Assembly (NCBI RefSeq): GCF_000280055.1
Contig: NZ_ALAB01000024.1
Span: forward strand, 124,001 to 188,000
Source of the DNA: Alishewanella aestuarii B11
GTDB taxonomy: Bacteria; Pseudomonadota; Gammaproteobacteria; Enterobacterales; Alteromonadaceae
Direction of reading: 5' to 3'
DNA length: 64,000 nucleotides
In this document: positions 1 to 64,000 of the stretch, piece by piece
Layout: the number at the start of each line of letters is the position of its first letter
How positions within the stretch are numbered: position 1 is the first letter of the stretch
The notes under the pieces: generated by a model
Database searches by the model: none
What the model was told of the DNA's origin: nothing
The model's input: only the letters and a program-made list of their open reading frames with translations
Program-made: the position numbers and the translations under genes

Positions 1-89
1 ATTTAACCACACAGTTAAGCCGCCAGCCGGTACAACCGCTGCGGGCGGCACCGCTGACACCGGCGATAGCTGAGGATATTAAACGCTGA
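1..89 (+). CDS. possible 3' end of an upstream gene (partial)
   Basis: From base 3 an open frame runs to a TGA at 87-89 and would encode a C-terminus ending in AEDIKR. Its codons (CTG, CAG, CCG, GTA, TTA) resemble those of the neighbouring genes. A competing frame starting at base 2 ends at 71-73 with a Gly/Thr/Ala-rich tail. Only about 29 residues are visible, so no family can be assigned and the choice of frame is uncertain. Confidence 0.3.
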   Translation, partial: LTTQLSRQPVQPLRAAPLTPAIAEDIKR

Positions 90-151
90 TTAAGCTTGCT
101 TTTTTGCTGCCCCGGCGTATCTTGAATAAAAAAGGCAGAGAAGGAGTGACT

Positions 152-394
152 ATGCCATTTAGTGCTGAGCTGATAGAAGAGTTACGGGTGCTGGCGTTGT
201 TTAATCTGGATAGCATCAATTCCGGGATCAAAGCGCACAAGGTCGCGCAACCTGAAGTGTTGGCGGCTATTAGCCGCCTGTATGCCAAAGGCTTGATCAG
301 CCAACCGGACGGCGGCTATCTGACTGATCTGGGAATCCACTGTGCGGAGCAATTGCAAAGCACTTTGCGCATTTTGGGTGCACATCAGAGTTAA
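152..394 (+). CDS. TIGR02647-type small conserved protein
   Basis: An 80-residue protein beginning MPFSAELIEEL. The start at 152 is chosen because AAGGAG at 141-146 lies just upstream; the open frame continues 16 codons further but without a ribosome site. The sequence resembles the short TIGR02647 family of proteobacterial proteins, which have no established function. It looks all-helical, and the stretch around residues 27-55 could form a winged-helix-like fold (an inference). It converges on the TgpA gene, and the hairpin at 413-436 probably ends its transcript. Family assignment is from memory of its typical N-terminus. Confidence 0.75.
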   Translation: MPFSAELIEELRVLALFNLDSINSGIKAHKVAQPEVLAAISRLYAKGLISQPDGGYLTDLGIHCAEQLQSTLRILGAHQS

Positions 395-412
395 GTGCTG
401 TTGTACGGCATA

Positions 413-442
413 TTACGGGCGCTTTAGCGCCCGTAATTGTTT
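413..442 (+). terminator. rho-independent terminator overlapping the end of the opposing gene
   Basis: A perfect 10-bp inverted repeat (413-422 pairs with 427-436, loop TTTA) is followed by TTGTTT on the plus strand. The left arm contains the TAA of the minus-strand TgpA gene, so the last codons of that gene double as the terminator of the small plus-strand gene. Confidence 0.65.
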
Positions 443-2377
443 ACGCTCACGCTTGATAAGCTGCTGCAACGGGTAAGCCGCCTGCTGATTACCGGCAAAG
501 ATCAGCTGTTCATAGTGCTGGCGCAGCTGCTGCAGTAGCTCAGCCTGACCCGGATTGGCTGTTGCCAGCCGGTTTAGCCAATGACTCAGTGGTTCAGCAC
601 TTTGCCCGGGTGGCGGCAACACGGACAATACCTGACGTCGCCAGTGGTCCGGCGCCTGTTGCTGTCGCAGCCGCTGCTGGCGGTAGCGTACCAGCGTATA
701 AGCCATCAGCAGTGACAGCACTCCGAGTGAGATAGCGACAAGCAGTGGCCAATAGTGCAATAACGCGGCGAGTTGCTGCCACAGCACCGATTGCTGGTTT
801 TGATCAAAGCCTAACACCCACACCGCCCACAGATAATCCAGATGTGACCACTGTAATGCCAGTTGTTGCAGCCAACCTGGTTGCCAGCCACTGAGTAACG
901 TGCGCTCCGGTTCACTTAGCGCCTGCGCCAGCCCCTGTAAAATCCGCTCAGGTGCAATGGCCGCAGTGGGGTCAAACAAATGCCAGTAGCCATCCTGCAA
1001 ATACTCAACCCAGGCATGGGCGTCACGCTGGCGCACAATTAAATACTGCTGACTAGCTTGCCAGTCGCCGCCCTGATAGCCGCCAACCACCCGTGCCGGT
1101 ACGCCGGCAGCTCTAAGTAACATCGCGCTGGCTGAGGCATAGTGGCTACAAAAACCGCTGCGGGTTTGAAACAGAAACTGATCAATGGCATCGGCCCCTA
1201 GCATTGGGGGCTCCAGCGTGTAGTAAAAGGCTTGTTCACGAAATAGCGTGGCCAGGGCCGCACTCAGCTGATGGCCATCACTACCATATTGTTGTTGCAG
1301 CTGCATGGCCAATTGCTGGCTGCGAGGATTACTGTTGCCGGCTTGTTGCAAGTTAAGCTGCCGCTCAGCGTTTGCCACCAGTGGTAACGGGCTTAACAGG
1401 CTGCTGACCTGATAACTAAGACGCTGACTGATCAGTTGCGTACTTTGCAATAGCGCTGCCGGACGCGGCTGCAGGTTTTCGCTCCAGCTCAACGGCAGGC
1501 CGAGGCTAAACACATCGCGCTGAAAACTGCTCTCTGCCAGTACCTGATAGTCGAGCCGGTTTTGGCTATTACTGCTTGCCGGGGTGGCCAACGCCGTGAG
1601 CTGCTGCTGTCGCCGGTCAAAACGGCTATGCTCCTGCCAGCGGCGGCCATCAAAGTGTTCATAGACTTTAGCACGCCAGTACCAAAGTTCGCGGGCTGGC
1701 GGCGGCCCGTTAAAACTGACCCGAAAAGCCAGGGCATCATTTTGTACCAGCCGTTCAATACTGCCGGGATCCAGTTCACTGCCAAGGCCGGTACTGGCTT
1801 GTTGCTGATTCGGCATTTGCCACAGCGGCGGTAAGCGCGGGAACAACAGGAAAAGCCCGAGCCAGATCGGCAACGCCAGTGCCACGGTTTTTAATAACGG
1901 CTTAAGTTTAAGTTGACTACTGTTCGGGGCAAATAACTGAAAATGCAGCGTTAAGTTCAGTGCTAACAAACCAAAAATTAGCAGTGCCATTAGCATTTGC
2001 TGATAAAAAATAAAACCGCAACTGAGCGCAAAATACTGCACCCACAGCAGTTGTATCGCATCACGGCGTAATTTCAGGCTAAAGCTGCGTCCTACCGCAG
2101 AGAGCAGCAGAATATGAAACATCAGATTCATCGCACCGATACTGCGCGCCTGCCAGAATAGCAGCAGTAACAGCGGTGCGAGCAGCCAGTTGATCTGGCG
2201 TGGACTTAGGGGTTCAGCCTGCTGAATGAGCCGCAGCAGCAACCAGCCAAATAATAACAGGAATAAAGCGCTGCTCCAGGCAGTAAAGGCATCCTGAAAC
2301 AGCAGCAAGATACTAAATTGCAGCGCCACAGCCAGCTGCTGCCAGCGCCGGCTAAGTTGCAGCTCCTGGGCTAACAT
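413..2377 (-). CDS. tgpA: TgpA-type membrane transglutaminase (DUF3488)
   Basis: A 654-residue inner-membrane protein. Roughly the first 180 residues contain five or six hydrophobic helices (DUF3488). A large periplasmic transglutaminase-like domain follows, with the visible triad Cys410 (in SGFCSHYA), His454 (in DAHAWVEY) and Asp469 (in HLFDPTAA). One more membrane helix lies near residues 545-565, followed by a short cytoplasmic tail. In Pseudomonas aeruginosa TgpA is a periplasmic-facing transglutaminase important for viability; its substrate is not firmly known. The start overlaps the end of the DUF58 gene by 7 bp, so the two are probably translationally coupled. It is the last gene of the MoxR-DUF58-TgpA operon. 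Confidence 0.9.
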   Translation of the reverse strand: MLAQELQLSRRWQQLAVALQFSILLLFQDAFTAWSSALFLLLFGWLLLRLIQQAEPLSPRQINWLLAPLLLLLFWQARSIGAMNLMFHILLLSAVGRSFSLKLRRDAIQLLWVQYFALSCGFIFYQQMLMALLIFGLLALNLTLHFQLFAPNSSQLKLKPLLKTVALALPIWLGLFLLFPRLPPLWQMPNQQQASTGLGSELDPGSIERLVQNDALAFRVSFNGPPPARELWYWRAKVYEHFDGRRWQEHSRFDRRQQQLTALATPASSNSQNRLDYQVLAESSFQRDVFSLGLPLSWSENLQPRPAALLQSTQLISQRLSYQVSSLLSPLPLVANAERQLNLQQAGNSNPRSQQLAMQLQQQYGSDGHQLSAALATLFREQAFYYTLEPPMLGADAIDQFLFQTRSGFCSHYASASAMLLRAAGVPARVVGGYQGGDWQASQQYLIVRQRDAHAWVEYLQDGYWHLFDPTAAIAPERILQGLAQALSEPERTLLSGWQPGWLQQLALQWSHLDYLWAVWVLGFDQNQQSVLWQQLAALLHYWPLLVAISLGVLSLLMAYTLVRYRQQRLRQQQAPDHWRRQVLSVLPPPGQSAEPLSHWLNRLATANPGQAELLQQLRQHYEQLIFAGNQQAAYPLQQLIKRERKQLRALKRP

Positions 2378-3306
2378 AACGCCAACTCCTGTAAGCAGCG
2401 TTGCAAATGTTGCGTGCCCTGGCCCAGGGCCAAGGTTTTGCCCGGTAACAATAAACCATAACGTGAACCGGCACCTTCCAGCTGTTGTAAACGGTAACAG
2501 GCGTGCTGCAGAGCCAGCTCCAGCGCCGCGCCACTGGCATTAGGCACCTTAACCCACTGCTCATTTACGGTATTGCCGTCCTGTTGCTGGCGGACTATTG
2601 GCTGTTGCGGGTTGGTCGCCAGTTTTTTCCACAGTATGCGCCGGGGTTGGTCACCCGCCTGATACGGTTTTAACCATTCGCTGCCTTCCAGCGGTTGCGT
2701 CTGCCCCTGATTATCCGGATCCTCGTCGAGGTTTTGCTGGCCGGTCGGCGCCAGCGCTGCCGGATAGACCCAAAGCTGCGCACTGAGCGCCGGATAACTC
2801 CAGCAATTGAACAGTCCGAACGGGAACTGGCTACTGAGTTTAAGCCGTGGTAATTCATAACAGCCGCGGCTAAGCAGCGGTAACTGCAATGCGAACGCCA
2901 ATTGACCGGAAATGACTGGCACCAATTGTTGCAGCCGTTGCCCCTGTAAACCCAGTTGCAGCATCTGACAATTTGCGCTGTTAAGCTGTAGCGGTAAGGC
3001 CGCAGGCTGATTAGCGAAGGTTTCGGCATCGGCAACCACGCTAAGTTTAAGCCGGTACAGGTTATAAAACGCCAGTAACATCGTCAGCAACAATAAACTC
3101 AGCAGCATAAAGCTGCTTAGCAGGATCAGATTATTCTGATAATTGGTGCCCAGTAAATACAGAATCAGCACCAACAGTGCAAACCATAGCCCAAGGCGGC
3201 TTGGTAAAATATAGATCCGCTTTTGCGTCAGGCAGACGCTGGGTTGCGCCGGTTGGCTACGCGCCAGATAAGCCTGAAACTTTTGCTGCAACAGCCGCTT
3301 TAGCAT
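2371..3306 (-). CDS. DUF58 domain protein
   Basis: A 311-residue protein with two N-terminal hydrophobic helices (about residues 31-75) and a C-terminal DUF58 region. The family hallmark is at about residues 209-232, a Glu-Trp, then Tyr-x2-Gly-Asp and an Arg-x-Ile-x-Trp-Lys-x2-Ala pattern. I prefer the ATG at 3306; a TTG three codons upstream at 3315 is also possible, and neither has a strong ribosome site. The gene begins 16 bp after the MoxR ATPase and overlaps tgpA. DUF58 proteins often have a VWA-like fold and are thought to work with MoxR ATPases in assembling membrane or periplasmic complexes; the exact role here is unknown. Confidence 0.88.
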   Translation of the reverse strand: MLKRLLQQKFQAYLARSQPAQPSVCLTQKRIYILPSRLGLWFALLVLILYLLGTNYQNNLILLSSFMLLSLLLLTMLLAFYNLYRLKLSVVADAETFANQPAALPLQLNSANCQMLQLGLQGQRLQQLVPVISGQLAFALQLPLLSRGCYELPRLKLSSQFPFGLFNCWSYPALSAQLWVYPAALAPTGQQNLDEDPDNQGQTQPLEGSEWLKPYQAGDQPRRILWKKLATNPQQPIVRQQQDGNTVNEQWVKVPNASGAALELALQHACYRLQQLEGAGSRYGLLLPGKTLALGQGTQHLQRCLQELALC

Positions 3307-3322
3307 AAATAACAAGGCCAGC

Positions 3323-4231
3323 TTAAACCGGGCAGGGTGTTTGTTCCAGCAGCTGCTGGCTAAGTGGCGACAGACCTGCCACGCTTTGTGGGTTTAAGCG
3401 GTGCTCGGCTAAGTACGGAAAGACGTTTTGTACATCTTCGGCGGTGGCATAATCCCGACCTTGTAAAAAGGCCAGAGCCTTTACCGCCCGTACCAGGCCT
3501 TTGCCGGCGCGTGGCGATAATGGCAGCATACCGCTTTGGCCGCGACTGGCCCGGATCAACGCCAGCAGATAGTCCAGCAACGGCTCACTGAGCTTCACCT
3601 GTTGTAACTGTTGCTGCATCGCGATCAGTTGCTCCGGCAACAGCGCGCGGCTGATAAAGCTCAGGCGAGAACCCTTGCTGTCGTCACGGAGAAGCTGCTT
3701 TTCTGCGGCCGCATCAGGAAACCCCAGCGATAAGCGGAATAAAAACCGGTCCAGCTGCGACTCCGGCAAGGCATTAGTACCGGAGTGAAAATGCGGATTC
3801 TGGGTGGCTATTACAAAGAACGGCTCTGGCAGAGGCCTGCTATCGCCGTCAATGGAGACCTGACGCTCTTCCATGGCTTCGAGCAGGGCGCTCTGGGTTT
3901 TTGGGCTGGCGCGGTTAATTTCATCAGCCAGCAATACCTGACTAAACACCGGGCCTGGTTGAAAATAAAATTGCGCTGACCGGGCATCATAAATATTCAT
4001 TCCCAACAGATCAGCGGGCAGCAGGTCGTTGGTAAATTGCACCCGCTTGTAGCTTAAGCCGAGCGCATTGGCCAAGGCATGCGCCAGCGTGGTTTTGCCC
4101 ATGCCGGGTAAATCCTCCAGTAGCAGGTGGCCTTGCGCCAGTACTGAAGTTAACGCCAGACGGATCTGCAGGCTTTTACCCAGAATGACCTGATTCAGTT
4201 GTTGTTCGATATGATGTAGCTCGGCTAACAC
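3323..4231 (-). CDS. MoxR-family AAA+ ATPase
   Basis: A 302-residue cytoplasmic AAA+ ATPase of the MoxR group. The Walker A motif LPGMGKTT is at residues 41-48, Walker B LLADE at about 100-104, and a sensor-1 Asn is in FVIATQNP. The start is a GTG at 4231 with an excellent AAGGAG about 7 bases upstream, which decides it. MoxR ATPases act as chaperone-like remodellers, commonly encoded beside DUF58 and transglutaminase genes exactly as here. By analogy the operon probably services an envelope process, but the client is not visible from the sequence. Confidence 0.92.
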   Translation of the reverse strand: MLAELHHIEQQLNQVILGKSLQIRLALTSVLAQGHLLLEDLPGMGKTTLAHALANALGLSYKRVQFTNDLLPADLLGMNIYDARSAQFYFQPGPVFSQVLLADEINRASPKTQSALLEAMEERQVSIDGDSRPLPEPFFVIATQNPHFHSGTNALPESQLDRFLFRLSLGFPDAAAEKQLLRDDSKGSRLSFISRALLPEQLIAMQQQLQQVKLSEPLLDYLLALIRASRGQSGMLPLSPRAGKGLVRAVKALAFLQGRDYATAEDVQNVFPYLAEHRLNPQSVAGLSPLSQQLLEQTPCPV

Positions 4232-4280
4232 CCTGACTCCTTAAAAAATTGCTATGGTCAGGGCTGTTACTCCTGAACCC

Positions 4281-4916
4281 TTAGGTTGATGCTTCCTGTA
4301 GCCACCGTACCAGTTCAGTCCGATTCCGGCTATGGGTTTTTTTAAAGATGGCAGATACATGGACCTTTACGGTATTGGCACTGATTTGGAGCTGTTCGGC
4401 AATTTCTTTATTCCGGGCGCCTTCGGCGATCAGCATACTAATGCGTTGCTCCTGATCGGTGAGTAACGACGGCAGTTTAATCCGTTTATTCGACTGTTCA
4501 CGCAACTGGAACAACGCATCCAGCGCATCAGACATCACCTTGCGGCCGTAATAAAGCTGACCAGACATCAGGGTTTGCAAGGCAATTTTGATAATGTCGG
4601 GTTTTTCATCGTTGTAGATCACGCCGCGTAAGCCTGCAAATAAAGCGCGGTTTGGATCAATCAACTGGCGCTCGGCCTGAAATAAAAACAAGGGCACCTG
4701 CCGGCTGACACTGAGTAATTTAGCGGAAAATCCTTTCTTGACCGAGGTTTCACTGCTGAATTGGTATCCGGCCAGAATACCTTTATACTGGCGCTGCGCT
4801 GTGAAAGCGGCGAGGGTGGTTTGCTCGACATCAATGCCAACGGCACGGGCATGACGACACGTACTAAGTTGTTCAGTTTCATCAGTGAGTAATATCAGGC
4901 GTGAAAACCTTTCCAT
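4281..4916 (-). CDS. CsgD/VpsT-like LuxR-family transcription regulator
   Basis: A 211-residue regulator with a C-terminal LuxR helix-turn-helix at about residues 148-208 (LTDQEQRISMLIAEG, then NKEIAEQLQISANTVKVHV). The N-terminal part aligns with the general layout of an atypical receiver domain, but I see no clear set of acidic phosphoacceptor residues. This architecture is typical of CsgD/VpsT biofilm regulators. The position before the HTH where VpsT-type proteins carry a c-di-GMP-binding W-x-x-R reads YYGR here, so c-di-GMP binding is doubtful. It lies 49 bp upstream of the MoxR operon on the same strand and diverges from the phosphatase gene. Confidence 0.8.
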   Translation of the reverse strand: MERFSRLILLTDETEQLSTCRHARAVGIDVEQTTLAAFTAQRQYKGILAGYQFSSETSVKKGFSAKLLSVSRQVPLFLFQAERQLIDPNRALFAGLRGVIYNDEKPDIIKIALQTLMSGQLYYGRKVMSDALDALFQLREQSNKRIKLPSLLTDQEQRISMLIAEGARNKEIAEQLQISANTVKVHVSAIFKKTHSRNRTELVRWLQEAST

Positions 4917-4984
4917 AACAGCTACCCTTATCGCGAATACTCTAACTATATAACGTCAGACCACAATTTGAAAAGCAAAGACGC

Positions 4985-5476
4985 ATGAAGAGAATACTTT
5001 TTGTTTGTTTAGGTAACATTTGCCGCTCACCAACGGCACATGCTGTGCTGCGACAGTTAGCGGTGCAGCGGGGGCTGGAGTTAGAAGTCGAGTCTGCCGG
5101 TACCAGCGCCAGCCATAAGGGGGAGCCACCCGATCCGCGCTCGGTACGGGTTGGTTCGGCGGCCGGCTATGATTTTTCAGCGCTGCGCTCCAGACCAGTA
5201 ATGGATGCTGACTTTGCCTATTACGATTTGATTCTGGCGATGGATAAGCAAAACCTGCGGGAATTAGCGAGCCGTTGCCCAGAGCCCTATCAGCATAAAC
5301 TGCGCTTAATGCTGAGCTTTCATCCTGAATATCCGCGCTATCAGGAAGTACCTGATCCTTATTATGGCGGCAGTAAAGGCTTCGAGCTGGTGTTAAGGTT
5401 ATTGGAAGAAAGCTGTCAGCAGCTGCTGCAACAATTGCCGGCCTTAGCTGAGCCAGAGGGTCAATCAGCGCGATAG
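4985..5476 (+). CDS. low-molecular-weight protein tyrosine phosphatase
   Basis: A 163-residue cytoplasmic phosphatase. The N-terminal phosphate loop C8-LGNIC-R14-S is the C-x5-R signature, and the general acid is Asp124 in DPYYGG. Length matches the Wzb/Etp/YwlE group. Such enzymes usually dephosphorylate a BY-kinase of exopolysaccharide export, but no kinase or polysaccharide genes are visible nearby, so the substrate is unknown. It starts 68 bp from the divergent CsgD-like regulator, which makes shared control possible. The ribosome site is weak (AAAGACGC). Confidence 0.9.
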   Translation: MKRILFVCLGNICRSPTAHAVLRQLAVQRGLELEVESAGTSASHKGEPPDPRSVRVGSAAGYDFSALRSRPVMDADFAYYDLILAMDKQNLRELASRCPEPYQHKLRLMLSFHPEYPRYQEVPDPYYGGSKGFELVLRLLEESCQQLLQQLPALAEPEGQSAR

Positions 5477-5511
5477 CAGGCACTTTGCTGCGAAAAAGTG
5501 TCAGCTCAGGA

Positions 5512-5538
5512 TTGAATTTACGTCCAGAAGTCTATAAG
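5512..5538 (+). promoter_or_regulatory. candidate sigma-70 promoter for the DAHP synthase gene
   Basis: TTGAAT at 5512-5517 and TATAAG at 5533-5538 are separated by 15 bases, slightly short. They lie 38 bp before the GTG start of the DAHP synthase gene. Confidence 0.4.
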
Positions 5539-5575
5539 TTTAGCGGGTGTGTAACTAACTTACAGGAATAGCATC

Positions 5576-6925
5576 GTGACCACCTGGACGCCACATAGCT
5601 GGCGCAACCTGCCGATCCAGCAGCAACCGCAGTATCGGGATCAGCAACTGTTAACCCAAACAGAACAACAACTGCACAAATACCCACCTTTGGTTTTTGC
5701 TCAGGAAACCCGGGATTTGTTTAGTCAGCTCGGCCAGGTGGCCGAGGGGAATGGGTTTTTACTACAGGGTGGTGATTGCGCTGAAAGTTTTAACGATTTT
5801 AATGCGCCGAAGATCCGCGATACCTTTAAAGTATTAATGCAGATGGCGGTAGTGCTGACCTTTGCCGGTGGTTTACCGGTGGTGAAGGTGGCACGGATGG
5901 CCGGGCAGTATGCCAAGCCACGCTCCAGCGATCTGGAAACCATTAACGGCGTAAGTTTGCCGAGCTATCGCGGTGATATCGTCAATAGCTTCGAGTTTAC
6001 CGCGGAAGCGCGGGAGCCGGATCCGGCACGGTTGATCACCGCTTATCATCACTCTGCGGCAACGCTAAATTTACTGCGTGCCTTTGCGCAGGGTGGTCTT
6101 GCCGATTTGCACCAGGTCGCGCGCTGGAATATGGGCTTTGTTGAAAGCAACCCGCTAAAAGAGCGTTATATGAGTGTGGCAAACCGCATTCAAGAAGCGC
6201 TGCGCTTTATGGAGATTTGTGGGATCACGGCGCAAAACTCGCCGTCGATCCGCGAAACCCAGCTGTTTACCTCGCATGAAGCCCTGTTGCTGAATTACGA
6301 AGAAGCCTTGACCCGGCGGGATACCTTAACCGGCAAATGGTATGACTGTTCGGCGCATATGGTGTGGATTGGTGAGCGTACCCGGCAACTGGATCATGCG
6401 CATCTTGAGTTCTTCCGCGGCATTCATAACCCGGTCGGAGTGAAAGTAGGGCCAGGCATGCAGGAAGATGATTTAATTCGTCTGATTGATGCGCTAAATC
6501 CGGATAACACCGCGGGCCGTTTGACCCTGATCACCCGGATGGGCGCCGATAAACTGGCAGATAAACTGCCGGCACTGGTTCGCCGCGTGAAGCAGGAAGG
6601 CCGTAAAGTGGTCTGGAGCTCAGATCCGATGCACGGTAATACCGTGAAAGCCAGCAATGATTATAAAACACGGGATTTTGAAGCCATTTTGCGGGAAATT
6701 CGCAATTTCTTTGCCGTACATAAGGCTGAGGGTACCCATGCCGGCGGTATTCACCTGGAGATGACCGGTGAGCATGTCACTGAATGTACCGGTGGCGCCT
6801 ATGGTCTGAGTGAAAGCGACTTATCCAGCCGTTACTTCACCCAGTGCGATCCGCGCTTAAATGCTGATCAGGTACTGGAACTGGCGTTTTTAATTGCTGA
6901 TACGTTAAGCGCCGCCCGTAAATAA
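5576..6925 (+). CDS. class II 3-deoxy-7-phosphoheptulonate (DAHP) synthase
   Basis: A 449-residue enzyme that condenses phosphoenolpyruvate with erythrose-4-phosphate, the first step of the shikimate pathway. It belongs to the class II (plant/Mycobacterium-like) family: N-terminal [18 protein letters not shown], the [11 protein letters not shown] stretch near residue 61, [15 protein letters not shown], and a C-terminal [12 protein letters not shown] region with metal ligands. Length is normal for the family. The start is a GTG at 5576 with AGGA about 7 bases upstream. aroA and serC occur elsewhere in the window but are not linked. Regulation by aromatic amino acids cannot be judged from sequence. 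Confidence 0.93.
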
Positions 6926-6930
6926 GCTTA

Positions 6931-6963
6931 AGCCCTGACTGTTTCTTTGGTCAGGGCTTTTTC
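6931..6963. terminator. terminator between DAHP synthase and ppsR
   Basis: GCCCTGAC and its complement GTCAGGGC enclose a 9-base loop and are followed by TTTTTCT. It lies between converging genes and probably ends the DAHP synthase transcript; the A-rich other side is weaker for ppsR. Confidence 0.8.
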
Positions 6964-6989
6964 TCTGTCCTGCTGCTACCCCAAGCGTA

Positions 6990-7799
6990 CTAATACTTCT
7001 GCCGCTTCAAGCCAGTCATAGCGATAATTTTCGCCGAAATCTCTTCTATCGATAACTGGGTTGAGTTTAAAAACGGGATCTGCTCGCGCTGATATAAGCG
7101 TTCCACCTCTTTTAGCTCCAATGTGCACTGGCGCACCGAGGCATAACGGCTGTTGGGCCGGCGCTGTTCGCGAATTTGGCTTAAGCGTTCCGGACTGATG
7201 GTCAGGCCAAAGAGTTTAGCTTTATGTTGTTTTAGCTCCGGCGGTAACCGCAGAGCCTCCATATCTTCTTCGACAAAGGGGTAGTTCGCCGCTTTGATGC
7301 CGTATTGCAGCGCCAGATAGAGACTGGTCGGGGTTTTGCCGGAGCGGCTGACGCCAATCAGAATAATATCGGCCTGGCTAAAACTCTTCATGTTGGCGCC
7401 ATCGTCATTGGCCAGCGCAAAATTGACCGCGTCAATCCGAAAATCGTAGGTTTTCTCATGCATGCTGTGGGTGCGGTGGGTTTTCGGCACCGGTGCCAGT
7501 TGCAGCTCCTGTTGCAGCGGCGCGACAAAGGCATTTAAAAAGTCATAACAGATGCCGTTACTTTGGCTGATCTGTAGCCTGAGTTGCTCGTCAACGAAGG
7601 TATGAAACACCAGCGGCTTTAAACCTGTAGTTTTATAACAGTCATTAATGCGTTGCACCACCTGCTGTGCCATGGCGAGCGTTTCGACAAAGGGTATGGT
7701 AACGTGCTCAAATTGCGCGGGAAACATCGTCAATAATGCATGGCCAAAGACTTCTGCGGTAATGGCAGTACCATCGGAAATATAAAAAGCAGTGCGCAC
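6990..7799 (-). CDS. ppsR: PEP synthase regulatory protein (bifunctional kinase/pyrophosphorylase)
   Basis: A 269-residue DUF299 protein. PpsR inactivates PEP synthase by ADP-dependent phosphorylation of a threonine and reactivates it by phosphate-dependent dephosphorylation. The nucleotide-binding loop GVSRSGKT is at residues 149-156, and the N-terminus RTAFYISDGTAITAE is characteristic. The start is a GTG at 7799 with GGAG about 6 bases upstream. It is divergent from ppsA, its target enzyme, with 133 bp between the two starts; this pairing is conserved in many gammaproteobacteria. Confidence 0.96.
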   Translation of the reverse strand: MRTAFYISDGTAITAEVFGHALLTMFPAQFEHVTIPFVETLAMAQQVVQRINDCYKTTGLKPLVFHTFVDEQLRLQISQSNGICYDFLNAFVAPLQQELQLAPVPKTHRTHSMHEKTYDFRIDAVNFALANDDGANMKSFSQADIILIGVSRSGKTPTSLYLALQYGIKAANYPFVEEDMEALRLPPELKQHKAKLFGLTISPERLSQIREQRRPNSRYASVRQCTLELKEVERLYQREQIPFLNSTQLSIEEISAKIIAMTGLKRQKY

Positions 7800-7868
7800 G
7801 TCAGCTCCATTTCTTGTAAAAAAACTACATGAAAATTAAAGGTTTTCTTACTTGCAGCCAAAGTGTAA

Positions 7869-7881
7869 AATCGCTGCGATT
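7869..7881. promoter_or_regulatory. short palindrome in the ppsR-ppsA intergenic region
   Basis: AATCG and CGATT flank CTG, giving a 13-bp inverted repeat 51 bp before the ppsA start. It resembles a half-degenerate operator but does not match the Cra consensus TGAAACGTTTCA closely. Which regulator would bind is unknown. Confidence 0.3.
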
Positions 7882-7932
7882 GTAACCCTTGCTGTAAGCT
7901 TACCTGCTTGGCAACAAAAATTGGAGAGAAAG

Positions 7933-10314
7933 GTGCAAGAATTCGTCATTTGGTATCAGGACCTGGGAATGCATGATGTTGACCGGGTCGGCGGCAAAAA
8001 TGCTTCTTTGGGCGAAATGATCAGTAATCTGGCCTCGGCCGGGGTGCAGGTGCCGGGCGGTTTTGCCACCACGGCCTATGCCTTTAATCAGTTTTTAGAG
8101 CAAAGCGGCGTCAATGAGCGTATTTATAAACTGCTGGATACGCTGGATGTTGGTGATATTCAGGCGCTGTCAGAAGCCGGCAAGCAGATCCGGCAATGGG
8201 TTATCGATACGCCGTTTCAGCCTGAGCTGGAACAAGCGATCCTCGCAGCCTACCAGCAATTACACCCGGACAGCAGCCAGGATGTCTCCTTTGCCGTGCG
8301 CTCCTCAGCTACAGCAGAAGATATGCCGGATGCCTCCTTTGCCGGCCAGCAGGAAACCTTTTTAAACGTCCGTGGCTATGATGCGGTGATTACTGCGATT
8401 AAACACGTGTTTGCGTCGCTGTTTAATGACCGTGCTATTTCTTACCGGGTGCATCAGGGCTATGACCACCGCGGTGTGGCCCTGTCTGCCGGCGTGCAGC
8501 GGATGGTGCGTTCTGATCTGGCCTCATCCGGTGTTATGTTCAGTATTGATACTGAATCCGGTTTTGAAGATGTGGTCTTTATTACCTCGTCTTACGGCCT
8601 GGGTGAAATGGTGGTGCAGGGCGCGGTGAATCCGGATGAGTTCTATGTGCACAAACCCACGCTGGCAGCCGGCCGGCCGGCGGTGGTAAAGCGTAACCTG
8701 GGTAGTAAGCTGCTGCAGATGGTTTACTCCAGCGAACAGGGGCATGGCAAGCAGGTAAAAATTATTGATGTTGAGCAAAGCGCCAGACGCCAGTTCTCAC
8801 TAACCGACAACGAAGTCGAGCAACTGGCGGCGCAAGCGGTGATTATTGCCAAACATTACGGCCGGCCGATGGATATCGAATGGGCCAAAGATGGCGTAGA
8901 TGGCAAGCTCTATATTGTACAGGCACGGCCGGAAACGGTAAAAAGCCGCGAAGATAGCAACAGTATTGAGCGTTACCAGTTACAGGCGAAAAGCGCGGTA
9001 CTGGTAGAAGGCAGGGCCATTGGGCAACGGATTGGTCGCGGTACCGCCAAGGTGCTAACTGATATTTCACAGATGGATAAAATTCAGCCGGGCGATGTGC
9101 TGGTTACTGATATGACTGATCCGGATTGGGAACCGATTATGAAGCGCGCCTCGGCTATCGTCACTAACCGTGGCGGTCGTACTTGTCATGCTGCCATTAT
9201 TGCCCGCGAGCTGGGGATCCCGGCTGTTGTTGGCTGCGGTGATGCAACGGCGAAAATTCAGGCCGGGACTGACGTTACCGTATCCTGCGCCGAAGGCGAT
9301 ACCGGCTTTGTTTATCAGGGCCTGCTGGACTTTAATGTGGTAACCAGCCAGGTTGATCAGATGCCAAAACTGGATCTGAAAGTGATGATGAACGTCGGTA
9401 ATCCGGAACGCGCCTTTGCTTTCTCGCGTTTACCGCATGCCGGTATTGGTCTGGCGCGGTTAGAGTTTATTATTAACCGGATGATCGGCGTGCATCCCAA
9501 GGCGCTGTTAAATTACGCCGGTCAAAGCGCCGAGTTAAAAGCAACCATCGATGAAATGACGGCCGGTTATGCCGATCCGGTGGAATTTTATATCGCCAAG
9601 CTGACCGAGGGTATTGCTACGCTGGCCTGTGCCTTTGCACCGGAAAAAGTCATAGTACGGATGTCAGACTTTAAATCCAACGAATACGCTAACCTGATTT
9701 GTGGTCAGCAGTATGAGCCGCACGAAGAAAACCCGATGATTGGTTTCCGTGGTGCCTCGCGTTACCTGTCAGAGGATTTCCGCGATTGCTTCGCGTTAGA
9801 AGTAGAGGCATTAAAGCGGGTTCGTAACCAGATGGGGTTTAGTAACGTCGAAATTATGATCCCCTTTGTGCGCACCCTGGAAGAAGCCGCCGGAGTGATC
9901 GACTTGCTGGCCGCACATGGTTTAAAACGCGGCGAGAATGGCCTGCGGGTTATTATGATGTGTGAGCTGCCGTCTAATGCTTTGCTGGCTGAAGAATTCC
10001 TCGAATATTTCGATGGCTTCTCGATTGGCTCTAACGATCTGACGCAGCTGACGCTGGGACTGGATCGCGATAGCGGTTTGATTGCGCATTTGTTTGACGA
10101 ACGTAATCCGGCTATTAAAAAGCTGTTGGCAATGGCAATTCAGACCTGTAAAGCCAAAGGCAAGTATATCGGCATCTGTGGTCAAGGGCCTTCGGATCAT
10201 GAAGACTTTGCCGCCTGGCTGATGGAGCAGGGTATTGAAAGTGTGTCGTTAAATCCGGACACTGTGGTCGATACCTGGCTGTATCTTGCTGAAAAATATG
10301 GCAAGCCTCTATAA
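7933..10314 (+). CDS. ppsA: phosphoenolpyruvate synthase
   Basis: A 793-residue enzyme (E. coli PpsA has 792) converting pyruvate, ATP and water to PEP, AMP and phosphate for gluconeogenesis. Order of domains: N-terminal ATP-binding region ([11 protein letters not shown] near residue 20), the central swivelling phosphohistidine domain with His419 in GGRTCHAA, and the C-terminal PEP/pyruvate barrel ([25 protein letters not shown]). The open frame extends upstream to 7852, but the GTG at 7933 is chosen because GGAGAG lies just before it and the resulting N-terminus matches the family. A strong terminator follows. Confidence 0.96.
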
Positions 10315-10338
10315 CAAACGTTAAAGACTATCGGTGTT

Positions 10339-10368
10339 AAAATCCCGCCTTTTGGCGGGATTTCTTTT
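10339..10368 (+). terminator. ppsA terminator
   Basis: AATCCCGCC and GGCGGGATT form a 9-bp stem around a TTTT loop, followed by TCTTTT. Confidence 0.9.
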
Positions 10369-10491
10369 ATATCAGCATAGCCATAGCGCCGCGCTTATGG
10401 CAAATTAAGGGTGTTAGCCTGCCAGGGCGGCACAGAGCTGGGCGCAGATGGCTTTAGCTCGACAACAATAACAACAATTCAGGGGAACGTA

Positions 10492-12003
10492 ATGCAACAA
10501 TTGGTGAATACCATTAACGGCATAATCTGGAGTGAGGCACTGATTTATCTGTGTCTGGGTGCCGGTTTATTTTACTCCATCATGACCCGCTTTGCGCAGG
10601 TGCGGCATTTTAAAGAAATGTGCAAGCTGCTGTTTAACAACACGAGTTCAGATAAAGGCATTTCATCGTTTCAAGCCCTGGCAGTATCGCTATCCGGCCG
10701 GGTCGGTGTCGGTAATATTGCCGGTGTTGCTGCCGCCATCGGTTTCGGTGGTCCGGGCGCCGTATTCTGGATGTGGGTGGTGGCCTTTTTGGGCGCCAGT
10801 ACCGCTTATGCCGAGTCAACGCTGGGTCAGGTATACAAAGTTGAAGAAAATGGTCAGTACCGTGGCGGTCCGGCTTATTATTTTGAACGTTGCCTGGGCT
10901 GGCGCTGGCTGGCAGTGTTATTCGCCGTCTCGGCGATTATCGGCTGTGGTATTTTCTTACCTGGCGTGCAGGCGAATGCGGTCGGCAATGCGGTAACTCA
11001 GGTCTTTGGTGACGGCAATATGGTAACCACCAGTTTTGGCGAAGTCGGTACCAATAAACTGGCGGCACTGGCACTGATCTTAATTGTACTGGCCTTTATT
11101 ATCTTTGGTGGTATTAAGCGCATCGCTAACTTTACTCAGGTAGTCGTGCCCTTTATGGCGCTGGGCTATATTGTAATGGCGCTGATTATCGTGTTCTTAA
11201 ACTTAGATAAAGTACCGGGTGTGTTTGGCCTGATTTTATCAGATGCCTTCACTGCACAAGCCGGTTTTGGCGCCGCCATTGGCTGGGGTGTAAAGCGCGG
11301 TATTTACTCTAACGAAGCAGGCCAGGGTACTGGCCCACACGCTGCAGCTGCCGCTGAGGTTGACCATCCGGCACAGCAAGGCTTGGTGCAGGCGTTCTCA
11401 GTTTATGTCGATACTTTGTTTGTCTGTACCGCCACGGCGTTAATGATTTTAATTACACAGCAGTACAACGTCGTCGGTGAATTACCGGCCGGTCAATTTA
11501 TTGTACAAAATGTCGATGCGGCTACCGAAATCGGCTCTGCCGCCTTTACGCAACTGGCACTGAATAGTGTGTTCGGTGGTTTTGGTCAAATTTTTGTGGG
11601 TTTAGCGCTGTTCTTCTTCGCCTTTACCACTATTCTGGCCTATTACTACATCACTGAAACCAATGTCGCTTACCTAAACCGTCTGTTTAATAACAAGCTA
11701 CCACTGATCGTGTTTAAAATTCTGCTGATGGCGATGGTGGCTTACGGCACTGTCAATGCTGCTGGCTATGTCTGGGATATAGGTGATATTGGGGTAGGCT
11801 TAATGGCCTGGATCAACGTGCTGGGTATTCTGGTGATTTTCTTCCTGCATAAGCCTGCCATTCTGTGTCTGAAGGACTATGAAGAACAGAAGAAAGCCGG
11901 CGGCCCAATTAGCTTTGACCCGGTTAAACTGGGCATTAAAAATGCGACCTTTTGGGAGCAGCGCTTAGCCAAATCTCAGGCGGAGCAAAAAGGCAGCGAC
12001 TAA
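10492..12003 (+). CDS. sodium:alanine/glycine symporter (AGCS family)
   Basis: A 503-residue integral membrane protein with about ten hydrophobic helices. Family features visible are GVGNIAGVAAAIGFGGPGAV near residue 75, the following ESTLGQVYK, and GWGVKRGIYSNEAGQGTGPHAAA near residues 265-287, which is characteristic of AGCS transporters. It imports alanine or glycine with Na+. The start at 10492 has AGGGGAA about 5 bases upstream; an in-frame upstream extension to 10411 lacks such a site. The upstream region shows no glycine riboswitch. It is probably monocistronic, with its own terminator. Confidence 0.93.
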   Translation: MQQLVNTINGIIWSEALIYLCLGAGLFYSIMTRFAQVRHFKEMCKLLFNNTSSDKGISSFQALAVSLSGRVGVGNIAGVAAAIGFGGPGAVFWMWVVAFLGASTAYAESTLGQVYKVEENGQYRGGPAYYFERCLGWRWLAVLFAVSAIIGCGIFLPGVQANAVGNAVTQVFGDGNMVTTSFGEVGTNKLAALALILIVLAFIIFGGIKRIANFTQVVVPFMALGYIVMALIIVFLNLDKVPGVFGLILSDAFTAQAGFGAAIGWGVKRGIYSNEAGQGTGPHAAAAAEVDHPAQQGLVQAFSVYVDTLFVCTATALMILITQQYNVVGELPAGQFIVQNVDAATEIGSAAFTQLALNSVFGGFGQIFVGLALFFFAFTTILAYYYITETNVAYLNRLFNNKLPLIVFKILLMAMVAYGTVNAAGYVWDIGDIGVGLMAWINVLGILVIFFLHKPAILCLKDYEEQKKAGGPISFDPVKLGIKNATFWEQRLAKSQAEQKGSD

Positions 12004-12045
12004 GCTTAGCAGCAAAGCTGAATCGCGATGATGTTTGATATATAT

Positions 12046-12075
12046 CAGCCCTGGCCCTTGCCGGGGCTGTTTTTT
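12046..12075 (+). terminator. terminator after the AGCS symporter
   Basis: A 10-bp stem (CAGCCCTGGC with GCCGGGGCTG, one G-T pair) with a CCTT loop, followed by six T. Confidence 0.88.
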
Positions 12076-12164
12076 CGGCTAAGCTGACAACTTACAGAAA
12101 CACATCATACCAGTTAAGCCCCAAAGCATTGAGGGGTAAACCTAAACAAGTGACGGAGTCTGTT

Positions 12165-12860
12165 ATGCGAGAACTCTATATCGCCAATAAAAACTATTCT
12201 TCCTGGTCATTAAGGCCCTGGCTATTGATGAAACAGTTGGATATCGCCTTTACCGAGCAACTGGTTCCCTTTGCCGAACAAGACAGCTTTGCTAAATTCC
12301 GTAGTTTCTCACCCAGTGGCAAGGTACCCTGTCTGGTGCAGCACAACACGGTGATCTGGGATTCGCTGGCGATTGCCGAGTATCTGTATGAGCATTATCC
12401 GACGGTGTGGCCAGCGGATCGCCGGGTAAGGGCCTGGGCGCGCTGCGCAGCGGCAGAAATTCATGCTAATTTTAATGCGTTACGCAGTATTTGCAGCATG
12501 AACTGCGGCCTGCGCATTCAGCTACATGAACATAGTGCGCCGCTATTACGGGATCTGGCCCGGCTGGATGAGCTGGTTACTGAAGGGTTGCATAAATTTG
12601 GCGGCCCCTATCTGGCCGGCGCACAGTTCACTGCGGCAGATGCCTTTTATGCGCCTGTTGCCTTTCGTCTGCAAAGCTATGGCCTGAGTTTAAGCCAAGA
12701 GGTCAATGCCTATTTTGCCCGCTTGCTGCAATTGCCGGCAATGCAGGACTGGTATCAGCAAGCATTGGCTGAGCCCTGGCTGGACAAGGCACATGATGCC
12801 CTGATCCCAGAGGTCGGCACTATCACTGCCGACCTGCGTACCGGAGTACAGGCGGTTTAA
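12165..12860 (+). CDS. glutathione S-transferase family protein
   Basis: A 231-residue protein with an N-terminal thioredoxin-like GSH-binding domain (IANKNYSSWSLRPWLLMKQL; SPSGKVPCLV with the cis-Pro; DSLAIAEYL) and an all-helical C-terminal domain. The Ser-Ser-Trp-Ser segment at residues 11-14 holds the likely catalytic Ser, as in the zeta-like/YfcF-type enzymes. The start at 12165 has CGGAG 6 bases upstream. The substrate cannot be deduced. Its stop codon interlocks with that of the converging ABC transporter (shared TTAA at 12857-12860). Confidence 0.88.
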   Translation: MRELYIANKNYSSWSLRPWLLMKQLDIAFTEQLVPFAEQDSFAKFRSFSPSGKVPCLVQHNTVIWDSLAIAEYLYEHYPTVWPADRRVRAWARCAAAEIHANFNALRSICSMNCGLRIQLHEHSAPLLRDLARLDELVTEGLHKFGGPYLAGAQFTAADAFYAPVAFRLQSYGLSLSQEVNAYFARLLQLPAMQDWYQQALAEPWLDKAHDALIPEVGTITADLRTGVQAV

Positions 12861-14701
12861 TCCAGACCTATAAAACCGCCGGTTTGATGCGCCCAAAGCT
12901 GGGCGTAAATACCGCCGGCGGCAACCAGTTCGGCATGCGTACCTTGCTCAACGATCTTACCCTGGTCCAGCACTATTAAGCGATCCATCTGGGCAATAGT
13001 CGACAGCCGGTGTGCAATAGCAATTACCGTTTTATTGGTCATCAGTTTATTCAGGCTGGCCTGGATCGCAGCCTCGACTTCAGAGTCCAGCGCAGACGTC
13101 GCTTCATCCAGGATCAGGATAGGGGCGTTTTTCAGCAGCACCCGGGCAATGGCAATACGCTGCCGCTGGCCGCCAGAGAGCTTAACGCCGCGTTCACCCA
13201 CCTGGGCGTCCAGTCCGCTATTGCCTTTAGGATCGGTTAGCTCATCAATAAACAGTGAGGCTTCCGCTTGCTCTGCAGCTGTCAGCAGTTCCTGCTCACT
13301 GGCATCCGGCTTACCATAGCTGATGTTGTCACGTACCGAGCGATGCAACAAAGAGGTGTCCTGCGTGACCATCGCGATTTGCCGGCGCAGACTTTCCTGA
13401 CTGACCTGACTGATATCCTGGCCATCAATCAGGATCTGACCGCTTTGGACATCATAAAAACGTAGTAACAGGTTAACCAGCGTCGATTTCCCGGCGCCGG
13501 AGCGGCCAACCAGACCAATTTTCTCACCCGGTTTAATCGTCAGGTTCAAGCCATCGATCACCGGCGATTTTGCGGTGTTCAGGGCCTTGCCGTAGTTAAA
13601 GCTGACGGCAGCAAAGCGGATCTCGCCCTGACTGACTACCAGCTCACTGGCATTGGGCTTATCCAGCACGCTGGCCGGTTGCGACAGGGTAGTGATGCCA
13701 TCGGCGACAGTACCGATATTTTCAAACAGGCTACTGACTTCCCACATAATCCACTGTGCCATGCCGTTTAACCGAAGTGCCAGACTAACAGCAATGGCAA
13801 TGGCGCCAACGGTGATGGCGCTGCCAGCCCATAAGTACAGCGCCAGGGCGGCGACGGCAAACACCAGCAGATAGTTCAGGCTTTGTACCGACACGCTTAA
13901 GCCGGTAGCCAGCCGCATTTGCCGGTATACCGGTTTTAAAAATACCTCCATACTCTCGCGGGCATAGTCTTCTTCGCGCCGGGTATGCGAGAACAGCTTA
14001 ATGGTATTGATATTGGTGTAGCTATCGACTATGCGGCCTGTCATTTCTGAGCGCGCATCAGCCTGCTCGGTTGATACCCGCTTTAAACGCGGTACAAAAT
14101 ACAGTTGTAAACCAATATAAAAAACTAGCCAGATCAGCATCGGGATCATCAGGCGCCAATCGGCATCGGCAACAAAAAACAGCATTGCAGAGAAATACAC
14201 CAGTACATACACCAGCACATCCAGCAGCCTCATTACGGTTTCGCGCACCGCCAGCGACGTTTGCATGACTTTGGTTGCAATACGGCCGGCAAAGTCATTT
14301 TGATAAAAGCCGATACTTTGTCTTAGCAGATAACGGTGAGCCAGCCAGCGGATAGACATTGGATAATTTCCGAGCAGGGTTTGATGCACCAGCGCGGAAT
14401 GAAACAGTGTTAACAGCGGCAGTAAGACCAGCGTAACTAACGCCATCCAAATCAGGTTAGCGCGCTCTTCACTAAAGAATGTTTCGGGTTCTTTCGCTAC
14501 CAGCCAATCGACCAACTGGCCCATAAAGCTAAATAACGACACTTCGAGGATCGCTAACAGTGCCGAACTTATCGACATCACCAGCAGCGGCAGCTCCATA
14601 CCTTTGGTATAGTGGCGGCAAAAGGCCAGCAGGCCCTGTGGCGGTTGCGAGGGTTGTTGTTCTGGAAAAGGGCGCGTTAAGCGTTCAAAAAAACCTAGCA
14701 T
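12857..14701 (-). CDS. ABC transporter, fused permease and ATPase
   Basis: A 614-residue half-transporter of the MsbA/multidrug exporter type. A six-helix membrane domain (about residues 40-330) is followed by a nucleotide-binding domain with Walker A GRSGAGKST, signature LSGGQRQRIAIAR, Walker B ILILDEATSALD and the H-loop His in IAHRLST. I take the ATG at 14701; the open frame extends 17 codons further to a TTG without a better ribosome site. It would act as a homodimer exporting a lipid, drug or peptide; the substrate is unknown. No accessory protein is encoded beside it. Confidence 0.9.
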   Translation of the reverse strand: MLGFFERLTRPFPEQQPSQPPQGLLAFCRHYTKGMELPLLVMSISSALLAILEVSLFSFMGQLVDWLVAKEPETFFSEERANLIWMALVTLVLLPLLTLFHSALVHQTLLGNYPMSIRWLAHRYLLRQSIGFYQNDFAGRIATKVMQTSLAVRETVMRLLDVLVYVLVYFSAMLFFVADADWRLMIPMLIWLVFYIGLQLYFVPRLKRVSTEQADARSEMTGRIVDSYTNINTIKLFSHTRREEDYARESMEVFLKPVYRQMRLATGLSVSVQSLNYLLVFAVAALALYLWAGSAITVGAIAIAVSLALRLNGMAQWIMWEVSSLFENIGTVADGITTLSQPASVLDKPNASELVVSQGEIRFAAVSFNYGKALNTAKSPVIDGLNLTIKPGEKIGLVGRSGAGKSTLVNLLLRFYDVQSGQILIDGQDISQVSQESLRRQIAMVTQDTSLLHRSVRDNISYGKPDASEQELLTAAEQAEASLFIDELTDPKGNSGLDAQVGERGVKLSGGQRQRIAIARVLLKNAPILILDEATSALDSEVEAAIQASLNKLMTNKTVIAIAHRLSTIAQMDRLIVLDQGKIVEQGTHAELVAAGGIYAQLWAHQTGGFIGLD

Positions 14702-14960
14702 GCGAATTAATCCGATAGAGAAAAGCGGGATAGCTAAAAACGAAATAGCCAAACATAAAACAACAAAGTGCCAGCTGCGGCATCTTGCTGATTGTAACCG
14801 ATCCGGCGGGCAAAAGCCTTAACCGTTATTATCGGAATTGTGATAATATAACAATTGATGCGGGGCTTTTTTAGCAGAGCGCTGCCGCTAAGACTTGATT
14901 CCTGGACTGGGGATCCCAATTTCCGCTACTGTGTTGTCAGCGTTTTATTTGAGAATTTAA

Positions 14961-15542
14961 ATGAGTATTAAACTGGTTACTTCCACCCTGTTACCGACGC
15001 CCTTTGCCGAGTTTCGTTTACACGGCTTTGAAGCGGCAAATGGTAAAGAACATGTCGCGCTGACCCTCGGTGATATTAGCAGCGATGAGCCGGTATTAGC
15101 GCGCGTGCACTCTGAATGTTTAACCGGTGATGCGCTGTTTAGTTTGCGCTGTGATTGTGGCCCGCAACTGGAAGCCGCCATGCGGAAAATTGCCGAAACC
15201 GGTCGCGGCGTGATTTTATATCTGCGCCAGGAAGGTCGGGGTATTGGTCTGATCAATAAAATCCGCGCCTATGCTGAACAGGACAAGGGGCTGGATACGG
15301 TCGAAGCCAATGAGATTCTGGGTTTTTTACCAGACCAACGCGAGTATGGTATTGCCGCCGACATGTTTGCCCAACTGGGTGTAAAACAAATCCGCTTACT
15401 GACCAATAACCCCCGCAAGTTAAAAGCACTGCAGGATGCCGGCGTCAATGTGCTGGAGCGGGTACAGCACCGGGTGAAAACTACTGCCCATTCGCATCGC
15501 TATCTGGCGACCAAGGCCGCAAAACTTGGGCATATGGAGTAA
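14961..15542 (+). CDS. ribA: GTP cyclohydrolase II
   Basis: A 193-residue enzyme (E. coli RibA 196) that opens GTP to the first riboflavin precursor. The zinc ligands Cys53, Cys64 and Cys66 lie in [18 protein letters not shown], and [16 protein letters not shown] follows. It is a stand-alone cyclohydrolase rather than the RibBA fusion. The upstream 259 bp (14702-14960) hold an AT-rich promoter-like region but no recognisable FMN riboswitch. The ribosome site is weak (GAGAATTTAA). Confidence 0.96.
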
Positions 15543-15575
15543 GCAGGAATTTACTGCCAAAGCCCTAAGCCCACT

Positions 15576-15603
15576 TTGGCATAATCTGACGCAGTGCTAT
15601 ACT
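15576..15603 (+). promoter_or_regulatory. sigma-70-type promoter for ydiJ
   Basis: TTGGCA at 15576-15581 and TATACT at 15598-15603 have a 16-base spacer and lie 31 bp before the ATG. The gene therefore appears to have its own promoter even though ribA is close upstream. Confidence 0.6.
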
Positions 15604-15633
15604 GCCGCCAGTTTAAGCTGAAGTGGCAGAATT

Positions 15634-18600
15634 ATGATTGCGAAGCTGAATCCTGAGCTGGCATTGGACGCCAGCGTCGTTGCCTTTACCAAAGCCCTGC
15701 AACATGCCGGCTTTACCGGTGATATTGAAACCAGCTATGGCAGTCGGCTGGCTGTCGCCACCGACAACAGTATTTATCAAGCCTTACCACAAGCGGTATT
15801 GTTACCGCGCAGTACTGATGATCTGGTCATCATGACATCACTGGCGCAAACCTCCAGCTTTAGCCATCTAAAATTCAGCCCGCGCGGCGGCGGCACCGGC
15901 ACTAACGGCCAGGCACTGACCGAGCATATCGTGGTCGATCTATCACGGCATATGCGGCAAATTCTGGAGCTGAATGTCGAACAGCGCTGGGTACGGGTGC
16001 AGGCCGGGGTGATTAAAGATCAGCTGAATGCCTTTTTAAAGCCCTATGGCTTTTTCTTTGCCCCCGATCTGTCCACGTCCAACCGCGCCACTATCGGCGG
16101 CATGATTAATACTGATGCCTCAGGTCAGGGCTCGCTGGTCTATGGTAAAACCAGCGACCATGTGTTAGCCCTGAAAACGGTGCTGATTGACGGTAATGTG
16201 CTGAATACCCGCAAGATGCCGCTGTTTGAAGCTGAGCACCGAGCCGAGCAACCTAATAGCATCGGCCGCATCTACCGCCAGGTATTAGATAGCTGCCGTA
16301 ATAAAAGGGCGCTGATCTTAGATAAATTTCCACGCCTGAACCGTTTTTTAACCGGTTATGATTTAGAGCATGTGTTTAACGCCGACATGACTGAGTTTGA
16401 TCTGTCGCGGATTATTACCGGCTCGGAAGGCTCGCTCGGTTTTGTTACCGAGGCTAAGCTTAATATCACGCCGATCGCCAAATATAAATGCCTGGTCAAT
16501 ATTAAATACGACAGCTTTGAAAGTGCGCTGCGTAACTCGCCTTTCCTGGTCGCAGCGGCTGCCACCTCGGTGGAAACCGTCGACAGTAAGGTGCTGACCC
16601 TGGCACGTAGCGATATCGTCTGGCATCAGGTCAAAGAGCTGATAACTGATGTGCCCGGCAAGGAGATGCAGGGCCTGAATATTGTTGAATATAACACCGA
16701 GTCTGAGCAGGAAATTCACGACAAAATTTCCGCTCTGACTGCGCGTTTGGACGAGGCGATCGAACAGCAGCAAGGCGGCATCATTGGCTATCAGCTTACC
16801 TATGATGCAGCAGCAATTAATGCGATTTACACCATGCGGAAAAAGGCGGTGGGGCTGCTGGGCAATACCGCCGGCAATCATAAACCGGTGGCCTTTGCCG
16901 AAGATACCGCGGTGCCGCCGGAAAATCTGGCTGATTTTATCCTCGAGTTTCGTGCGCTGTTAGATGCACACGGTTTGCACTATGGCATGTTTGGTCATGT
17001 TGATGCCGGGGTGTTGCATGTGCGGCCGGCACTGGATTTATATGACCCGGAGCAGGAACGTTTGCTGCGGACTATTTCAGATCAGGTGGTCGCGTTAACC
17101 GCAAAATATGGCGGTTTGATGTGGGGCGAGCATGGTAAGGGCTATCGCAGTGAATACGGACCGGCGTTTTTCGGTGAGGAACTCTTTACTGAGCTTAGGA
17201 AAATCAAAGCGGCTTTTGATCCGCGCAACCGTGTCAATCCGGGAAAAATCTGTACACCTTATCAAAGTCACGATGCTTTGGTCAGTGTTGACGGTCAAAA
17301 GCGTGCCTGGTTTGACCGGCAAATTCCGGTTGCGGTGCGTGAAAGCTTTGACAGCAGTATGAACTGCAACGGCAATGGCCTGTGTTTTAACTATGAAGAA
17401 AGCTCGCCGATGTGTCCGTCCAGTAAGGTCACTAAAGATCGGCGCCATAGCCCGAAAGGCCGTGCCGGTTTAATGCGCGAGTGGCTGCGCTTACAACAGC
17501 AGGCGGGCGAAGATATCCTGCAAACGGAACAGCGTTTGTTACAGCAAGGCCAGGGCATCAGCAGTATCTGGCAGAAAATAAAGAATACGCTGGCTAAACG
17601 CCAGGGCGATGCGGACTTTTCGCATGAGGTGATGGAGGCAATGGAGGGCTGTCTGGCCTGTAAAGCCTGTGCCGGCCAGTGTCCGATCAAGGTTGATGTG
17701 CCAAGCTTCCGCGCCCGTTTCCTGCAGCTATACCACAGTCGCTATTTACGGCCGGCAAAAGACTATGTGGTTGCCAATATTGAGCGTACCGCGCCCTTAC
17801 TGGCGAAAGCCCCTAAGCTGGTGAATTTTTTCCTCGGGCAGCGCTGGCTGCAAAAAGGCCTGGAGCATGGCGTTGGCTATGTCGATACGCCACTGTTATC
17901 GGTACCCACGCTGGCGCAGCGGTTGGAGGGACGTTACAGCTTTTCGTTTGATAAACTGAACGCTTTAACGGCTGAGGAGCGGCAACGCACGGTACTGCTG
18001 GTGCAGGATCCTTTTACCAGTTTTTACGAAGCGGAACTGGTGGCCGACGCACTGCAGTTGCTGGAAAAACTGGGTTATCAGCCGCTGTTATTGCCATTTC
18101 TGCCAAACGGTAAGCCGGAGCATGTAAAAGGCTTTTTAAAGCAATTTGCGGCGACCGCTGCCACGGCGGCAGCCTTTTTTAACCAGCTAAATCAGTATCA
18201 GCTGCCATTGTTAGGTCTGGATGCGTCATTGGTGCTGGTCTATCGCGACGAGTATGTGAAAGCGCTTGGCACAGAGCGGGGGGATTTCCAGGTCTTACTA
18301 TTGCAGGAATGGTTAGTGCAGCAAAGCTTGCCTAAGGTGGCGCAGACACAGCAGTTCTCGTTACTGGCGCACTGTACTGAGAAAACCGCCTTACCTGCCA
18401 GTGAAAAGCATTGGCAGCAGATCTTTGCCCAGATGGGGCTGGAATTAAAGCCGGTCAGCGTTGGCTGCTGTGGTATGGCCGGTACCTATGGCCATGAAAA
18501 GCAGCAACTTGAGAACAGTAAAGCGCTGTTTGAACTCAGTTGGCGCGCGCCGGTAACCCAGCTCGGTAATGAGCAGATTCTGGTGACCGGTTTCTCCTGT

Positions 18601-18675
18601 CGCAGTCAGGTAAAACGGCTGGTTGGTGATAAGCCGCGCCATCCGCTGCAGGCGCTGTTGCGAGCCTTGGTGTAG
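15634..18675 (+). CDS. ydiJ: YdiJ-type FAD/4Fe-4S oxidoreductase (D-2-hydroxyglutarate dehydrogenase family)
   Basis: A 1013-residue protein (E. coli YdiJ about 1018). Order: an N-terminal FAD-binding PCMH domain (FSPRGGGTGTNGQ near residue 85; ATIGGMINTDASGQGS near 152), an FAD-linked oxidase C-terminal domain (GMFGHVDAGVLHVRP; GLMWGEHGKGYRSEYGP), then a 4Fe-4S region with Cys673, Cys676, Cys679 and Cys683 in CLACKACAGQCP. The C-terminal part contains a GCCGMAG cysteine motif typical of CCG domains. E. coli YdiJ oxidises D-2-hydroxyglutarate, a by-product of serine synthesis by SerA. The electron acceptor here is not known. It is probably monocistronic. Confidence 0.92.
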   Translation: MIAKLNPELALDASVVAFTKALQHAGFTGDIETSYGSRLAVATDNSIYQALPQAVLLPRSTDDLVIMTSLAQTSSFSHLKFSPRGGGTGTNGQALTEHIVVDLSRHMRQILELNVEQRWVRVQAGVIKDQLNAFLKPYGFFFAPDLSTSNRATIGGMINTDASGQGSLVYGKTSDHVLALKTVLIDGNVLNTRKMPLFEAEHRAEQPNSIGRIYRQVLDSCRNKRALILDKFPRLNRFLTGYDLEHVFNADMTEFDLSRIITGSEGSLGFVTEAKLNITPIAKYKCLVNIKYDSFESALRNSPFLVAAAATSVETVDSKVLTLARSDIVWHQVKELITDVPGKEMQGLNIVEYNTESEQEIHDKISALTARLDEAIEQQQGGIIGYQLTYDAAAINAIYTMRKKAVGLLGNTAGNHKPVAFAEDTAVPPENLADFILEFRALLDAHGLHYGMFGHVDAGVLHVRPALDLYDPEQERLLRTISDQVVALTAKYGGLMWGEHGKGYRSEYGPAFFGEELFTELRKIKAAFDPRNRVNPGKICTPYQSHDALVSVDGQKRAWFDRQIPVAVRESFDSSMNCNGNGLCFNYEESSPMCPSSKVTKDRRHSPKGRAGLMREWLRLQQQAGEDILQTEQRLLQQGQGISSIWQKIKNTLAKRQGDADFSHEVMEAMEGCLACKACAGQCPIKVDVPSFRARFLQLYHSRYLRPAKDYVVANIERTAPLLAKAPKLVNFFLGQRWLQKGLEHGVGYVDTPLLSVPTLAQRLEGRYSFSFDKLNALTAEERQRTVLLVQDPFTSFYEAELVADALQLLEKLGYQPLLLPFLPNGKPEHVKGFLKQFAATAATAAAFFNQLNQYQLPLLGLDASLVLVYRDEYVKALGTERGDFQVLLLQEWLVQQSLPKVAQTQQFSLLAHCTEKTALPASEKHWQQIFAQMGLELKPVSVGCCGMAGTYGHEKQQLENSKALFELSWRAPVTQLGNEQILVTGFSCRSQVKRLVGDKPRHPLQALLRALV

Positions 18676-18690
18676 CGAGTATCGCTAAAA

Positions 18691-18717
18691 AAACACCCGG
18701 CAGTTGCCGGGTGTTTT
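18691..18717. terminator. bidirectional terminator between ydiJ and the TonB receptor gene
   Basis: ACACCCGGCA and TGCCGGGTGT form a 10-bp stem with a GT loop. It is flanked by A-runs on the left and T-runs on the right, so it can end both converging transcripts. Confidence 0.9.
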
Positions 18718-18733
18718 GCTGCTGTGAGCCAGC

Positions 18734-21298
18734 TTAGAAGCGATAAACGCCTTTCAGGTAGTAATAACCGCCGTTAATACCCATTGGCGAAGTTTCAAAG
18801 TACTTGGCACCCAGAATGTCACTCATCCACTGCGGTAAACGCTCCGGTTTGGTATCAAACAGGTTTTGCGCACCGACGGCAACGGTAAAACTATCATTCC
18901 AGTGGTAGGCCAGTTCAACATCAAAGGTCACTTTGGATGAGCCCTTACCGGTTAAATCTGGATCATCAGCATGCACGCCCTGGAAACTGCCGTAGTAGTT
19001 AGAGCGCACAAACATGTCGATATCCTGCCACTGCTGATTCCAGGTCAGGGTTGCCCGGTGATCCGGTAAATCCTTCTCCAAGCGTGACACTTTGAAATCA
19101 CCGGTAACCTCAGTAAAGCGTTTAACCTCGGTATCGGTCCAGTTATAGGCCAGACTAAAGGTACTACGGCCATTCAGAATACTGGTGCTGTAGTTGGCAA
19201 CCAGATCTAAACCTGTAGTCACGGTGTCAAAGTCGTTGGTCAGGAACGTCACCTTCGACAGTGATTCCACACCACGCACTCCAGCGGCACGTAAGGCGTC
19301 ACGATCAGCCTGAGTTACATTAAACTCGGTAGACTGACTGATCCGATCATCGACTTCAATCCGGAACCAGTCAGCGGTAAAGAAGAAACCACTGCCACTG
19401 TATACCAGACCCAGGGTATAGCTGCGCGATTCTTCCGGTGTCAGCTCTTTACCACCTTTTAACAGCGATACCGGATGCGTAGGAGGCAGCAGGGCAACAT
19501 CTTGCAGCTCACCTTCAAAGATTGCGGTACGAACGTTACGCACGTTAGCCTGACCAACAGTTGGTGCCCGGAAGCCAGTGCTGTGCGAGCCGCGCAATGC
19601 CCAGTCATCATTTAAGCGATACTGGCCGGTGATCTTGTAGTTAGTGGTAGTGCCAAAACTATCGTAATCTTCAAAACGCAGCGCGGCGGCCATCAACAGG
19701 TTGTCCGTAAACTCGGCTTCGACATCAACATAGGCCGCATAGTTACGACGAGTGTTCACGCCGGCATCGTCTGGTTGAAAGCCTGGGAAACCGTTAGAGC
19801 CGTTGGTTAATTGGCTGACATAAGGGCCGATTTCCCAGGACGCGACTTCACCGGCAACAATTTCAAAGGTTTCTTCAGTCCACTGTAAACCACCGGCTAC
19901 CGCGACATCATTATGTAAGCCCATATTGACATACTTAATAAAGTCGGCAGTAAAGTTCTTCTCTAACTGGATATATTTACCCGCCTCGAAGTCTGTTGGG
20001 GTATCTGGCCCCAATGAGGCATTTACCGTGTTGATTATGTTGAATGCCGATTCATTGCGACCAACTGAGGCCGAAAAGTCATAGAACACGCCCTGCGCAA
20101 AGCCGGATTTGAATTCGCCCTTAGTGCCTGCCGTTAGTGAGGTATCAGTAATATTACCGCCAAAATTCGGGGTAAAGCCGCCCGGGAACATCGAGAAGAA
20201 GGTAAAGCAGTTTGCCGGTAGCGCATTGACCCGGGCAGTAATTTCGTTATGGCTCAGTTTGCGCGTGCCATCAAATAGCGAGACATTGCTACAGTTACCT
20301 AAGCCCGCGGTATCGATGACTTCCAGCGTTTGCCCACCATCATTTGAGAACACGCCACCACGGGTATGGGGGTTACGGTAATAGAAACCACCGGTCACAT
20401 CACGCTCAGAGTAGTTACCAAAGATATAGGCTTCACGATCATTACCCAGATCCAGGCCGGCGTTGGCAAACAGTGTAATATCATCTTTGATCTTCGGTGA
20501 ACCCCAGACCTGGGTAATAGGGGCAATAAAGGGGTTGCCCTGAGCTGCCAGCGCTGCGGCATCAGCGCGCTGGACGCTACGGCTGGTAGGGTCAACGTTC
20601 TTGTACTGCATACTGACGTTAAAGAAACCATTATCGGTCAGTGGCATGCCTACGTTGGCTGCGATTTCCGTCGAGGTACCGTCGCCGGCAAAGAACTCAC
20701 CTTGCTTCACCTCAATAGAGCCGCCGTCAGCGTTATCCTTCAGTACAAAGTTAATCACACCTGCAATTGCATCAGAGCCGTACTGGGCAGCGGCACCGTC
20801 TCGCAACACTTCGACTTGTTTTAATGCAATACCCGGGATCACCGAAATATCCGGCCCCTGAGCGCCATCATTCAGGCCGCCGCCTAAAAAGGTGATAACC
20901 GAAGCCCGGTGGCGACGTTTGCCATTTAATAACACCAAGGTACTGTCTGATGATAGTCCGCGCAGGTTGACCGGGCGGATCAGGGTGGCTGCATCACTGA
21001 TCGGTGTGGTTTGCACGTTTAACGAAGGAATAGTGGTGGTCAGCATGTTCAGCATATCGCTGCTACCACTTTTCATCAGTTCATCACCGCCGATAATATC
21101 AACCGGTACCGGTGAATCGGCAATCGATCGCGGTGCAGCGCGGGTACCGACCACGGCAATTTTTTCGACTTTTTGTTCTTCAGCTGCTGCTTCCTGAGCC
21201 AGAGCACTGGTAGAGTAGAGTCCCAATGCCAGCCCGGAGGCTAACGCGCATTTTACTGCCCGGCAGACCGGGCTATATTGGTTAGCTTTATTGGTCAT
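18734..21298 (-). CDS. TonB-dependent outer-membrane receptor
   Basis: An 854-residue receptor. A signal peptide is visible at residues 1-34 (ending STSALAQ). A TonB-box-like EKIAVVGTRA follows, then the plug (VPVDIIGGDEL; VEVLRDGAAAQYGSDAIAGVINF) and a long beta-barrel ending YYYLKGVYRF with the C-terminal aromatic. Two Cys (in GNCSNVS and PANCFTF) may form an extracellular disulfide. The start at 21298 has AGGA about 9 bases upstream. The ligand is unknown; no siderophore genes are adjacent. It is divergent from a GNAT/FAD-oxidoreductase/LysE cluster. Confidence 0.93.
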   Translation of the reverse strand: MTNKANQYSPVCRAVKCALASGLALGLYSTSALAQEAAAEEQKVEKIAVVGTRAAPRSIADSPVPVDIIGGDELMKSGSSDMLNMLTTTIPSLNVQTTPISDAATLIRPVNLRGLSSDSTLVLLNGKRRHRASVITFLGGGLNDGAQGPDISVIPGIALKQVEVLRDGAAAQYGSDAIAGVINFVLKDNADGGSIEVKQGEFFAGDGTSTEIAANVGMPLTDNGFFNVSMQYKNVDPTSRSVQRADAAALAAQGNPFIAPITQVWGSPKIKDDITLFANAGLDLGNDREAYIFGNYSERDVTGGFYYRNPHTRGGVFSNDGGQTLEVIDTAGLGNCSNVSLFDGTRKLSHNEITARVNALPANCFTFFSMFPGGFTPNFGGNITDTSLTAGTKGEFKSGFAQGVFYDFSASVGRNESAFNIINTVNASLGPDTPTDFEAGKYIQLEKNFTADFIKYVNMGLHNDVAVAGGLQWTEETFEIVAGEVASWEIGPYVSQLTNGSNGFPGFQPDDAGVNTRRNYAAYVDVEAEFTDNLLMAAALRFEDYDSFGTTTNYKITGQYRLNDDWALRGSHSTGFRAPTVGQANVRNVRTAIFEGELQDVALLPPTHPVSLLKGGKELTPEESRSYTLGLVYSGSGFFFTADWFRIEVDDRISQSTEFNVTQADRDALRAAGVRGVESLSKVTFLTNDFDTVTTGLDLVANYSTSILNGRSTFSLAYNWTDTEVKRFTEVTGDFKVSRLEKDLPDHRATLTWNQQWQDIDMFVRSNYYGSFQGVHADDPDLTGKGSSKVTFDVELAYHWNDSFTVAVGAQNLFDTKPERLPQWMSDILGAKYFETSPMGINGGYYYLKGVYRF

Positions 21299-21464
21299 GA
21301 TTAGTTCCTGGATAATTGACAAAAGTTGCGGACGCTACGCTGTTATTTTTAATGGCGTCTTTTTAAACATATTTTAATATTGTGCCGCTGTCTATCTTAT
21401 TTAAGCTGCATTTTGGCGCAACTGCAGGATTTTTAAACAGCAAAACCTTAAAGAGGAACAGCCT

Positions 21465-22049
21465 TTGCATACATTCAAGACTGTAGGTAAAGCGGAAATC
21501 CGGATTATACCCTTAACTGACATCGCAGCTCAGTCAGTGGTCGAGCTCGCAACCTTGGTGCATGGTCCGGGCTATTTGGACAAGGCTACGCTGATGCAGT
21601 GGCAGAGTCTGGGGCAAAGTGCCGGCGGTAATGCCAACTTTATTGCGCTTGCTGACGAGCAGCTAGTCGGATACCGGCTAAGTTTTAGCGCCGGTAACTG
21701 GCTGCAAGATGAGTGGTGCTCACCTGATCTTTGGCCGGTAAGCGCCACAGAGCTAGCCTATTTTAAATCTGTGGCAGTACATCCGGCTTGGCAAGGGCTG
21801 GGTATTGGTCAGCAGTTGTTGCAGCAGGCAATTGCTGCACTCAGGCAACAGGGCGCGAAAGCTGGTCTGGCGCATTTATGGCGCGAAAGCCCGCATAACA
21901 GTGCTGTACGTTATTTTAGTAAAGCCGGTGGACGCTTATTAAAAGTTCATCCTAACCGCTGGCAGCATCTGTCTGCGGCAGGTTATCTTTGCCCGCGTTG
22001 TGGTGCGCTCTGTTACTGCAGTGCGGCCGAAATGGTACTGGAGTTTTAA
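21465..22049 (+). CDS. GNAT acetyltransferase with C-terminal Cys cluster
   Basis: A 194-residue protein with the GNAT acetyl-CoA site VAVHPAWQGLGIGQQLL at about residues 103-119. The last 20 residues carry C176-P-R-C179 and C183-Y-C185, resembling a small zinc ribbon appended to the acetyltransferase. The start is a TTG at 21465 supported by AAGAGGA 8 bases upstream; no ATG gives a complete domain. Its stop TAA overlaps the ATG of the next gene (TAATG at 22047-22051), so the two are translationally coupled. The acetylated substrate is unknown. Confidence 0.8.
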   Translation: MHTFKTVGKAEIRIIPLTDIAAQSVVELATLVHGPGYLDKATLMQWQSLGQSAGGNANFIALADEQLVGYRLSFSAGNWLQDEWCSPDLWPVSATELAYFKSVAVHPAWQGLGIGQQLLQQAIAALRQQGAKAGLAHLWRESPHNSAVRYFSKAGGRLLKVHPNRWQHLSAAGYLCPRCGALCYCSAAEMVLEF

Positions 22050-23392
22050 TGCCCGCTTTTTACGACCCTTATATTGCATCGTCTTTAGATAGCGGTAACC
22101 ACTATGTCGATTCTTACTGGACCGCAGATACTTCGGTAGCAAGTCAGGCTCAGGCCTCAGCACTGCCAAAGCAGGCTGAGATCGTGGTAGTAGGAGCCGG
22201 TTATACCGGCCTTAGCTGTGCTTACGAGCTGAGTCAACGCTATCAGCGGCAGGTGGTGTTGCTGGAGGCGAATCAACCAGGTTGGGGCTGCAGCAGCCGT
22301 AACGCCGGATTTGTGCTGCGTGGTACCGGTCGATTGGGCCTCAGCCAGCTTAAAGCCCGGTTTGGCTTAGAGCAGGCACAGCTATTTCACCAGGAATATG
22401 GCTTAGCCTTGCAGCGGTTAAAAGACTTGGTCGCTGCCGGTAATATCGATTGTCAGGCGCAAACACCGGGGTATCTGAAAATTGCCCATACCGTGAAACA
22501 GGCGCAGTTACTGCAGCAACAAGCTGAGCGCTTACAACGGGATTTTGCTTATGCGGTCAGTTTTCTGGATCAAACAGCACTGCAAGCTTGTATTAATAGT
22601 CCGGGCGCCTTTGGCGCCTTACGACTACCTGATTGTTATGGTATTAATCCGTTTCTATTGCTGCGGGGGCTGGCAGGTTTAGCTGAGCGCAGCGGGGTAA
22701 AGTTATTTGCCAATACCTCACTGCAGGCGATTAACCACACTGGTGCTGGCTACCAACTGACTACCAGTGCCGGTTCACTGCACTGTGACAAATTGGTGCT
22801 GGCCACTAATGCCTATACACCGAAAAATATTCTGCCTGAGCTTAACCGGGGCTGCCTGCCGGTGCTAAGCAGCATCATTGTAACCCGGCCCCTGACTGCC
22901 TCAGAGCTATCGGCCTGTGGCCTGACGCCCGGCTTTATGGCGATGGATACCCGAGCCCTGAAATATTACTACCGGCTATTACCGGATAATCGCGTGCTAT
23001 TTGGTGGTCGCAGTGCGATCAGTGGCGCTGATTTGACCAAGCCGCATTATCCGGCGCAGTTACGCAAAGCGCTGTGGCAAACCTTGCCGGCGCTGCAAGG
23101 TATCGATTATCAGTATCACTGGGCGGGTTGGGTTGGCGTCTCTTACGACGATCTGCCGCGTATTGCTCAAACTTCCGAGGGAATCTATTATGCTGCCGGC
23201 TATTGTGGCAGTGGCGTATCTTATAGCTTACTGGCCGGACAACGCCTAGCCGAAAAGCTGATGGGTGAAACCTTACCGCCATTAGCGCTTTATCAAAGCC
23301 CGCTTCAGCCCTTTCCCTTTACCCGCGGCCGCCGGCTGGCACAAAATGCCTATTATCAGTGGGCCCAGTTTTCTGACCGCTTTTTAAGTTAG
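22049..23392 (+). CDS. FAD-dependent amine/amino-acid oxidoreductase (DAO family, PuuB-like)
   Basis: A 447-residue enzyme with N-terminal motif YDPYIASSLDSG, the FAD loop GAGYTG at residues 49-54, the second FAD segment WGCSSRNAGFV and a C-terminal AAGYCGSGVSYSLLAG. This layout fits DAO-type enzymes such as gamma-glutamylputrescine oxidase. It probably oxidises a secondary or acylated amine. The start at 22049 is fixed by overlap with the GNAT stop codon. Together with the GNAT and the LysE-type exporter it may form an amine-handling unit; that is inference. Confidence 0.85.
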   Translation: MPAFYDPYIASSLDSGNHYVDSYWTADTSVASQAQASALPKQAEIVVVGAGYTGLSCAYELSQRYQRQVVLLEANQPGWGCSSRNAGFVLRGTGRLGLSQLKARFGLEQAQLFHQEYGLALQRLKDLVAAGNIDCQAQTPGYLKIAHTVKQAQLLQQQAERLQRDFAYAVSFLDQTALQACINSPGAFGALRLPDCYGINPFLLLRGLAGLAERSGVKLFANTSLQAINHTGAGYQLTTSAGSLHCDKLVLATNAYTPKNILPELNRGCLPVLSSIIVTRPLTASELSACGLTPGFMAMDTRALKYYYRLLPDNRVLFGGRSAISGADLTKPHYPAQLRKALWQTLPALQGIDYQYHWAGWVGVSYDDLPRIAQTSEGIYYAAGYCGSGVSYSLLAGQRLAEKLMGETLPPLALYQSPLQPFPFTRGRRLAQNAYYQWAQFSDRFLS

Positions 23393-23434
23393 GCGTCACA
23401 AAGTTAGAACTTATAAAAATAAGGATTAAGCAGT

Positions 23435-24076
23435 ATGCCAGCATTTTGGCCAGAGTTTTTGTTAATTGCCACCGCACATTTATTAGCGGTAGCCAGTCCG
23501 GGCCCCGATTTTGCGATTATCCTGCGTTATGCCGTGCGCTACGGCCGGCAAACCGCCATTTGGGCCAGTTTGGGCATTGGTACCGGCATTTTGTTGCATA
23601 TTACCTATTCGCTGGTTGGTATTGGCTTATTGATAAAAACCACACCCTGGTTATTTCAGGCGTTAACGGTGGTGGCTGCCGGTTATTTGATTTATCTGGG
23701 GCAGGGCGCGATTCGGGCCCGGCCGCCGGTTGGCATGGCAGGTGAAGAAGAGGCGATGCCTGATGTACCGGCCCGGCGCGCCGCGTTTTTAGCCGGTTTT
23801 ATTACTAATGGTTTAAATGTTAAAGCGACCTTATTCTTCTTGTCGCTGTTCGCGGTGGTGATTTCAGCCAGCACGCCGCTCAGTTATAAAGTGATCTATG
23901 GCCTCTATATGGCCGTTGCCACCGCTGCGTGGTTCTGTTTGTTATCCGTTTTACTAACCCGACCGGCGGTGCGGCGCTTGTTGCTGGCGAAAGGTTATTG
24001 GTTTGATCGGTTAATGGGTATCGTATTGTTACTGCTGGCTGGCCATTTACTGCTCAGTACCTTTTTACCGGCTTAA
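23435..24076 (+). CDS. LysE/RhtB-family amino-acid exporter
   Basis: A 213-residue membrane protein with about six hydrophobic helices. The N-terminal SPGPDFAIILRYAVRYGRQTAIWASLGIGTG matches the LysE/RhtB signature. It begins 42 bp after the FAD oxidoreductase with AAGGATT upstream, so it is probably in the same transcript. Exported substrate unknown; homoserine, threonine, lysine and related compounds are typical for the family. Confidence 0.88.
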   Translation: MPAFWPEFLLIATAHLLAVASPGPDFAIILRYAVRYGRQTAIWASLGIGTGILLHITYSLVGIGLLIKTTPWLFQALTVVAAGYLIYLGQGAIRARPPVGMAGEEEAMPDVPARRAAFLAGFITNGLNVKATLFFLSLFAVVISASTPLSYKVIYGLYMAVATAAWFCLLSVLLTRPAVRRLLLAKGYWFDRLMGIVLLLLAGHLLLSTFLPA

Positions 24077-24101
24077 CAAGCTGGCGGCACGAAAACAGCG
24101 G

Positions 24102-24130
24102 TTGGACAGTAGGCCGGATGTCGTTATAAT
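24102..24130 (+). promoter_or_regulatory. promoter of trhO
   Basis: TTGGAC at 24102-24107 and a perfect TATAAT at 24125-24130 are separated by 17 bases. The roughly 65-base leader that follows contains two small hairpins (CGCC/GGCG at about 24134-24149 and CTGGA/TCCAG at about 24167-24183). Confidence 0.65.
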
Positions 24131-24201
24131 GCGCGCCGCCCTCGTGGCGTTAACCATTAATTGCACTGGATTTGCGGTCCAGCCTGGCAAGAGGATAAAA
24201 G

Positions 24202-25119
24202 ATGTTTGTTGTAGCTGCCTTATATAAGTTTGTTGATTTACCGGATTATGAAGCTCTGCGCGAGCCGTTGTATAACCATATGGTGATGCATAAGGTGAAA
24301 GGCACCTTGCTGTTAGCCGCGGAAGGGATTAATGGCACTATTTCTGGCCCGCGCGAAGGGGTTGATGCGGTAAAAGCCTGGCTTGAGGCCGATGGGCGCT
24401 TTGTGGGGATGAGTTACAAAGAATCTTTCGCCGCGGAGCAGGCGTTTTATCGCACCAAGGTTAAATTGAAACGAGAAATCGTGACTATGGGTGTCGAAGG
24501 CCTGGATCCAAAGCATATCGTTGGCACCTATGTTAAAGGTGAAGAGTGGAATAAGCTGATTAGCGATCCTGACACTATTCTGATCGACACCCGTAACGAC
24601 TATGAAGTGGCGATCGGCACTTTCGAGGGCGCGATTAACCCCAACACCACCAGTTTTCGAGAGTTCCCACAGTGGGCCGCCGAGAATCTGGATAAAACCA
24701 AACACAAAAAAGTGGCGATGTTCTGTACCGGTGGTATCCGCTGTGAGAAATCGACTGCCTTTTTAAAAACCCAGGGCTTTGAAGAGGTGTACCATCTGGA
24801 TGGCGGTATCCTGAAGTATCTGGAAGAGATGCCGGAAGAAAACAGCAAATGGCAGGGCGAATGCTTTGTGTTTGACCAGCGCGTGGCGGTAAAGCATGGG
24901 TTGGAGCAGGGTAGTTATGACCAGTGTTATGCCTGCCGGATGCCGTTATCGGCTGCCGATCTGGCGTCTGAGCACTATGTCAAAGGCTTAAGCTGCCCGC
25001 ACTGTCACGACAAAACCACGGACGAGCAAAAAGCAGCCTTCGCCGAGCGGCAAAAGCAGGTGCAATTGGCGAAAGCACGCGGCGAAAAACATATCCGCGA
25101 CGGCAAATTCGAATCCTAA
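24202..25119 (+). CDS. trhO: tRNA uridine-34 hydroxylase TrhO (rhodanese family)
   Basis: A 305-residue protein matching YceA/TrhO, which with O2 makes 5-hydroxyuridine at tRNA position 34. The order is an N-terminal acylphosphatase-like domain, a rhodanese domain with catalytic Cys175 in [11 protein letters not shown], and a C-terminal Cys-rich zinc-like region (CYACRMPLS, then CPHCHD). GAGG lies 8-9 bases before the ATG. Slightly shorter than E. coli YceA (350) at the C-terminus, as is common in other gammaproteobacteria. Confidence 0.95.
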
Positions 25120-25131
25120 CCGAAACAGCCG

Positions 25132-25193
25132 TTATCCACAGCACTCCGGTACCAGTCTGAACTTATCCACAGCACTCCGGTACCGGTCTGACC
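25132..25193 (+). repeat. tandem 31-bp repeat with two perfect DnaA boxes
   Basis: Two head-to-tail 31-bp units (25132-25162 and 25163-25193) differ at 2 positions. Each begins with TTATCCACA, a perfect match to the high-affinity DnaA box, and contains a GGTACC palindrome. The spacing of 31 bp is close to three helical turns, so both boxes face the same side. They lie between trhO and yceI. No AT-rich unwinding region or further boxes were found nearby, so this is not an obvious origin. Confidence 0.85.
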
Positions 25194-25356
25194 AGCTTGT
25201 TAGCGCTAAAGCAACATCTTCTCGCCAATGCTGCTGCATAAAGCTGCAATAAATCTAATTAATCGAACATTACCTGCGTTTTAATGCAATTTTCTTTCGG
25301 GTTCTTTCAGGTAAGCTGGATAGCGTTTCGTAATGACTATCTCCCGGAGGAACCTG

Positions 25357-25926
25357 ATGAAAAAATTACTGTTAGCATCATCTTTAGCTGCATTAATGGC
25401 ATTGCCGACACAAGCCGCTGACTATGTGATTGACACTGAAGGCGCTCATGCCTTTATCCAGTTTAAAATTAGCCACTTAGGTTATAGCTGGCTATATGGT
25501 CGCTTTAATGACTTTAGCGGCGACTTTAGCTATGACAGTAACAATCTGGCTGCCTCGAAAATCAATGTCACTATCGATACCACCAGTATCGACTCAAACC
25601 ATACTGAGCGGGATCAGCATTTACGCAGCGCGGACTTCCTGAATGTCGAAAAATTCCCACAGTCCAGCTTTGTTAGCACCAAGGTCGTTCCCACCACCGG
25701 TGATAACTTTGAGCTGCATGGCAAGTTCACGTTAAATGGTGTAACCAAAGATATCGTGATTGCTGCCGAGAAAATTGGTGAAGGTCAGGATCCCTGGGGC
25801 GGTTATCGGGCAGGTTTTGCCGGCACCACCGCCTTTGCATTAAAAGACTTCGGCATCAACTATGACTTGGGCCCGGCCGCGGCAACTGTCTATCTGGAAC
25901 TGAGTGTCGAAGGGATCCGCAAGTAA
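25357..25926 (+). CDS. YceI-family periplasmic lipocalin-like protein
   Basis: A 189-residue secreted protein with a signal peptide of about 20 residues ([20 protein letters not shown]). The mature part ([51 protein letters not shown]) is the YceI beta-barrel, which binds isoprenoid-type lipids in known structures. The start at 25357 is set by GGAGG 7 bases upstream and by the signal peptide. The tandem DnaA-box repeat lies about 165 bp before it. Confidence 0.92.
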
Positions 25927-25982
25927 GATGCTCAATTGCCGCAGTTTTGGCTGCGGCACGCCCTGCGGCCTATGTCTGAGGG

Positions 25983-26957
25983 TTAACGCTGTTCCAGCTG
26001 CGCGGCTAACTGCGCTCTGGCTTCGATAAAGTCGGCTTCATCCAGCACCACCCTGGCAGTTTGCTGATACAGCGCTCTGGCACGCACAATATCACCCTGA
26101 GCGAGGTATAACTGCGCTAAACGTAATCGGGCGCGCGGCAGACGGGGTTGCTGGCTATTATCATAAAATGACAGATAGCTTTCCAGCGCATGGATCCCCT
26201 CCAGCCGGTAGCGCTCGGTAAACACGGCCAGCCGCCCTAACTGAAAATGTACATTCTGCTGGCTTACCGGATCGCTAAGCAATGGCAACAGCTGTAAATA
26301 GGTTTGTTGTGCTACCAGAAAAGCGCTTTGCTGCGTTAAGACGGCACCTTTGCGTAGTAAGAGTTCAGTGTTATCCGGTGTCTGCAGTAACTGGGCATCA
26401 AGCAGCGCTTGCGCATCACTCAACCGGCCCTCAGCCACAGCAATGCCAGCCCGGGCAAGGGTGCCTTGCACCGGATTTTTCGCAAATAATTGCTCGGCAA
26501 GTTCAGCTGCTAAAGGCTTGCTGCCACCGGCAGTGGCAGGAGCAACCTGATAAAAGTTAATCAGCGCTTGCTGTGCCAGATAGTTTTCCGGATCCAGGCT
26601 GATGGCTTTTTGCAGCAGCTCCAGACCATCGGTTGCTCTTTTACGGGCATTAAAGATATTGCCACTATTGGCCAGCGCGATTTTGTTCAGTGCCGCCTGC
26701 GTCAGCAGGGCGCTGTGCTCTGGAAATTCTTCAATCAATTGATTTAACAGCGTATTGGCTTCTTCGCGGAACTGTTGCTGGATCAGCGAACGTACCATCA
26801 GCAGCATCAGCTGCGGATCGCGCCGCGCCGCCGGATCTTGCTCCATGCGTTGTAATAACTCGGTATAACGCGCCTGAGCAAATAAAGACTGATAATCGCT
26901 GTTGGCGAGTGCCGGCAGCGGTAGCGTTAACATCAACGACAGAACAAGAGCTTTCAT
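25983..26957 (-). CDS. periplasmic TPR-repeat protein
   Basis: A 324-residue protein with a signal peptide (MKALVLSLMLTLPLPALA) and helical repeats through most of its length. These include LLQKAISLDPENYLAQQALINFYQVAP and RLRLAQLYLAQGDIVRARALYQQ, typical of tetratricopeptide units. The ATG at 26957 is preferred over a TTG two codons upstream. Such proteins act as scaffolds; the partner is unknown. It lies in the same direction as the downstream-pointing yceI terminus (convergent) and 65 bp from yfaE. Confidence 0.8.
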   Translation of the reverse strand: MKALVLSLMLTLPLPALANSDYQSLFAQARYTELLQRMEQDPAARRDPQLMLLMVRSLIQQQFREEANTLLNQLIEEFPEHSALLTQAALNKIALANSGNIFNARKRATDGLELLQKAISLDPENYLAQQALINFYQVAPATAGGSKPLAAELAEQLFAKNPVQGTLARAGIAVAEGRLSDAQALLDAQLLQTPDNTELLLRKGAVLTQQSAFLVAQQTYLQLLPLLSDPVSQQNVHFQLGRLAVFTERYRLEGIHALESYLSFYDNSQQPRLPRARLRLAQLYLAQGDIVRARALYQQTARVVLDEADFIEARAQLAAQLEQR

Positions 26958-27022
26958 CAACAACCGTCTAAAGCAGCCAAAATCCGGCGCTAATTTTGCT
27001 TTAACTTAAGCAAAAATACCAT

Positions 27023-27280
27023 TTATTTCGGAATTTCCAGTTCGATATCGGTCTTGGGAATACTGCAACATGGCAAGAATTCGCCACGGCGGACAAAGGC
27101 CAGCGGCTCTTGCAGGTAGCTAACTTGTCCGCTTAACAGTTTACAGCGACAAGCGCCGCAAAAGCCCTCGCGGCACTGATAGTTAACGGTCTGCTGTTGT
27201 TGCTCCAGAAACTGTAGCAGGTTAGGCGAGGAGCCATCGAAGTTGACGACCACCTCGCCATTAATGCGAACCTGCGGCAT
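27023..27280 (-). CDS. yfaE: 2Fe-2S ferredoxin YfaE, ribonucleotide reductase cofactor maintenance
   Basis: An 85-residue ferredoxin. Cys36, Cys41 and Cys44 (CREGFCGAC) and Cys71 or Cys72 coordinate the cluster. YfaE reduces the NrdB diiron centre to maintain or regenerate the tyrosyl radical. It starts only 5 bp after the nrdB stop, so it is the last gene of the nrdA-nrdB-yfaE transcript, as in E. coli. Confidence 0.95.
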   Translation of the reverse strand: MPQVRINGEVVVNFDGSSPNLLQFLEQQQQTVNYQCREGFCGACRCKLLSGQVSYLQEPLAFVRRGEFLPCCSIPKTDIELEIPK

Positions 27281-27285
27281 CGGCG

Positions 27286-28416
27286 TTACAGATCAAAATC
27301 ACCAAAGTCGGCGGTATCGACTTCGTTATCAATCTGTCCTACCAGATAGGAGCTGATCTCCGATTCCTGCGGTGCCACCTGCACATTGTCAGACACCAGC
27401 CAGGTATTGATCCACGGAATGGGGTTTTGGGTGGTAGCAAAGCGTGGTTTTAAGCCGACAGCCTGCATCCGGCTATTGGTAATAAACTCGACATACTGAC
27501 ACAGAATATCTTTGTTCAGGCCAATCATCGAACCATCTTTAAACAGATAGGCTGCCCAGTCCTTTTCCTGCTCTGCCGCGCGCATAAAGATGGCGTAAGA
27601 TTCCTCTTCGCACTCTTTGGCAATTTCCGCCATTTCCGGATCATCATCACCGCTGGCCAGAATATTCAGCATATGCTGGGTACCGGTGAGATGCAGCGCT
27701 TCATCGCGGGCAATCAGCCGGATAATCTTGGCATTCCCTTCCATCAGCTCACGTTCGGCAAAAGCAAAACTGCAGGCAAAGCTGACATAAAAGCGGATCG
27801 CTTCTAACACGTTTACCGACATCAAGCACAGGTAAAGCCGCTTTTTCAGCTCACGCAAGGTGATTTGCTCGGTCTTACCATTAATCTGGTGTGTGCCTTC
27901 ACCGCAACGCTGATACAGATTAATACCATCAATCAGATCGTCATAGTAACGGGTAACATCAACTGCCCGCTCTAAGATCCGCTCATTCAGCATAATATCG
28001 TCGAAGATCTTATGCGGTTCAGCACTGATATTGCGGATAATATGAGTATAGCTGCGGCTGTGAATGGTTTCACTAAAGGCCCAGGTTTCAATCCAGGTTT
28101 CCAGCTCCGGAATAGACACAATCGGCAACAGTGCGACGTTCGGCGAACGGCCCTGTACCGAGTCCAACAGCGTCTGGTATTTCAGATTGCTGATAAAGAT
28201 ATGTTTTTCATGCTCAGGTAATTGCTGGAAATCAATCCGATCTTTACTGACGTCAATTTCTTCCGGCCGCCAGAAAAAGCTCAGCTGCTTTTCGATCAGC
28301 TTTTCAAAAATCGGATACTTTTGCTGGTCATAACGGGAAACGTTTACGGCATTACCAAAGAACATCGGTTCCTTGAGCTGGTCATTGATATTGCGGTTAA
28401 AGGTGGTGTACGCCAT
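27286..28416 (-). CDS. nrdB: class Ia ribonucleotide reductase, beta subunit
   Basis: A 376-residue subunit (identical in length class to E. coli NrdB). The radical Tyr is Tyr123 in SRSYTHI, with diiron ligands Asp85, Glu116 and His119, and Glu and His in IARDEALH. It generates the radical used by NrdA to reduce ribonucleoside diphosphates. It sits 69 bp after nrdA, and that gap holds a strong hairpin terminator. Confidence 0.97.
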
Positions 28417-28453
28417 GCTGATTTTAATCCTGAGAATCTGACAAAAACTTACT

Positions 28454-28479
28454 AAAAAAGAGCGGCCGGGCCGCTCTTC
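28454..28479 (-). terminator. strong intercistronic terminator between nrdA and nrdB
   Basis: On the minus strand a 9- to 10-bp GC-rich stem (AAGAGCGGCC with GGCCGCTCTT) is followed directly by a run of six T. It lies 7 bp after the nrdA stop and 38 bp before the nrdB start, so it should reduce read-through from nrdA into nrdB-yfaE. Confidence 0.85.
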
Positions 28480-28485
28480 ACTGCA

Positions 28486-30771
28486 TTAGATCTTACAGGC
28501 GCCACCGGCGCAGCCGTCGTCTTCTGCTGCGGGCTTGATATCATCCTGGATATCAGAAGCGCCATCACGGGTGTTGTGATAATACATTGTCTTCACACCC
28601 AGCTTATAAGCGGTAAGCAGATCTTTCAGCAGGATCTTCATCGGTACTTTACCGCCTTCGAACTTGGCCGGATCATAGTTGGTGTTAGCCGAAATGGTCT
28701 GGTCGATAAATTTCTGCATAATGGCCACCAGCGTCAGATAACCATCGTTTGATGGAATATCCCACAGCAGCTCATACTGATCTTTTAAGCGCTCATACTC
28801 TGGCACGACCTGCTTTAAGATGCCGTCTTTACTGGCCTTGACGCTGATATGGCCGCGCGGCGGCTCGATACCGTTAGTGGCGTTCGAGATCTGCGATGAG
28901 GTTTCAGATGGCATTAGCGCCGACAGCGTTGAGTTACGCAGGCCGTACTGTTGAATATCTTTACGCAGCTGCTCCCAGTCCAGTTGTAAGGCTTCAGCAC
29001 AAACCTTATCCAGATCCTTTTTATAGGTATCAATCGGCAGAATACCCTGCGCATAAGTGGTTTCGTTAAACTTCGGACAAGGGCCTTGTTCCTGCGCCAG
29101 TTTTACCGAGGCTTTCAGCAGATAGTACTGCATCGCTTCGAACGTGCGGTGGGTCAGGGCATTGGCCGAGCCATCCGAGTATTTGACGCCATGCTTCGCC
29201 AGGTAGTAGGCGTAGTTAATCACACCAATGCCCAGAGTACGGCGCGCCATGGAGCCGGATTGTGCCGCCGGAATAGGGTAATCCTGATAATCCAGCAGGC
29301 TATCCAGTGCCCGCACTGCTAAATCAGCCAGCGGTTCAAATTCGTCCAGCTGTTCAATGGCGCCAAGGTTAAAGGCTGACAGTGTACAGAGCGCGATCTC
29401 ACCGTTTGGATCGTTAACATGCTCCAGCGGTTTGGTCGGCAGCGCAATTTCCAGACACAGGTTGCTTTGCCGTACCGGTGCCAGCGCCGGGTTAAACGGG
29501 CTGTGCGTATTGCAGTGATCGACGTTTTGCAGGTAAATGCGGCCGGTACTGGCGCGCTCCTGCATAAATAAGGTAAAGAGTTCGACTGCCTTAATGCGCT
29601 TTTTACGGATCTTGCTGTCAGCTTCATACTTCACATATAAGGCTTCAAACTTTTCCTGATCTTCAAAGAAAGCATCATACAGCCCCGGCACATCAGACGG
29701 GCTGAATAAGGTGATATAGTCATCTTTAATCAGGCGCTGATACATCAGGCGGTTAAACTGCACGCCATAGTCCAGATGCCGTACCCGGTTCTCTTCGACA
29801 CCACGGTTATTTTTCAGTACCAGCAGCGATTCCACTTCCAGATGCCATAAGGGGTAGAACAGGGTGGCGGCACCACCACGCACACCGCCTTGCGAGCAGC
29901 TTTTTACTGCGGTCTGGAAATGCTTATAAAACGGGATACAACCAGTATGGAAGGCTTCGCCATTACGGATTGGGCTACCCAGAGCACGAATACGGCCAGC
30001 GTTAATACCAATACCGGCGCGCTGCGAGACGTATTTTACAATGGCACTGGAGGTGGCATTGATCGAATCCAGGCTATCACCGCACTCAATCAGTACGCAG
30101 GAGCTGAACTGACGGGTCGGGGTACGCACGCCCGACATAATAGGTGTCGGCAGTGAAATCTTAAACAGCGACGTCGCATCATAGAAGCGGCGTACATAGT
30201 CCAACCGCGTGCTCTTCGGGTAATTGGCAAATAAACAGGCGGCAACCAGCATATAGAGGAACTGGGCGCTTTCATAAATCTCACCGGTTACCCGGTTTTG
30301 TACCAGATATTTACCTTCCAGCTGTTTGACCGCAGCATAACTGAAATTCAGATCGCGGCTATGGTCGATATAGCTATTCAGAATATCCAGCTCTTCGCGG
30401 CTGTAGTCGGTCAGGATATGCATATCGTAGCGCTTGGCTTCGACCATCTTCACAACCTGATCGTACAGGTGGGGTGGTTCGAATTGACCATAGGCTTTTT
30501 TGCGTAAATGGAATACTGCCAGCCGGGCCGCCATATACTGGTAATCCGGGGTCTCTTTTGAGATCAGGTCGGCAGCGGCCTTGATAATGGTTTCATGAAT
30601 ATCGGACGACTTGATGCCATCGTAGAACTGAATATGGGATTTCAGTTCCACCTGCGACACCGACACGTTTTTTAACCCCTCGGCCGCCCAGTCAATGACG
30701 CGGTGAATTTTATCTAAATCCAGAGGTTCGCGCCGACCATCGCGCTTAGTCACAAAAAGAGTTTGAGTCAT
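28486..30771 (-). CDS. nrdA: class Ia ribonucleotide reductase, alpha subunit
   Basis: A 761-residue catalytic subunit, the same length as E. coli NrdA. The N-terminal ATP cone (TKRDGRREPLDLDKI, about residues 5-95) gives overall activity control by ATP/dATP. The active-site region contains SSCVLIECGDSLDSI, and the C-terminal redox pair is Cys754 and Cys759 in DGCAGGACKI. It reduces NDPs to dNDPs. A pair of NrdR-like boxes lies 84-130 bp upstream of the start. Confidence 0.97.
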   Translation of the reverse strand: MTQTLFVTKRDGRREPLDLDKIHRVIDWAAEGLKNVSVSQVELKSHIQFYDGIKSSDIHETIIKAAADLISKETPDYQYMAARLAVFHLRKKAYGQFEPPHLYDQVVKMVEAKRYDMHILTDYSREELDILNSYIDHSRDLNFSYAAVKQLEGKYLVQNRVTGEIYESAQFLYMLVAACLFANYPKSTRLDYVRRFYDATSLFKISLPTPIMSGVRTPTRQFSSCVLIECGDSLDSINATSSAIVKYVSQRAGIGINAGRIRALGSPIRNGEAFHTGCIPFYKHFQTAVKSCSQGGVRGGAATLFYPLWHLEVESLLVLKNNRGVEENRVRHLDYGVQFNRLMYQRLIKDDYITLFSPSDVPGLYDAFFEDQEKFEALYVKYEADSKIRKKRIKAVELFTLFMQERASTGRIYLQNVDHCNTHSPFNPALAPVRQSNLCLEIALPTKPLEHVNDPNGEIALCTLSAFNLGAIEQLDEFEPLADLAVRALDSLLDYQDYPIPAAQSGSMARRTLGIGVINYAYYLAKHGVKYSDGSANALTHRTFEAMQYYLLKASVKLAQEQGPCPKFNETTYAQGILPIDTYKKDLDKVCAEALQLDWEQLRKDIQQYGLRNSTLSALMPSETSSQISNATNGIEPPRGHISVKASKDGILKQVVPEYERLKDQYELLWDIPSNDGYLTLVAIMQKFIDQTISANTNYDPAKFEGGKVPMKILLKDLLTAYKLGVKTMYYHNTRDGASDIQDDIKPAAEDDGCAGGACKI

Positions 30772-31123
30772 CGCTGAAGTATTCCATTTCTTTTAATAAT
30801 AAATGAATCGGGTTTAGCGCACGGCTATCAATACACCCGGGTTGCTGACGATTTACACAACATATGGGTGTATTTCAAAAGACGATCACAAGATAGTGTG
30901 TATTGTTGGAATTTGCAAGCGAGGAAAAAGCGGCTTTTTTGTGCAGTTTTTTTGCCGGTTAGCAGCCACTAACCTTGAGCTCAGTGTGCCCGGATGCACC
31001 GGTCAGAGGCAAGCTTTTTTATAGATTTTTTTGCTTGGATTTATTTGTTCTATAAAGCGTCATTTTTAGTTTAAGCGGTTATTTAGCAGCCAGGGTGTAT
31101 CACGGTCCCCAGCTGCTTGACCA
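30772..31123. other. nrdA-ubiG intergenic region, no gene
   Basis: This 352-bp gap contains the nrdA regulatory region and no convincing gene. The part from 30902 to 31080 is T-rich with several homopolymer runs. A hairpin at 31085-31117 (11-bp stem with wobble pairs) lies 7 bp after the ubiG stop; it lacks a T-run on the minus strand, so it is at most a weak terminator or RNA 3'-end structure. Confidence 0.6.
30855..30901 (-). promoter_or_regulatory. paired NrdR-box-like operators upstream of nrdA
   Basis: Two elements, 30855-30870 (ACACAACATATGGGTG) and 30886-30901 (TCACAAGATAGTGTGT), resemble the NrdR box ACACWATATATWGTGT. By eye they match 8 of 10 core bases and 13 of 16 bases respectively. 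Their starts are 31 bp apart, three helical turns, the usual arrangement for NrdR. NrdR represses ribonucleotide reductase genes when dATP is high. Confidence 0.75.
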
Positions 31124-31852
31124 TCAGAGTGGCTTACGCGCTACCACGAAGTAGTTGACATCCAAACCGGCACCAAGCTTAAAGCTGTTATTGAGAGGGT
31201 TAAAATGCAGACCAGTGGCATCCACTAATTCCAAACCGGCGTCTTCGATATAGCGCATCAATACTGAGGGGCGGATAAACTTGTCAAACTGATGGGTACC
31301 GCGCGGCACCAGCTTTAACAGATACTCAGCGCCGACAATGGCAAACAGGTACGCCTTGGCGGTTTTGTTAATGGTAGAGAACACCAGTGTTGCACCGGGG
31401 GCGGCCAGTTCGGCACAGGCGCGTACCACCGATGCCGGATCCGGTACATGCTCCAGCATTTCCATACAGGTCACCAGTTCAAATTCGCCGGCGTGGCGCT
31501 CGGCAAAGTCTTCTGCGGTGCTTTGCTGATAATCAATATTCACTCCGGCTTCCAGGGCATGCAGGCGGGCGACATTCAGGCCATCCGGCGCCATATCAAT
31601 ACCAGTTACCTTTGCGCCGGCGCGCGCCATACTCTCGGCCAGAATGCCACCACCACAGCCGACGTCGAGAGTGTTGCGGCCAAACAGCCCACCGAGTTGA
31701 TCACTGATATAACCTAAGCGGGTCGGATTTAATAAGTGCAGTGGTTTAAACTCGCCTTCCGGATCCCACCAGCGGGCAGCAATCTCATTAAACTTACTGA
31801 TTTCATTCTGATCGACGTTACTGTTTTTATCGAAGTTATCGGGGCTGTTCAT
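31124..31852 (-). CDS. ubiG: ubiquinone biosynthesis O-methyltransferase
   Basis: A 242-residue SAM-dependent enzyme (E. coli UbiG 240) performing both O-methylations of ubiquinone synthesis. The SAM motif [26 protein letters not shown] lies near residue 55. N-terminal [24 protein letters not shown] is typical. The start at 31852 is preferred, with AGGTAG upstream; the open frame extends 9 codons further. It is divergent from gyrA and upstream of nrdA, the same order as in E. coli. Confidence 0.96.
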
Positions 31853-31939
31853 AGTCACTACCTGATTGTTTTCGCGCATTATAAAGCCTTAGCCGGTGCT
31901 GGCAACGGCGGCAATTCGAGCAGGCGGTGCAAACAGGCA

Positions 31940-31967
31940 TGGCAAGGTAATATTTCTGTGATAGAAT
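31940..31967 (+). promoter_or_regulatory. candidate gyrA promoter
   Basis: An extended -10 (TGATAGAAT, hexamer at 31962-31967) has a weak -35 TGGCAA at 31940-31945 with a 16-base spacer. It gives a leader of about 65 bases before the gyrA ATG. Confidence 0.45.
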
Positions 31968-32040
31968 CCGGCGTTGTCTCGCGCTAAACAAAGGCAAGAA
32001 AAGCGAGTTATCTATCTGATTTAAGGGAAAATAACGTTTT

Positions 32041-34671
32041 ATGACAGATCTGGCCAGAGAAATAGTTCCAATAAATATCGAAGAGGAATTAAAAAATTCC
32101 TACCTCGATTATGCCATGAGCGTAATCGTTGGCCGGGCCTTACCCGATGTCAGGGATGGTCTGAAGCCAGTGCACCGCCGCGTGTTGTTTGCCATGAAGG
32201 AACTGGGTAACGACTGGAACAAGGCCTACAAAAAATCCGCCCGTGTCGTCGGTGACGTTATCGGTAAATACCACCCTCATGGTGACAGTGCGGTATACGA
32301 TACTATCGTGCGGATGGCTCAGCCATTTTCGCTGCGGTATATGCTGGTGGACGGTCAGGGTAACTTTGGTTCGATTGACGGCGACTCTGCCGCTGCCATG
32401 CGTTATACCGAAGTCAGAATGGCCCGCATTGCCCATGAGCTGTTAGCCGATCTGGACAAAGAAACCGTTGATTTTGTGCCTAACTATGACGGCACCGAAC
32501 AAATTCCGGCCGTATTACCGACCAAGGTACCGAACCTGCTGATTAACGGCTCATCCGGTATTGCCGTAGGTATGGCGACCAATATTCCGCCGCATAACCT
32601 GAATGAAATTATTGATGGCTGTCTGGCGTTAATTGCCAATCCGGATATTGAACTGCATGAACTGATGCAACATATTCCGGGCCCGGATTTCCCGACTGCG
32701 GCCATTATCAATGGCCGTAAAGGTATTGAAGAAGCCTACCGTACCGGCCGTGGCAAGGTGTATATCCGCGCCAAAACCACGTTGGAAACCGACGAAAAAA
32801 CGGGCCGCGAAGCCATTATCGTTAACGAAATTCCGTATCAGGTAAATAAAGCGCGCCTGATTGAAAAAATTGCCGAGCTGGTAAAAGAAAAACGTATTGA
32901 AGGTATTTCAGCGCTACGTGATGAGTCTGACAAAGACGGCATGCGGATTGTGATTGAGCTAAAACGCGGCGAATCCTCAGACGTGATGTTAAACCAGTTA
33001 TATGCCAATACCCAGATGCAAACGGTATTTGGTATCAATATGGTGGCGCTGGCCGATGGTCAGCCGAAGCTGCTCGGCCTCAAAGCGATGCTGGAATACT
33101 TTATTCTGCATCGGCGCGAAGTGGTGACCCGCCGCACGGTTTACGATCTGCGTAAAGCCCGCGAGCGCGCCCATATCTTAGAAGGTTTAGCCGTTGCGCT
33201 GGCCAATATCGATGCCATTATCGAACTGATTAAAACTTCAGCCAGCCCGGCAGAAGCCAAAGCCGGTTTAGTCGAGCGCGGCTGGGAGCTGGGTGGCGTC
33301 AGTGCCATGCTGGAACGTGCTGGTCAGGATGCGGCGCGCCCGGAATGGCTGGAAGCACATTTTGGTATCCGTGATGGTCAGTACTTCCTGACGGAACAGC
33401 AAGCCCAGGCGATCCTCGACTTACGTCTGCACAAGTTAACGGGTCTGGAACATGAAAAGATCCTGGCCGAGTATAAAGAGCTGCTGGACCTGATTGCTGA
33501 GTTACTGCATATCCTGTCAAGCCCGGAGCGGCTGATGGAAGTGATCTGCGAAGAGCTGGCTGCGGCCAAAGCCCAATACGGCGATGCCCGGCGCACTGAA
33601 ATCCAGGACAATATGCTGGATATCAACTTAGAAGATCTGATCACCGAAGAAGATGTGGTGGTGACCTTATCGCATCTGGGTTATGCCAAGTATCAGCCAT
33701 TGACTGATTATGAGGCGCAGCGTCGTGGTGGCCGTGGTAAAGCGGCTACTACCGTAAAAGATGAAGACTTCGTGGATAAGCTGCTGGTTGCCAGCACGCA
33801 CGATACCATTTTGTGTTTCTCGAACCGCGGCCGTTTATACTGGCTGAAGGTGTATCAGTTACCGCTAGCCAGCCGCACCGCGCGTGGCAAACCTATCGTC
33901 AATATTCTGCCATTGGAAGAGGGAGAGCGCATTAACGCCATCCTGCCTGTGCGCGAATATGAGGAAGGTAAGTACGTCTTTATGGCCACCGCCAACGGTA
34001 CTGTGAAGAAAACTGCGTTAACCGAATACTCGCGGCCTCGCAGCAACGGTATTATTGCGGTGAATCTGAATGAAGGCGATAAGCTAATCGATGTTGGCAT
34101 TACCGATGGCAGCAATGAAATTATGCTGTTCTCGGACGATGGCAAGGTTGTACGCTTTGCAGAAGACGCTGTAAGGCCAATGGGCCGAGGCGCCACCGGT
34201 GTACGCGGTATCCGCTTACGCGATGGCGGCAGCGTGGTGTCACTGATTATTCCTCAGGGCGAAGGCGCTATTCTGACTGTAACCGAAAACGGCTATGGTA
34301 AGCGTACTGCACTGACCGAATATCCGACCAAGAGCCGCGCTACCCAGGGTGTGGTCTCGATCAAGGTTTCTGAGCGTAACGGCCTGGTGGTCGGTGCGGT
34401 GCAGGTCGCAGAAAGTGACGAGATCATGATGATTTCAGACAAAGGTACCTTGGTACGCACCCGGGTACGTGAAGTGTCAGAAGTGGGTCGCAACACCCAG
34501 GGCGTGATCCTGATCCGTACCCAGGAAGGCGAAAAAGTCTCGGGTGTGGAGCGAATTGCTGAAATTCAGGAAGAGCAGGTCACAGCGCTGGCTGATGCCG
34601 AAGCTGTAGTCCGTACGCCGGAGGTACAGGACAGCCAACTGGCGCAGGATGACGCCGGCGAAGAAGAATAA
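32041..34671 (+). CDS. gyrA: DNA gyrase subunit A
   Basis: An 876-residue gyrase subunit. The catalytic Tyr122 is in [10 protein letters not shown]. The quinolone-resistance region has Ser83 and Asp87 ([13 protein letters not shown]), the sensitive wild-type residues. A GyrA-box QRRGGRGK near residue 560 begins the C-terminal DNA-wrapping beta-pinwheel, and an acidic tail ends the protein. It introduces negative supercoils with GyrB. The ribosome site is weak (AAGGGAAAATAACG), and a terminator follows. Confidence 0.98.
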
Positions 34672-34679
34672 TACTGTTT

Positions 34680-34712
34680 AGAAAACGGGCGCTTTGGCGC
34701 TCGTTTTCTTTT
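34680..34712 (+). terminator. gyrA terminator
   Basis: GAAAACGGGCGC and GGCGCTCGTTTTC pair around a TTT loop, followed by TTTTAG. Confidence 0.85.
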
Positions 34713-34776
34713 AGGCAGAACAAGAAAGAACAACTAAGGCCAGTTTTAAATTACGCAACGAAAGTGAGATCTAACC

Positions 34777-35859
34777 ATGACAACCTATAATTTTTGCGCT
34801 GGCCCGGCGATGCTGCCTGTTGAAGTAATGGCGCAAGCCCAGCAGGAATTTGTGAACTGGCAAGGCCAAGGCTGCTCGGTAATGGAGCTGAGCCATCGCA
34901 GTAAGCCTTTTATTAAAGTCGCCGCTGAGGCGGAACAAGACCTGCGCGATTTACTGGCGATCCCCACCAACTACAAGGTGCTGTTTATGCACGGTGGTGG
35001 CCGTGGCCAGTTTTCCGCCGTGCCGCTTAATTTATTAAAGGCCGGTCAAAGCGCCGACTATTTTGTCTCTGGTGCCTGGTCATCCGCAGCGGTTGAAGAA
35101 GGGACTAAGTTTGGTCAGATCCAGGCGCAGGATATCCGCGTTAAGAACGCCGATGGCAACCGTAGTTTGCTAAGTCCAGCAGACTGGCAGATTAACTCAG
35201 CTGCGGCCTATGCGCACTTTTGCCCGAACGAAACCGTTGATGGCCTCGAGTTCTCGACCTTACCGCAAACCTCAGTGCCGTTAGTTGCGGATCTGTCATC
35301 GACCATTTTATCGCGGCCACTGGATGTCAGCCGCTACGGTTTGATTTATGCCGGCGCGCAGAAGAATATCGGCCCCTCAGGCCTGACCGTTGCCATAGTC
35401 CGAGAAGATTTATTGCCGGCGCCCAACAGCGCCATTCCGGCGGTACTGGATTACCGCCTGGCGGCCGAAAATGACAGCATGTTTAACACGCCACCAACCT
35501 ATGCCTGGTATCTGGCCGGTTTAGTGTTTAAATGGTTAAAAGCTCAGGGCGGTGTGGCGGCAATGGCGAAATTAAATCAGCAAAAAGCTCAGACGCTGTA
35601 TCAGTTTATCGATCAAAGTGATTTTTACCGCAACGACGTTGATACGGCATATCGTTCCTGGATGAATGTGCCGTTTTTCCTGGCCGATGAGCGCTTAAAC
35701 GATCTGTTCGTAACCGAAGCCGAGCAACATGGTTTGCTGGCGTTAAAGGGGCACCGCATGGTCGGCGGTATGCGCGCCAGTATTTATAATGCAATGCCGC
35801 TTGCGGGTGTACAAACGCTGGTCAGCTTTATGCAAGAGTTTGAGAGGGTACACGGATGA
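34777..35859 (+). CDS. serC: phosphoserine aminotransferase
   Basis: A 360-residue PLP enzyme of serine and pyridoxal phosphate biosynthesis. The N-terminus [16 protein letters not shown] and [10 protein letters not shown] are characteristic; the PLP Lys lies in [11 protein letters not shown] near residue 197. It shares a 4-bp ATGA overlap with aroA, so the two are translationally coupled as in enterics. Confidence 0.97.
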
Positions 35860-37136
35860 AAACCCTAACTCTGCAACCTATCTCGAAAGTGGCCGGTGAA
35901 GTGCATTTACCCGGCTCGAAAAGTATCTCTAACCGGGTTCTGCTGTTAGCCGCACTGGCCGAAGGCACGACCCGCATCACTAACTTGCTCGACAGCGATG
36001 ATGTTAAGCATATGCTGAACGCCTTAACGGCGCTCGGCGTCAGTTATAAGTTATCAGCTTGTCGTACCGAATGCGAAGTACAGGGTCTCGGCGGCTTATT
36101 TCATCATCCGCATGCGCTAACGTTATTTTTGGGTAACGCCGGCACCGCGATGCGCCCGTTAACGGCGGCTTTGGCTGCGTCTAATGTTGATGTGACGCTA
36201 ACCGGCGAACCTCGGATGTATGAGCGGCCGATCGGCCATCTGGTCGACGCACTGCGCCAACTTGATGCCGATATTCAGTATCTGGAGCAGGACGGTTTTC
36301 CGCCACTGCGGATCCAGGGTAAACCACTTAGCACCGGTACAATACGGATTGATGGCAGTATCTCCAGTCAGTTTTTAACGGCGGTGCTGATGGTGGCGCC
36401 ACTGCTGAACGGCGATAGCGAGATCCTGATTGACGGTGAGCTGGTTTCTAAACCCTATATTGATATCACGCTGGCTCTGATGGCACGCTTTGGCGTCACG
36501 GTGGAAAACCAGCAATATCAGCGCTTTTTGGTAACGGGTAACCAGTGTTACCGCTCACCGGGCCACTGGCTGGTTGAGGGCGATGCGTCATCGGCGTCTT
36601 ACTTTTTGGCGGCCGCGGCGATTAAAGGCGGTACCATTAAAGTCACCGGCATTGGTAAAGATGCGGTGCAGGGCGATATTCACTTTGCCGATGCACTGGA
36701 GGCGATGGGCGCCACAGTGGAATGGGCCAGTGACTATATCGCCGTTACCCGTAACCAATTAACTGGCATTGACCGTGATTATAACGCCATACCGGATGCT
36801 GCGATGACCATTGCCACCACGGCGCTGTTTGCCAAAGGGCCGACGGTGATCCGCAATGTTTATAACTGGCGGGTTAAAGAAACCGATCGGCTGGCAGCGA
36901 TGGCAACAGAGCTAAGAAAAGTCGGTGCCGAGGTAGAAGAAGGCGAAGATTATCTGAAAATCACGCCACCGGCGCAGCTAAAGCATGCCAGCATTGCCAC
37001 CTATAATGACCATCGGATGGCGATGTGTTTCTCACTGGTCGCATTAAGTGATACGCCGGTAACCATTGAAGATCCGGATTGTACCGCTAAAACTTTCCCG
37101 CAATACTTTGAGGTATTCCGGCAGCTGAGCCAGTAA
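35856..37136 (+). CDS. aroA: 5-enolpyruvylshikimate-3-phosphate synthase
   Basis: A 426-residue shikimate-pathway enzyme joining PEP and shikimate-3-phosphate. The substrate site [20 protein letters not shown] (Lys and Ser near residues 22-23), the [14 protein letters not shown] motif near residue 95, and the C-terminal [12 protein letters not shown] are all visible. Gly in the GNAGTAMRP loop is the glyphosate-sensitive class I form. It is translationally coupled to serC and followed by a terminator before cmk. Confidence 0.97.
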
Positions 37137-37153
37137 AACCGGCTCTCTCGGTC

Positions 37154-37190
37154 AAAACGCGTAACCAAGCCGGCTACGCGTTTTCTTTTT
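37154..37190 (+). terminator. aroA terminator
   Basis: A perfect 10-bp stem (AAAACGCGTA with TACGCGTTTT, 37154-37163 and 37175-37184 approximately) with an 11-base loop precedes CTTTTTCT. Confidence 0.85.
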
Positions 37191-37207
37191 CTCCACCGCA
37201 GTTAAAC

Positions 37208-37236
37208 ACAGCTTTTGTCATAAAAAGCTGTATAAT
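37208..37236 (+). promoter_or_regulatory. cmk promoter with overlapping inverted repeat
   Basis: A perfect TATAAT lies at 37231-37236, 45 bp before the cmk ATG. A perfect 9-bp inverted repeat (ACAGCTTTT at 37208-37216, AAAAGCTGT at 37223-37231, spacer GTCATA) covers the -35 position and abuts the -10. No good -35 hexamer is present at 16-18 bp. The placement is what one expects of an operator. Confidence 0.55.
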
Positions 37237-37280
37237 ATGCGCCGTTTTCAATAGCTATTAATCTGTTTTCTGGGGGTAGG

Positions 37281-37973
37281 ATGCCACTTAATGCACCTGT
37301 TATTACTATCGATGGCCCTGGTGGCGCGGGTAAAGGTACGATCAGCCGTTTAGTTGCCCAGCAACTGGGATGGCAGTTACTCGACAGCGGCGCCATATAC
37401 CGGGTGTTAGCGCTGGCGGCGATGCATCATCAGATTGATGCCGCTGATGAAGCAGCGCTGCAACCACTGGCCGCGCACCTGGATGTGCAGTTTGCCAGTG
37501 ACGAAGCCGGTAATACCCTGGTGATCCTGGAAGGTGAAAATGTTAGCCACAGTATCCGTACGCAGGAAGTGGCTGAAATGGCATCAAAAATTGCGTCCTT
37601 ACCCACAGTGCGTGAAGCACTGCTGCGTCGCCAGCGCGCCTTTGCCGAACAACCGGGTTTAGTCGCCGACGGCCGTGATATGGGTACAGTCGTATTCCCA
37701 CAGGCTGAAGTTAAAATCTTTTTAACCGCCACCGCGCAAGAGCGCGCCAACCGGCGCTTTTTAGAGTTGAAACAAAAGGGTTTTGATGTTAATATCGGCG
37801 ACCTTTTAAGCGAAATCCAGGCCCGCGACGATCGGGATACCAATCGCGCGACGGCACCGCTAAAACCGGCTGCGGACGCCTATATGCTGGATTCGACCGG
37901 TAAAACTATTGAACAAGTGCTGCAAGAGGTGCTGCAGGTGGTGCAAGGCAAATTGCCTGTGCACAACCGGTGA
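37281..37973 (+). CDS. cmk: cytidylate kinase
   Basis: A 230-residue kinase phosphorylating CMP and dCMP. The P-loop GPGGAGKGT is at residues 13-21; [13 protein letters not shown] and RANRRFLEL follow, as in bacterial Cmk. It is upstream of rpsA, a conserved pairing. TGGGGG about 6 bases before the ATG is a moderate ribosome site. Confidence 0.97.
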
Positions 37974-38083
37974 ACCAGGCCGAAGCTGCATGTTGGACAG
38001 CCAGTAACACGGATGCTTACTGGTAAATTTAGCAACCCCATAACACAAGATGTGAAGTGGAGCACTTAACCGAAAAAGTGACT
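37974..38083 (+). promoter_or_regulatory. rpsA leader
   Basis: The 110 bp between cmk and rpsA end in AAAAAGTGACT before the ATG, with no real Shine-Dalgarno. In E. coli a structured leader lacking a strong ribosome site allows S1 to repress its own translation. Small complementary segments are visible (for example CCAGTAA at 38001-38007 and TTACTGG at 38017-38023), consistent with a folded leader. Confidence 0.5.
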
Positions 38084-39763
38084 ATGACTGAAAATTTTGC
38101 TTTATTATTTGAGGAAAGCCTCAAAGCCATCGAAACCCGCCCAGGTGCCATCGTTAAAGGTACTGTTGTTGCTGTTCTGAAAGACGTCGTTATGGTTGAC
38201 GCCGGTCTGAAATCAGAAGCAGCCATTCCGGTTGAGCAGTTCAAATCTCTGAGCGGCGAAATCGAAGTGAACGTGGGTGACATCATCGACGTAGCCTTAG
38301 ACGCTATCGAAGATGGTTTCGGTGAAACCTTACTGTCTCGCGAGAAAGCTAAGCGTCATGAAGCCTGGGTTCGCCTGGAAAAAGCTTGTGAAGACAAAGA
38401 AACTGTTATCGGTGTTATCACTGGTAAAGTTAAAGGTGGCTTCACGGTTGAAGTTGACGGCATCCGCGCTTTCCTGCCTGGTTCATTAGTAGACGTACGT
38501 CCGGTACGTGATACAGCACACTTAGAGCACAAAGAGCTGGAATTCAAAGTTATCAAGCTGGATCAGAAGCGTAACAACGTGGTGGTATCACGTCGTGCCG
38601 TGATCGAATCTGAGAGCAGCCAGGAACGTGACCAGCTGTTAGAAAACTTAGAAGAAGGCATGGAAGTTAAGGGTATCGTTAAGAACCTGACTGACTACGG
38701 TGCTTTCGTAGACTTAGGCGGCGTAGACGGCTTACTGCATATCACTGATATGGCGTGGAAGCGCGTTAAGCACCCAAGCGAAATCGTTAACGTTGGCGAC
38801 GAAATTCCAGTTAAAGTACTGAAGTTCGACCGTGATAAGCAACGCGTATCTTTAGGCCTGAAGCAAATGGGCGAAGATCCGTGGGCAGCTATCGCTTCAC
38901 GTTACCCAGAAGGCGCGAAAATTTCTGGTCGCGTCACTAACCTGACTGATTACGGCTGCTTCGTAGAAATCGAAGAAGGCGTAGAAGGCTTAGTACACGT
39001 ATCTGAAATGGACTGGACCAACAAGAACATCCACCCATCTAAGGTTGTTAACCTGGGTGATGCAGTGGAAGTTATGGTTCTGGAAATCGATGAAGAACGT
39101 CGTCGTATTTCTTTAGGTCTGAAACAGTGTAAAGCTAACCCATGGGAAGAGTTCGCTAAGGGCTTCAACAAGGGCGATCGCGTAAGCGGTAAGATCAAGT
39201 CTATCACTGACTTCGGTATCTTCATCGGTCTGGACGGCGGCATCGACGGTCTGGTTCACTTATCTGACATCAGCTGGAACTCTACCGGCGAAGATGCAGT
39301 TCGTGAATTCAAGAAAGGCGACGAAGTACACGCTGTTGTACTGCAAGTTGACCCAGAGCGTGAGCGTATCTCTTTAGGTATCAAACAACTGGACGAAGAT
39401 CCGTTCAATGATTACCTTGCTGACAACAAAAAAGGTGCTATCGTTAAAGGTGAAGTTTCAGCCGTTGACGCTAAAGGCGCTACTGTGATGTTAGAAGGTG
39501 GTGTTGAAGGTTACGTTCGCGTGTCTGATATTTCACGTGATCGCGTTGAAGACGCTACTACAGCGCTGAAAGTTGGCGAAGCCATTGAAGCCCGTCTGAT
39601 GGGCGTGGATCGTAAGAACCGCGTAATCAGCCTGTCTATCAAAGCCAAGTTTGAAGCTGAAGAAAAAGAAGCTATGGATAACATCAACAGCAAGCAACAA
39701 GATGCTGACTTTGGTGTAAACGCTATGGCTGAAGCATTTAAAGCTGCTCAAAAGCAGGACTAA
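38084..39763 (+). CDS. rpsA: 30S ribosomal protein S1
   Basis: A 559-residue protein (E. coli S1 557) built of six S1/OB domains; repeats such as [25 protein letters not shown] and [26 protein letters not shown] are obvious. It binds mRNA to the 30S subunit. The start at 38084 ([13 protein letters not shown]) matches the family; the open frame extends 9 codons upstream. Codon use is clearly that of a highly expressed gene (GTT, CGT, CTG and AAC-rich) compared with its neighbours. Confidence 0.98.
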
Positions 39764-39774
39764 AATGCCAGTGA

Positions 39775-39804
39775 AGCAGGGGGCCTAAGCCTCCTGCTTT
39801 CTCT
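39775..39804 (+). terminator. rpsA terminator/attenuator before ihfB
   Basis: AGCAGGGGGC and GCCTCCTGCT form a 10-bp stem (one G-T pair) around CTAA, followed by TTCTCT. The short imperfect T-run suggests partial read-through into ihfB. Confidence 0.65.
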
Positions 39805-39828
39805 ACACGCAGGTATGCCGGAGGGTCT

Positions 39829-40113
39829 ATGACCAAATCTGAATTAATTGAAAAGCTTGCCACCAGTTTCCCCCATATTCAGGTCAAAGATGTTGAAGCG
39901 TCTGTAAAAGAAATTCTGGAGCAGATGGCACAATCGCTTGCTTCCAGCGAACGTATTGAAATTCGTGGTTTTGGTAGCTTTTCGCTGCATTATCGCGCCC
40001 CCCGTGTTGGCCGTAATCCAAAAACCGGCGACAAGGTTGAGTTAGATGGCAAATACGTGCCACACTTCAAGCCCGGTAAAGAACTGCGGGATCGGGTTAA
40101 AGATAACACCTGA
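39829..40113 (+). CDS. ihfB: integration host factor, beta subunit
   Basis: A 94-residue HU/IHF-family DNA-bending protein (E. coli IhfB 94). The DNA-binding arm [27 protein letters not shown] is at about residues 46-72. CCGGAGG lies 6 bases before the ATG. It lies downstream of rpsA as in E. coli. Confidence 0.97.
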
Positions 40114-40151
40114 TAGTTATTGCTTGTTATCGGCAAACTTAACGGAGCTGA

Positions 40152-40397
40152 GTGTTGCGTAGACTGGTTTTTATTTTTTTCACGCTGCTGGTAATCTTGC
40201 TGGGTTTTTTACTCGGCTCCACTAATCAACAACTCACTGAGCTGAATCTACTGGTCGTCAGACTGGAATTGCGCGTCGTCGATATCGCCGTGATTTTTTT
40301 ACTCACCGGCTTACTGCTGGGCCTGGTATTCAGTTTGCTCTTCTCGCTACAACGCAAAACCCGGGGCTGGTTTAGTAAAACCGCTGATAAAGCCTGA
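40152..40397 (+). CDS. lapA: lipopolysaccharide assembly protein A (LapA domain)
   Basis: An 81-residue inner-membrane protein with two hydrophobic helices (about residues 5-24 and 41-65). The start is GTG at 40152 with CGGAGC upstream. LapA works with LapB in LpxC turnover and LPS assembly. It is 5 bp upstream of lapB, as expected. Confidence 0.92.
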   Translation: MLRRLVFIFFTLLVILLGFLLGSTNQQLTELNLLVVRLELRVVDIAVIFLLTGLLLGLVFSLLFSLQRKTRGWFSKTADKA

Positions 40398-40402
40398 CCG
40401 CT

Positions 40403-41536
40403 ATGCCTGAACTGCTATTTCTGTTACTTCCTGTTGCCGCTGCTTACGGTTGGTTTATGGGACGAAATAGCCTGAAAACCAAAGAGCTTAAGGGCAGGGC
40501 TGACGTTACCCGCAATCTGTCATCTGGTTTGAACTTTCTGCTCACCGATCAGGAAGATAAGGCTATCGAGCAACTGCTGGAACTGCTGGATATTGAAGCC
40601 GCTACTATTGATACCTATCTGGCACTGGCAAACCTGTTCCGTCGTAAAGGCGATTGGGACAAGGCGATAAAAATTCATGAAAAGCTGCACCAGCTAAAAC
40701 TGCCAAAAAGCAAAGCACAGCAGATCCAGTTTGAGCTGGCAAAAGACTACTTTTCAGCCGGTTTGTTTGACCGCGCCGAATACCTGCTGTTACCACTCAC
40801 CGATAATGAGCTACTGCGCGAAGCTGTGCTGAAACAGCTATTCAGTATCTTCCTGGCCACCCATGAGCCACAAAAAGCCGTAGCATTGCAACCGGCGGTT
40901 GAAAAAACCCAATCGCGTAGTTTGCGCATTATGTTGGCAAATATGCAAATTCAGCATCTGGAAAAGAGCCAACAGCTGGATCTGAACCGCCTGCAGCAAC
41001 TGGCAGAGCATTTTCCACAAGCGATCCGGCCTCGCGTTGCGCTGGCCCGTCAGGCATTGGCTGAACAGCAGCCGGCAGTGGCGAAAGCGGCAATACTGAG
41101 TGTGTTAAAGCAGCGCGTACAATGGGCGGCAGAGCTGCTGCCATTATTGCAGCAATGTCAGTTGGACGCGACCGAATGGCAACAGTTACTCAGCCCACTG
41201 GCAGACAAGCATAATATCAGTGCCTGTTTGTTACTGACGGACCACCTGGCTGAACATCAGTCTGCCGCCGCAGCAGAGCAATATTTATTACCTAAACTGC
41301 GGCAACAGCCGAATATCCGCTTATTCCAGAAATTATTGCAGCTGCGTCAGCAGCAATCGGCGTTGGCTGCCGAGGCACTGATCTCGGTGGAAGAGCTGGT
41401 AAACGCCTATCTCGACTCCAAAGCCCTGTATAGTTGCCGCAGTTGTGGCTTTAAAACCCGTCAACCTTATTGGTTATGTCCGTCCTGTCAGCAGTGGGAG
41501 ACTGTAGAACCCATTGCCGGGATCGATGGCCGTTAA
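40403..41536 (+). CDS. lapB: lipopolysaccharide assembly protein B
   Basis: A 377-residue protein with an N-terminal membrane anchor (LLFLLLPVAAAYGWFMG), TPR helices through the middle and a C-terminal rubredoxin-like metal site (CRSCGF and CPSCQQW). This is the layout of LapB/YciM, which promotes FtsH-dependent degradation of LpxC to control LPS synthesis. It is in tandem with lapA. Confidence 0.96.
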   Translation: MPELLFLLLPVAAAYGWFMGRNSLKTKELKGRADVTRNLSSGLNFLLTDQEDKAIEQLLELLDIEAATIDTYLALANLFRRKGDWDKAIKIHEKLHQLKLPKSKAQQIQFELAKDYFSAGLFDRAEYLLLPLTDNELLREAVLKQLFSIFLATHEPQKAVALQPAVEKTQSRSLRIMLANMQIQHLEKSQQLDLNRLQQLAEHFPQAIRPRVALARQALAEQQPAVAKAAILSVLKQRVQWAAELLPLLQQCQLDATEWQQLLSPLADKHNISACLLLTDHLAEHQSAAAAEQYLLPKLRQQPNIRLFQKLLQLRQQQSALAAEALISVEELVNAYLDSKALYSCRSCGFKTRQPYWLCPSCQQWETVEPIAGIDGR

Positions 41537-41557
41537 TTTTTAGCTAAAGGATATCTC

Positions 41558-42256
41558 ATGTCTTGTCGTTCGCCTGTGATTGTTGCGCTGGATTTCGAAC
41601 AGCAGCAGCAAGCGCTTAATCTGGTTAGCCAGTTAGATCCCAGCCTGTGCCGGTTAAAAGTGGGCAAGGAGATGTTTACTCATTTCGGACCTGACTTTGT
41701 TAAAGCCCTGCAACAGCGAGGCTTTGAGGTTTTCCTGGATCTGAAATTTCATGATATTCCGAATACGGTAGCCAAAGCAGTGGCGGCAGCGGCCGAGCTT
41801 GGCGTTTGGATGGTAAACGTCCACGCCAGTGGTGGTAGCCGCATGATGCAGGCAGCCAAAGAAGCGCTACTGCCTTTTGGCGCTCAGGCCCCCAAACTGA
41901 TCGCCGTGACTGTGCTAACCAGTATGGAGCAATCGGATCTCACTGAGCTTGGCATAATGCTAACGCCGGCACAGCAGGTACAAAAACTGGCGGCATTAAC
42001 TGCTGCAGCGGGCCTGGATGGCGTGGTGTGCTCTGCGCAGGAAGCGACTTTGTTAAAACAGCAATTTGGTCAGCAATTTCAACTGGTCACCCCGGGGATC
42101 CGCCCGGCAAACAGTGCTGCAGACGATCAACGCCGGGTGATGACACCCAAGGCAGCACAACTTGCTGGCGTCGATTATATGGTCATTGGCCGGCCAATCA
42201 CGAAAGCCGCGGATCCACTTGGCGCCTTAAAGGCAATTGTTGACGAACTTGCCTGA
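41558..42256 (+). CDS. pyrF: orotidine 5'-phosphate decarboxylase
   Basis: A 232-residue class I OMP decarboxylase making UMP. The catalytic set Asp61, Lys63 and Asp66 is in [12 protein letters not shown], and the phosphate-binding GIRP is near residue 185. It begins 21 bp after lapB, a neighbour conserved in many gammaproteobacteria. AAAGGA lies about 6 bases before the ATG. Confidence 0.97.
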
Positions 42257-42332
42257 TTTTTAAGCTAAAAACCAGCAATTTACGTTAAAGGCTGGTAAAA
42301 GCCCCGCCCAATCCGCTATTCTCGGTACAGCG

Positions 42333-42381
42333 GCACCGGATCCTGGTGCACTCCATACTGCCAGTTACCGCTGGCAGTATG
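42333..42381 (+). promoter_or_regulatory. tandem hairpins in the leader of the NhaP2-type antiporter gene
   Basis: Two stems lie immediately upstream of the ribosome site GCGGAGC: GCACC/GGTGC (42333-42349) and a perfect 11-bp stem CATACTGCCAG/CTGGCAGTATG (42354-42364 and 42371-42381) with a TTACCG loop. No T-run follows, so it is not a standard terminator. It may be an mRNA regulatory element or a protein operator. Confidence 0.5.
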
Positions 42382-42401
42382 CTGTTAGCGGAGCAACATA
42401 A

Positions 42402-44126
42402 ATGGATGGAATTAACCTGGCCATACTGGCCGGCGCCTTATTGTTCTTTATCAGTATTATCGCCACGCTGATTTCGGCGCGGCTCGGTGCACCTATGCTA
42501 TTGGTGTTCCTGCTGATTGGAATGGTCGCCGGTGAGGATGGAATAGGGGGTATCCAGTTCGCTAACCCTCAGATTGCCTTTTTGATCGGCTCCATCGCGC
42601 TGGTGATTATTCTGTTCGACGGCGGTATGCGGACGCACCCGGAGCGATTTCGGGTTGCCTTGGCGCCGGCGTCGATGTTAGCAACGCTCGGAGTAGTGAT
42701 TACCTGTGGCACTGTCGGGGTGGCAGCTGCCTATTTACTTGGCTTGGGTTGGATTGAAGGTTTGTTGCTTGGCGCGATCCTAAGCTCTACTGATGCTGCG
42801 GCCGTATTTTCGATTTTCCAGTCACAGCGGCTAAAAATTAAAGAGCGGGTGGCGTCGACATTGGAGATCGAATCCGGTAGTAACGATCCGATGGCGGTTA
42901 TTCTGACCCTGACGCTGGTTTCGCTGCTGGCTCAGGACAAGGCGCTGGACGCTTTTGTGTTGGTGACCTTTTTACAGCAAGCCGTGGTCGGTGGTGCTAT
43001 GGGATATGGTGCGGGCAGGGTGTTCGTATTCTTGTGCCGTAAATTGCCGCTAAGCTTTGCTTTTTTTCCACTACTGGCGGTGGCCAGCAGTATTATGATT
43101 TACGCACTGACGAACTCCTTTGGTGGCAGCGGTTTTCTGGCAGTTTACCTGATGGGGTATATTGTTGGTAACGCCCGTTTACCTCAGATCATCCATATTC
43201 TGCGAATGCACGACGGGTTAGCCTGGATCAGCCAAATCAGTATGTTTTTAATGTTAGGTCTGCTGGTTTCACCCGGTAACCTGATGGACCATCTGTGGCA
43301 GGCATTATTGCTGGCGGGCGTACTGATTTTTATTGCCAGACCACTCGCTGTATTTATCTGTTTGATCCCGTTCAAATTTCCGATGCGGGATCAGCTCTTT
43401 ATCAGCTGGGTTGGCTTAAGGGGCGCGGTGCCTATTATTCTGGCGCTGTTTCCATGGCTGGCCGGTGTGCCAAATGAGCATCTGTATTTTGATGTCGCCT
43501 TTGTAGTAGTTATTGTCTCGCTGGTGCTACAGGGCTGGAGTTTGATCCCGGTAGCCCGTTGGTTAAAACTGGAAGTTCCGGCAGAGCTTGAGCCTGACCA
43601 GGCCATGCCTCTGGATGCCGTTCCGTCAAAAGATGTGATGGAAGTACTGGCCTATAAAGTGACATCACGTTCACCGGTGCTAACCATGCGCTGGCAGCAA
43701 CTCGCAGTGCAGCTGCCGGTACAGTATCTGGGGCTGATCCGGGACGGCGATTGGTTACAGGCCAGTGAAGATCCTGCCATCGCCGCCGGTGATACCATTA
43801 TGGTGTTGTCGCATTTAAAACATGTGAAAAAGCTAAGTGAAATGCTGGCTAGTGATGCTGAAAAGAGCGTTCTGGATAACAGTAACTTCTTCGGTGATTT
43901 CTTACTCAATGGCGCTGTTAGCCTTGGCGATTTAGATGCGTTCTATACGATTAATATGGCTGAATTGAATCGTGAACAGACGCTGTCTGCCTATATTAGC
44001 GAACGTTTCCATCGCCGGGTGGTAATCGGTGATCAGGTGAAACTGGATCAGTTACTTTTAACGGTTCGTGAAATGAATGAGCAAGGTGACATTACCCAGG
44101 TTGGTATTAAACCGCTGCAAGATTGA
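42402..44126 (+). CDS. nhaP2: K+/H+ antiporter, NhaP2/CvrA type
   Basis: A 574-residue CPA1-type antiporter with about 12 hydrophobic helices in the first 390 residues (motifs GAILSSTDAAAVFSIF and ESGSNDPMAVILT). A cytoplasmic region follows: a TrkA-C-like/CorC-type domain from about residue 415 onward. In Vibrio NhaP2 exchanges K+ (and Na+) for H+ and protects against low pH and high K+. Probably monocistronic. Confidence 0.92.
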   Translation: MDGINLAILAGALLFFISIIATLISARLGAPMLLVFLLIGMVAGEDGIGGIQFANPQIAFLIGSIALVIILFDGGMRTHPERFRVALAPASMLATLGVVITCGTVGVAAAYLLGLGWIEGLLLGAILSSTDAAAVFSIFQSQRLKIKERVASTLEIESGSNDPMAVILTLTLVSLLAQDKALDAFVLVTFLQQAVVGGAMGYGAGRVFVFLCRKLPLSFAFFPLLAVASSIMIYALTNSFGGSGFLAVYLMGYIVGNARLPQIIHILRMHDGLAWISQISMFLMLGLLVSPGNLMDHLWQALLLAGVLIFIARPLAVFICLIPFKFPMRDQLFISWVGLRGAVPIILALFPWLAGVPNEHLYFDVAFVVVIVSLVLQGWSLIPVARWLKLEVPAELEPDQAMPLDAVPSKDVMEVLAYKVTSRSPVLTMRWQQLAVQLPVQYLGLIRDGDWLQASEDPAIAAGDTIMVLSHLKHVKKLSEMLASDAEKSVLDNSNFFGDFLLNGAVSLGDLDAFYTINMAELNREQTLSAYISERFHRRVVIGDQVKLDQLLLTVREMNEQGDITQVGIKPLQD

Positions 44127-44200
44127 GATTTGAGCTAAAGTGCAGACTACAGCGTATAGCTGCTTATGTGCTGTAACATAAAACATTATTGGATTTGGTA

Positions 44201-44497
44201 ATGCCAACAACTGCGGCTCAACACTGCATGCTGTGCCAACGGCAAGTTGAATTAACCTTTCATCATCTTATTCCAAGAAAAATGCATCGCCGGGCGTTTT
44301 TTAAAAAGCATTATGACAAAGCTCAGCTTCAAGCCGGCATTATGCTTTGTAAACTGTGTCATAAGACTATCCATCGGTTTTACGACGAAATGACCCTGGC
44401 GAAAGAATACAACAGCCTGGCATTTCTGCTAACGAGCGATAAAATCCAACAACATATCGAATGGGCTAAAAAGCAACGCCAGACTGTACCTATTTGA
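44201..44497 (+). CDS. small HNH-endonuclease-like protein
   Basis: A 98-residue protein with an N-terminal C-x2-C (CMLCQRQ), the FHHLIPRKMHRR segment and a second CKLCHKTIHRFYDE. This is the treble-clef HNH pattern with two Cys pairs. The ATG at 44201 is preferred over a TTG four codons upstream. Proteins like this are common stand-alone genes in gammaproteobacteria without a known role. It is not linked to restriction or phage genes here. Confidence 0.8.
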   Translation: MPTTAAQHCMLCQRQVELTFHHLIPRKMHRRAFFKKHYDKAQLQAGIMLCKLCHKTIHRFYDEMTLAKEYNSLAFLLTSDKIQQHIEWAKKQRQTVPI

Positions 44498-44508
44498 CCA
44501 ACAACAAT

Positions 44509-45006
44509 CTATGGGTTTTGCTTAGACCATTGGCGCTCAAATTCGCGACGTTGGTCGGCTTTATCCTCTGCACAGAATACAAAATCCTCTGGCGCAGTAT
44601 CTCTGCTGCGACAACGAGCAGGGATCTTGTAAAAAGCATCCCAGGCAGCACTTTTTTCAGGTGAGAAAACGTGGTTTCTAGCACTGAAATTTGCCCTGGG
44701 TGAGCGTGTAACAGAAGACGTTGTAGCGGAAGAGCTTGTTGTTTGCTCAGAGCGCACTGGTGTTTGGATTGTACTTAACCGGCGTTCCTGGACTGGTTTC
44801 TTACAATGGGTTGATATGAGCATAAATAGCTCTCGATCGCGTTTGTTCAAATAATTGCGTTCAGAAACACCATAACCACTGTTAAAACGCTTTCTAATGG
44901 TTTCACGCTCTGCATTGAGGGAATCACATCGGCGCTGGCTGTATTGGTCGTTAGCCAGTGCCGCAAGAGGAAAAATTAATAACGCTGCAGTAAGTATCCG
45001 CTTCAT
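44509..45006 (-). CDS. secreted protein of unknown function
   Basis: A 165-residue protein with a clear signal peptide (MKRILTAALLIFPLAALA). The mature N-terminus (about residues 19-70) has the charged helical pattern RRCDSLNAERETIRKRFNSG, with Cys27 and a second Cys in STHCKK. A Ser/Thr-rich linker covers about residues 85-110, and the C-terminal part has two Cys (ARCRSR, FCAED). Four cysteines in an exported protein suggest two disulfides. I do not recognise the family. It converges with the HNH gene. Confidence 0.6.
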   Translation of the reverse strand: MKRILTAALLIFPLAALANDQYSQRRCDSLNAERETIRKRFNSGYGVSERNYLNKRDRELFMLISTHCKKPVQERRLSTIQTPVRSEQTTSSSATTSSVTRSPRANFSARNHVFSPEKSAAWDAFYKIPARCRSRDTAPEDFVFCAEDKADQRREFERQWSKQNP

Positions 45007-45321
45007 TCAACATCCTGTCATAGAGGGTTACATATTTTATTACTTAACCTTAAGCGAAAATGATGCCGGAGAAAAGACTAATAGTTATTGCGGTTAGTCT
45101 GCTAAAGTGATTAAGCTCATGGGATGAGGTACTAGCGCCCAAAGGGTTGGTGGGACCAGTTATGTTAGTTTTTAAAGCTGTTTTTGCCTAAGTTGCAATA
45201 GCCCATAATGTATATTATGTTAAATGTATTAAATGCTGGAAATGTCTAAGCAACTGTATTTGATAGATTTAGTGTTATAATCCTAACTTCGGATTTATAG
45301 CGAGTTTTGAGAACAGCTTAT
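45007..45321. other. AT-rich intergenic region, no gene recognised
   Basis: A 315-bp gap, clearly lower in G+C than its flanks. A perfect TATAAT lies at 45276-45281, 41 bp before the SGNH hydrolase start, and a CATAAT/ATTATG inverted repeat at 45204-45219. Nothing supports a coding sequence or a known RNA. Confidence 0.5.
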
Positions 45322-46053
45322 ATGCAGGTATTTTGGTACTTGGTCACTGCTCTACTTTGGCCATTATTACTTTGGCAAGGCAAGCGCCTGCGCAAGCTGG
45401 CTGTGCGGTTACCGGAAGCCACTGGTGACAGAGCTGGCAGTATTGCTGCAAGCAATGCTGCACAACAATCTGTATTAAGAGTTTTGATTTGCGGTGACTC
45501 GGCGGCAGCCGGTGCCGGTATCGCTTCGCAGCAACAAGCGCTGGCGGGCTATCTTACCCGGGCGTTAGCGGTTGCAAACTCAGTAGAATGGCAATTAGTC
45601 GCGCAAAGCGGTCTTTGTTGTAACGGGCTGGTTAAGTTACTACAAGGTCTGCCAGAGCAACGCTTTGATCAGATCTATGTTTCGATTGGCGTGAATAATG
45701 TCTCTGCTCTGACCGGAAATCGCCAGTACCGCGAGCAGTGTCGGGAATTACTCACATTGCTTAGCACACGATTTCAGTCGCCGAAGATTATTATCAGCGC
45801 CATACCACCGATGCAGCAGTTTACCGCATTACCCTGGCCGTTAAATCAGTGGCTTGGGTTGAAGGCGCGACTATTAAACAAGGTTTTAACGCAAGAGCTA
45901 GCCCATTGGCCCAATGCAGTAATGGTTGATGCTAAGCTGCCGTTAAGCCCGGAGCTGCTGGCAGCAGACGGCTTTCATCCTTCAGCAAAAGGTGCGGCGC
46001 TTTGGGCGCAATTACTACTGGAAACCGCTGCTACAGACTGTGAGCAAACCTAA
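45322..46053 (+). CDS. SGNH/GDSL hydrolase
   Basis: A 243-residue lipase/esterase-like enzyme. The GDSL-type block LICGDSAAAGAG is near residue 57, a VSIGVNNVS block III is near 121, and the catalytic DGFHPSAKG is near the C-terminus. An N-terminal hydrophobic segment (QVFWYLVTALLWPLLLW) anchors it in the membrane or serves as a signal. A TTG five codons upstream is an alternative start. The substrate is unknown. Confidence 0.82.
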   Translation: MQVFWYLVTALLWPLLLWQGKRLRKLAVRLPEATGDRAGSIAASNAAQQSVLRVLICGDSAAAGAGIASQQQALAGYLTRALAVANSVEWQLVAQSGLCCNGLVKLLQGLPEQRFDQIYVSIGVNNVSALTGNRQYREQCRELLTLLSTRFQSPKIIISAIPPMQQFTALPWPLNQWLGLKARLLNKVLTQELAHWPNAVMVDAKLPLSPELLAADGFHPSAKGAALWAQLLLETAATDCEQT

Positions 46054-46069
46054 GATAAGTGTGATAACG

Positions 46070-46669
46070 ATGAATGATAGCGATCTACCCTACTCGCAAG
46101 CCTGTGAAAATAATAAGTCCCCTATTCTGTCGGTATTAAATCAGGCTTTTGCCAATTGCCAGCAGGTACTGGAAATCGGCAGTGGTACTGGCCAGCATGC
46201 GGTTTACTTCGCCAGTCAGCTAGCTCACCTTAGCTGGCAAAGCAGCGATCAGCACTGCAATTTACCGGCACTGGCTGAACGGATCCGCCGTGCGGCGCTA
46301 GCCAATTTACCGCCACCATTGGCACTGGATATCAGCGATGACAGCACGCCCGAGCAGCGATTTGATGGTATTTTTACTGCCAATACCTTGCATATTATCA
46401 GTTGGCCACTGGTTAAGCGCCTGTTTAGGCGCTTAGATGAATTTGCCGCACAAGAAGCAACGCTATGTATCTATGGGCCTTTTAACTATCAAGGCGAATT
46501 CACCAGCGCCAGTAACCAGGCTTTTGATGCCAGCTTAAAAAGTCGGGATCCGGCGATGGGTATTCGCCATAGCGAAGACATTCTGCAACTGGCGGCGGCA
46601 GAAGGTTTTTTGCTACAGCAGGATATCGCGATGCCGGCAAATAACCGGCTACTCTGGTTTAAACGCTAG
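46070..46669 (+). CDS. DUF938 SAM-dependent methyltransferase
   Basis: A 199-residue protein beginning PYSQACENNKSPILSVL, the DUF938 family start, with SAM loop VLEIGSGTGQHAVYF near residue 36. The ATG at 46070 is chosen; an upstream GTG at 46061 is possible. It starts 17 bp after the SGNH hydrolase, so they are probably co-transcribed. The methylated substrate is unknown. Confidence 0.85.
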   Translation: MNDSDLPYSQACENNKSPILSVLNQAFANCQQVLEIGSGTGQHAVYFASQLAHLSWQSSDQHCNLPALAERIRRAALANLPPPLALDISDDSTPEQRFDGIFTANTLHIISWPLVKRLFRRLDEFAAQEATLCIYGPFNYQGEFTSASNQAFDASLKSRDPAMGIRHSEDILQLAAAEGFLLQQDIAMPANNRLLWFKR

Positions 46670-46704
46670 CCGCTGCTTCAATACCCATTTATTCAACCGG
46701 AGCT

Positions 46705-47865
46705 TTATTTAACCAGAGCTTTGTAGGGCAAGGCCGCTGCTGCAGCTTGAAGATAGTGCTGCAAATGCTGATGCTCTTGTTTGAAATAGCCCTGGATCGC
46801 AGCTGATAACGGCGTATCAGCAAAACGGTAGGCACCATAGCGTAATACCGGCGCAAAACCGCGTTTAAGCTTATGTTCACCTTGAGCACCGGCATCAAAA
46901 AACGATAATCCCTGCTTGATGCAATACTCAATACCCTGATAGTAACAAAGCTCAAAATGCAAATAGTCATTGTGTTCCAACGCGCCCCAGTAACGGCCAT
47001 AGAGCGCATCCTTACCCCGAAAACAGAGTGCGGCAGCAACGATCTGCTGTGGTTGTTGCGAGTCAAAAGCCGCAAATACTACGATCTGTGTCGCCATTGT
47101 TTTCGCCATTAGTTGAAAGCTTTGTGGCGTGATATACCCGTGATGGCCGGAACGTTTAAGGTAAGTGGCCTGATAACAACGGATCAATTGTCGCCAGTGG
47201 TTATCGGTAAGCTGCTCACCGGTCAGAGTTTGCAAGCTAAGTCCGGTACAGGCGGCGCGCTCCTTAGCAATTTGTTTGCGCTTGCGCGAGTTCAGCCTAG
47301 CCAGAAAGTCGTTAAAATCTTTGTAATGCTGATTTTGCCAGAGAAATTGCACATCATATCTAAGCCATAGCCCCTGCTCCGCTAAGGACGTAGCTAGCTC
47401 AGCCTCTGGGTAGAGCCACTGTGCACTATATAGTTTACCTTGGTTTAGCTCAGCTTTTAGAAACTGACAAACCACGTGTAGCACCGCATGTTGATCAGTG
47501 CCTTGCCGCATGCCAAGCCTTGGCCCTGTCACCGGCGTAAACGGCAGCGCCGCTACCCATTTTGGATAATACGCTAACGGCAATTGCTGATAGGCCTGTG
47601 CAATTTGCCAATCAAACAGATACTCGCCATAAGAGTGAGTTTTTAAGTAGCCAGGTACTAAGGCAACCAACTGCTCGCCTTGCCAAACGGCAAGATGCTG
47701 GCTGTGCCAACCGCTATTACCATCAACACTGCCACCTTGTTCCAGCGCCGCTAAAAAAGCCTGGCGACTAAAAGGGTGAGCGTTATCAAATAATGCCTGC
47801 CAGTCGGGTTTGGCAATATCGTTAACCGAGTGCAGCCAGCCCGGTTTTAAACCATCATCTGTCAT
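46705..47865 (-). CDS. GNAT/FemAB-like N-acyltransferase (COG3146 type)
   Basis: A 386-residue protein with the family's N-terminal WQALFDNAHPFSRQAFLAALE and the central SRKRKQIAKERA and GYITPQSFQLMAKTM segments. The C-terminal FFDAGAQGEHKLKRGFAPV is conserved in the COG3146 proteins, which are distantly related to peptidoglycan-bridge transferases. No function is established. It ends an operon with the AI-2E-type permease, whose stop is 8 bp after this gene's start. Confidence 0.82.
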   Translation of the reverse strand: MTDDGLKPGWLHSVNDIAKPDWQALFDNAHPFSRQAFLAALEQGGSVDGNSGWHSQHLAVWQGEQLVALVPGYLKTHSYGEYLFDWQIAQAYQQLPLAYYPKWVAALPFTPVTGPRLGMRQGTDQHAVLHVVCQFLKAELNQGKLYSAQWLYPEAELATSLAEQGLWLRYDVQFLWQNQHYKDFNDFLARLNSRKRKQIAKERAACTGLSLQTLTGEQLTDNHWRQLIRCYQATYLKRSGHHGYITPQSFQLMAKTMATQIVVFAAFDSQQPQQIVAAALCFRGKDALYGRYWGALEHNDYLHFELCYYQGIEYCIKQGLSFFDAGAQGEHKLKRGFAPVLRYGAYRFADTPLSAAIQGYFKQEHQHLQHYLQAAAAALPYKALVK

Positions 47866-47873
47866 ACTCAGAC

Positions 47874-48959
47874 TTAACTTTTATCCTGCTGCGCCAGAAA
47901 GTCTTTAAACTCGATGGTATAAAGCCGCAGTAATACCAGCGTTAGCGCAAAAATAATCGGGCCGTAAATTACGCCAATTAAACCAAATAATTGGATACCA
48001 CCGAGCAGGGCCAGAAAAATCAGTAAGGTGCTCATATTAGAGCTACCCTGCATCAGAATAGGTCTGAGGACATTATCTATCGAGCCCACCACTAACACGC
48101 CCCAGCCAGCCAGAAAGAGTCCCCAGCCCCAATCACCGGTAAAGAATAAATATAAACTGGCCGGCAGCCAGATCAGCGCTGTGCCTACCGCCGGGATAAA
48201 GGAGGCAAAGGCCATCATCGTGCCCCAGAATAATCCCGGAAAACCGACTATGGCCATGGCAATACCGCCAGCAAGCCCCTGCGCAATAGCAGTCAGCACT
48301 GAGCCGAGTACTGCTGAGCGTGCTACCAACTTGGCTTCGCTTAGTAAGGCATCTTTTTGCGAGCGGGATAACGGAATGTAATGCTGAATAGCGGCCACAA
48401 CTTTATCGTGATCGCGTAATAAGAAATACAGCACAAACAACATCAAGACAAAGCTGAATAACAGACCGGTCAGATCGCCAAGCATCTTGGTACTCAGGTT
48501 TAACAACTCTTTACTAAAGCCGGCAGCAAATTCGCTCAGACGTTCAATAATCTGCCGTGGTGTTAAGAGATCGCCGGGGAGCTTATCAGCCGCCAGTGCC
48601 TGTAATTGTTGCAGATAAGGATGCTGCAGTAATTGCTCAGCCCCGCCCTGACCCAGCCAAAGATAGATTTGTTTGGTAACCAGCAACCCTTGTTGCACCA
48701 GAGCGGCAAACACCAGGCTGGCGGGTACCAGGATCACCAGCACCAACAGCAAACAGGACAAGGTTGCCGCCAGGTTGGGTTTAGTTGGCATTTTGCTACC
48801 TATCCAATGGTGTACCGGATAACACAGCAATGATAAGACAAAGGCCAGCACAATAGCGCCTAAGTAAGGTGCCACCAGCAGATAGCTGCCATACAAAGCC
48901 AATAGCAGCGCCAGGATCAGTAAATAATGGCGGGATTCGATGGTAAATTTCGCAGGCAT
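47874..48959 (-). CDS. AI-2E/PerM-family membrane permease
   Basis: A 361-residue membrane protein with about eight helices and the family motif GGIQLFGLIGVIYGPI near the C-terminus. The start at 48959 has AAAGGA 7 bases upstream; the open frame extends 14 codons further. The family includes TqsA and other exporters; the substrate is unknown. It is followed by the COG3146 gene. Confidence 0.88.
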   Translation of the reverse strand: MPAKFTIESRHYLLILALLLALYGSYLLVAPYLGAIVLAFVLSLLCYPVHHWIGSKMPTKPNLAATLSCLLLVLVILVPASLVFAALVQQGLLVTKQIYLWLGQGGAEQLLQHPYLQQLQALAADKLPGDLLTPRQIIERLSEFAAGFSKELLNLSTKMLGDLTGLLFSFVLMLFVLYFLLRDHDKVVAAIQHYIPLSRSQKDALLSEAKLVARSAVLGSVLTAIAQGLAGGIAMAIVGFPGLFWGTMMAFASFIPAVGTALIWLPASLYLFFTGDWGWGLFLAGWGVLVVGSIDNVLRPILMQGSSNMSTLLIFLALLGGIQLFGLIGVIYGPIIFALTLVLLRLYTIEFKDFLAQQDKS

Positions 48960-49019
48960 GGTAAATCCTTTACAAACAGTACTGGCCGTGTATGTCGGCA
49001 CTTCATCGTCGTTTGACAG

Positions 49020-50105
49020 TTAAAAGTTAAATAACATCACGCCCAAGCCTATACTATTTTGCCGGTGATTGTAATCCAGCAAGGTCTCGGCGTAACCGGA
49101 AAATAGCTGTAAATGCAGCCGTAAACCATCGGGTTGTTGCTTATTGATTGGATAGGTCAAATCCAGCTGCCAGGAGCCCTTGGAAAAATCCTGCCAGTTC
49201 ATTCTGCGCGTTAATGAAGCGGTGGCACTGCCCGGTAGCCAGTTCAGTTGTAGCTCGGTACTGCCCAGGAAGTTTGTCAGATCCGGGTTATCGTCTTCCG
49301 ACAATGATTCAGCAACCCGTTTATTAAACTTCAGCAGAAGTCCAACCTGCTCGCGCTCGAACGCTGCCGCGGTATAAAAGCGGTTCCAGCTGCGCGATAA
49401 CGGCTCGCTCTGACCATTAGATTGGTGCACAAAACCAAATTGCAGCATCTGTAACCGCCAGCCAAAGGGCAAAGCGCCTAAGTACTCAGCCGTCGGGATA
49501 ACATAAACCACCTCCGGCTGATAATCAGTACTACGAAAAGGTGCGGAGTCTTCTGAGTTCCACAGCTGCCACATCGAGGTCTGGGTATAGGCAAACCAGA
49601 GATCGGCATTGGGCAATAGCCAGTCTTCAAGAATTTTCGCCCGAAGTGATACCTGCAGCTTGGTTTCAATATCTTTATAGTTTTCCTGCAGCTCGGCACC
49701 GCTGCGGGTTGGACTTGCCGGTTGGCGGTTTACACCGCTACTGTAATGCACCGGCAAAATAAAGTTAGGTTGATAGGTACGCACCCGAAAGGTGCCGCGT
49801 TTATCCTGTTCGGTAAGTTCCCACAAGCTTTGTAGGATGGTAGCAACTGGAATTACCGGCGCAGCTGTGACTGGCTCGGCGTCCGTCGTATCGGGCTGTT
49901 CTGCTACAGTTTGGGCAACCGCCGTTACTGGCTGTCGCTCAGCCAGTAAACGCTGCTTTTGCATGGCTTTGACTATATCGTCATAACAACTGAGTCGCTG
50001 CTGATCGGCAAGGGCTAAACATTGTTCCAGACGTTGCTCCGCCTCAGCGCCCAGTGCCGGGTTAACAATACCCAAGGCGACGGCCAAAGCAATTAATCTC
50101 TGCAT
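49020..50105 (-). CDS. pldA: outer-membrane phospholipase A with RLxCYD N-terminal segment
   Basis: A 361-residue outer-membrane enzyme that hydrolyses phospholipids mislocalised to the outer leaflet. A signal peptide (MQRLIALAVALGIVNPALG) is followed by a Cys-containing stretch with QRLSCYD, then the beta-barrel ending MLFNF. The catalytic set is His227, Ser229 and Asn241 in HQSNGQSEPLSRSWN; the 14-residue His-Asn spacing equals that of E. coli. The barrel is preceded by about 70 residues more than in E. coli PldA (289 residues). Confidence 0.92.
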   Translation of the reverse strand: MQRLIALAVALGIVNPALGAEAEQRLEQCLALADQQRLSCYDDIVKAMQKQRLLAERQPVTAVAQTVAEQPDTTDAEPVTAAPVIPVATILQSLWELTEQDKRGTFRVRTYQPNFILPVHYSSGVNRQPASPTRSGAELQENYKDIETKLQVSLRAKILEDWLLPNADLWFAYTQTSMWQLWNSEDSAPFRSTDYQPEVVYVIPTAEYLGALPFGWRLQMLQFGFVHQSNGQSEPLSRSWNRFYTAAAFEREQVGLLLKFNKRVAESLSEDDNPDLTNFLGSTELQLNWLPGSATASLTRRMNWQDFSKGSWQLDLTYPINKQQPDGLRLHLQLFSGYAETLLDYNHRQNSIGLGVMLFNF

Positions 50106-50255
50106 AAATTACTCCCTGTAGCGATCTCAAACTAACTTAGTGTACGGGATAAAAATGACAAATAGCTGAACTGAAGTGTAAAAAATGTCTTAATGGCCTT
50201 GTAGTTTATCAATATCGGCCCGATTTAGAATAAATACAGATCACAGGAGCATAGG

Positions 50256-51092
50256 ATGACAACCTCATATACCCCACCCGCAGTCTGGCAATGGCAGTCT
50301 GAAAATGGCGGCGCCTTTGCCAGTATCAACCGCCCGGTTTCCGGCGCTACTCACCAGCAGCCTTTACCCGTTGGCGAACATCCGCTGCAACTTTATTCAC
50401 TGGCGACGCCCAATGGCATAAAAGTCACAATCTTACTGGAAGAGTTATTAGCTGCCGGTCATGCGGCTGAATATGATGCCTGGCTTATCAGCATCAAAGA
50501 CGGTGCGCAATTTGGCAGTGGCTTTGTCGAACTGAATCCTAACTCGAAAATTCCGGCATTATTTGACCGTGACCGCGGCATCCGGGTATTTGAATCTGGC
50601 TCAATTTTGTTGTATCTGGCAGAAAAATTTCAGGCCTTTTTACCCACTGAGCCTGGCGCCCGAACTGAAGTGATGAACTGGTTATTCTGGCAAATGGGTA
50701 GCGCCCCCTTTGTTGGCGGCGGCTTTGGTCATTTTTACGCCTATGCGCCGGAAAAATACGAATACCCGATCAACCGCTATGCTATGGAAACCAAACGTCA
50801 GTTGGATGTGCTGGATAAGCAGCTGGCGCGCCAGCCCTTTGTTGCTGGTAACGAATACAGCATTGCCGATATGGCAATCTGGCCCTGGTATGGCGGCCTG
50901 GTATTGGGCCGGCTTTACGATGCAGCTGAATTTTTGGATGTCGGCAGCTACCAGCATGTGTTGCGCTGGGCACAACAACTGGACGCACGTCCGGCGGTAA
51001 AACGCGGCTATCTGGTAAACCGTAACTTTGGTGATACACCAGGTCTGGCTGAACGCCACAGCACGGCTGATTTTGCGCCCTTCGGTTTGTAA
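50256..51092 (+). CDS. yghU: GSH-dependent disulfide-bond oxidoreductase, YghU family
   Basis: A 278-residue glutathione transferase (E. coli YghU 288). The N-terminal YTPPAVWQWQSENGGAFASINRP extension, then LYSLATPNGIKVTILLEEL and NPNSKIPALFD, are typical. YghU binds two glutathiones and shows disulfide reductase activity. The ribosome site is CACAGGAGC. It is divergent from pldA. Confidence 0.95.
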   Translation: MTTSYTPPAVWQWQSENGGAFASINRPVSGATHQQPLPVGEHPLQLYSLATPNGIKVTILLEELLAAGHAAEYDAWLISIKDGAQFGSGFVELNPNSKIPALFDRDRGIRVFESGSILLYLAEKFQAFLPTEPGARTEVMNWLFWQMGSAPFVGGGFGHFYAYAPEKYEYPINRYAMETKRQLDVLDKQLARQPFVAGNEYSIADMAIWPWYGGLVLGRLYDAAEFLDVGSYQHVLRWAQQLDARPAVKRGYLVNRNFGDTPGLAERHSTADFAPFGL

Positions 51093-51124
51093 AAGTAGGC
51101 GCCGGCAGTGGCGCCTACTTTTTC
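51093..51124. terminator. bidirectional terminator between yghU and yebE
   Basis: AAGTAGGCGCC and GGCGCCTACTT form an 11-bp stem around GGCAGT, with A-runs on the left and T-runs on the right. Confidence 0.9.
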
Positions 51125-51126
51125 GT

Positions 51127-51786
51127 TTATCCGGCTACCAATTGGCCCGCAGCCTTAACTTGCTGCCGCAGCTCCAGCTGCAAGCTTTCCGGTAACTTTA
51201 GCTGTCTGGCCAACTCGGTCAGATAGCTACGCTCCATAAAGCTCTCTTCATCGATCACCAGCAAGGTCGCCATATACATCTCGGCAGCCAGTTGTTCTGA
51301 GGTAGCTAATCTTGCCACCGCGGCCGGATCCAGTGGTTTTTTCAGTTCAGCATCAACAAATTGCCGGATCCCGGCATCCGTGGTCAGTCTGCTGATTTCC
51401 TGCTCAATCAGCTGTAGCTCACGCTCATCAATATGACCATCCGCTTTTGCAGCAGCAATCAAGCAGACCAGAATGGCACGGCAACCGCTTTCAGTATGCA
51501 GCTCGGCCGCTGTGCTGCTTGCTGGCTGATTTCCCTGTTGCTGCTGCCAGTTACCATAGGCCTTGTAAGCCAGTACACCAAGCGCGGCCAGGCCACCGTA
51601 GGTTAGCACCTTGCCTCCGAGTTGCCGGCCCTTTTTACTTCCCAGCAAATACCCTAGTGCGCCGCCGGCTACGGCAGCACCGGCCCGACCTTTTAATAAG
51701 TCATTGATGCTACCACCGGTGCCCGGTGCACCAGTCAGCCCTGTACCATTACTCAGTAATTTGTTAAGAAAATCTTTATTTAGCAT
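51127..51786 (-). CDS. yebE: YebE-type inner-membrane protein (DUF533/TerB-like)
   Basis: A 219-residue protein (E. coli YebE 219). A Gly-rich N-terminus includes a short hydrophobic segment (AAVAGGALGYLLG, then LTYGGLAALGVLAY), followed by a C-terminal TerB-like helical domain (LIAAAKADGHIDERELQLIEQEI). Envelope-stress induced in E. coli; function unknown. Confidence 0.9.
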   Translation of the reverse strand: MLNKDFLNKLLSNGTGLTGAPGTGGSINDLLKGRAGAAVAGGALGYLLGSKKGRQLGGKVLTYGGLAALGVLAYKAYGNWQQQQGNQPASSTAAELHTESGCRAILVCLIAAAKADGHIDERELQLIEQEISRLTTDAGIRQFVDAELKKPLDPAAVARLATSEQLAAEMYMATLLVIDEESFMERSYLTELARQLKLPESLQLELRQQVKAAGQLVAG

Positions 51787-51852
51787 AGCCGGCTCCTTAG
51801 TTAAGATTTTGCTTAGAGCTTACGGCGGTAAATTAATTCCTTGGTCTGTTTT

Positions 51853-52830
51853 TTATATTGCCGGACAATTCGCCGCCACCCGATAGCCCTGTTGCTCGGC
51901 TTCAGATATGGTTTGGAAAATCACCCGGTTTGCTGGCGCCATACTTTGATAATTGGGGCAATCCGGCCGGTGATAGATTTTGGAGTTGCGGTTAGCATGG
52001 ATTGGACCTGTCACTTTGCTGCTGCTTTCCACTTTGGCAACCTGCGTGTCGTTGCGGTTGTCCCAACCGGCAGCGGTTAAGCCAATGCCGCTGGTAGCAA
52101 AGCCTAGCTGCCAGCTTTTTTCACCGGTTACAAAAGGATTATTACGCCCGGTCTGCATAGCTGTGCGCTGGTGGATCTGCCGCTCTTTCTCTGAAACCGG
52201 ATCCTGACTGTGCCAAGCCAGAAACATTTGCTGATCCTGGCGGCTTAATTTCAGGTTGTAGCGATCGGCCATATAAAACGCCACCCGCGCAATATCGCCG
52301 CGGATATCTGCCTTGGGCTGAACCTTACGCTGTTTGGTATCAATCCGGATATCACAGCGGCCAAACTGACCGCTGAATTCTTGCCCAACCATACCAAAGG
52401 GCAGATCGGCCCGCAGACCATTGATCTGTCCTACGGCATAGGTCAGATTAAACAGATCAGCTTCAATCAGGTTAAATAACGGATCCTGTTGCTGGCAGTT
52501 CTTACGGCCGCCGTTTTGCCAGCATTTTAATTGCTTCCCCACCCAGGAGATCGGAATAATATGCTCCACTTCTGAACGAGCCGCTCTGGCCAGCGTTGCC
52601 TCACTAGGGGTACCCCGGGGCGCATAGACTTCGAAGCCACAGCTTTGATGATCAACCCGACCACCACTGCGTCCAACCCAACTGATCGCACAATCGCAAT
52701 AAAAGGTACGTTCATGGCCCTGATAAATTTGCTTGAGGGTAACTTTGGCCTGTTCAAAATTGCCTGGATTGGCAAATACCGGACTGCTAATGCTAAGCAG
52801 CAGAATAACGAGCAAAACGTATCTGATCAC
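51853..52830 (-). CDS. endA: secreted endonuclease I with C-terminal Ada-like domain
   Basis: A 325-residue secreted nuclease. A signal peptide (MIRYVLLVILLLSISSPVFA) precedes the endonuclease I domain: YCDC, the SEVEHIIPISWVG His motif near residue 85, and FNLIEADLFNLTYAVGQINGLRAD. After about residue 230 a linker leads to a C-terminal module (GPIHANRNSKIYHRPDCPNY ... VAANCPAI) with Cys and His residues, resembling the metal-binding Ada fold found at the ends of some nucleases. E. coli EndA (235 residues) lacks this tail. Extracellular DNA degradation for nutrition is the likely role. Confidence 0.88.
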   Translation of the reverse strand: MIRYVLLVILLLSISSPVFANPGNFEQAKVTLKQIYQGHERTFYCDCAISWVGRSGGRVDHQSCGFEVYAPRGTPSEATLARAARSEVEHIIPISWVGKQLKCWQNGGRKNCQQQDPLFNLIEADLFNLTYAVGQINGLRADLPFGMVGQEFSGQFGRCDIRIDTKQRKVQPKADIRGDIARVAFYMADRYNLKLSRQDQQMFLAWHSQDPVSEKERQIHQRTAMQTGRNNPFVTGEKSWQLGFATSGIGLTAAGWDNRNDTQVAKVESSSKVTGPIHANRNSKIYHRPDCPNYQSMAPANRVIFQTISEAEQQGYRVAANCPAI

Positions 52831-53065
52831 AACAACTACCGCGCCGGCCGTGGACGCTCTGATGACTGCAAGTCAAAACCGGCCTGTTCTGACTTTGATC
52901 CTGTTGCGAACCCAATTTGTCCGCCAACCCTGATCTTAACAGTAAACACCTTGCAGATTAAAGCTTGCGATCTGCTTAACCTGACGCCAGACCAAGGTCA
53001 GATTGTGCTTTTTTATTAAAACAGGTATAACTTGAATACGCTCAAATAATATTAGTCCGGGTCTG

Positions 53066-56050
53066 ATGTCAAAGTTGTTGCAACCCTTGCTACTTCTACT
53101 GGCGATATGCTGTTTCAGTGCTGTTGCAGACATAGACTATGTGTTTAGCCCACCTACCGATAAGCTGACCGCCCGACAGTCTTCGGTTTATCACATCACT
53201 CAGGACCAGCATGGCTTTATGTGGCTGGCAACGGACAGCGACGGACTGTTACGGTTTGATGGCAGCGAAAGCGTTAATTGGCTAAGTGTCGCAGAAAGTG
53301 GTTTACGGCGGCAAAATGTCGATAAATTTGTATTAGAGAATAATGGCGCTATCTGGATGGCCAGTTGGGGTCATGGTTTAACCTATCTCGCTGCTGCAAA
53401 CGATGTTCAGTACAATTTCCGGGCCGATAGTGGCGATCCTGACGCGCTGGCATCTGATCGGGTACAAACCTTATTTCTGGATAGCAAGCAACGTTTATGG
53501 ATTGGTACTGTCGCGGGGGTTAACTATATTGATTTAGCTAACCCCAGGGAGATCAAGCGTTATGCGGCGCCGGAGCTCGAACATCCATTGCATAAGAACC
53601 GGATCTGGTGGATCACTGAATCGGCTGAAGGTCTTTGGTTTGCCACCGCTGACGGCATAGTGCTGCTTAATACAGAGCAGCAGGTAAAACGCTATCTGTT
53701 GCCGCAACCGGAAAAAAATATCCTTGAACGAGCGCGTGAAGTACGCGCTATTCAGCATTTTAGCTCGGGTATCTGGGCCAGTTCGGCCACGGGGGTTTAT
53801 CAGTATCATTCCGGCTGTGACTGTTTTGCCCGTCTGGAAATGCCGGCGCAAGTCGCCTCTCCCCGAGTAAATGTACTTTATCAAAGTCCGGATAATTATT
53901 TATGGGTCGGCAGCACCGAAGGATTATTTTTATATGATACCGAGGCTAAGCAGTGGATTAAAAATCGTCAGGGCTTTAATTATCTGCCGGATGTCGATGT
54001 CCGAACCCTCTATGAAAACGCCGACAGCCAACTCTGGGTAGGTAGCCGGGATCAGGGACTCTTTATCGGTAATCCGCAACAACGGGCTTTTCAACCCTTG
54101 AGTAGTCAACTACCGAGCCCCCTGCAACAGGCGGCAAGTCGTTTGATTAGTGCCCTGTATCAGGACCAGCAACGTAATATCTGGATAGCCGCACACGGTG
54201 CCTTAATCTGGCTGGAGCATGCCAGCAACCAGTGGCATCAGGTTCTGTATCGCCAACAACATAATATTCGCAAAATTTATCAATTTGCTTCGCAGCCTGA
54301 CGGCTCGCTCTGGCTGGCGACAGACAGTGGCTTATATCAAATGCAGGATGGCCGGCTTAGACCAGAGCTGACGCCTTTTGAGCTGGCAGGTATTCCTCCG
54401 GGCGCTATTACTGCCTTTCATATCTCTACTGACGGCGATTTTTATCTGGGGGTTTGGCAGCGGGGTCTACTTCGCTGGCAACCGCAAACGCAGCAGGCGA
54501 CTATTAGCCTGACTAACCTGGCGACAAACAGCGGCGACCAGATTTATCAGATCGTCACTGATCAAAGCGGCAATCTATATGCAGCAACCCGTTACTCCGG
54601 ATTGTATAAAAGACCTGTCGGGCAAAGCTGGCACCAGGTAGAAACCGGTGTCGCCAATCTGGTTGAAGGATTTAATTGTGTATTACCTGTCGCTGAAACA
54701 ATAGTTTGGCTTTGCTCCGAATATGGGCTGTGGCGCCTTGATCTACAAAGCGGCAGCAGTTCACAATTTTTAACCGAGCAAGGACTGCCAAGTGTCTTTA
54801 TTACCGGCGCCTTCCTCGATCAGCAACAACGGTTATGGGCTTTGACTAATCATGGTCCTGCCCGCTTTAATGAGCACAGCCAACGTTTTACCAGTTATAG
54901 TCTGAATGATGGCCTACCCGATCTGACGATGCAGCGTAATGCCCATCTATTGTTACCCGACGGCAGCTTTTTGCTGGGTACCGCTATGGGGGTCGCCAAT
55001 AGCAAATTTGATATAGAGGCCGAGTATATGCCTGTGCCCAGAGTCGCGCTGAGCCAGGTTGAAATCGATGGCAGAGATCAGACCCGGCATTATCCTGTTA
55101 ATCAGACGCAAATTGCGTTACCGGCTAACTTTCGGGAATTGGTGATCGGTGTCTCAGTTCTGGACTACCGTGAACCAGACAAAAACACTATCCGATACCG
55201 TCTGCTAGGGTTTTCATCGAACTGGAGTAGCGCAACCCGTAACCGCGAATTACGTTATTTAGGCTTAGCTCCCGGCAATTACCTGTTAGAAGTGATTGGC
55301 CAGAATAGTCAGGGTATCCAATCCGCAGAGCCATTGCGAATCCAAATTCAGGTCGCTGCACCCTGGTGGTATTCACCTTACTTATGGATTGTCTCTGCTG
55401 TCGTTTTCCTAACTACCTTGTTATTAAGTGTCTATCTGCGAGAGCTTAATTTAAGAAGACGCAACGCACGTCTGGCCGGCCTGGTTAGTGCCAGAACGCA
55501 GGAGCTTGAATTGTTAGCACAACAACTGCAAAACAAAGCTGATCATGATGAGCTAACGGGGTTATTAAATCGCGCCGGTTTTACGGAACACTTTCAACGT
55601 TTACGTTTACAGTTACAACGCAGTCAGCAATCTCTTAGCCTGGTGTTAATTGATCTGGATTATTTCAAGAGCATTAATGACCAGTTTGGTCACGCCGCAG
55701 GTGATGCCGCCCTGCAGCATTTCGCTGCTAAGCTAAGTACAAGGGCGAGAGGCAGCGATCTGACTGGGCGCTGGGGAGGCGAAGAATTTATTCTGGCTCT
55801 GGCGGACTGTACAGCAAGTGATGCCAAAGTATTTTGTGAGGCCTTACTACGAGAGATGCAGCAGGAGCCCTGCTCATACCAGGGCGCCATATTAAAGCTG
55901 AGCGCGACTTTCGGCATAGCGCAGCTACCCGTCAGTTGCAGTTCGCTCGAACAGTGGGTAAAACTTGCCGACGACGCCCTCTATCAGGGCAAGCATCGTG
56001 GTCGCGCTCAGGCCGTTATCGCAAAGCCGACTCAGCTGCTCACCAATTGA
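53066..56050 (+). CDS. diguanylate cyclase with periplasmic propeller sensor
   Basis: A 994-residue sensor. A signal peptide (MSKLLQPLLLLLAICCFSAVA) precedes about 14 two-component-regulator propeller repeats (for example GFMWLATDSDGLLRFD, LWIGTVAGVNYID). A Y_Y_Y domain (IRYRLLGFSSNWS, LRYLGLAPGNYLLEV) follows, then one membrane helix (about residues 770-790) and a C-terminal GGDEF domain. The active site is G904-G-E-E-F908, and the product-inhibition I-site Arg895-x-x-Asp898 is intact. It should make c-di-GMP in response to a periplasmic ligand, possibly a sugar. It stands alone, with no kinase or response regulator nearby. Confidence 0.92.
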   Translation: MSKLLQPLLLLLAICCFSAVADIDYVFSPPTDKLTARQSSVYHITQDQHGFMWLATDSDGLLRFDGSESVNWLSVAESGLRRQNVDKFVLENNGAIWMASWGHGLTYLAAANDVQYNFRADSGDPDALASDRVQTLFLDSKQRLWIGTVAGVNYIDLANPREIKRYAAPELEHPLHKNRIWWITESAEGLWFATADGIVLLNTEQQVKRYLLPQPEKNILERAREVRAIQHFSSGIWASSATGVYQYHSGCDCFARLEMPAQVASPRVNVLYQSPDNYLWVGSTEGLFLYDTEAKQWIKNRQGFNYLPDVDVRTLYENADSQLWVGSRDQGLFIGNPQQRAFQPLSSQLPSPLQQAASRLISALYQDQQRNIWIAAHGALIWLEHASNQWHQVLYRQQHNIRKIYQFASQPDGSLWLATDSGLYQMQDGRLRPELTPFELAGIPPGAITAFHISTDGDFYLGVWQRGLLRWQPQTQQATISLTNLATNSGDQIYQIVTDQSGNLYAATRYSGLYKRPVGQSWHQVETGVANLVEGFNCVLPVAETIVWLCSEYGLWRLDLQSGSSSQFLTEQGLPSVFITGAFLDQQQRLWALTNHGPARFNEHSQRFTSYSLNDGLPDLTMQRNAHLLLPDGSFLLGTAMGVANSKFDIEAEYMPVPRVALSQVEIDGRDQTRHYPVNQTQIALPANFRELVIGVSVLDYREPDKNTIRYRLLGFSSNWSSATRNRELRYLGLAPGNYLLEVIGQNSQGIQSAEPLRIQIQVAAPWWYSPYLWIVSAVVFLTTLLLSVYLRELNLRRRNARLAGLVSARTQELELLAQQLQNKADHDELTGLLNRAGFTEHFQRLRLQLQRSQQSLSLVLIDLDYFKSINDQFGHAAGDAALQHFAAKLSTRARGSDLTGRWGGEEFILALADCTASDAKVFCEALLREMQQEPCSYQGAILKLSATFGIAQLPVSCSSLEQWVKLADDALYQGKHRGRAQAVIAKPTQLLTN

Positions 56051-56469
56051 TGCGCGACCTGAGTCCCCGTTAGCAGGTTATCATGCAGCGGGCAGCGGGC
56101 GCATACTTCATCAAGAAAGCGTTGCTTCTGCTCCACCGACAGATCGGCGTCAATCTCAGCCAGGATCCGGATCTGTTGAAAGCCTGCCCGCTCGATCGTC
56201 GCCTTGCCCATCAGCGCATCTGGGTCATAATCCCCCTCGACGGTGATCCGCATCCCGTGTAGTGCGATTTTCTGTTGAAAGGCGGCAATCCGGCCAATAG
56301 TGGCAATACAGCCGCCAACGGCAAAAAGTAACATCTGCAAGGGCGTCGGCCCCAACCCAGTCCCTTTTGCTGTAACAGGCTGATCAATCATCAGCTGGTG
56401 CTCACCGATCCGGGCCGCTACGGCAAAGCCATCCTGCATGACACTTTCAACACTAACAGTTTTAAGCAT
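56032..56469 (-). CDS. OsmC-family peroxidase-like protein
   Basis: A 145-residue protein with the OsmC layout: TPLQMLLFAVGGCIATIG with Cys54, and a second redox Cys in CARCPLHDNL. OsmC/Ohr proteins reduce organic peroxides. The start at 56469 has AAAGGGG 9 bases upstream. Its 3' end overlaps the converging diguanylate cyclase gene by 19 bp. Confidence 0.88.
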   Translation of the reverse strand: MLKTVSVESVMQDGFAVAARIGEHQLMIDQPVTAKGTGLGPTPLQMLLFAVGGCIATIGRIAAFQQKIALHGMRITVEGDYDPDALMGKATIERAGFQQIRILAEIDADLSVEQKQRFLDEVCARCPLHDNLLTGTQVAHQLVSS

Positions 56470-56713
56470 ATTAAACCCCTTTAATTTATTCTGCGCTAAT
56501 ATAAAGCCAATTCTCAAGTAAAATGCTGTTCCAGATCAAAACTATGGCTGGTCTGCAATTTGGCTGCATTGCCCCTTGGAGTCGGATTTAACATTGAAAG
56601 TTAGATGATTTGAGTATAAATCCGGCGATCAGTAGTGGATGTTCCGTTAAAACTGGTATTCCGTTGCGGCTTTTATTAGTGTAGCGCCTTTTCTTCAAGG
56701 GCCGGAAATCGAT

Positions 56714-56920
56714 ATGAGCACTGTCACATTATTTGACCAGCTGCAAGATGCAGTAAAAGAACTTATCAGTAAGAATATCAAATTACAACAACAGTTAAAT
56801 AACTTACAAGAACAGCACGAGCTGTTACAACTGGAGATGATGGAGAAAGACGACAGTCAGGCAAAGCTCGCTCAGCAAATGACGCAATTGTTAACTGAGC
56901 TTACTCAACAACCTCAATGA
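56714..56920 (+). CDS. small coiled-coil protein upstream of a ZapA-like gene
   Basis: A 68-residue protein that is almost entirely a coiled coil (LQDAVKELISKNIKLQQQLNNLQEQHELLQLEMMEKD). It resembles the TIGR02449/ZapB-like short coiled coils. It overlaps the next gene by an ATGA, so it is translationally coupled to it. Role inferred to be in cell division from the neighbour. Confidence 0.7.
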   Translation: MSTVTLFDQLQDAVKELISKNIKLQQQLNNLQEQHELLQLEMMEKDDSQAKLAQQMTQLLTELTQQPQ

Positions 56921-57174
56921 GTGTTCGACCTTATAGTATTACCATCGCCGGGCGACACTACCGTTTTAAGGCTGAGTCGGATTTAGAGTTAGTGTTGCAG
57001 CAGGTTGCCAGCGAATTAGAACAGCGGATAACCTTACAGGCTACACAGCAACCGCTGGCCAGTCGTGACCAATTACTTATGCTGACAGCGGTAAATGTAT
57101 TGGCTGAAATGAAACAACAACAAGCCACGTTGGCCAATTTACTCAAAGCAATCCAAACAAGCACCCAGGGCTAA
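56917..57174 (+). CDS. zapA: ZapA-like cell-division protein
   Basis: An 85-residue protein with the ZapA globular start VRPYSITIAGRHYRFKAE and a C-terminal helix (LLMLTAVNVLAEMKQQQATLANLLKAIQ). ZapA bundles FtsZ filaments. The usual ZapA neighbours (6S RNA, a formyl-THF ligase) are absent here, so this may be a second copy; the standard locus cannot be seen in this window. Confidence 0.78.
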   Translation: MSVRPYSITIAGRHYRFKAESDLELVLQQVASELEQRITLQATQQPLASRDQLLMLTAVNVLAEMKQQQATLANLLKAIQTSTQG

Positions 57175-57182
57175 GCCCTGGG
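57164..57182. terminator. hairpin spanning the zapA stop codon
   Basis: CCCAGGGC and GCCCTGGG pair with the TAA stop as the loop. There is no adjacent T-run, so it is a weak terminator at best between converging zapA and maeA. Confidence 0.4.
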
Positions 57183-57195
57183 AGTAAAATTACTA

Positions 57196-58893
57196 TTAAC
57201 TGCTGACGCGGCGGTAATTACGGTACTCCGGTCGCCAGAAATTATCTTCAATTTTTTGTTGCAGCGCATTGTCGTCCAGCTCCAGCGCCAGGCCCTGCTG
57301 CATCGCGACCTTAGCGACAGCAAAGGCAATCCTTTTACTTAACGCAGCGAGCTCAGTAAAAGGCGGTAACAAGCCCCCTGTTCCGGTGTTAGCCAGAGGC
57401 GAATTCGCTGCCAGGGTTTCACTGGCAGCACGCAACATCTCGTCTGAAATCAGTCTGGCGTTTGCGGCTATTACCCCCAAACCGATACCCGGGAAAATAT
57501 AGCTGTTGTTACACTGGGTGATCAGAAATTCACGCCCCTGATAATGAACGGGCTTAAAGGGGCTACCGGTCGCAACAATCACGTCTCCCTCTGTCCACTC
57601 AATCACCTGCTCTGGTGTTGCCTCTACCTGCCGTGACGGATTACTTAATGGAAAAATAATCGGCAAGGCACAGCCCTTTTTCATCGCGCGGATAATCTGC
57701 TCAGTAAATAATCCAGCCTGACCAGATACCCCTATTAACACGGTAGGCTGAGCACAATGCATTACGTCTAACAGGCTTGGATAGTCACCGCTAAAGCTCC
57801 AGCTGGCAATTTGCGCACTGCTTTGCACTAGAGCTTGCTGGAAGTCACGTAAATCCGGCATGGTATCGGTAAGCAGTCCGAAGCGGTCAACCATATACAC
57901 CTGACTACGCGCCTGAGCTTCAGCTAAACCTTCTGCCACCATCTGGCTAATAATCGCCTCGGCGATACCGCAGCCTGCAGAGCCAGCGCCGACGAATACC
58001 ACTTTTTGCTGATGTAATGGCACACCTTTGCTACGGCAAGCCGCAAGCAAGGTCCCTACCGTTACTGCAGCAGTACCCTGAATATCATCATTAAAACAGC
58101 GCACGCTGTCACGATAGCGCTGCAGAATCGGCATCGCATTGGGCTGGGCAAAATCTTCGAACTGAATAATGGCTTCCGGCCAACGCCGTTTTACCGCCTG
58201 AATAAAGAGGTCAATAAACTCATTATATTCCTCCTGCCCAACCCGCGGTTGCCGTAGGCCCATATACATAGGATCGTTAAGTAATTTTTCGTTGTTAGTG
58301 CCCACGTCCAGCATCACGGGTAAGGTATAGGCCGGGCTGATTCCGCCACAAGCGGTATAAAGCGACAACTTACCGATAGAAATGCCCATACCGCCTATGC
58401 CCTGATCACCCAGGCCCAGCACCCGTTCACCATCTGTTACCACTATGACTTTGACTTTGCTTTTCGTTGCATTACGCAGCACGTCATCCAGATTATAGCG
58501 GTCTTCATAGCTAATAAAGAGCCCACGGGCACTGCGATAAATATCGGAGAACTGTTCACAGGCGTCACCGACCGTCGGCGTATAGATAATGGGCAACATT
58601 TCTTCCAAATGTTGCTGCACCAACCGATAAAACAGCGTTTCGTTATTATCCTGAATAGCGCGCAAATAAATATGCTTATTAATCGGATCTTCAAAGCTCC
58701 GATATTGTTGATAACAGCGGCTCACCTGCTCTTCGATGGTTTCATAACGGGGCGGTAGTAAACCTGTCAGGTTAAAGGCGGCACGCTCCTGCGCTGAGAA
58801 AGCACTTCCTTTGTTCAATAGTGGCGTTTCAAGTAAGGCCGAACCTGCATAGCCAGTATACAGTGGTCTTTTCGACAAATTGCTTGTAGACAT
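57196..58893 (-). CDS. maeA: NAD-dependent malic enzyme
   Basis: A 565-residue enzyme, the same length as E. coli MaeA, decarboxylating malate to pyruvate. Motifs are [16 protein letters not shown], the [18 protein letters not shown] segment, [13 protein letters not shown]-like [11 protein letters not shown], and the NAD loop [11 protein letters not shown]. The start at 58893 is preferred over an ATG-less extension to 58929. Confidence 0.96.
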
Positions 58894-58947
58894 GATGTGA
58901 TCCGAATAACCAAAAGAAAGCCGGCACAACCGGCTATAAAGACGACA

Positions 58948-59793
58948 TTAATAGATAGTACTTATCCGGGGGTTAAGAACGGATAATACAAATAACCCTT
59001 CAGTATTGCAGAAGTCGATGGCTTTAAGTAAATCTGCTTGAGTTAACTGCAGTGTTTCTAATAAGAAAGGATCAACCAGCGTTTTGATGCTATACAATTC
59101 AGGATGCTGATTGGCCAGTGCCAATCTCACTGCTAAATAAACAATGAGATCCTCCGGACTTCTTGCCTCGTATTGACTGTTGTGCTGCAATGCAACGGGA
59201 TCTGCAATCGCATCAGGCAGCTGCCAAAGATGCAACAACTCTGCACCACAACTTGCGTAAGTAAAACCTAATTTGCGTTGTTGCAACTGCCAGGGCTTTA
59301 TCTCAGAACTGTATTGCTGACACTCAGTTGCTATCTCAGCATTTTGCTGAGCCACTACCAACTCGCCAATGTTATGTAATAAGCCAGATACATAGGTGCG
59401 ATCGGCGGATTTAAGGCTGATATGGGTAGCAAGGTATTTTGCAATTAAGGCAGCATTGACACTTTGCTCCCAAAAGCGCTCTAAATCGATAGCGGTGCAA
59501 TTTATTTGGCTACAGGCGGAGCTGATACCAATACTCAGGATCAAATTATAAACCTGAGTTTTTCCAAGAACTAGCAGAGCCTTACTGACAGAATCTACCT
59601 GATAGGGTAAACGATAAATTGCTGAATTAGCCAGCTTTAATAACTTTGATGTCAACACCGGGTCTAATAAGATAACTTCAGCAATATCATCCAAACTCGC
59701 CGTATCGGATTCCATCAACTCCCGCACCCGGAAATAACTGTCAGGTAAAGAAAATAGCTCTACTACATTCTGCGCATATTGTAACGCATTCAT
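58948..59793 (-). CDS. HDOD-domain signalling protein
   Basis: A 281-residue protein with an HDOD domain (LMESDTASLDDIAEVILLDPVLTSKLLKLANSAIYRLP) over most of its length; the HD metal-binding residues are largely missing, as is usual for HDOD proteins. These act in unknown ways in signalling and c-di-GMP-linked pathways. The start at 59793 has GGAG about 9 bases upstream. Confidence 0.85.
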   Translation of the reverse strand: MNALQYAQNVVELFSLPDSYFRVRELMESDTASLDDIAEVILLDPVLTSKLLKLANSAIYRLPYQVDSVSKALLVLGKTQVYNLILSIGISSACSQINCTAIDLERFWEQSVNAALIAKYLATHISLKSADRTYVSGLLHNIGELVVAQQNAEIATECQQYSSEIKPWQLQQRKLGFTYASCGAELLHLWQLPDAIADPVALQHNSQYEARSPEDLIVYLAVRLALANQHPELYSIKTLVDPFLLETLQLTQADLLKAIDFCNTEGLFVLSVLNPRISTIY

Positions 59794-59969
59794 CTTAGCT
59801 TCTCCGGTTGTCACAACCTACCGACTGAGTAAAACAGCGCCTGATGTAAAATGACCACGCTGCTACGAACACCTTTTTACTAAGTGTCGCTGTTGTGATG
59901 GATTTTACAAGGTTTTCCGGAAAAATCTTAGTAGTTTTTTCGCCAGCCGCACTGGACAGACCCCGTTAT

Positions 59970-60000
59970 AAAAAACGCAGCCACCAGAGACTGCGTTTTT
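59970..60000 (-). terminator. terminator between the nhaD pseudogene and the HDOD gene
   Basis: AAACGCAG and CTGCGTTT enclose a 10-base loop, with A- and T-runs on the two sides, so it can work in either direction. It probably ends the nhaD transcript on the minus strand. Confidence 0.8.
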
Positions 60001-60026
60001 CGGATCAAGCCAGCGACTGAATAGCG

Positions 60027-60979
60027 TCACCCGTATACGTCAAACAAGCTGGCGTTTAGCCACAGATGTGCGAAAATCGAGGCGATGTAACCCAGCGCAA
60101 TTACCGGAGCCCATTTCAAATGGCCAGCAAAGGTGTACATGCCTCTGGCCTGGCCCATTAATGCCACCCCGGCAGCAGAGCCAACCGACAGCAGGCTTCC
60201 GCCAACGCCTGCGGTAAGTGTAATCAGCAGCCACTGGCCATGTGACATATCTGGCTGCATCGTCAACACCGCAAACATCACCGGAATATTATCAATTACG
60301 GCGGAGATCACCCCTAAGGCAACGTTGGCATTAGTTGGGCCCCATTGGCTATATAGCAGGTCGGACATCACGGCCAGATAGCCCAGAAAGCCCAGGCCGC
60401 CAACACACATCACTACACCATAGAAAAACAGTAAGGTATCCCATTCAGCGCGTTGCACCTTACTGAATACATCAAAGGGCACCACACCACCTAAGCGCCG
60501 TAAACGTTCCATATCCCCCGCCCGCTCTGCCATAGCGCGTTTACGGGCCAGCGAACCTGGTAACGTCATACGCAGGAAATAGCCAAAGAACTGCAAATAG
60601 CCCAGGCCCATCATCATACCCAGTACCGGTGGCAGATGCAGGAAGGTATGACAGGCAACAGCTGTGGCAATAGTAAATCGGCGAACTCGAGCAAGTTATG
60701 TCTGAAAGCATCTTCGGCCACGTTTGGCATGCCATTTTGCACATAGACCCAACCAATCAGGATCCAAATCAGACCTGCTGCAACCAGCACCGGTTTTGAT
60801 TTGCGCATATGCAATTTTTCTTCGCCCATCACCAGCGTATAAGCCAGCACAAAAATGGCGATACAAATAAAACCGATAGTTGAATACGTCAGGGAGAGCT
60901 AACCAGCTGCCGCTGCCAAGGCGGCGGGGCTGGCCAGCAACAGCGCGGCACAGCAGGACAAAACACTTAACGTTCGCAT
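60027..60979 (-). pseudogene. nhaD: nhaD Na+/H+ antiporter pseudogene (amber stop plus internal deletion)
   Basis: Read on the minus strand from the ATG at 60979, the frame encodes a signal-like MRTLSVLSCCAALLLASPAALA, then a TAG at codon 27, most simply a GAG (Glu) changed to TAG. Translation resumed past it gives NhaD sequence (STIGFICIAIFVLAYTLVMG) up to HNLLEFADLLL near 60673. There the frame changes, and a second frame continues as the C-terminal NhaD region (HTFLHLPPVLGMMMGLGYLQ to the stop at 60027). The conserved middle of the transporter is missing: the remaining 953 bp would code for about 317 residues where NhaD proteins have roughly 480-490, so about 450-550 bp are lost. CAATAGT at 60668-60674 sits at the junction and could be the microhomology that mediated the deletion. 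Two independent lesions make function very unlikely, unless they are assembly errors. Confidence 0.85.
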
Positions 60980-61025
60980 GATTAAACCTGTTACTTTTTT
61001 GCACAAATTTAGTTGAGGGTAAGTT

Positions 61026-61070
61026 GCCCGTAGGCTGGGCGGCCGGATGGTAACACATCCGGGCGCTAAG
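61026..61070 (-). promoter_or_regulatory. structured leader of the nhaD pseudogene, candidate cation riboswitch
   Basis: On the minus strand, 47-91 bp before the nhaD ATG, two adjacent hairpins are visible: CCGGATG/CATCCGG (61056-61062 and 61043-61049, loop TGTTAC) and GCCC/GGGC (61037-61040 and 61026-61029). Tandem compact hairpins directly before a Na+/H+ antiporter gene recall the Li+/Na+-responsive nhaA-type riboswitch motifs. I cannot confirm the class from memory of its consensus. Confidence 0.45.
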
Positions 61071-61144
61071 AATGTCAGATGAATGGCAAAAATACCACGA
61101 TAAAATGCAGAATTAGACCAAAGTGGTACAGAGTTGCTTAAAAA

Positions 61145-61172
61145 GAAAACAGGGAGTCAAGGCTCCCTGTTT
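61145..61172 (-). terminator. dps terminator
   Basis: AAACAGGGAG and CTCCCTGTTT (minus strand) enclose a 6-base loop and are followed by TCTTTTT, 31 bp after the dps stop. Confidence 0.88.
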
Positions 61173-61202
61173 TATCTGGATAGGATAACGTTAATATTGT
61201 GC

Positions 61203-61670
61203 TTAAGCGATTAGACTACGCAGCATCCAGGCATTTTTCTCGTGCACAGTCATGCGCTGAGTTAACAGATCCAGGGTTACCTCATCTGAGGCACCATCGG
61301 CGACCGGCACTATAGAGCGAGCCGTTTTGGCAATGGCTTCCTGACCTTTTACCAGATCTTTAATCATCTCTTCTGCGGCTGGAATACCATCCGCTTCTTT
61401 CAGATTGGTCAGCTTGGCGTACTCTTTATAAGAGCCTGGTGCAAATTCGCCCAGCGCACGGATACGCTCGGCGATTTCATCAACGGCCAACGCCAGCTCA
61501 TTGTACTGGGTTTCGAATAGGGTGTGCAGCGTCTGAAACATCGGGCCGGTCACGTTCCAGTGGTAATTATGGGTTTTCAGGTACAACGTATAGGTATCCG
61601 CCAACAATACAGACAAACCGTGGGCAATGGCTTTACGTTGCTCTTCATCAATACCGATATTAATCTTCAT
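61203..61670 (-). CDS. dps: Dps-family ferritin-like DNA/iron-protection protein
   Basis: A 155-residue Dps protein. The ferroxidase residues lie in [39 protein letters not shown] (His-His-Asp-Glu pattern, about residues 33-65). It forms a dodecamer that oxidises and stores iron with peroxide. GGGAG lies 9 bases before the ATG. The promoter region contains ATAG repeats that only partly resemble an OxyR site. Confidence 0.94.
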
Positions 61671-61784
61671 TCGACACTCCCGTTATTTGTTCAGGTATAA
61701 AAAACAATAGCTAAAAAATAGCATAGCTACCTGAATTTCTGAATTAAGTTTTATTTACGTTTATTGATCTGGGGCCTGAAAATA

Positions 61785-61816
61785 AAAAAAACAACCCCTA
61801 AGTCTGGCTTAGGGGT
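61785..61816 (-). terminator. ybiT terminator
   Basis: On the minus strand ACAACCCCTAAG and CTTAGGGGTTGT pair around a 5-base loop, followed by a long T-run. Confidence 0.9.
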
Positions 61817-61847
61817 TGTCTGGTAACAGGAAGTCAGCTAATTGATA

Positions 61848-63446
61848 TTAGGCTTGCAAGGCCAGTTGCCTTGCCAGGTATTCGTCATAGCTACCGACGA
61901 AATCACGCACTTCCTGATCAGTGATTTCAATAATCCGGCTGGCCAGCGAAGACACAAATTCGCGGTCATGGCTGACAAATAGTAAAGTGCCCTTGTAATT
62001 TTCCAATGCCAGGTTCAGGGATTCAATCGATTCCATATCCAGGTGGTTGGTCGGTTCATCCATAATCAGAATATTTGGCCGCTGTAACATCAGCTTACCG
62101 AATAACATCCGGCCCTGCTCACCACCCGATAACACCTTCACGGATTTTTTAATCTCATCCTGAGAGAATAATAAGCGGCCTAAAATGCCACGGATTGCCT
62201 GCTCATCATCAGATGGCTGTTTCCACTGGCTCATCCAGTCAAATAAGGTCATATCTTCAGCAAAATCATGCGCATGATCCTGCGCATAGTAGCCAATATT
62301 CACGTTTTCTGACCATTTTACGGTGCCGCTTTCTGGTGTTAGATCGCCAACCAGGCATTTAAGTAAGGTTGATTTACCAATACCGTTGGTACCGAGGATT
62401 GCCACTTTTTCACCCACCTCAACCGTCAGCTTCAGGTTTTTAAACAGCTTGTGTTCAGTAAAGCCTTTGGTTAGCCCTTCGACTTCTAATGCCAGACGAT
62501 ACAGGCCTTTTTGCTGCTCAAAGCGGATAAAGGGGTTAACCCGGCTGGACGCTTTTACTTCCTCTAGCTTAATCTTATCAATCTGTTTAGCGCGGCTGGT
62601 GGCCTGACGGGCCTTAGAGGCATTGGCTGAGAAACGGCTAACGAAAGTCTGCAACTCAGCGATCTGCGCTTTTTTCTTGGCATTATCGGCCAATAAACGC
62701 TCCCGCGCCTGTGTCGCCGCTGTCATATACTCATCGTAGTTACCCGGGTAAACCCGCAACTCACCAAAGTCCAGATCAGCCATATGGGTACAGACACTGT
62801 TTAAAAAGTGCCGGTCGTGCGAAATAATCACCATGGTCGAGTTACGCTCGGCCAATACGTTTTCCAGCCAGCGAATAGTATTGATGTCCAGGTTGTTGGT
62901 CGGTTCGTCCAGCAACATAATATCCGGATCAGCAAACAGCACCTGCGCCAGCAATACCCGCAGTTTAAAACCCGGCGCCACCGCAGACATTAAGCCATAG
63001 TGTTGTTCAATTGGAATACCTACGCCCAAAAGCAGTTCACCGGCGCGAGATTCGGCGGAATAGCCATCCATCTCACCAAAAGCCACCTCCAGATCGGCGA
63101 CGCGCATACCGTCTTCTTCTGACATCTCCGGATCCGCATAGATCCGATCCCGCTCGGCTTTTACCGCCCACAGTTCAGCGTGGCCCATAATCACGGTATC
63201 AATCACTGAGTACTGTTCAAAGGCGAACTGATCCTGATGCAGTTTGGCCACACGGTAATTCGGCTCAACAAAGACATTACCCGCAGTCGGCTCCATTTCA
63301 CCGCTCAGAATTTTCATAAAGGTTGACTTACCGCAGCCATTGGCGCCAATTAAGCCATAACGATTACCGTCACCAAACTTAATGGAGATATTTTCAAACA
63401 GCGGCTTAGCGCCAAACTGCATGGTTACATTATTGGTAGAAATCAC
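61848..63446 (-). CDS. ybiT: ABC-F ATPase YbiT
   Basis: A 532-residue soluble protein with two ABC ATPase domains and no membrane domain (E. coli YbiT 530). Walker A motifs GANGCGKST (near residue 35) and GTNGIGKST (near 350), signature LSGGEQGRM, and two [18 protein letters not shown] Walker B sites are present. A charged linker lies between them ([23 protein letters not shown]). ABC-F proteins act on the ribosome; YbiT helps relieve stalled translation. Confidence 0.97.
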
Positions 63447-63535
63447 TGCGGGAACCTATTGTTGCTGCCGGAAAAAAGGGGCGTATCATACGCTGTTATG
63501 CGGAAAAACTCAAAGTTAGTGCGCCAGCAAAACAC

Positions 63536-63557
63536 AACGGGCCAGAAAAGGCCCGTT
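63536..63557 (-). terminator. eda terminator
   Basis: AACGGGCC and GGCCCGTT enclose a 6-base loop. The following minus-strand sequence (GTGTTTTGC) has only four T, so termination is moderately supported. Confidence 0.55.
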
Positions 63558-63577
63558 GCTGGTTAAACTGTATTACA

Positions 63578-64000
63578 TTAGAGCGCTTCAGCGACTGCCT
63601 TGGCGGTAAGCTCAGTGATCTTTGCCCAGTCCTTAGCGGCTACCGCGCTGTCAGGTACAATCCAGGAACCGCCAACACAACTGACATTTGGCAGGGCCAG
63701 ATACTCACGAAAGTTCTGCTCGTTAATGCCACCTGTTGGGCAAAACCGGATATCAGCAAAGGGACCATAAATCGATTTTAACGTTTTTACGCCACCGGCG
63801 GCTTCCGCCGGAAAGAATTTAAAATGGGTATAACCCAAACCTGTGCCTTCCATCAGCTCAGAGATACTGGCGATACCGGGGATCAGCGGAATGCTGGCCT
63901 CTTTGCCGGCTTGCAGTAGCTCACGGGTTAAGCCTGGACTAATTGCAAACTTGGCGCCGGCGGCTGCGACTTGTGCCAGTTGCTCTGGGTTAGTCACAGT
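63578..64000 (-). CDS. eda: KDPG/KHG aldolase, 5' end beyond the window
   Basis: The last 141 residues of 2-keto-3-deoxy-6-phosphogluconate aldolase (E. coli Eda 213), the cleavage enzyme of the Entner-Doudoroff pathway. The Schiff-base Lys is in the THFKFFPAE motif, followed by [16 protein letters not shown]. The frame stays open at the right edge; the GTG/ATG seen near 63997 is internal, so about 70 N-terminal residues lie outside. Confidence 0.95.

Follow-up and report, generated by a model that had tools for sequence, protein, structure and literature searches.

Probable recent inactivation of the last NhaD-type antiporter gene in Alishewanella aestuarii B11

Two lesions in nhaD1 of strain B11

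We found that nhaD1 of Alishewanella aestuarii B11 is very probably a recently inactivated pseudogene of nhaD, and the last NhaD-type antiporter gene of this genome (3,588,054 bases in 43 contigs, a draft assembly). NhaD proteins form a Na+(Li+)/H+ antiporter family (TC 2.A.62, IT superfamily; Pfam CitMHS, PF03600). The gene lies on the minus strand of the window, that is, the whole stretch of 64,000 nt of contig NZ_ALAB01000024.1 that was analysed, and its lesions were mapped against the intact 481-codon (1446-nt) nhaD1 of Alishewanella jeotgali KCTC 22429 (NZ_AHTH01000002.1). Chance does not explain the match, since the A. jeotgali gene is a near-identical orthologue in the corresponding position. 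The 5' remnant (60678..60979) keeps codons 1-100 plus the first two bases of codon 101, and the frame from 60979 reads 26 residues before an in-frame amber TAG at position 27 (60899..60901), where the intact orthologue has a glutamate codon. At the join (60677..60678), 493 bp of the orthologue are gone (164 codons and one base), starting at the last base of codon 101 and running through codon 265; because 493 cannot be divided by three, the join puts the 3' part out of frame. This 3' remnant (60027..60677) comprises codons 266-481 and the stop, and its protein is 100% identical to that of A. jeotgali. The account of bases closes exactly, with 302 kept before the join (60979-60678), 493 deleted and 651 kept after it (60677-60027), together 1446, and in blastn alignment to the A. 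jeotgali locus from 51854 to 64000 the deletion is the sole gap.

A sequence-only reading of this DNA had proposed a decaying nhaD with an amber codon at position 27, a frame change at about 60670, a missing central membrane region and flanks that are still NhaD, and had suggested sizing the deletion against intact NhaD of a close relative; all of this was borne out, the size being exactly 493 bp. It had further called the two lesions independent. That there are two is clear, and their independence is likely, because one is a substitution and the other a 493-bp deletion some 220 bases away, which takes two changes. Three of the seven nhaD1 differences from A. jeotgali, the stop included, fall within 17 bases (60885-60901) and possibly represent a single clustered event.

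When the full-length A. jeotgali NhaD was used as query, the B11 genome gave two matches, residues 1-109 (92%) and 265-481 (100%), both at this locus; no further match, to the whole protein or to the missing central residues 101-265, turned up anywhere in the assembly. A profile search gave seven matches to PF03600 in B11, one of them the nhaD1 remnant, and the remaining PF03600 genes had no match to the NhaD query at E 0.001. The 3' remnant scores 48.7 bits against PF03600 (cut-off 31.9), and the 5' remnant alone has no Pfam match. A functional NhaD is a full-length membrane protein with its central region, and here residues 101-265 are absent. The nonsense substitution would end translation just past the likely signal sequence, and the deletion, by removing residues 101-265 and shifting the frame, would leave no NhaD transporter that could be made. 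The locus combines disabling lesions, relative to an intact orthologue in the same place, with orthologues that are intact and constrained.

As for the origin of the deletion, the 7-mer CAATAGT (60668..60674, plus strand) had been suggested to occur at both ends of the intact gene and to have produced the join by slipped-repeat deletion, which calls for a direct repeat at both borders. This proved wrong. Three bases off the join, CAATAGT is native sequence of the 3' part: read on the coding strand as ACTATTG, it occurs once in the intact 1446-nt A. jeotgali gene, at nt 799, where the kept 3' part has just begun, and the 5' border of the deleted segment has no copy; the two borders overlap by 1 bp. 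The single copy and the 1-bp overlap rule out slippage through this repeat and suggest an illegitimate, nearly homology-free joining of the ends. Blastn identities of 99.7% on the left and 96.8% on the right had also raised the suspicion of a recombination end point here, which was discarded after single-base mapping, in which the low-divergence stretch continues through the join to about 62360. It is very improbable that the broken gene is an assembly or sequencing artefact and that the true genome carries an intact nhaD1. The assembly is indeed a draft in 43 contigs, but borders sharing 1 bp only offer no repeat for an assembler to collapse, the join lies well within a 259-kb contig, and the gene also carries a stop that arose by a separate substitution. 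Moreover, the second copy, nhaD2, is missing from its locus too, and an independent genome, A. agri BL06 (G004), has an almost identical junction there.

Age of the inactivation

With only 7 differences from the intact A. jeotgali gene in 952 shared bases, the inactivation appears recent, in agreement with the sequence-only reading. The differences are the stop, S32Y, A48T and four synonymous changes; position 48 is alanine in 4/4 relatives compared, and position 32 is variable among them. A lost gene should gather an excess of non-synonymous changes, and none was seen: the non-synonymous share was 3/7 across the gene, the stop included (p 0.07, towards constraint, against a neutral expectation of 75%), and the difference rate of the gene did not depart significantly from that of its flanks (7/952 vs 10/3003, p 0.15). 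By these two measures no sequence drift since the loss was seen in nhaD1. Most simply, the loss is very young, and almost all of the differences either existed before it or are changes on the A. jeotgali side.

The three differences in the 3' half are all synonymous (0/3 non-synonymous, one-sided p 0.016, towards constraint, for a neutral share of 75%). This could hint at a retained function, although differences older than the loss, or acquired on the A. jeotgali side, fit it equally well. A 3' half kept as a small functional membrane protein of 196-222 aa would have the identity to the A. jeotgali segment and the lack of non-synonymous change in its favour, and an ATG frame of 196 aa does lie inside the 3' remnant (60027-60617, minus strand). 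Yet such a protein would be without residues 1-265, constraint cannot be demonstrated from three differences, the ATG at 60617 has, by eye, no clear ribosome site in front of it, and a C-terminal-only form was present at the corresponding locus in none of 29 relatives (G018 left out); we consider this the least probable of the readings weighed here. Recent pseudogenisation remains our reading of the gene. A short form of nhaD kept by relatives, which would contradict it, was not seen, as 29 of the 30 other genomes of the genus set carry full-length NhaD and B11 has the broken gene only.

The gene lies in a low-divergence stretch common to A. jeotgali (58406..62360), where, the deletion apart, 17 of 3955 bases differ; its limits were set after inspecting the list of differences, denser patches lie on either side, and base 60677 is counted with the join. 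Elsewhere on the aligned contig the divergence between the two genomes ranges from 0 to 15% per 2-kb bin, so the pair is a mosaic with a recently shared tract. From 19029 to 64000 of the window, and rightward to 135228, the divergence mosaic is strong and points to recombination between the two species. At 45209-45225, A. jeotgali has about 7.8 kb of extra DNA and the two alignments share 17 bp, the pattern that a mobile-element target duplication would leave.

Two NhaD loci in the genus

The genus set of 31 genomes includes records named Alishewanella, Rheinheimera and Arsukibacterium. The HDOD, Ferritin and CitMHS assignments are from Pfam, and the names dps, maeA, leuS, uspA and SulP and the labels duf and abm are our own presumptive assignments from sequence. 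In B11, nhaD1 lies between an upstream dps-like gene (61203..61670, minus strand; Ferritin, open frame of 155 aa) and a downstream HDOD-domain gene (58948..59814, minus strand; open frame of 288 aa). Among the 31 genomes with this HDOD gene, nhaD1 adjoins it in four: B11 (broken), A. jeotgali (G016), Rheinheimera sp. UJ63 (G019) and A. longhuensis (G023). In 25 of the 31, dps directly adjoins the HDOD gene with no nhaD, and in A. agri neither dps nor nhaD was found in the 1.5-kb flank; the comparison of this locus covered 29 relatives, G018 left out. Because of this distribution nhaD1 is probably an insertion in one clade. In a FastTree tree the three intact nhaD1 sequences group with that of G059, a genome of another family (support 0.986), which is compatible with gain by transfer.

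The intact nhaD1 orthologues (G016, G023 and G019; 3 pairs) have pN of 0.06-0.10 and pS of 0.74-0.81. Synonymous sites are saturated, so dN/dS is finite for one of the three pairs, at 0.03, and these values indicate strong purifying selection. An alignment of 33 NhaD proteins has 246 invariant columns, 27 in residues 1-100, 88 in 101-265 and 131 in 266-481; it was built from stop-to-stop frames, one of them from another family (G059), without a broken copy of G020 and without most second copies. From these counts the deleted part is strongly conserved, and not more so than the 3' part.

The second copy belongs to a cluster that in A. jeotgali reads leuS / duf - SulP - uspA - nhaD2 - abm. The same order is found in G019 and G020, the latter with two nhaD, and in G023 without SulP. 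In B11 the flanks and uspA are present at this locus, and nhaD2 and SulP are absent; A. agri has kept SulP and has no nhaD2. We had considered a private loss of nhaD2 in the B11 lineage, and replaced it by an older absence, shared or exchanged, in view of A. agri: over about 130 aligned bases the abm-uspA junctions of the two genomes differ, by eye count, at 3, against 88.5% identity for the surrounding 2.3-kb block. Such a near-identical junction implies that the arrangement without nhaD2 is shared by descent or exchange. The absence of nhaD2 probably reflects loss and not original absence, given the copies at this locus in A. jeotgali, G019, G020 and G023, and SulP seems to have been lost separately. 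Of the 31 genomes, all but B11 and G014 have a close SulP (79% or more).

Some further features of these clusters are worth recording. The orphan uspA of B11 (C26, 8943-9797) is open over 284 aa and lacks the SulP and NhaD genes that adjoin it in relatives. The SulP at the leuS locus of A. agri (G004:C26, 7579-9060) has a protein 98-99% identical to A. jeotgali SulP, and a second A. agri SulP (C15) is 82% identical to it, so that the leuS-locus copy was possibly exchanged recently. G020 carries another independent nhaD pseudogene (G020:C1:2924856-2926237), in which an early stop is combined with a frame shift; it stands in tandem beside an intact copy. G011 has no NhaD, its one match standing at E 6.2e-6 and 20% identity. 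NhaD is thus absent or broken repeatedly in the genus, at the leuS locus of B11 and A. agri, in the tandem copy of G020 and in G011. We found no publication on an NhaD-SulP or NhaD-BicA gene cluster by title among the matches listed, and in the paper on H. elongata NhaD the searched words on gene neighbours and habitat do not occur.

Remaining antiporters, salt and comparison with known systems

Other antiporter families persist in B11. PF03553 (NhaC family) has five matches in four frames (five in A. jeotgali), MnhG of Mrp (PF03334) has three in each genome, and PF00999 (CPA) has five (four in A. jeotgali), among them a Na_H_Exchanger match in the window (42450..43562, plus strand; 166450-167562 of the contig) in an open frame of 574 codons. 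Na+/H+ exchange by each of these is putative, from family membership. NhaA was found in 1/31 genomes (G019) and NhaB above the cut-off in 0/31, so their absence in B11 is normal.

The sequence-only reading had suggested that the loss reflects adaptation to lower salt or alkalinity. We find no support for this, since the NhaC-, Mrp- and CPA-family genes remain and the published NaCl ranges run the opposite way: in the partial text of PMC10373932 (Table 1), A. aestuarii B11, from a tidal flat, is given 0-5% NaCl vs 1-2% for A. jeotgali, which with its narrower range carries two intact nhaD genes. For B11 that table lists no pH range. An adaptive loss, with NhaD selected against owing to lower salt or lower alkalinity, could draw on the disappearance of both NhaD genes and their SulP neighbour from B11, and on a freshwater cable bacterium that, in the part of the report available, lost all NhaA copies (PMC10030654). 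It could also draw on Alishewanella sp. BS5-314 (ANI 95.99% to A. aestuarii), which has low salt tolerance and whose paper, in the portion available, mentions mrp and nhaC and not NhaD (PMC10373932). The same strain, however, grows at pH 10-12 according to that portion, which argues against a less alkaliphilic lineage near A. aestuarii. A strain assigned to A. aestuarii, HH-ZS, grows at pH 7-11 (PMC5201056). Overall we regard an adaptive loss as improbable.

How dispensable NhaD may be differs between the systems described. Excerpts of a review report that in V. cholerae single deletions of nhaA, nhaB or nhaD left growth at high Na+ unaffected (PMC9408914). In Halomonas sp. Y2, excerpts of PMC5942162 report that loss of its nhaD1 lowered growth at high Na+ little, and that deletion of its nhaD2 lowered it, most at pH 10; by analogy, the latter cost would count against easy dispensability. 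In B11, nhaD2 was probably absent earlier, with NhaD already a variable part of the antiporter set, and the loss of nhaD1 may have been tolerable for this reason and because NhaC-, Mrp- and CPA-family genes remain. Relaxed selection on a transporter that gene content suggests to be redundant would be the simplest account. What the sequences show directly are the lesions, the intact orthologues, the junctions and the presence of the other antiporter families; that the gene is non-functional, in which order the losses came, and that drift or relaxed selection lay behind them and not adaptation, we infer from these. A stepwise dismantling of a SulP-UspA-NhaD module, with Na+ and pH balance passed to Mrp, NhaC and CPA and the orphan UspA possibly in a second role, is a speculative and rather unlikely reading.

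No published account of this nhaD loss was found by title among the matches listed for Alishewanella antiporters and nhaD pseudogenes. The case is a clean and recent one in which a transporter family commonly linked to salt tolerance was lost, beside a close relative that keeps two intact copies; beyond being a clean example, it is ordinary recent pseudogenisation, part of routine genome decay.

Compared with the NhaD family as a whole, both B11 remnants align to full-length A. jeotgali NhaD and the 3' part passes the PF03600 cut-off, but a copy without residues 101-265, with an amber at 27 and a shifted frame, cannot be a working member. The broken copy of G020 resembles B11 nhaD1 in joining an early in-frame stop to a frame shift, and differs from it in its lesions, its locus and its intact neighbouring copy. 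The nearest of the genomes compared at this locus is A. jeotgali KCTC 22429, which shares with B11 the order dps-nhaD1-HDOD and, apart from those 7 differences in 952 bases, the retained sequence of the gene; unlike B11, it has nhaD1 intact at 481 codons and has kept nhaD2 and SulP at the leuS locus.
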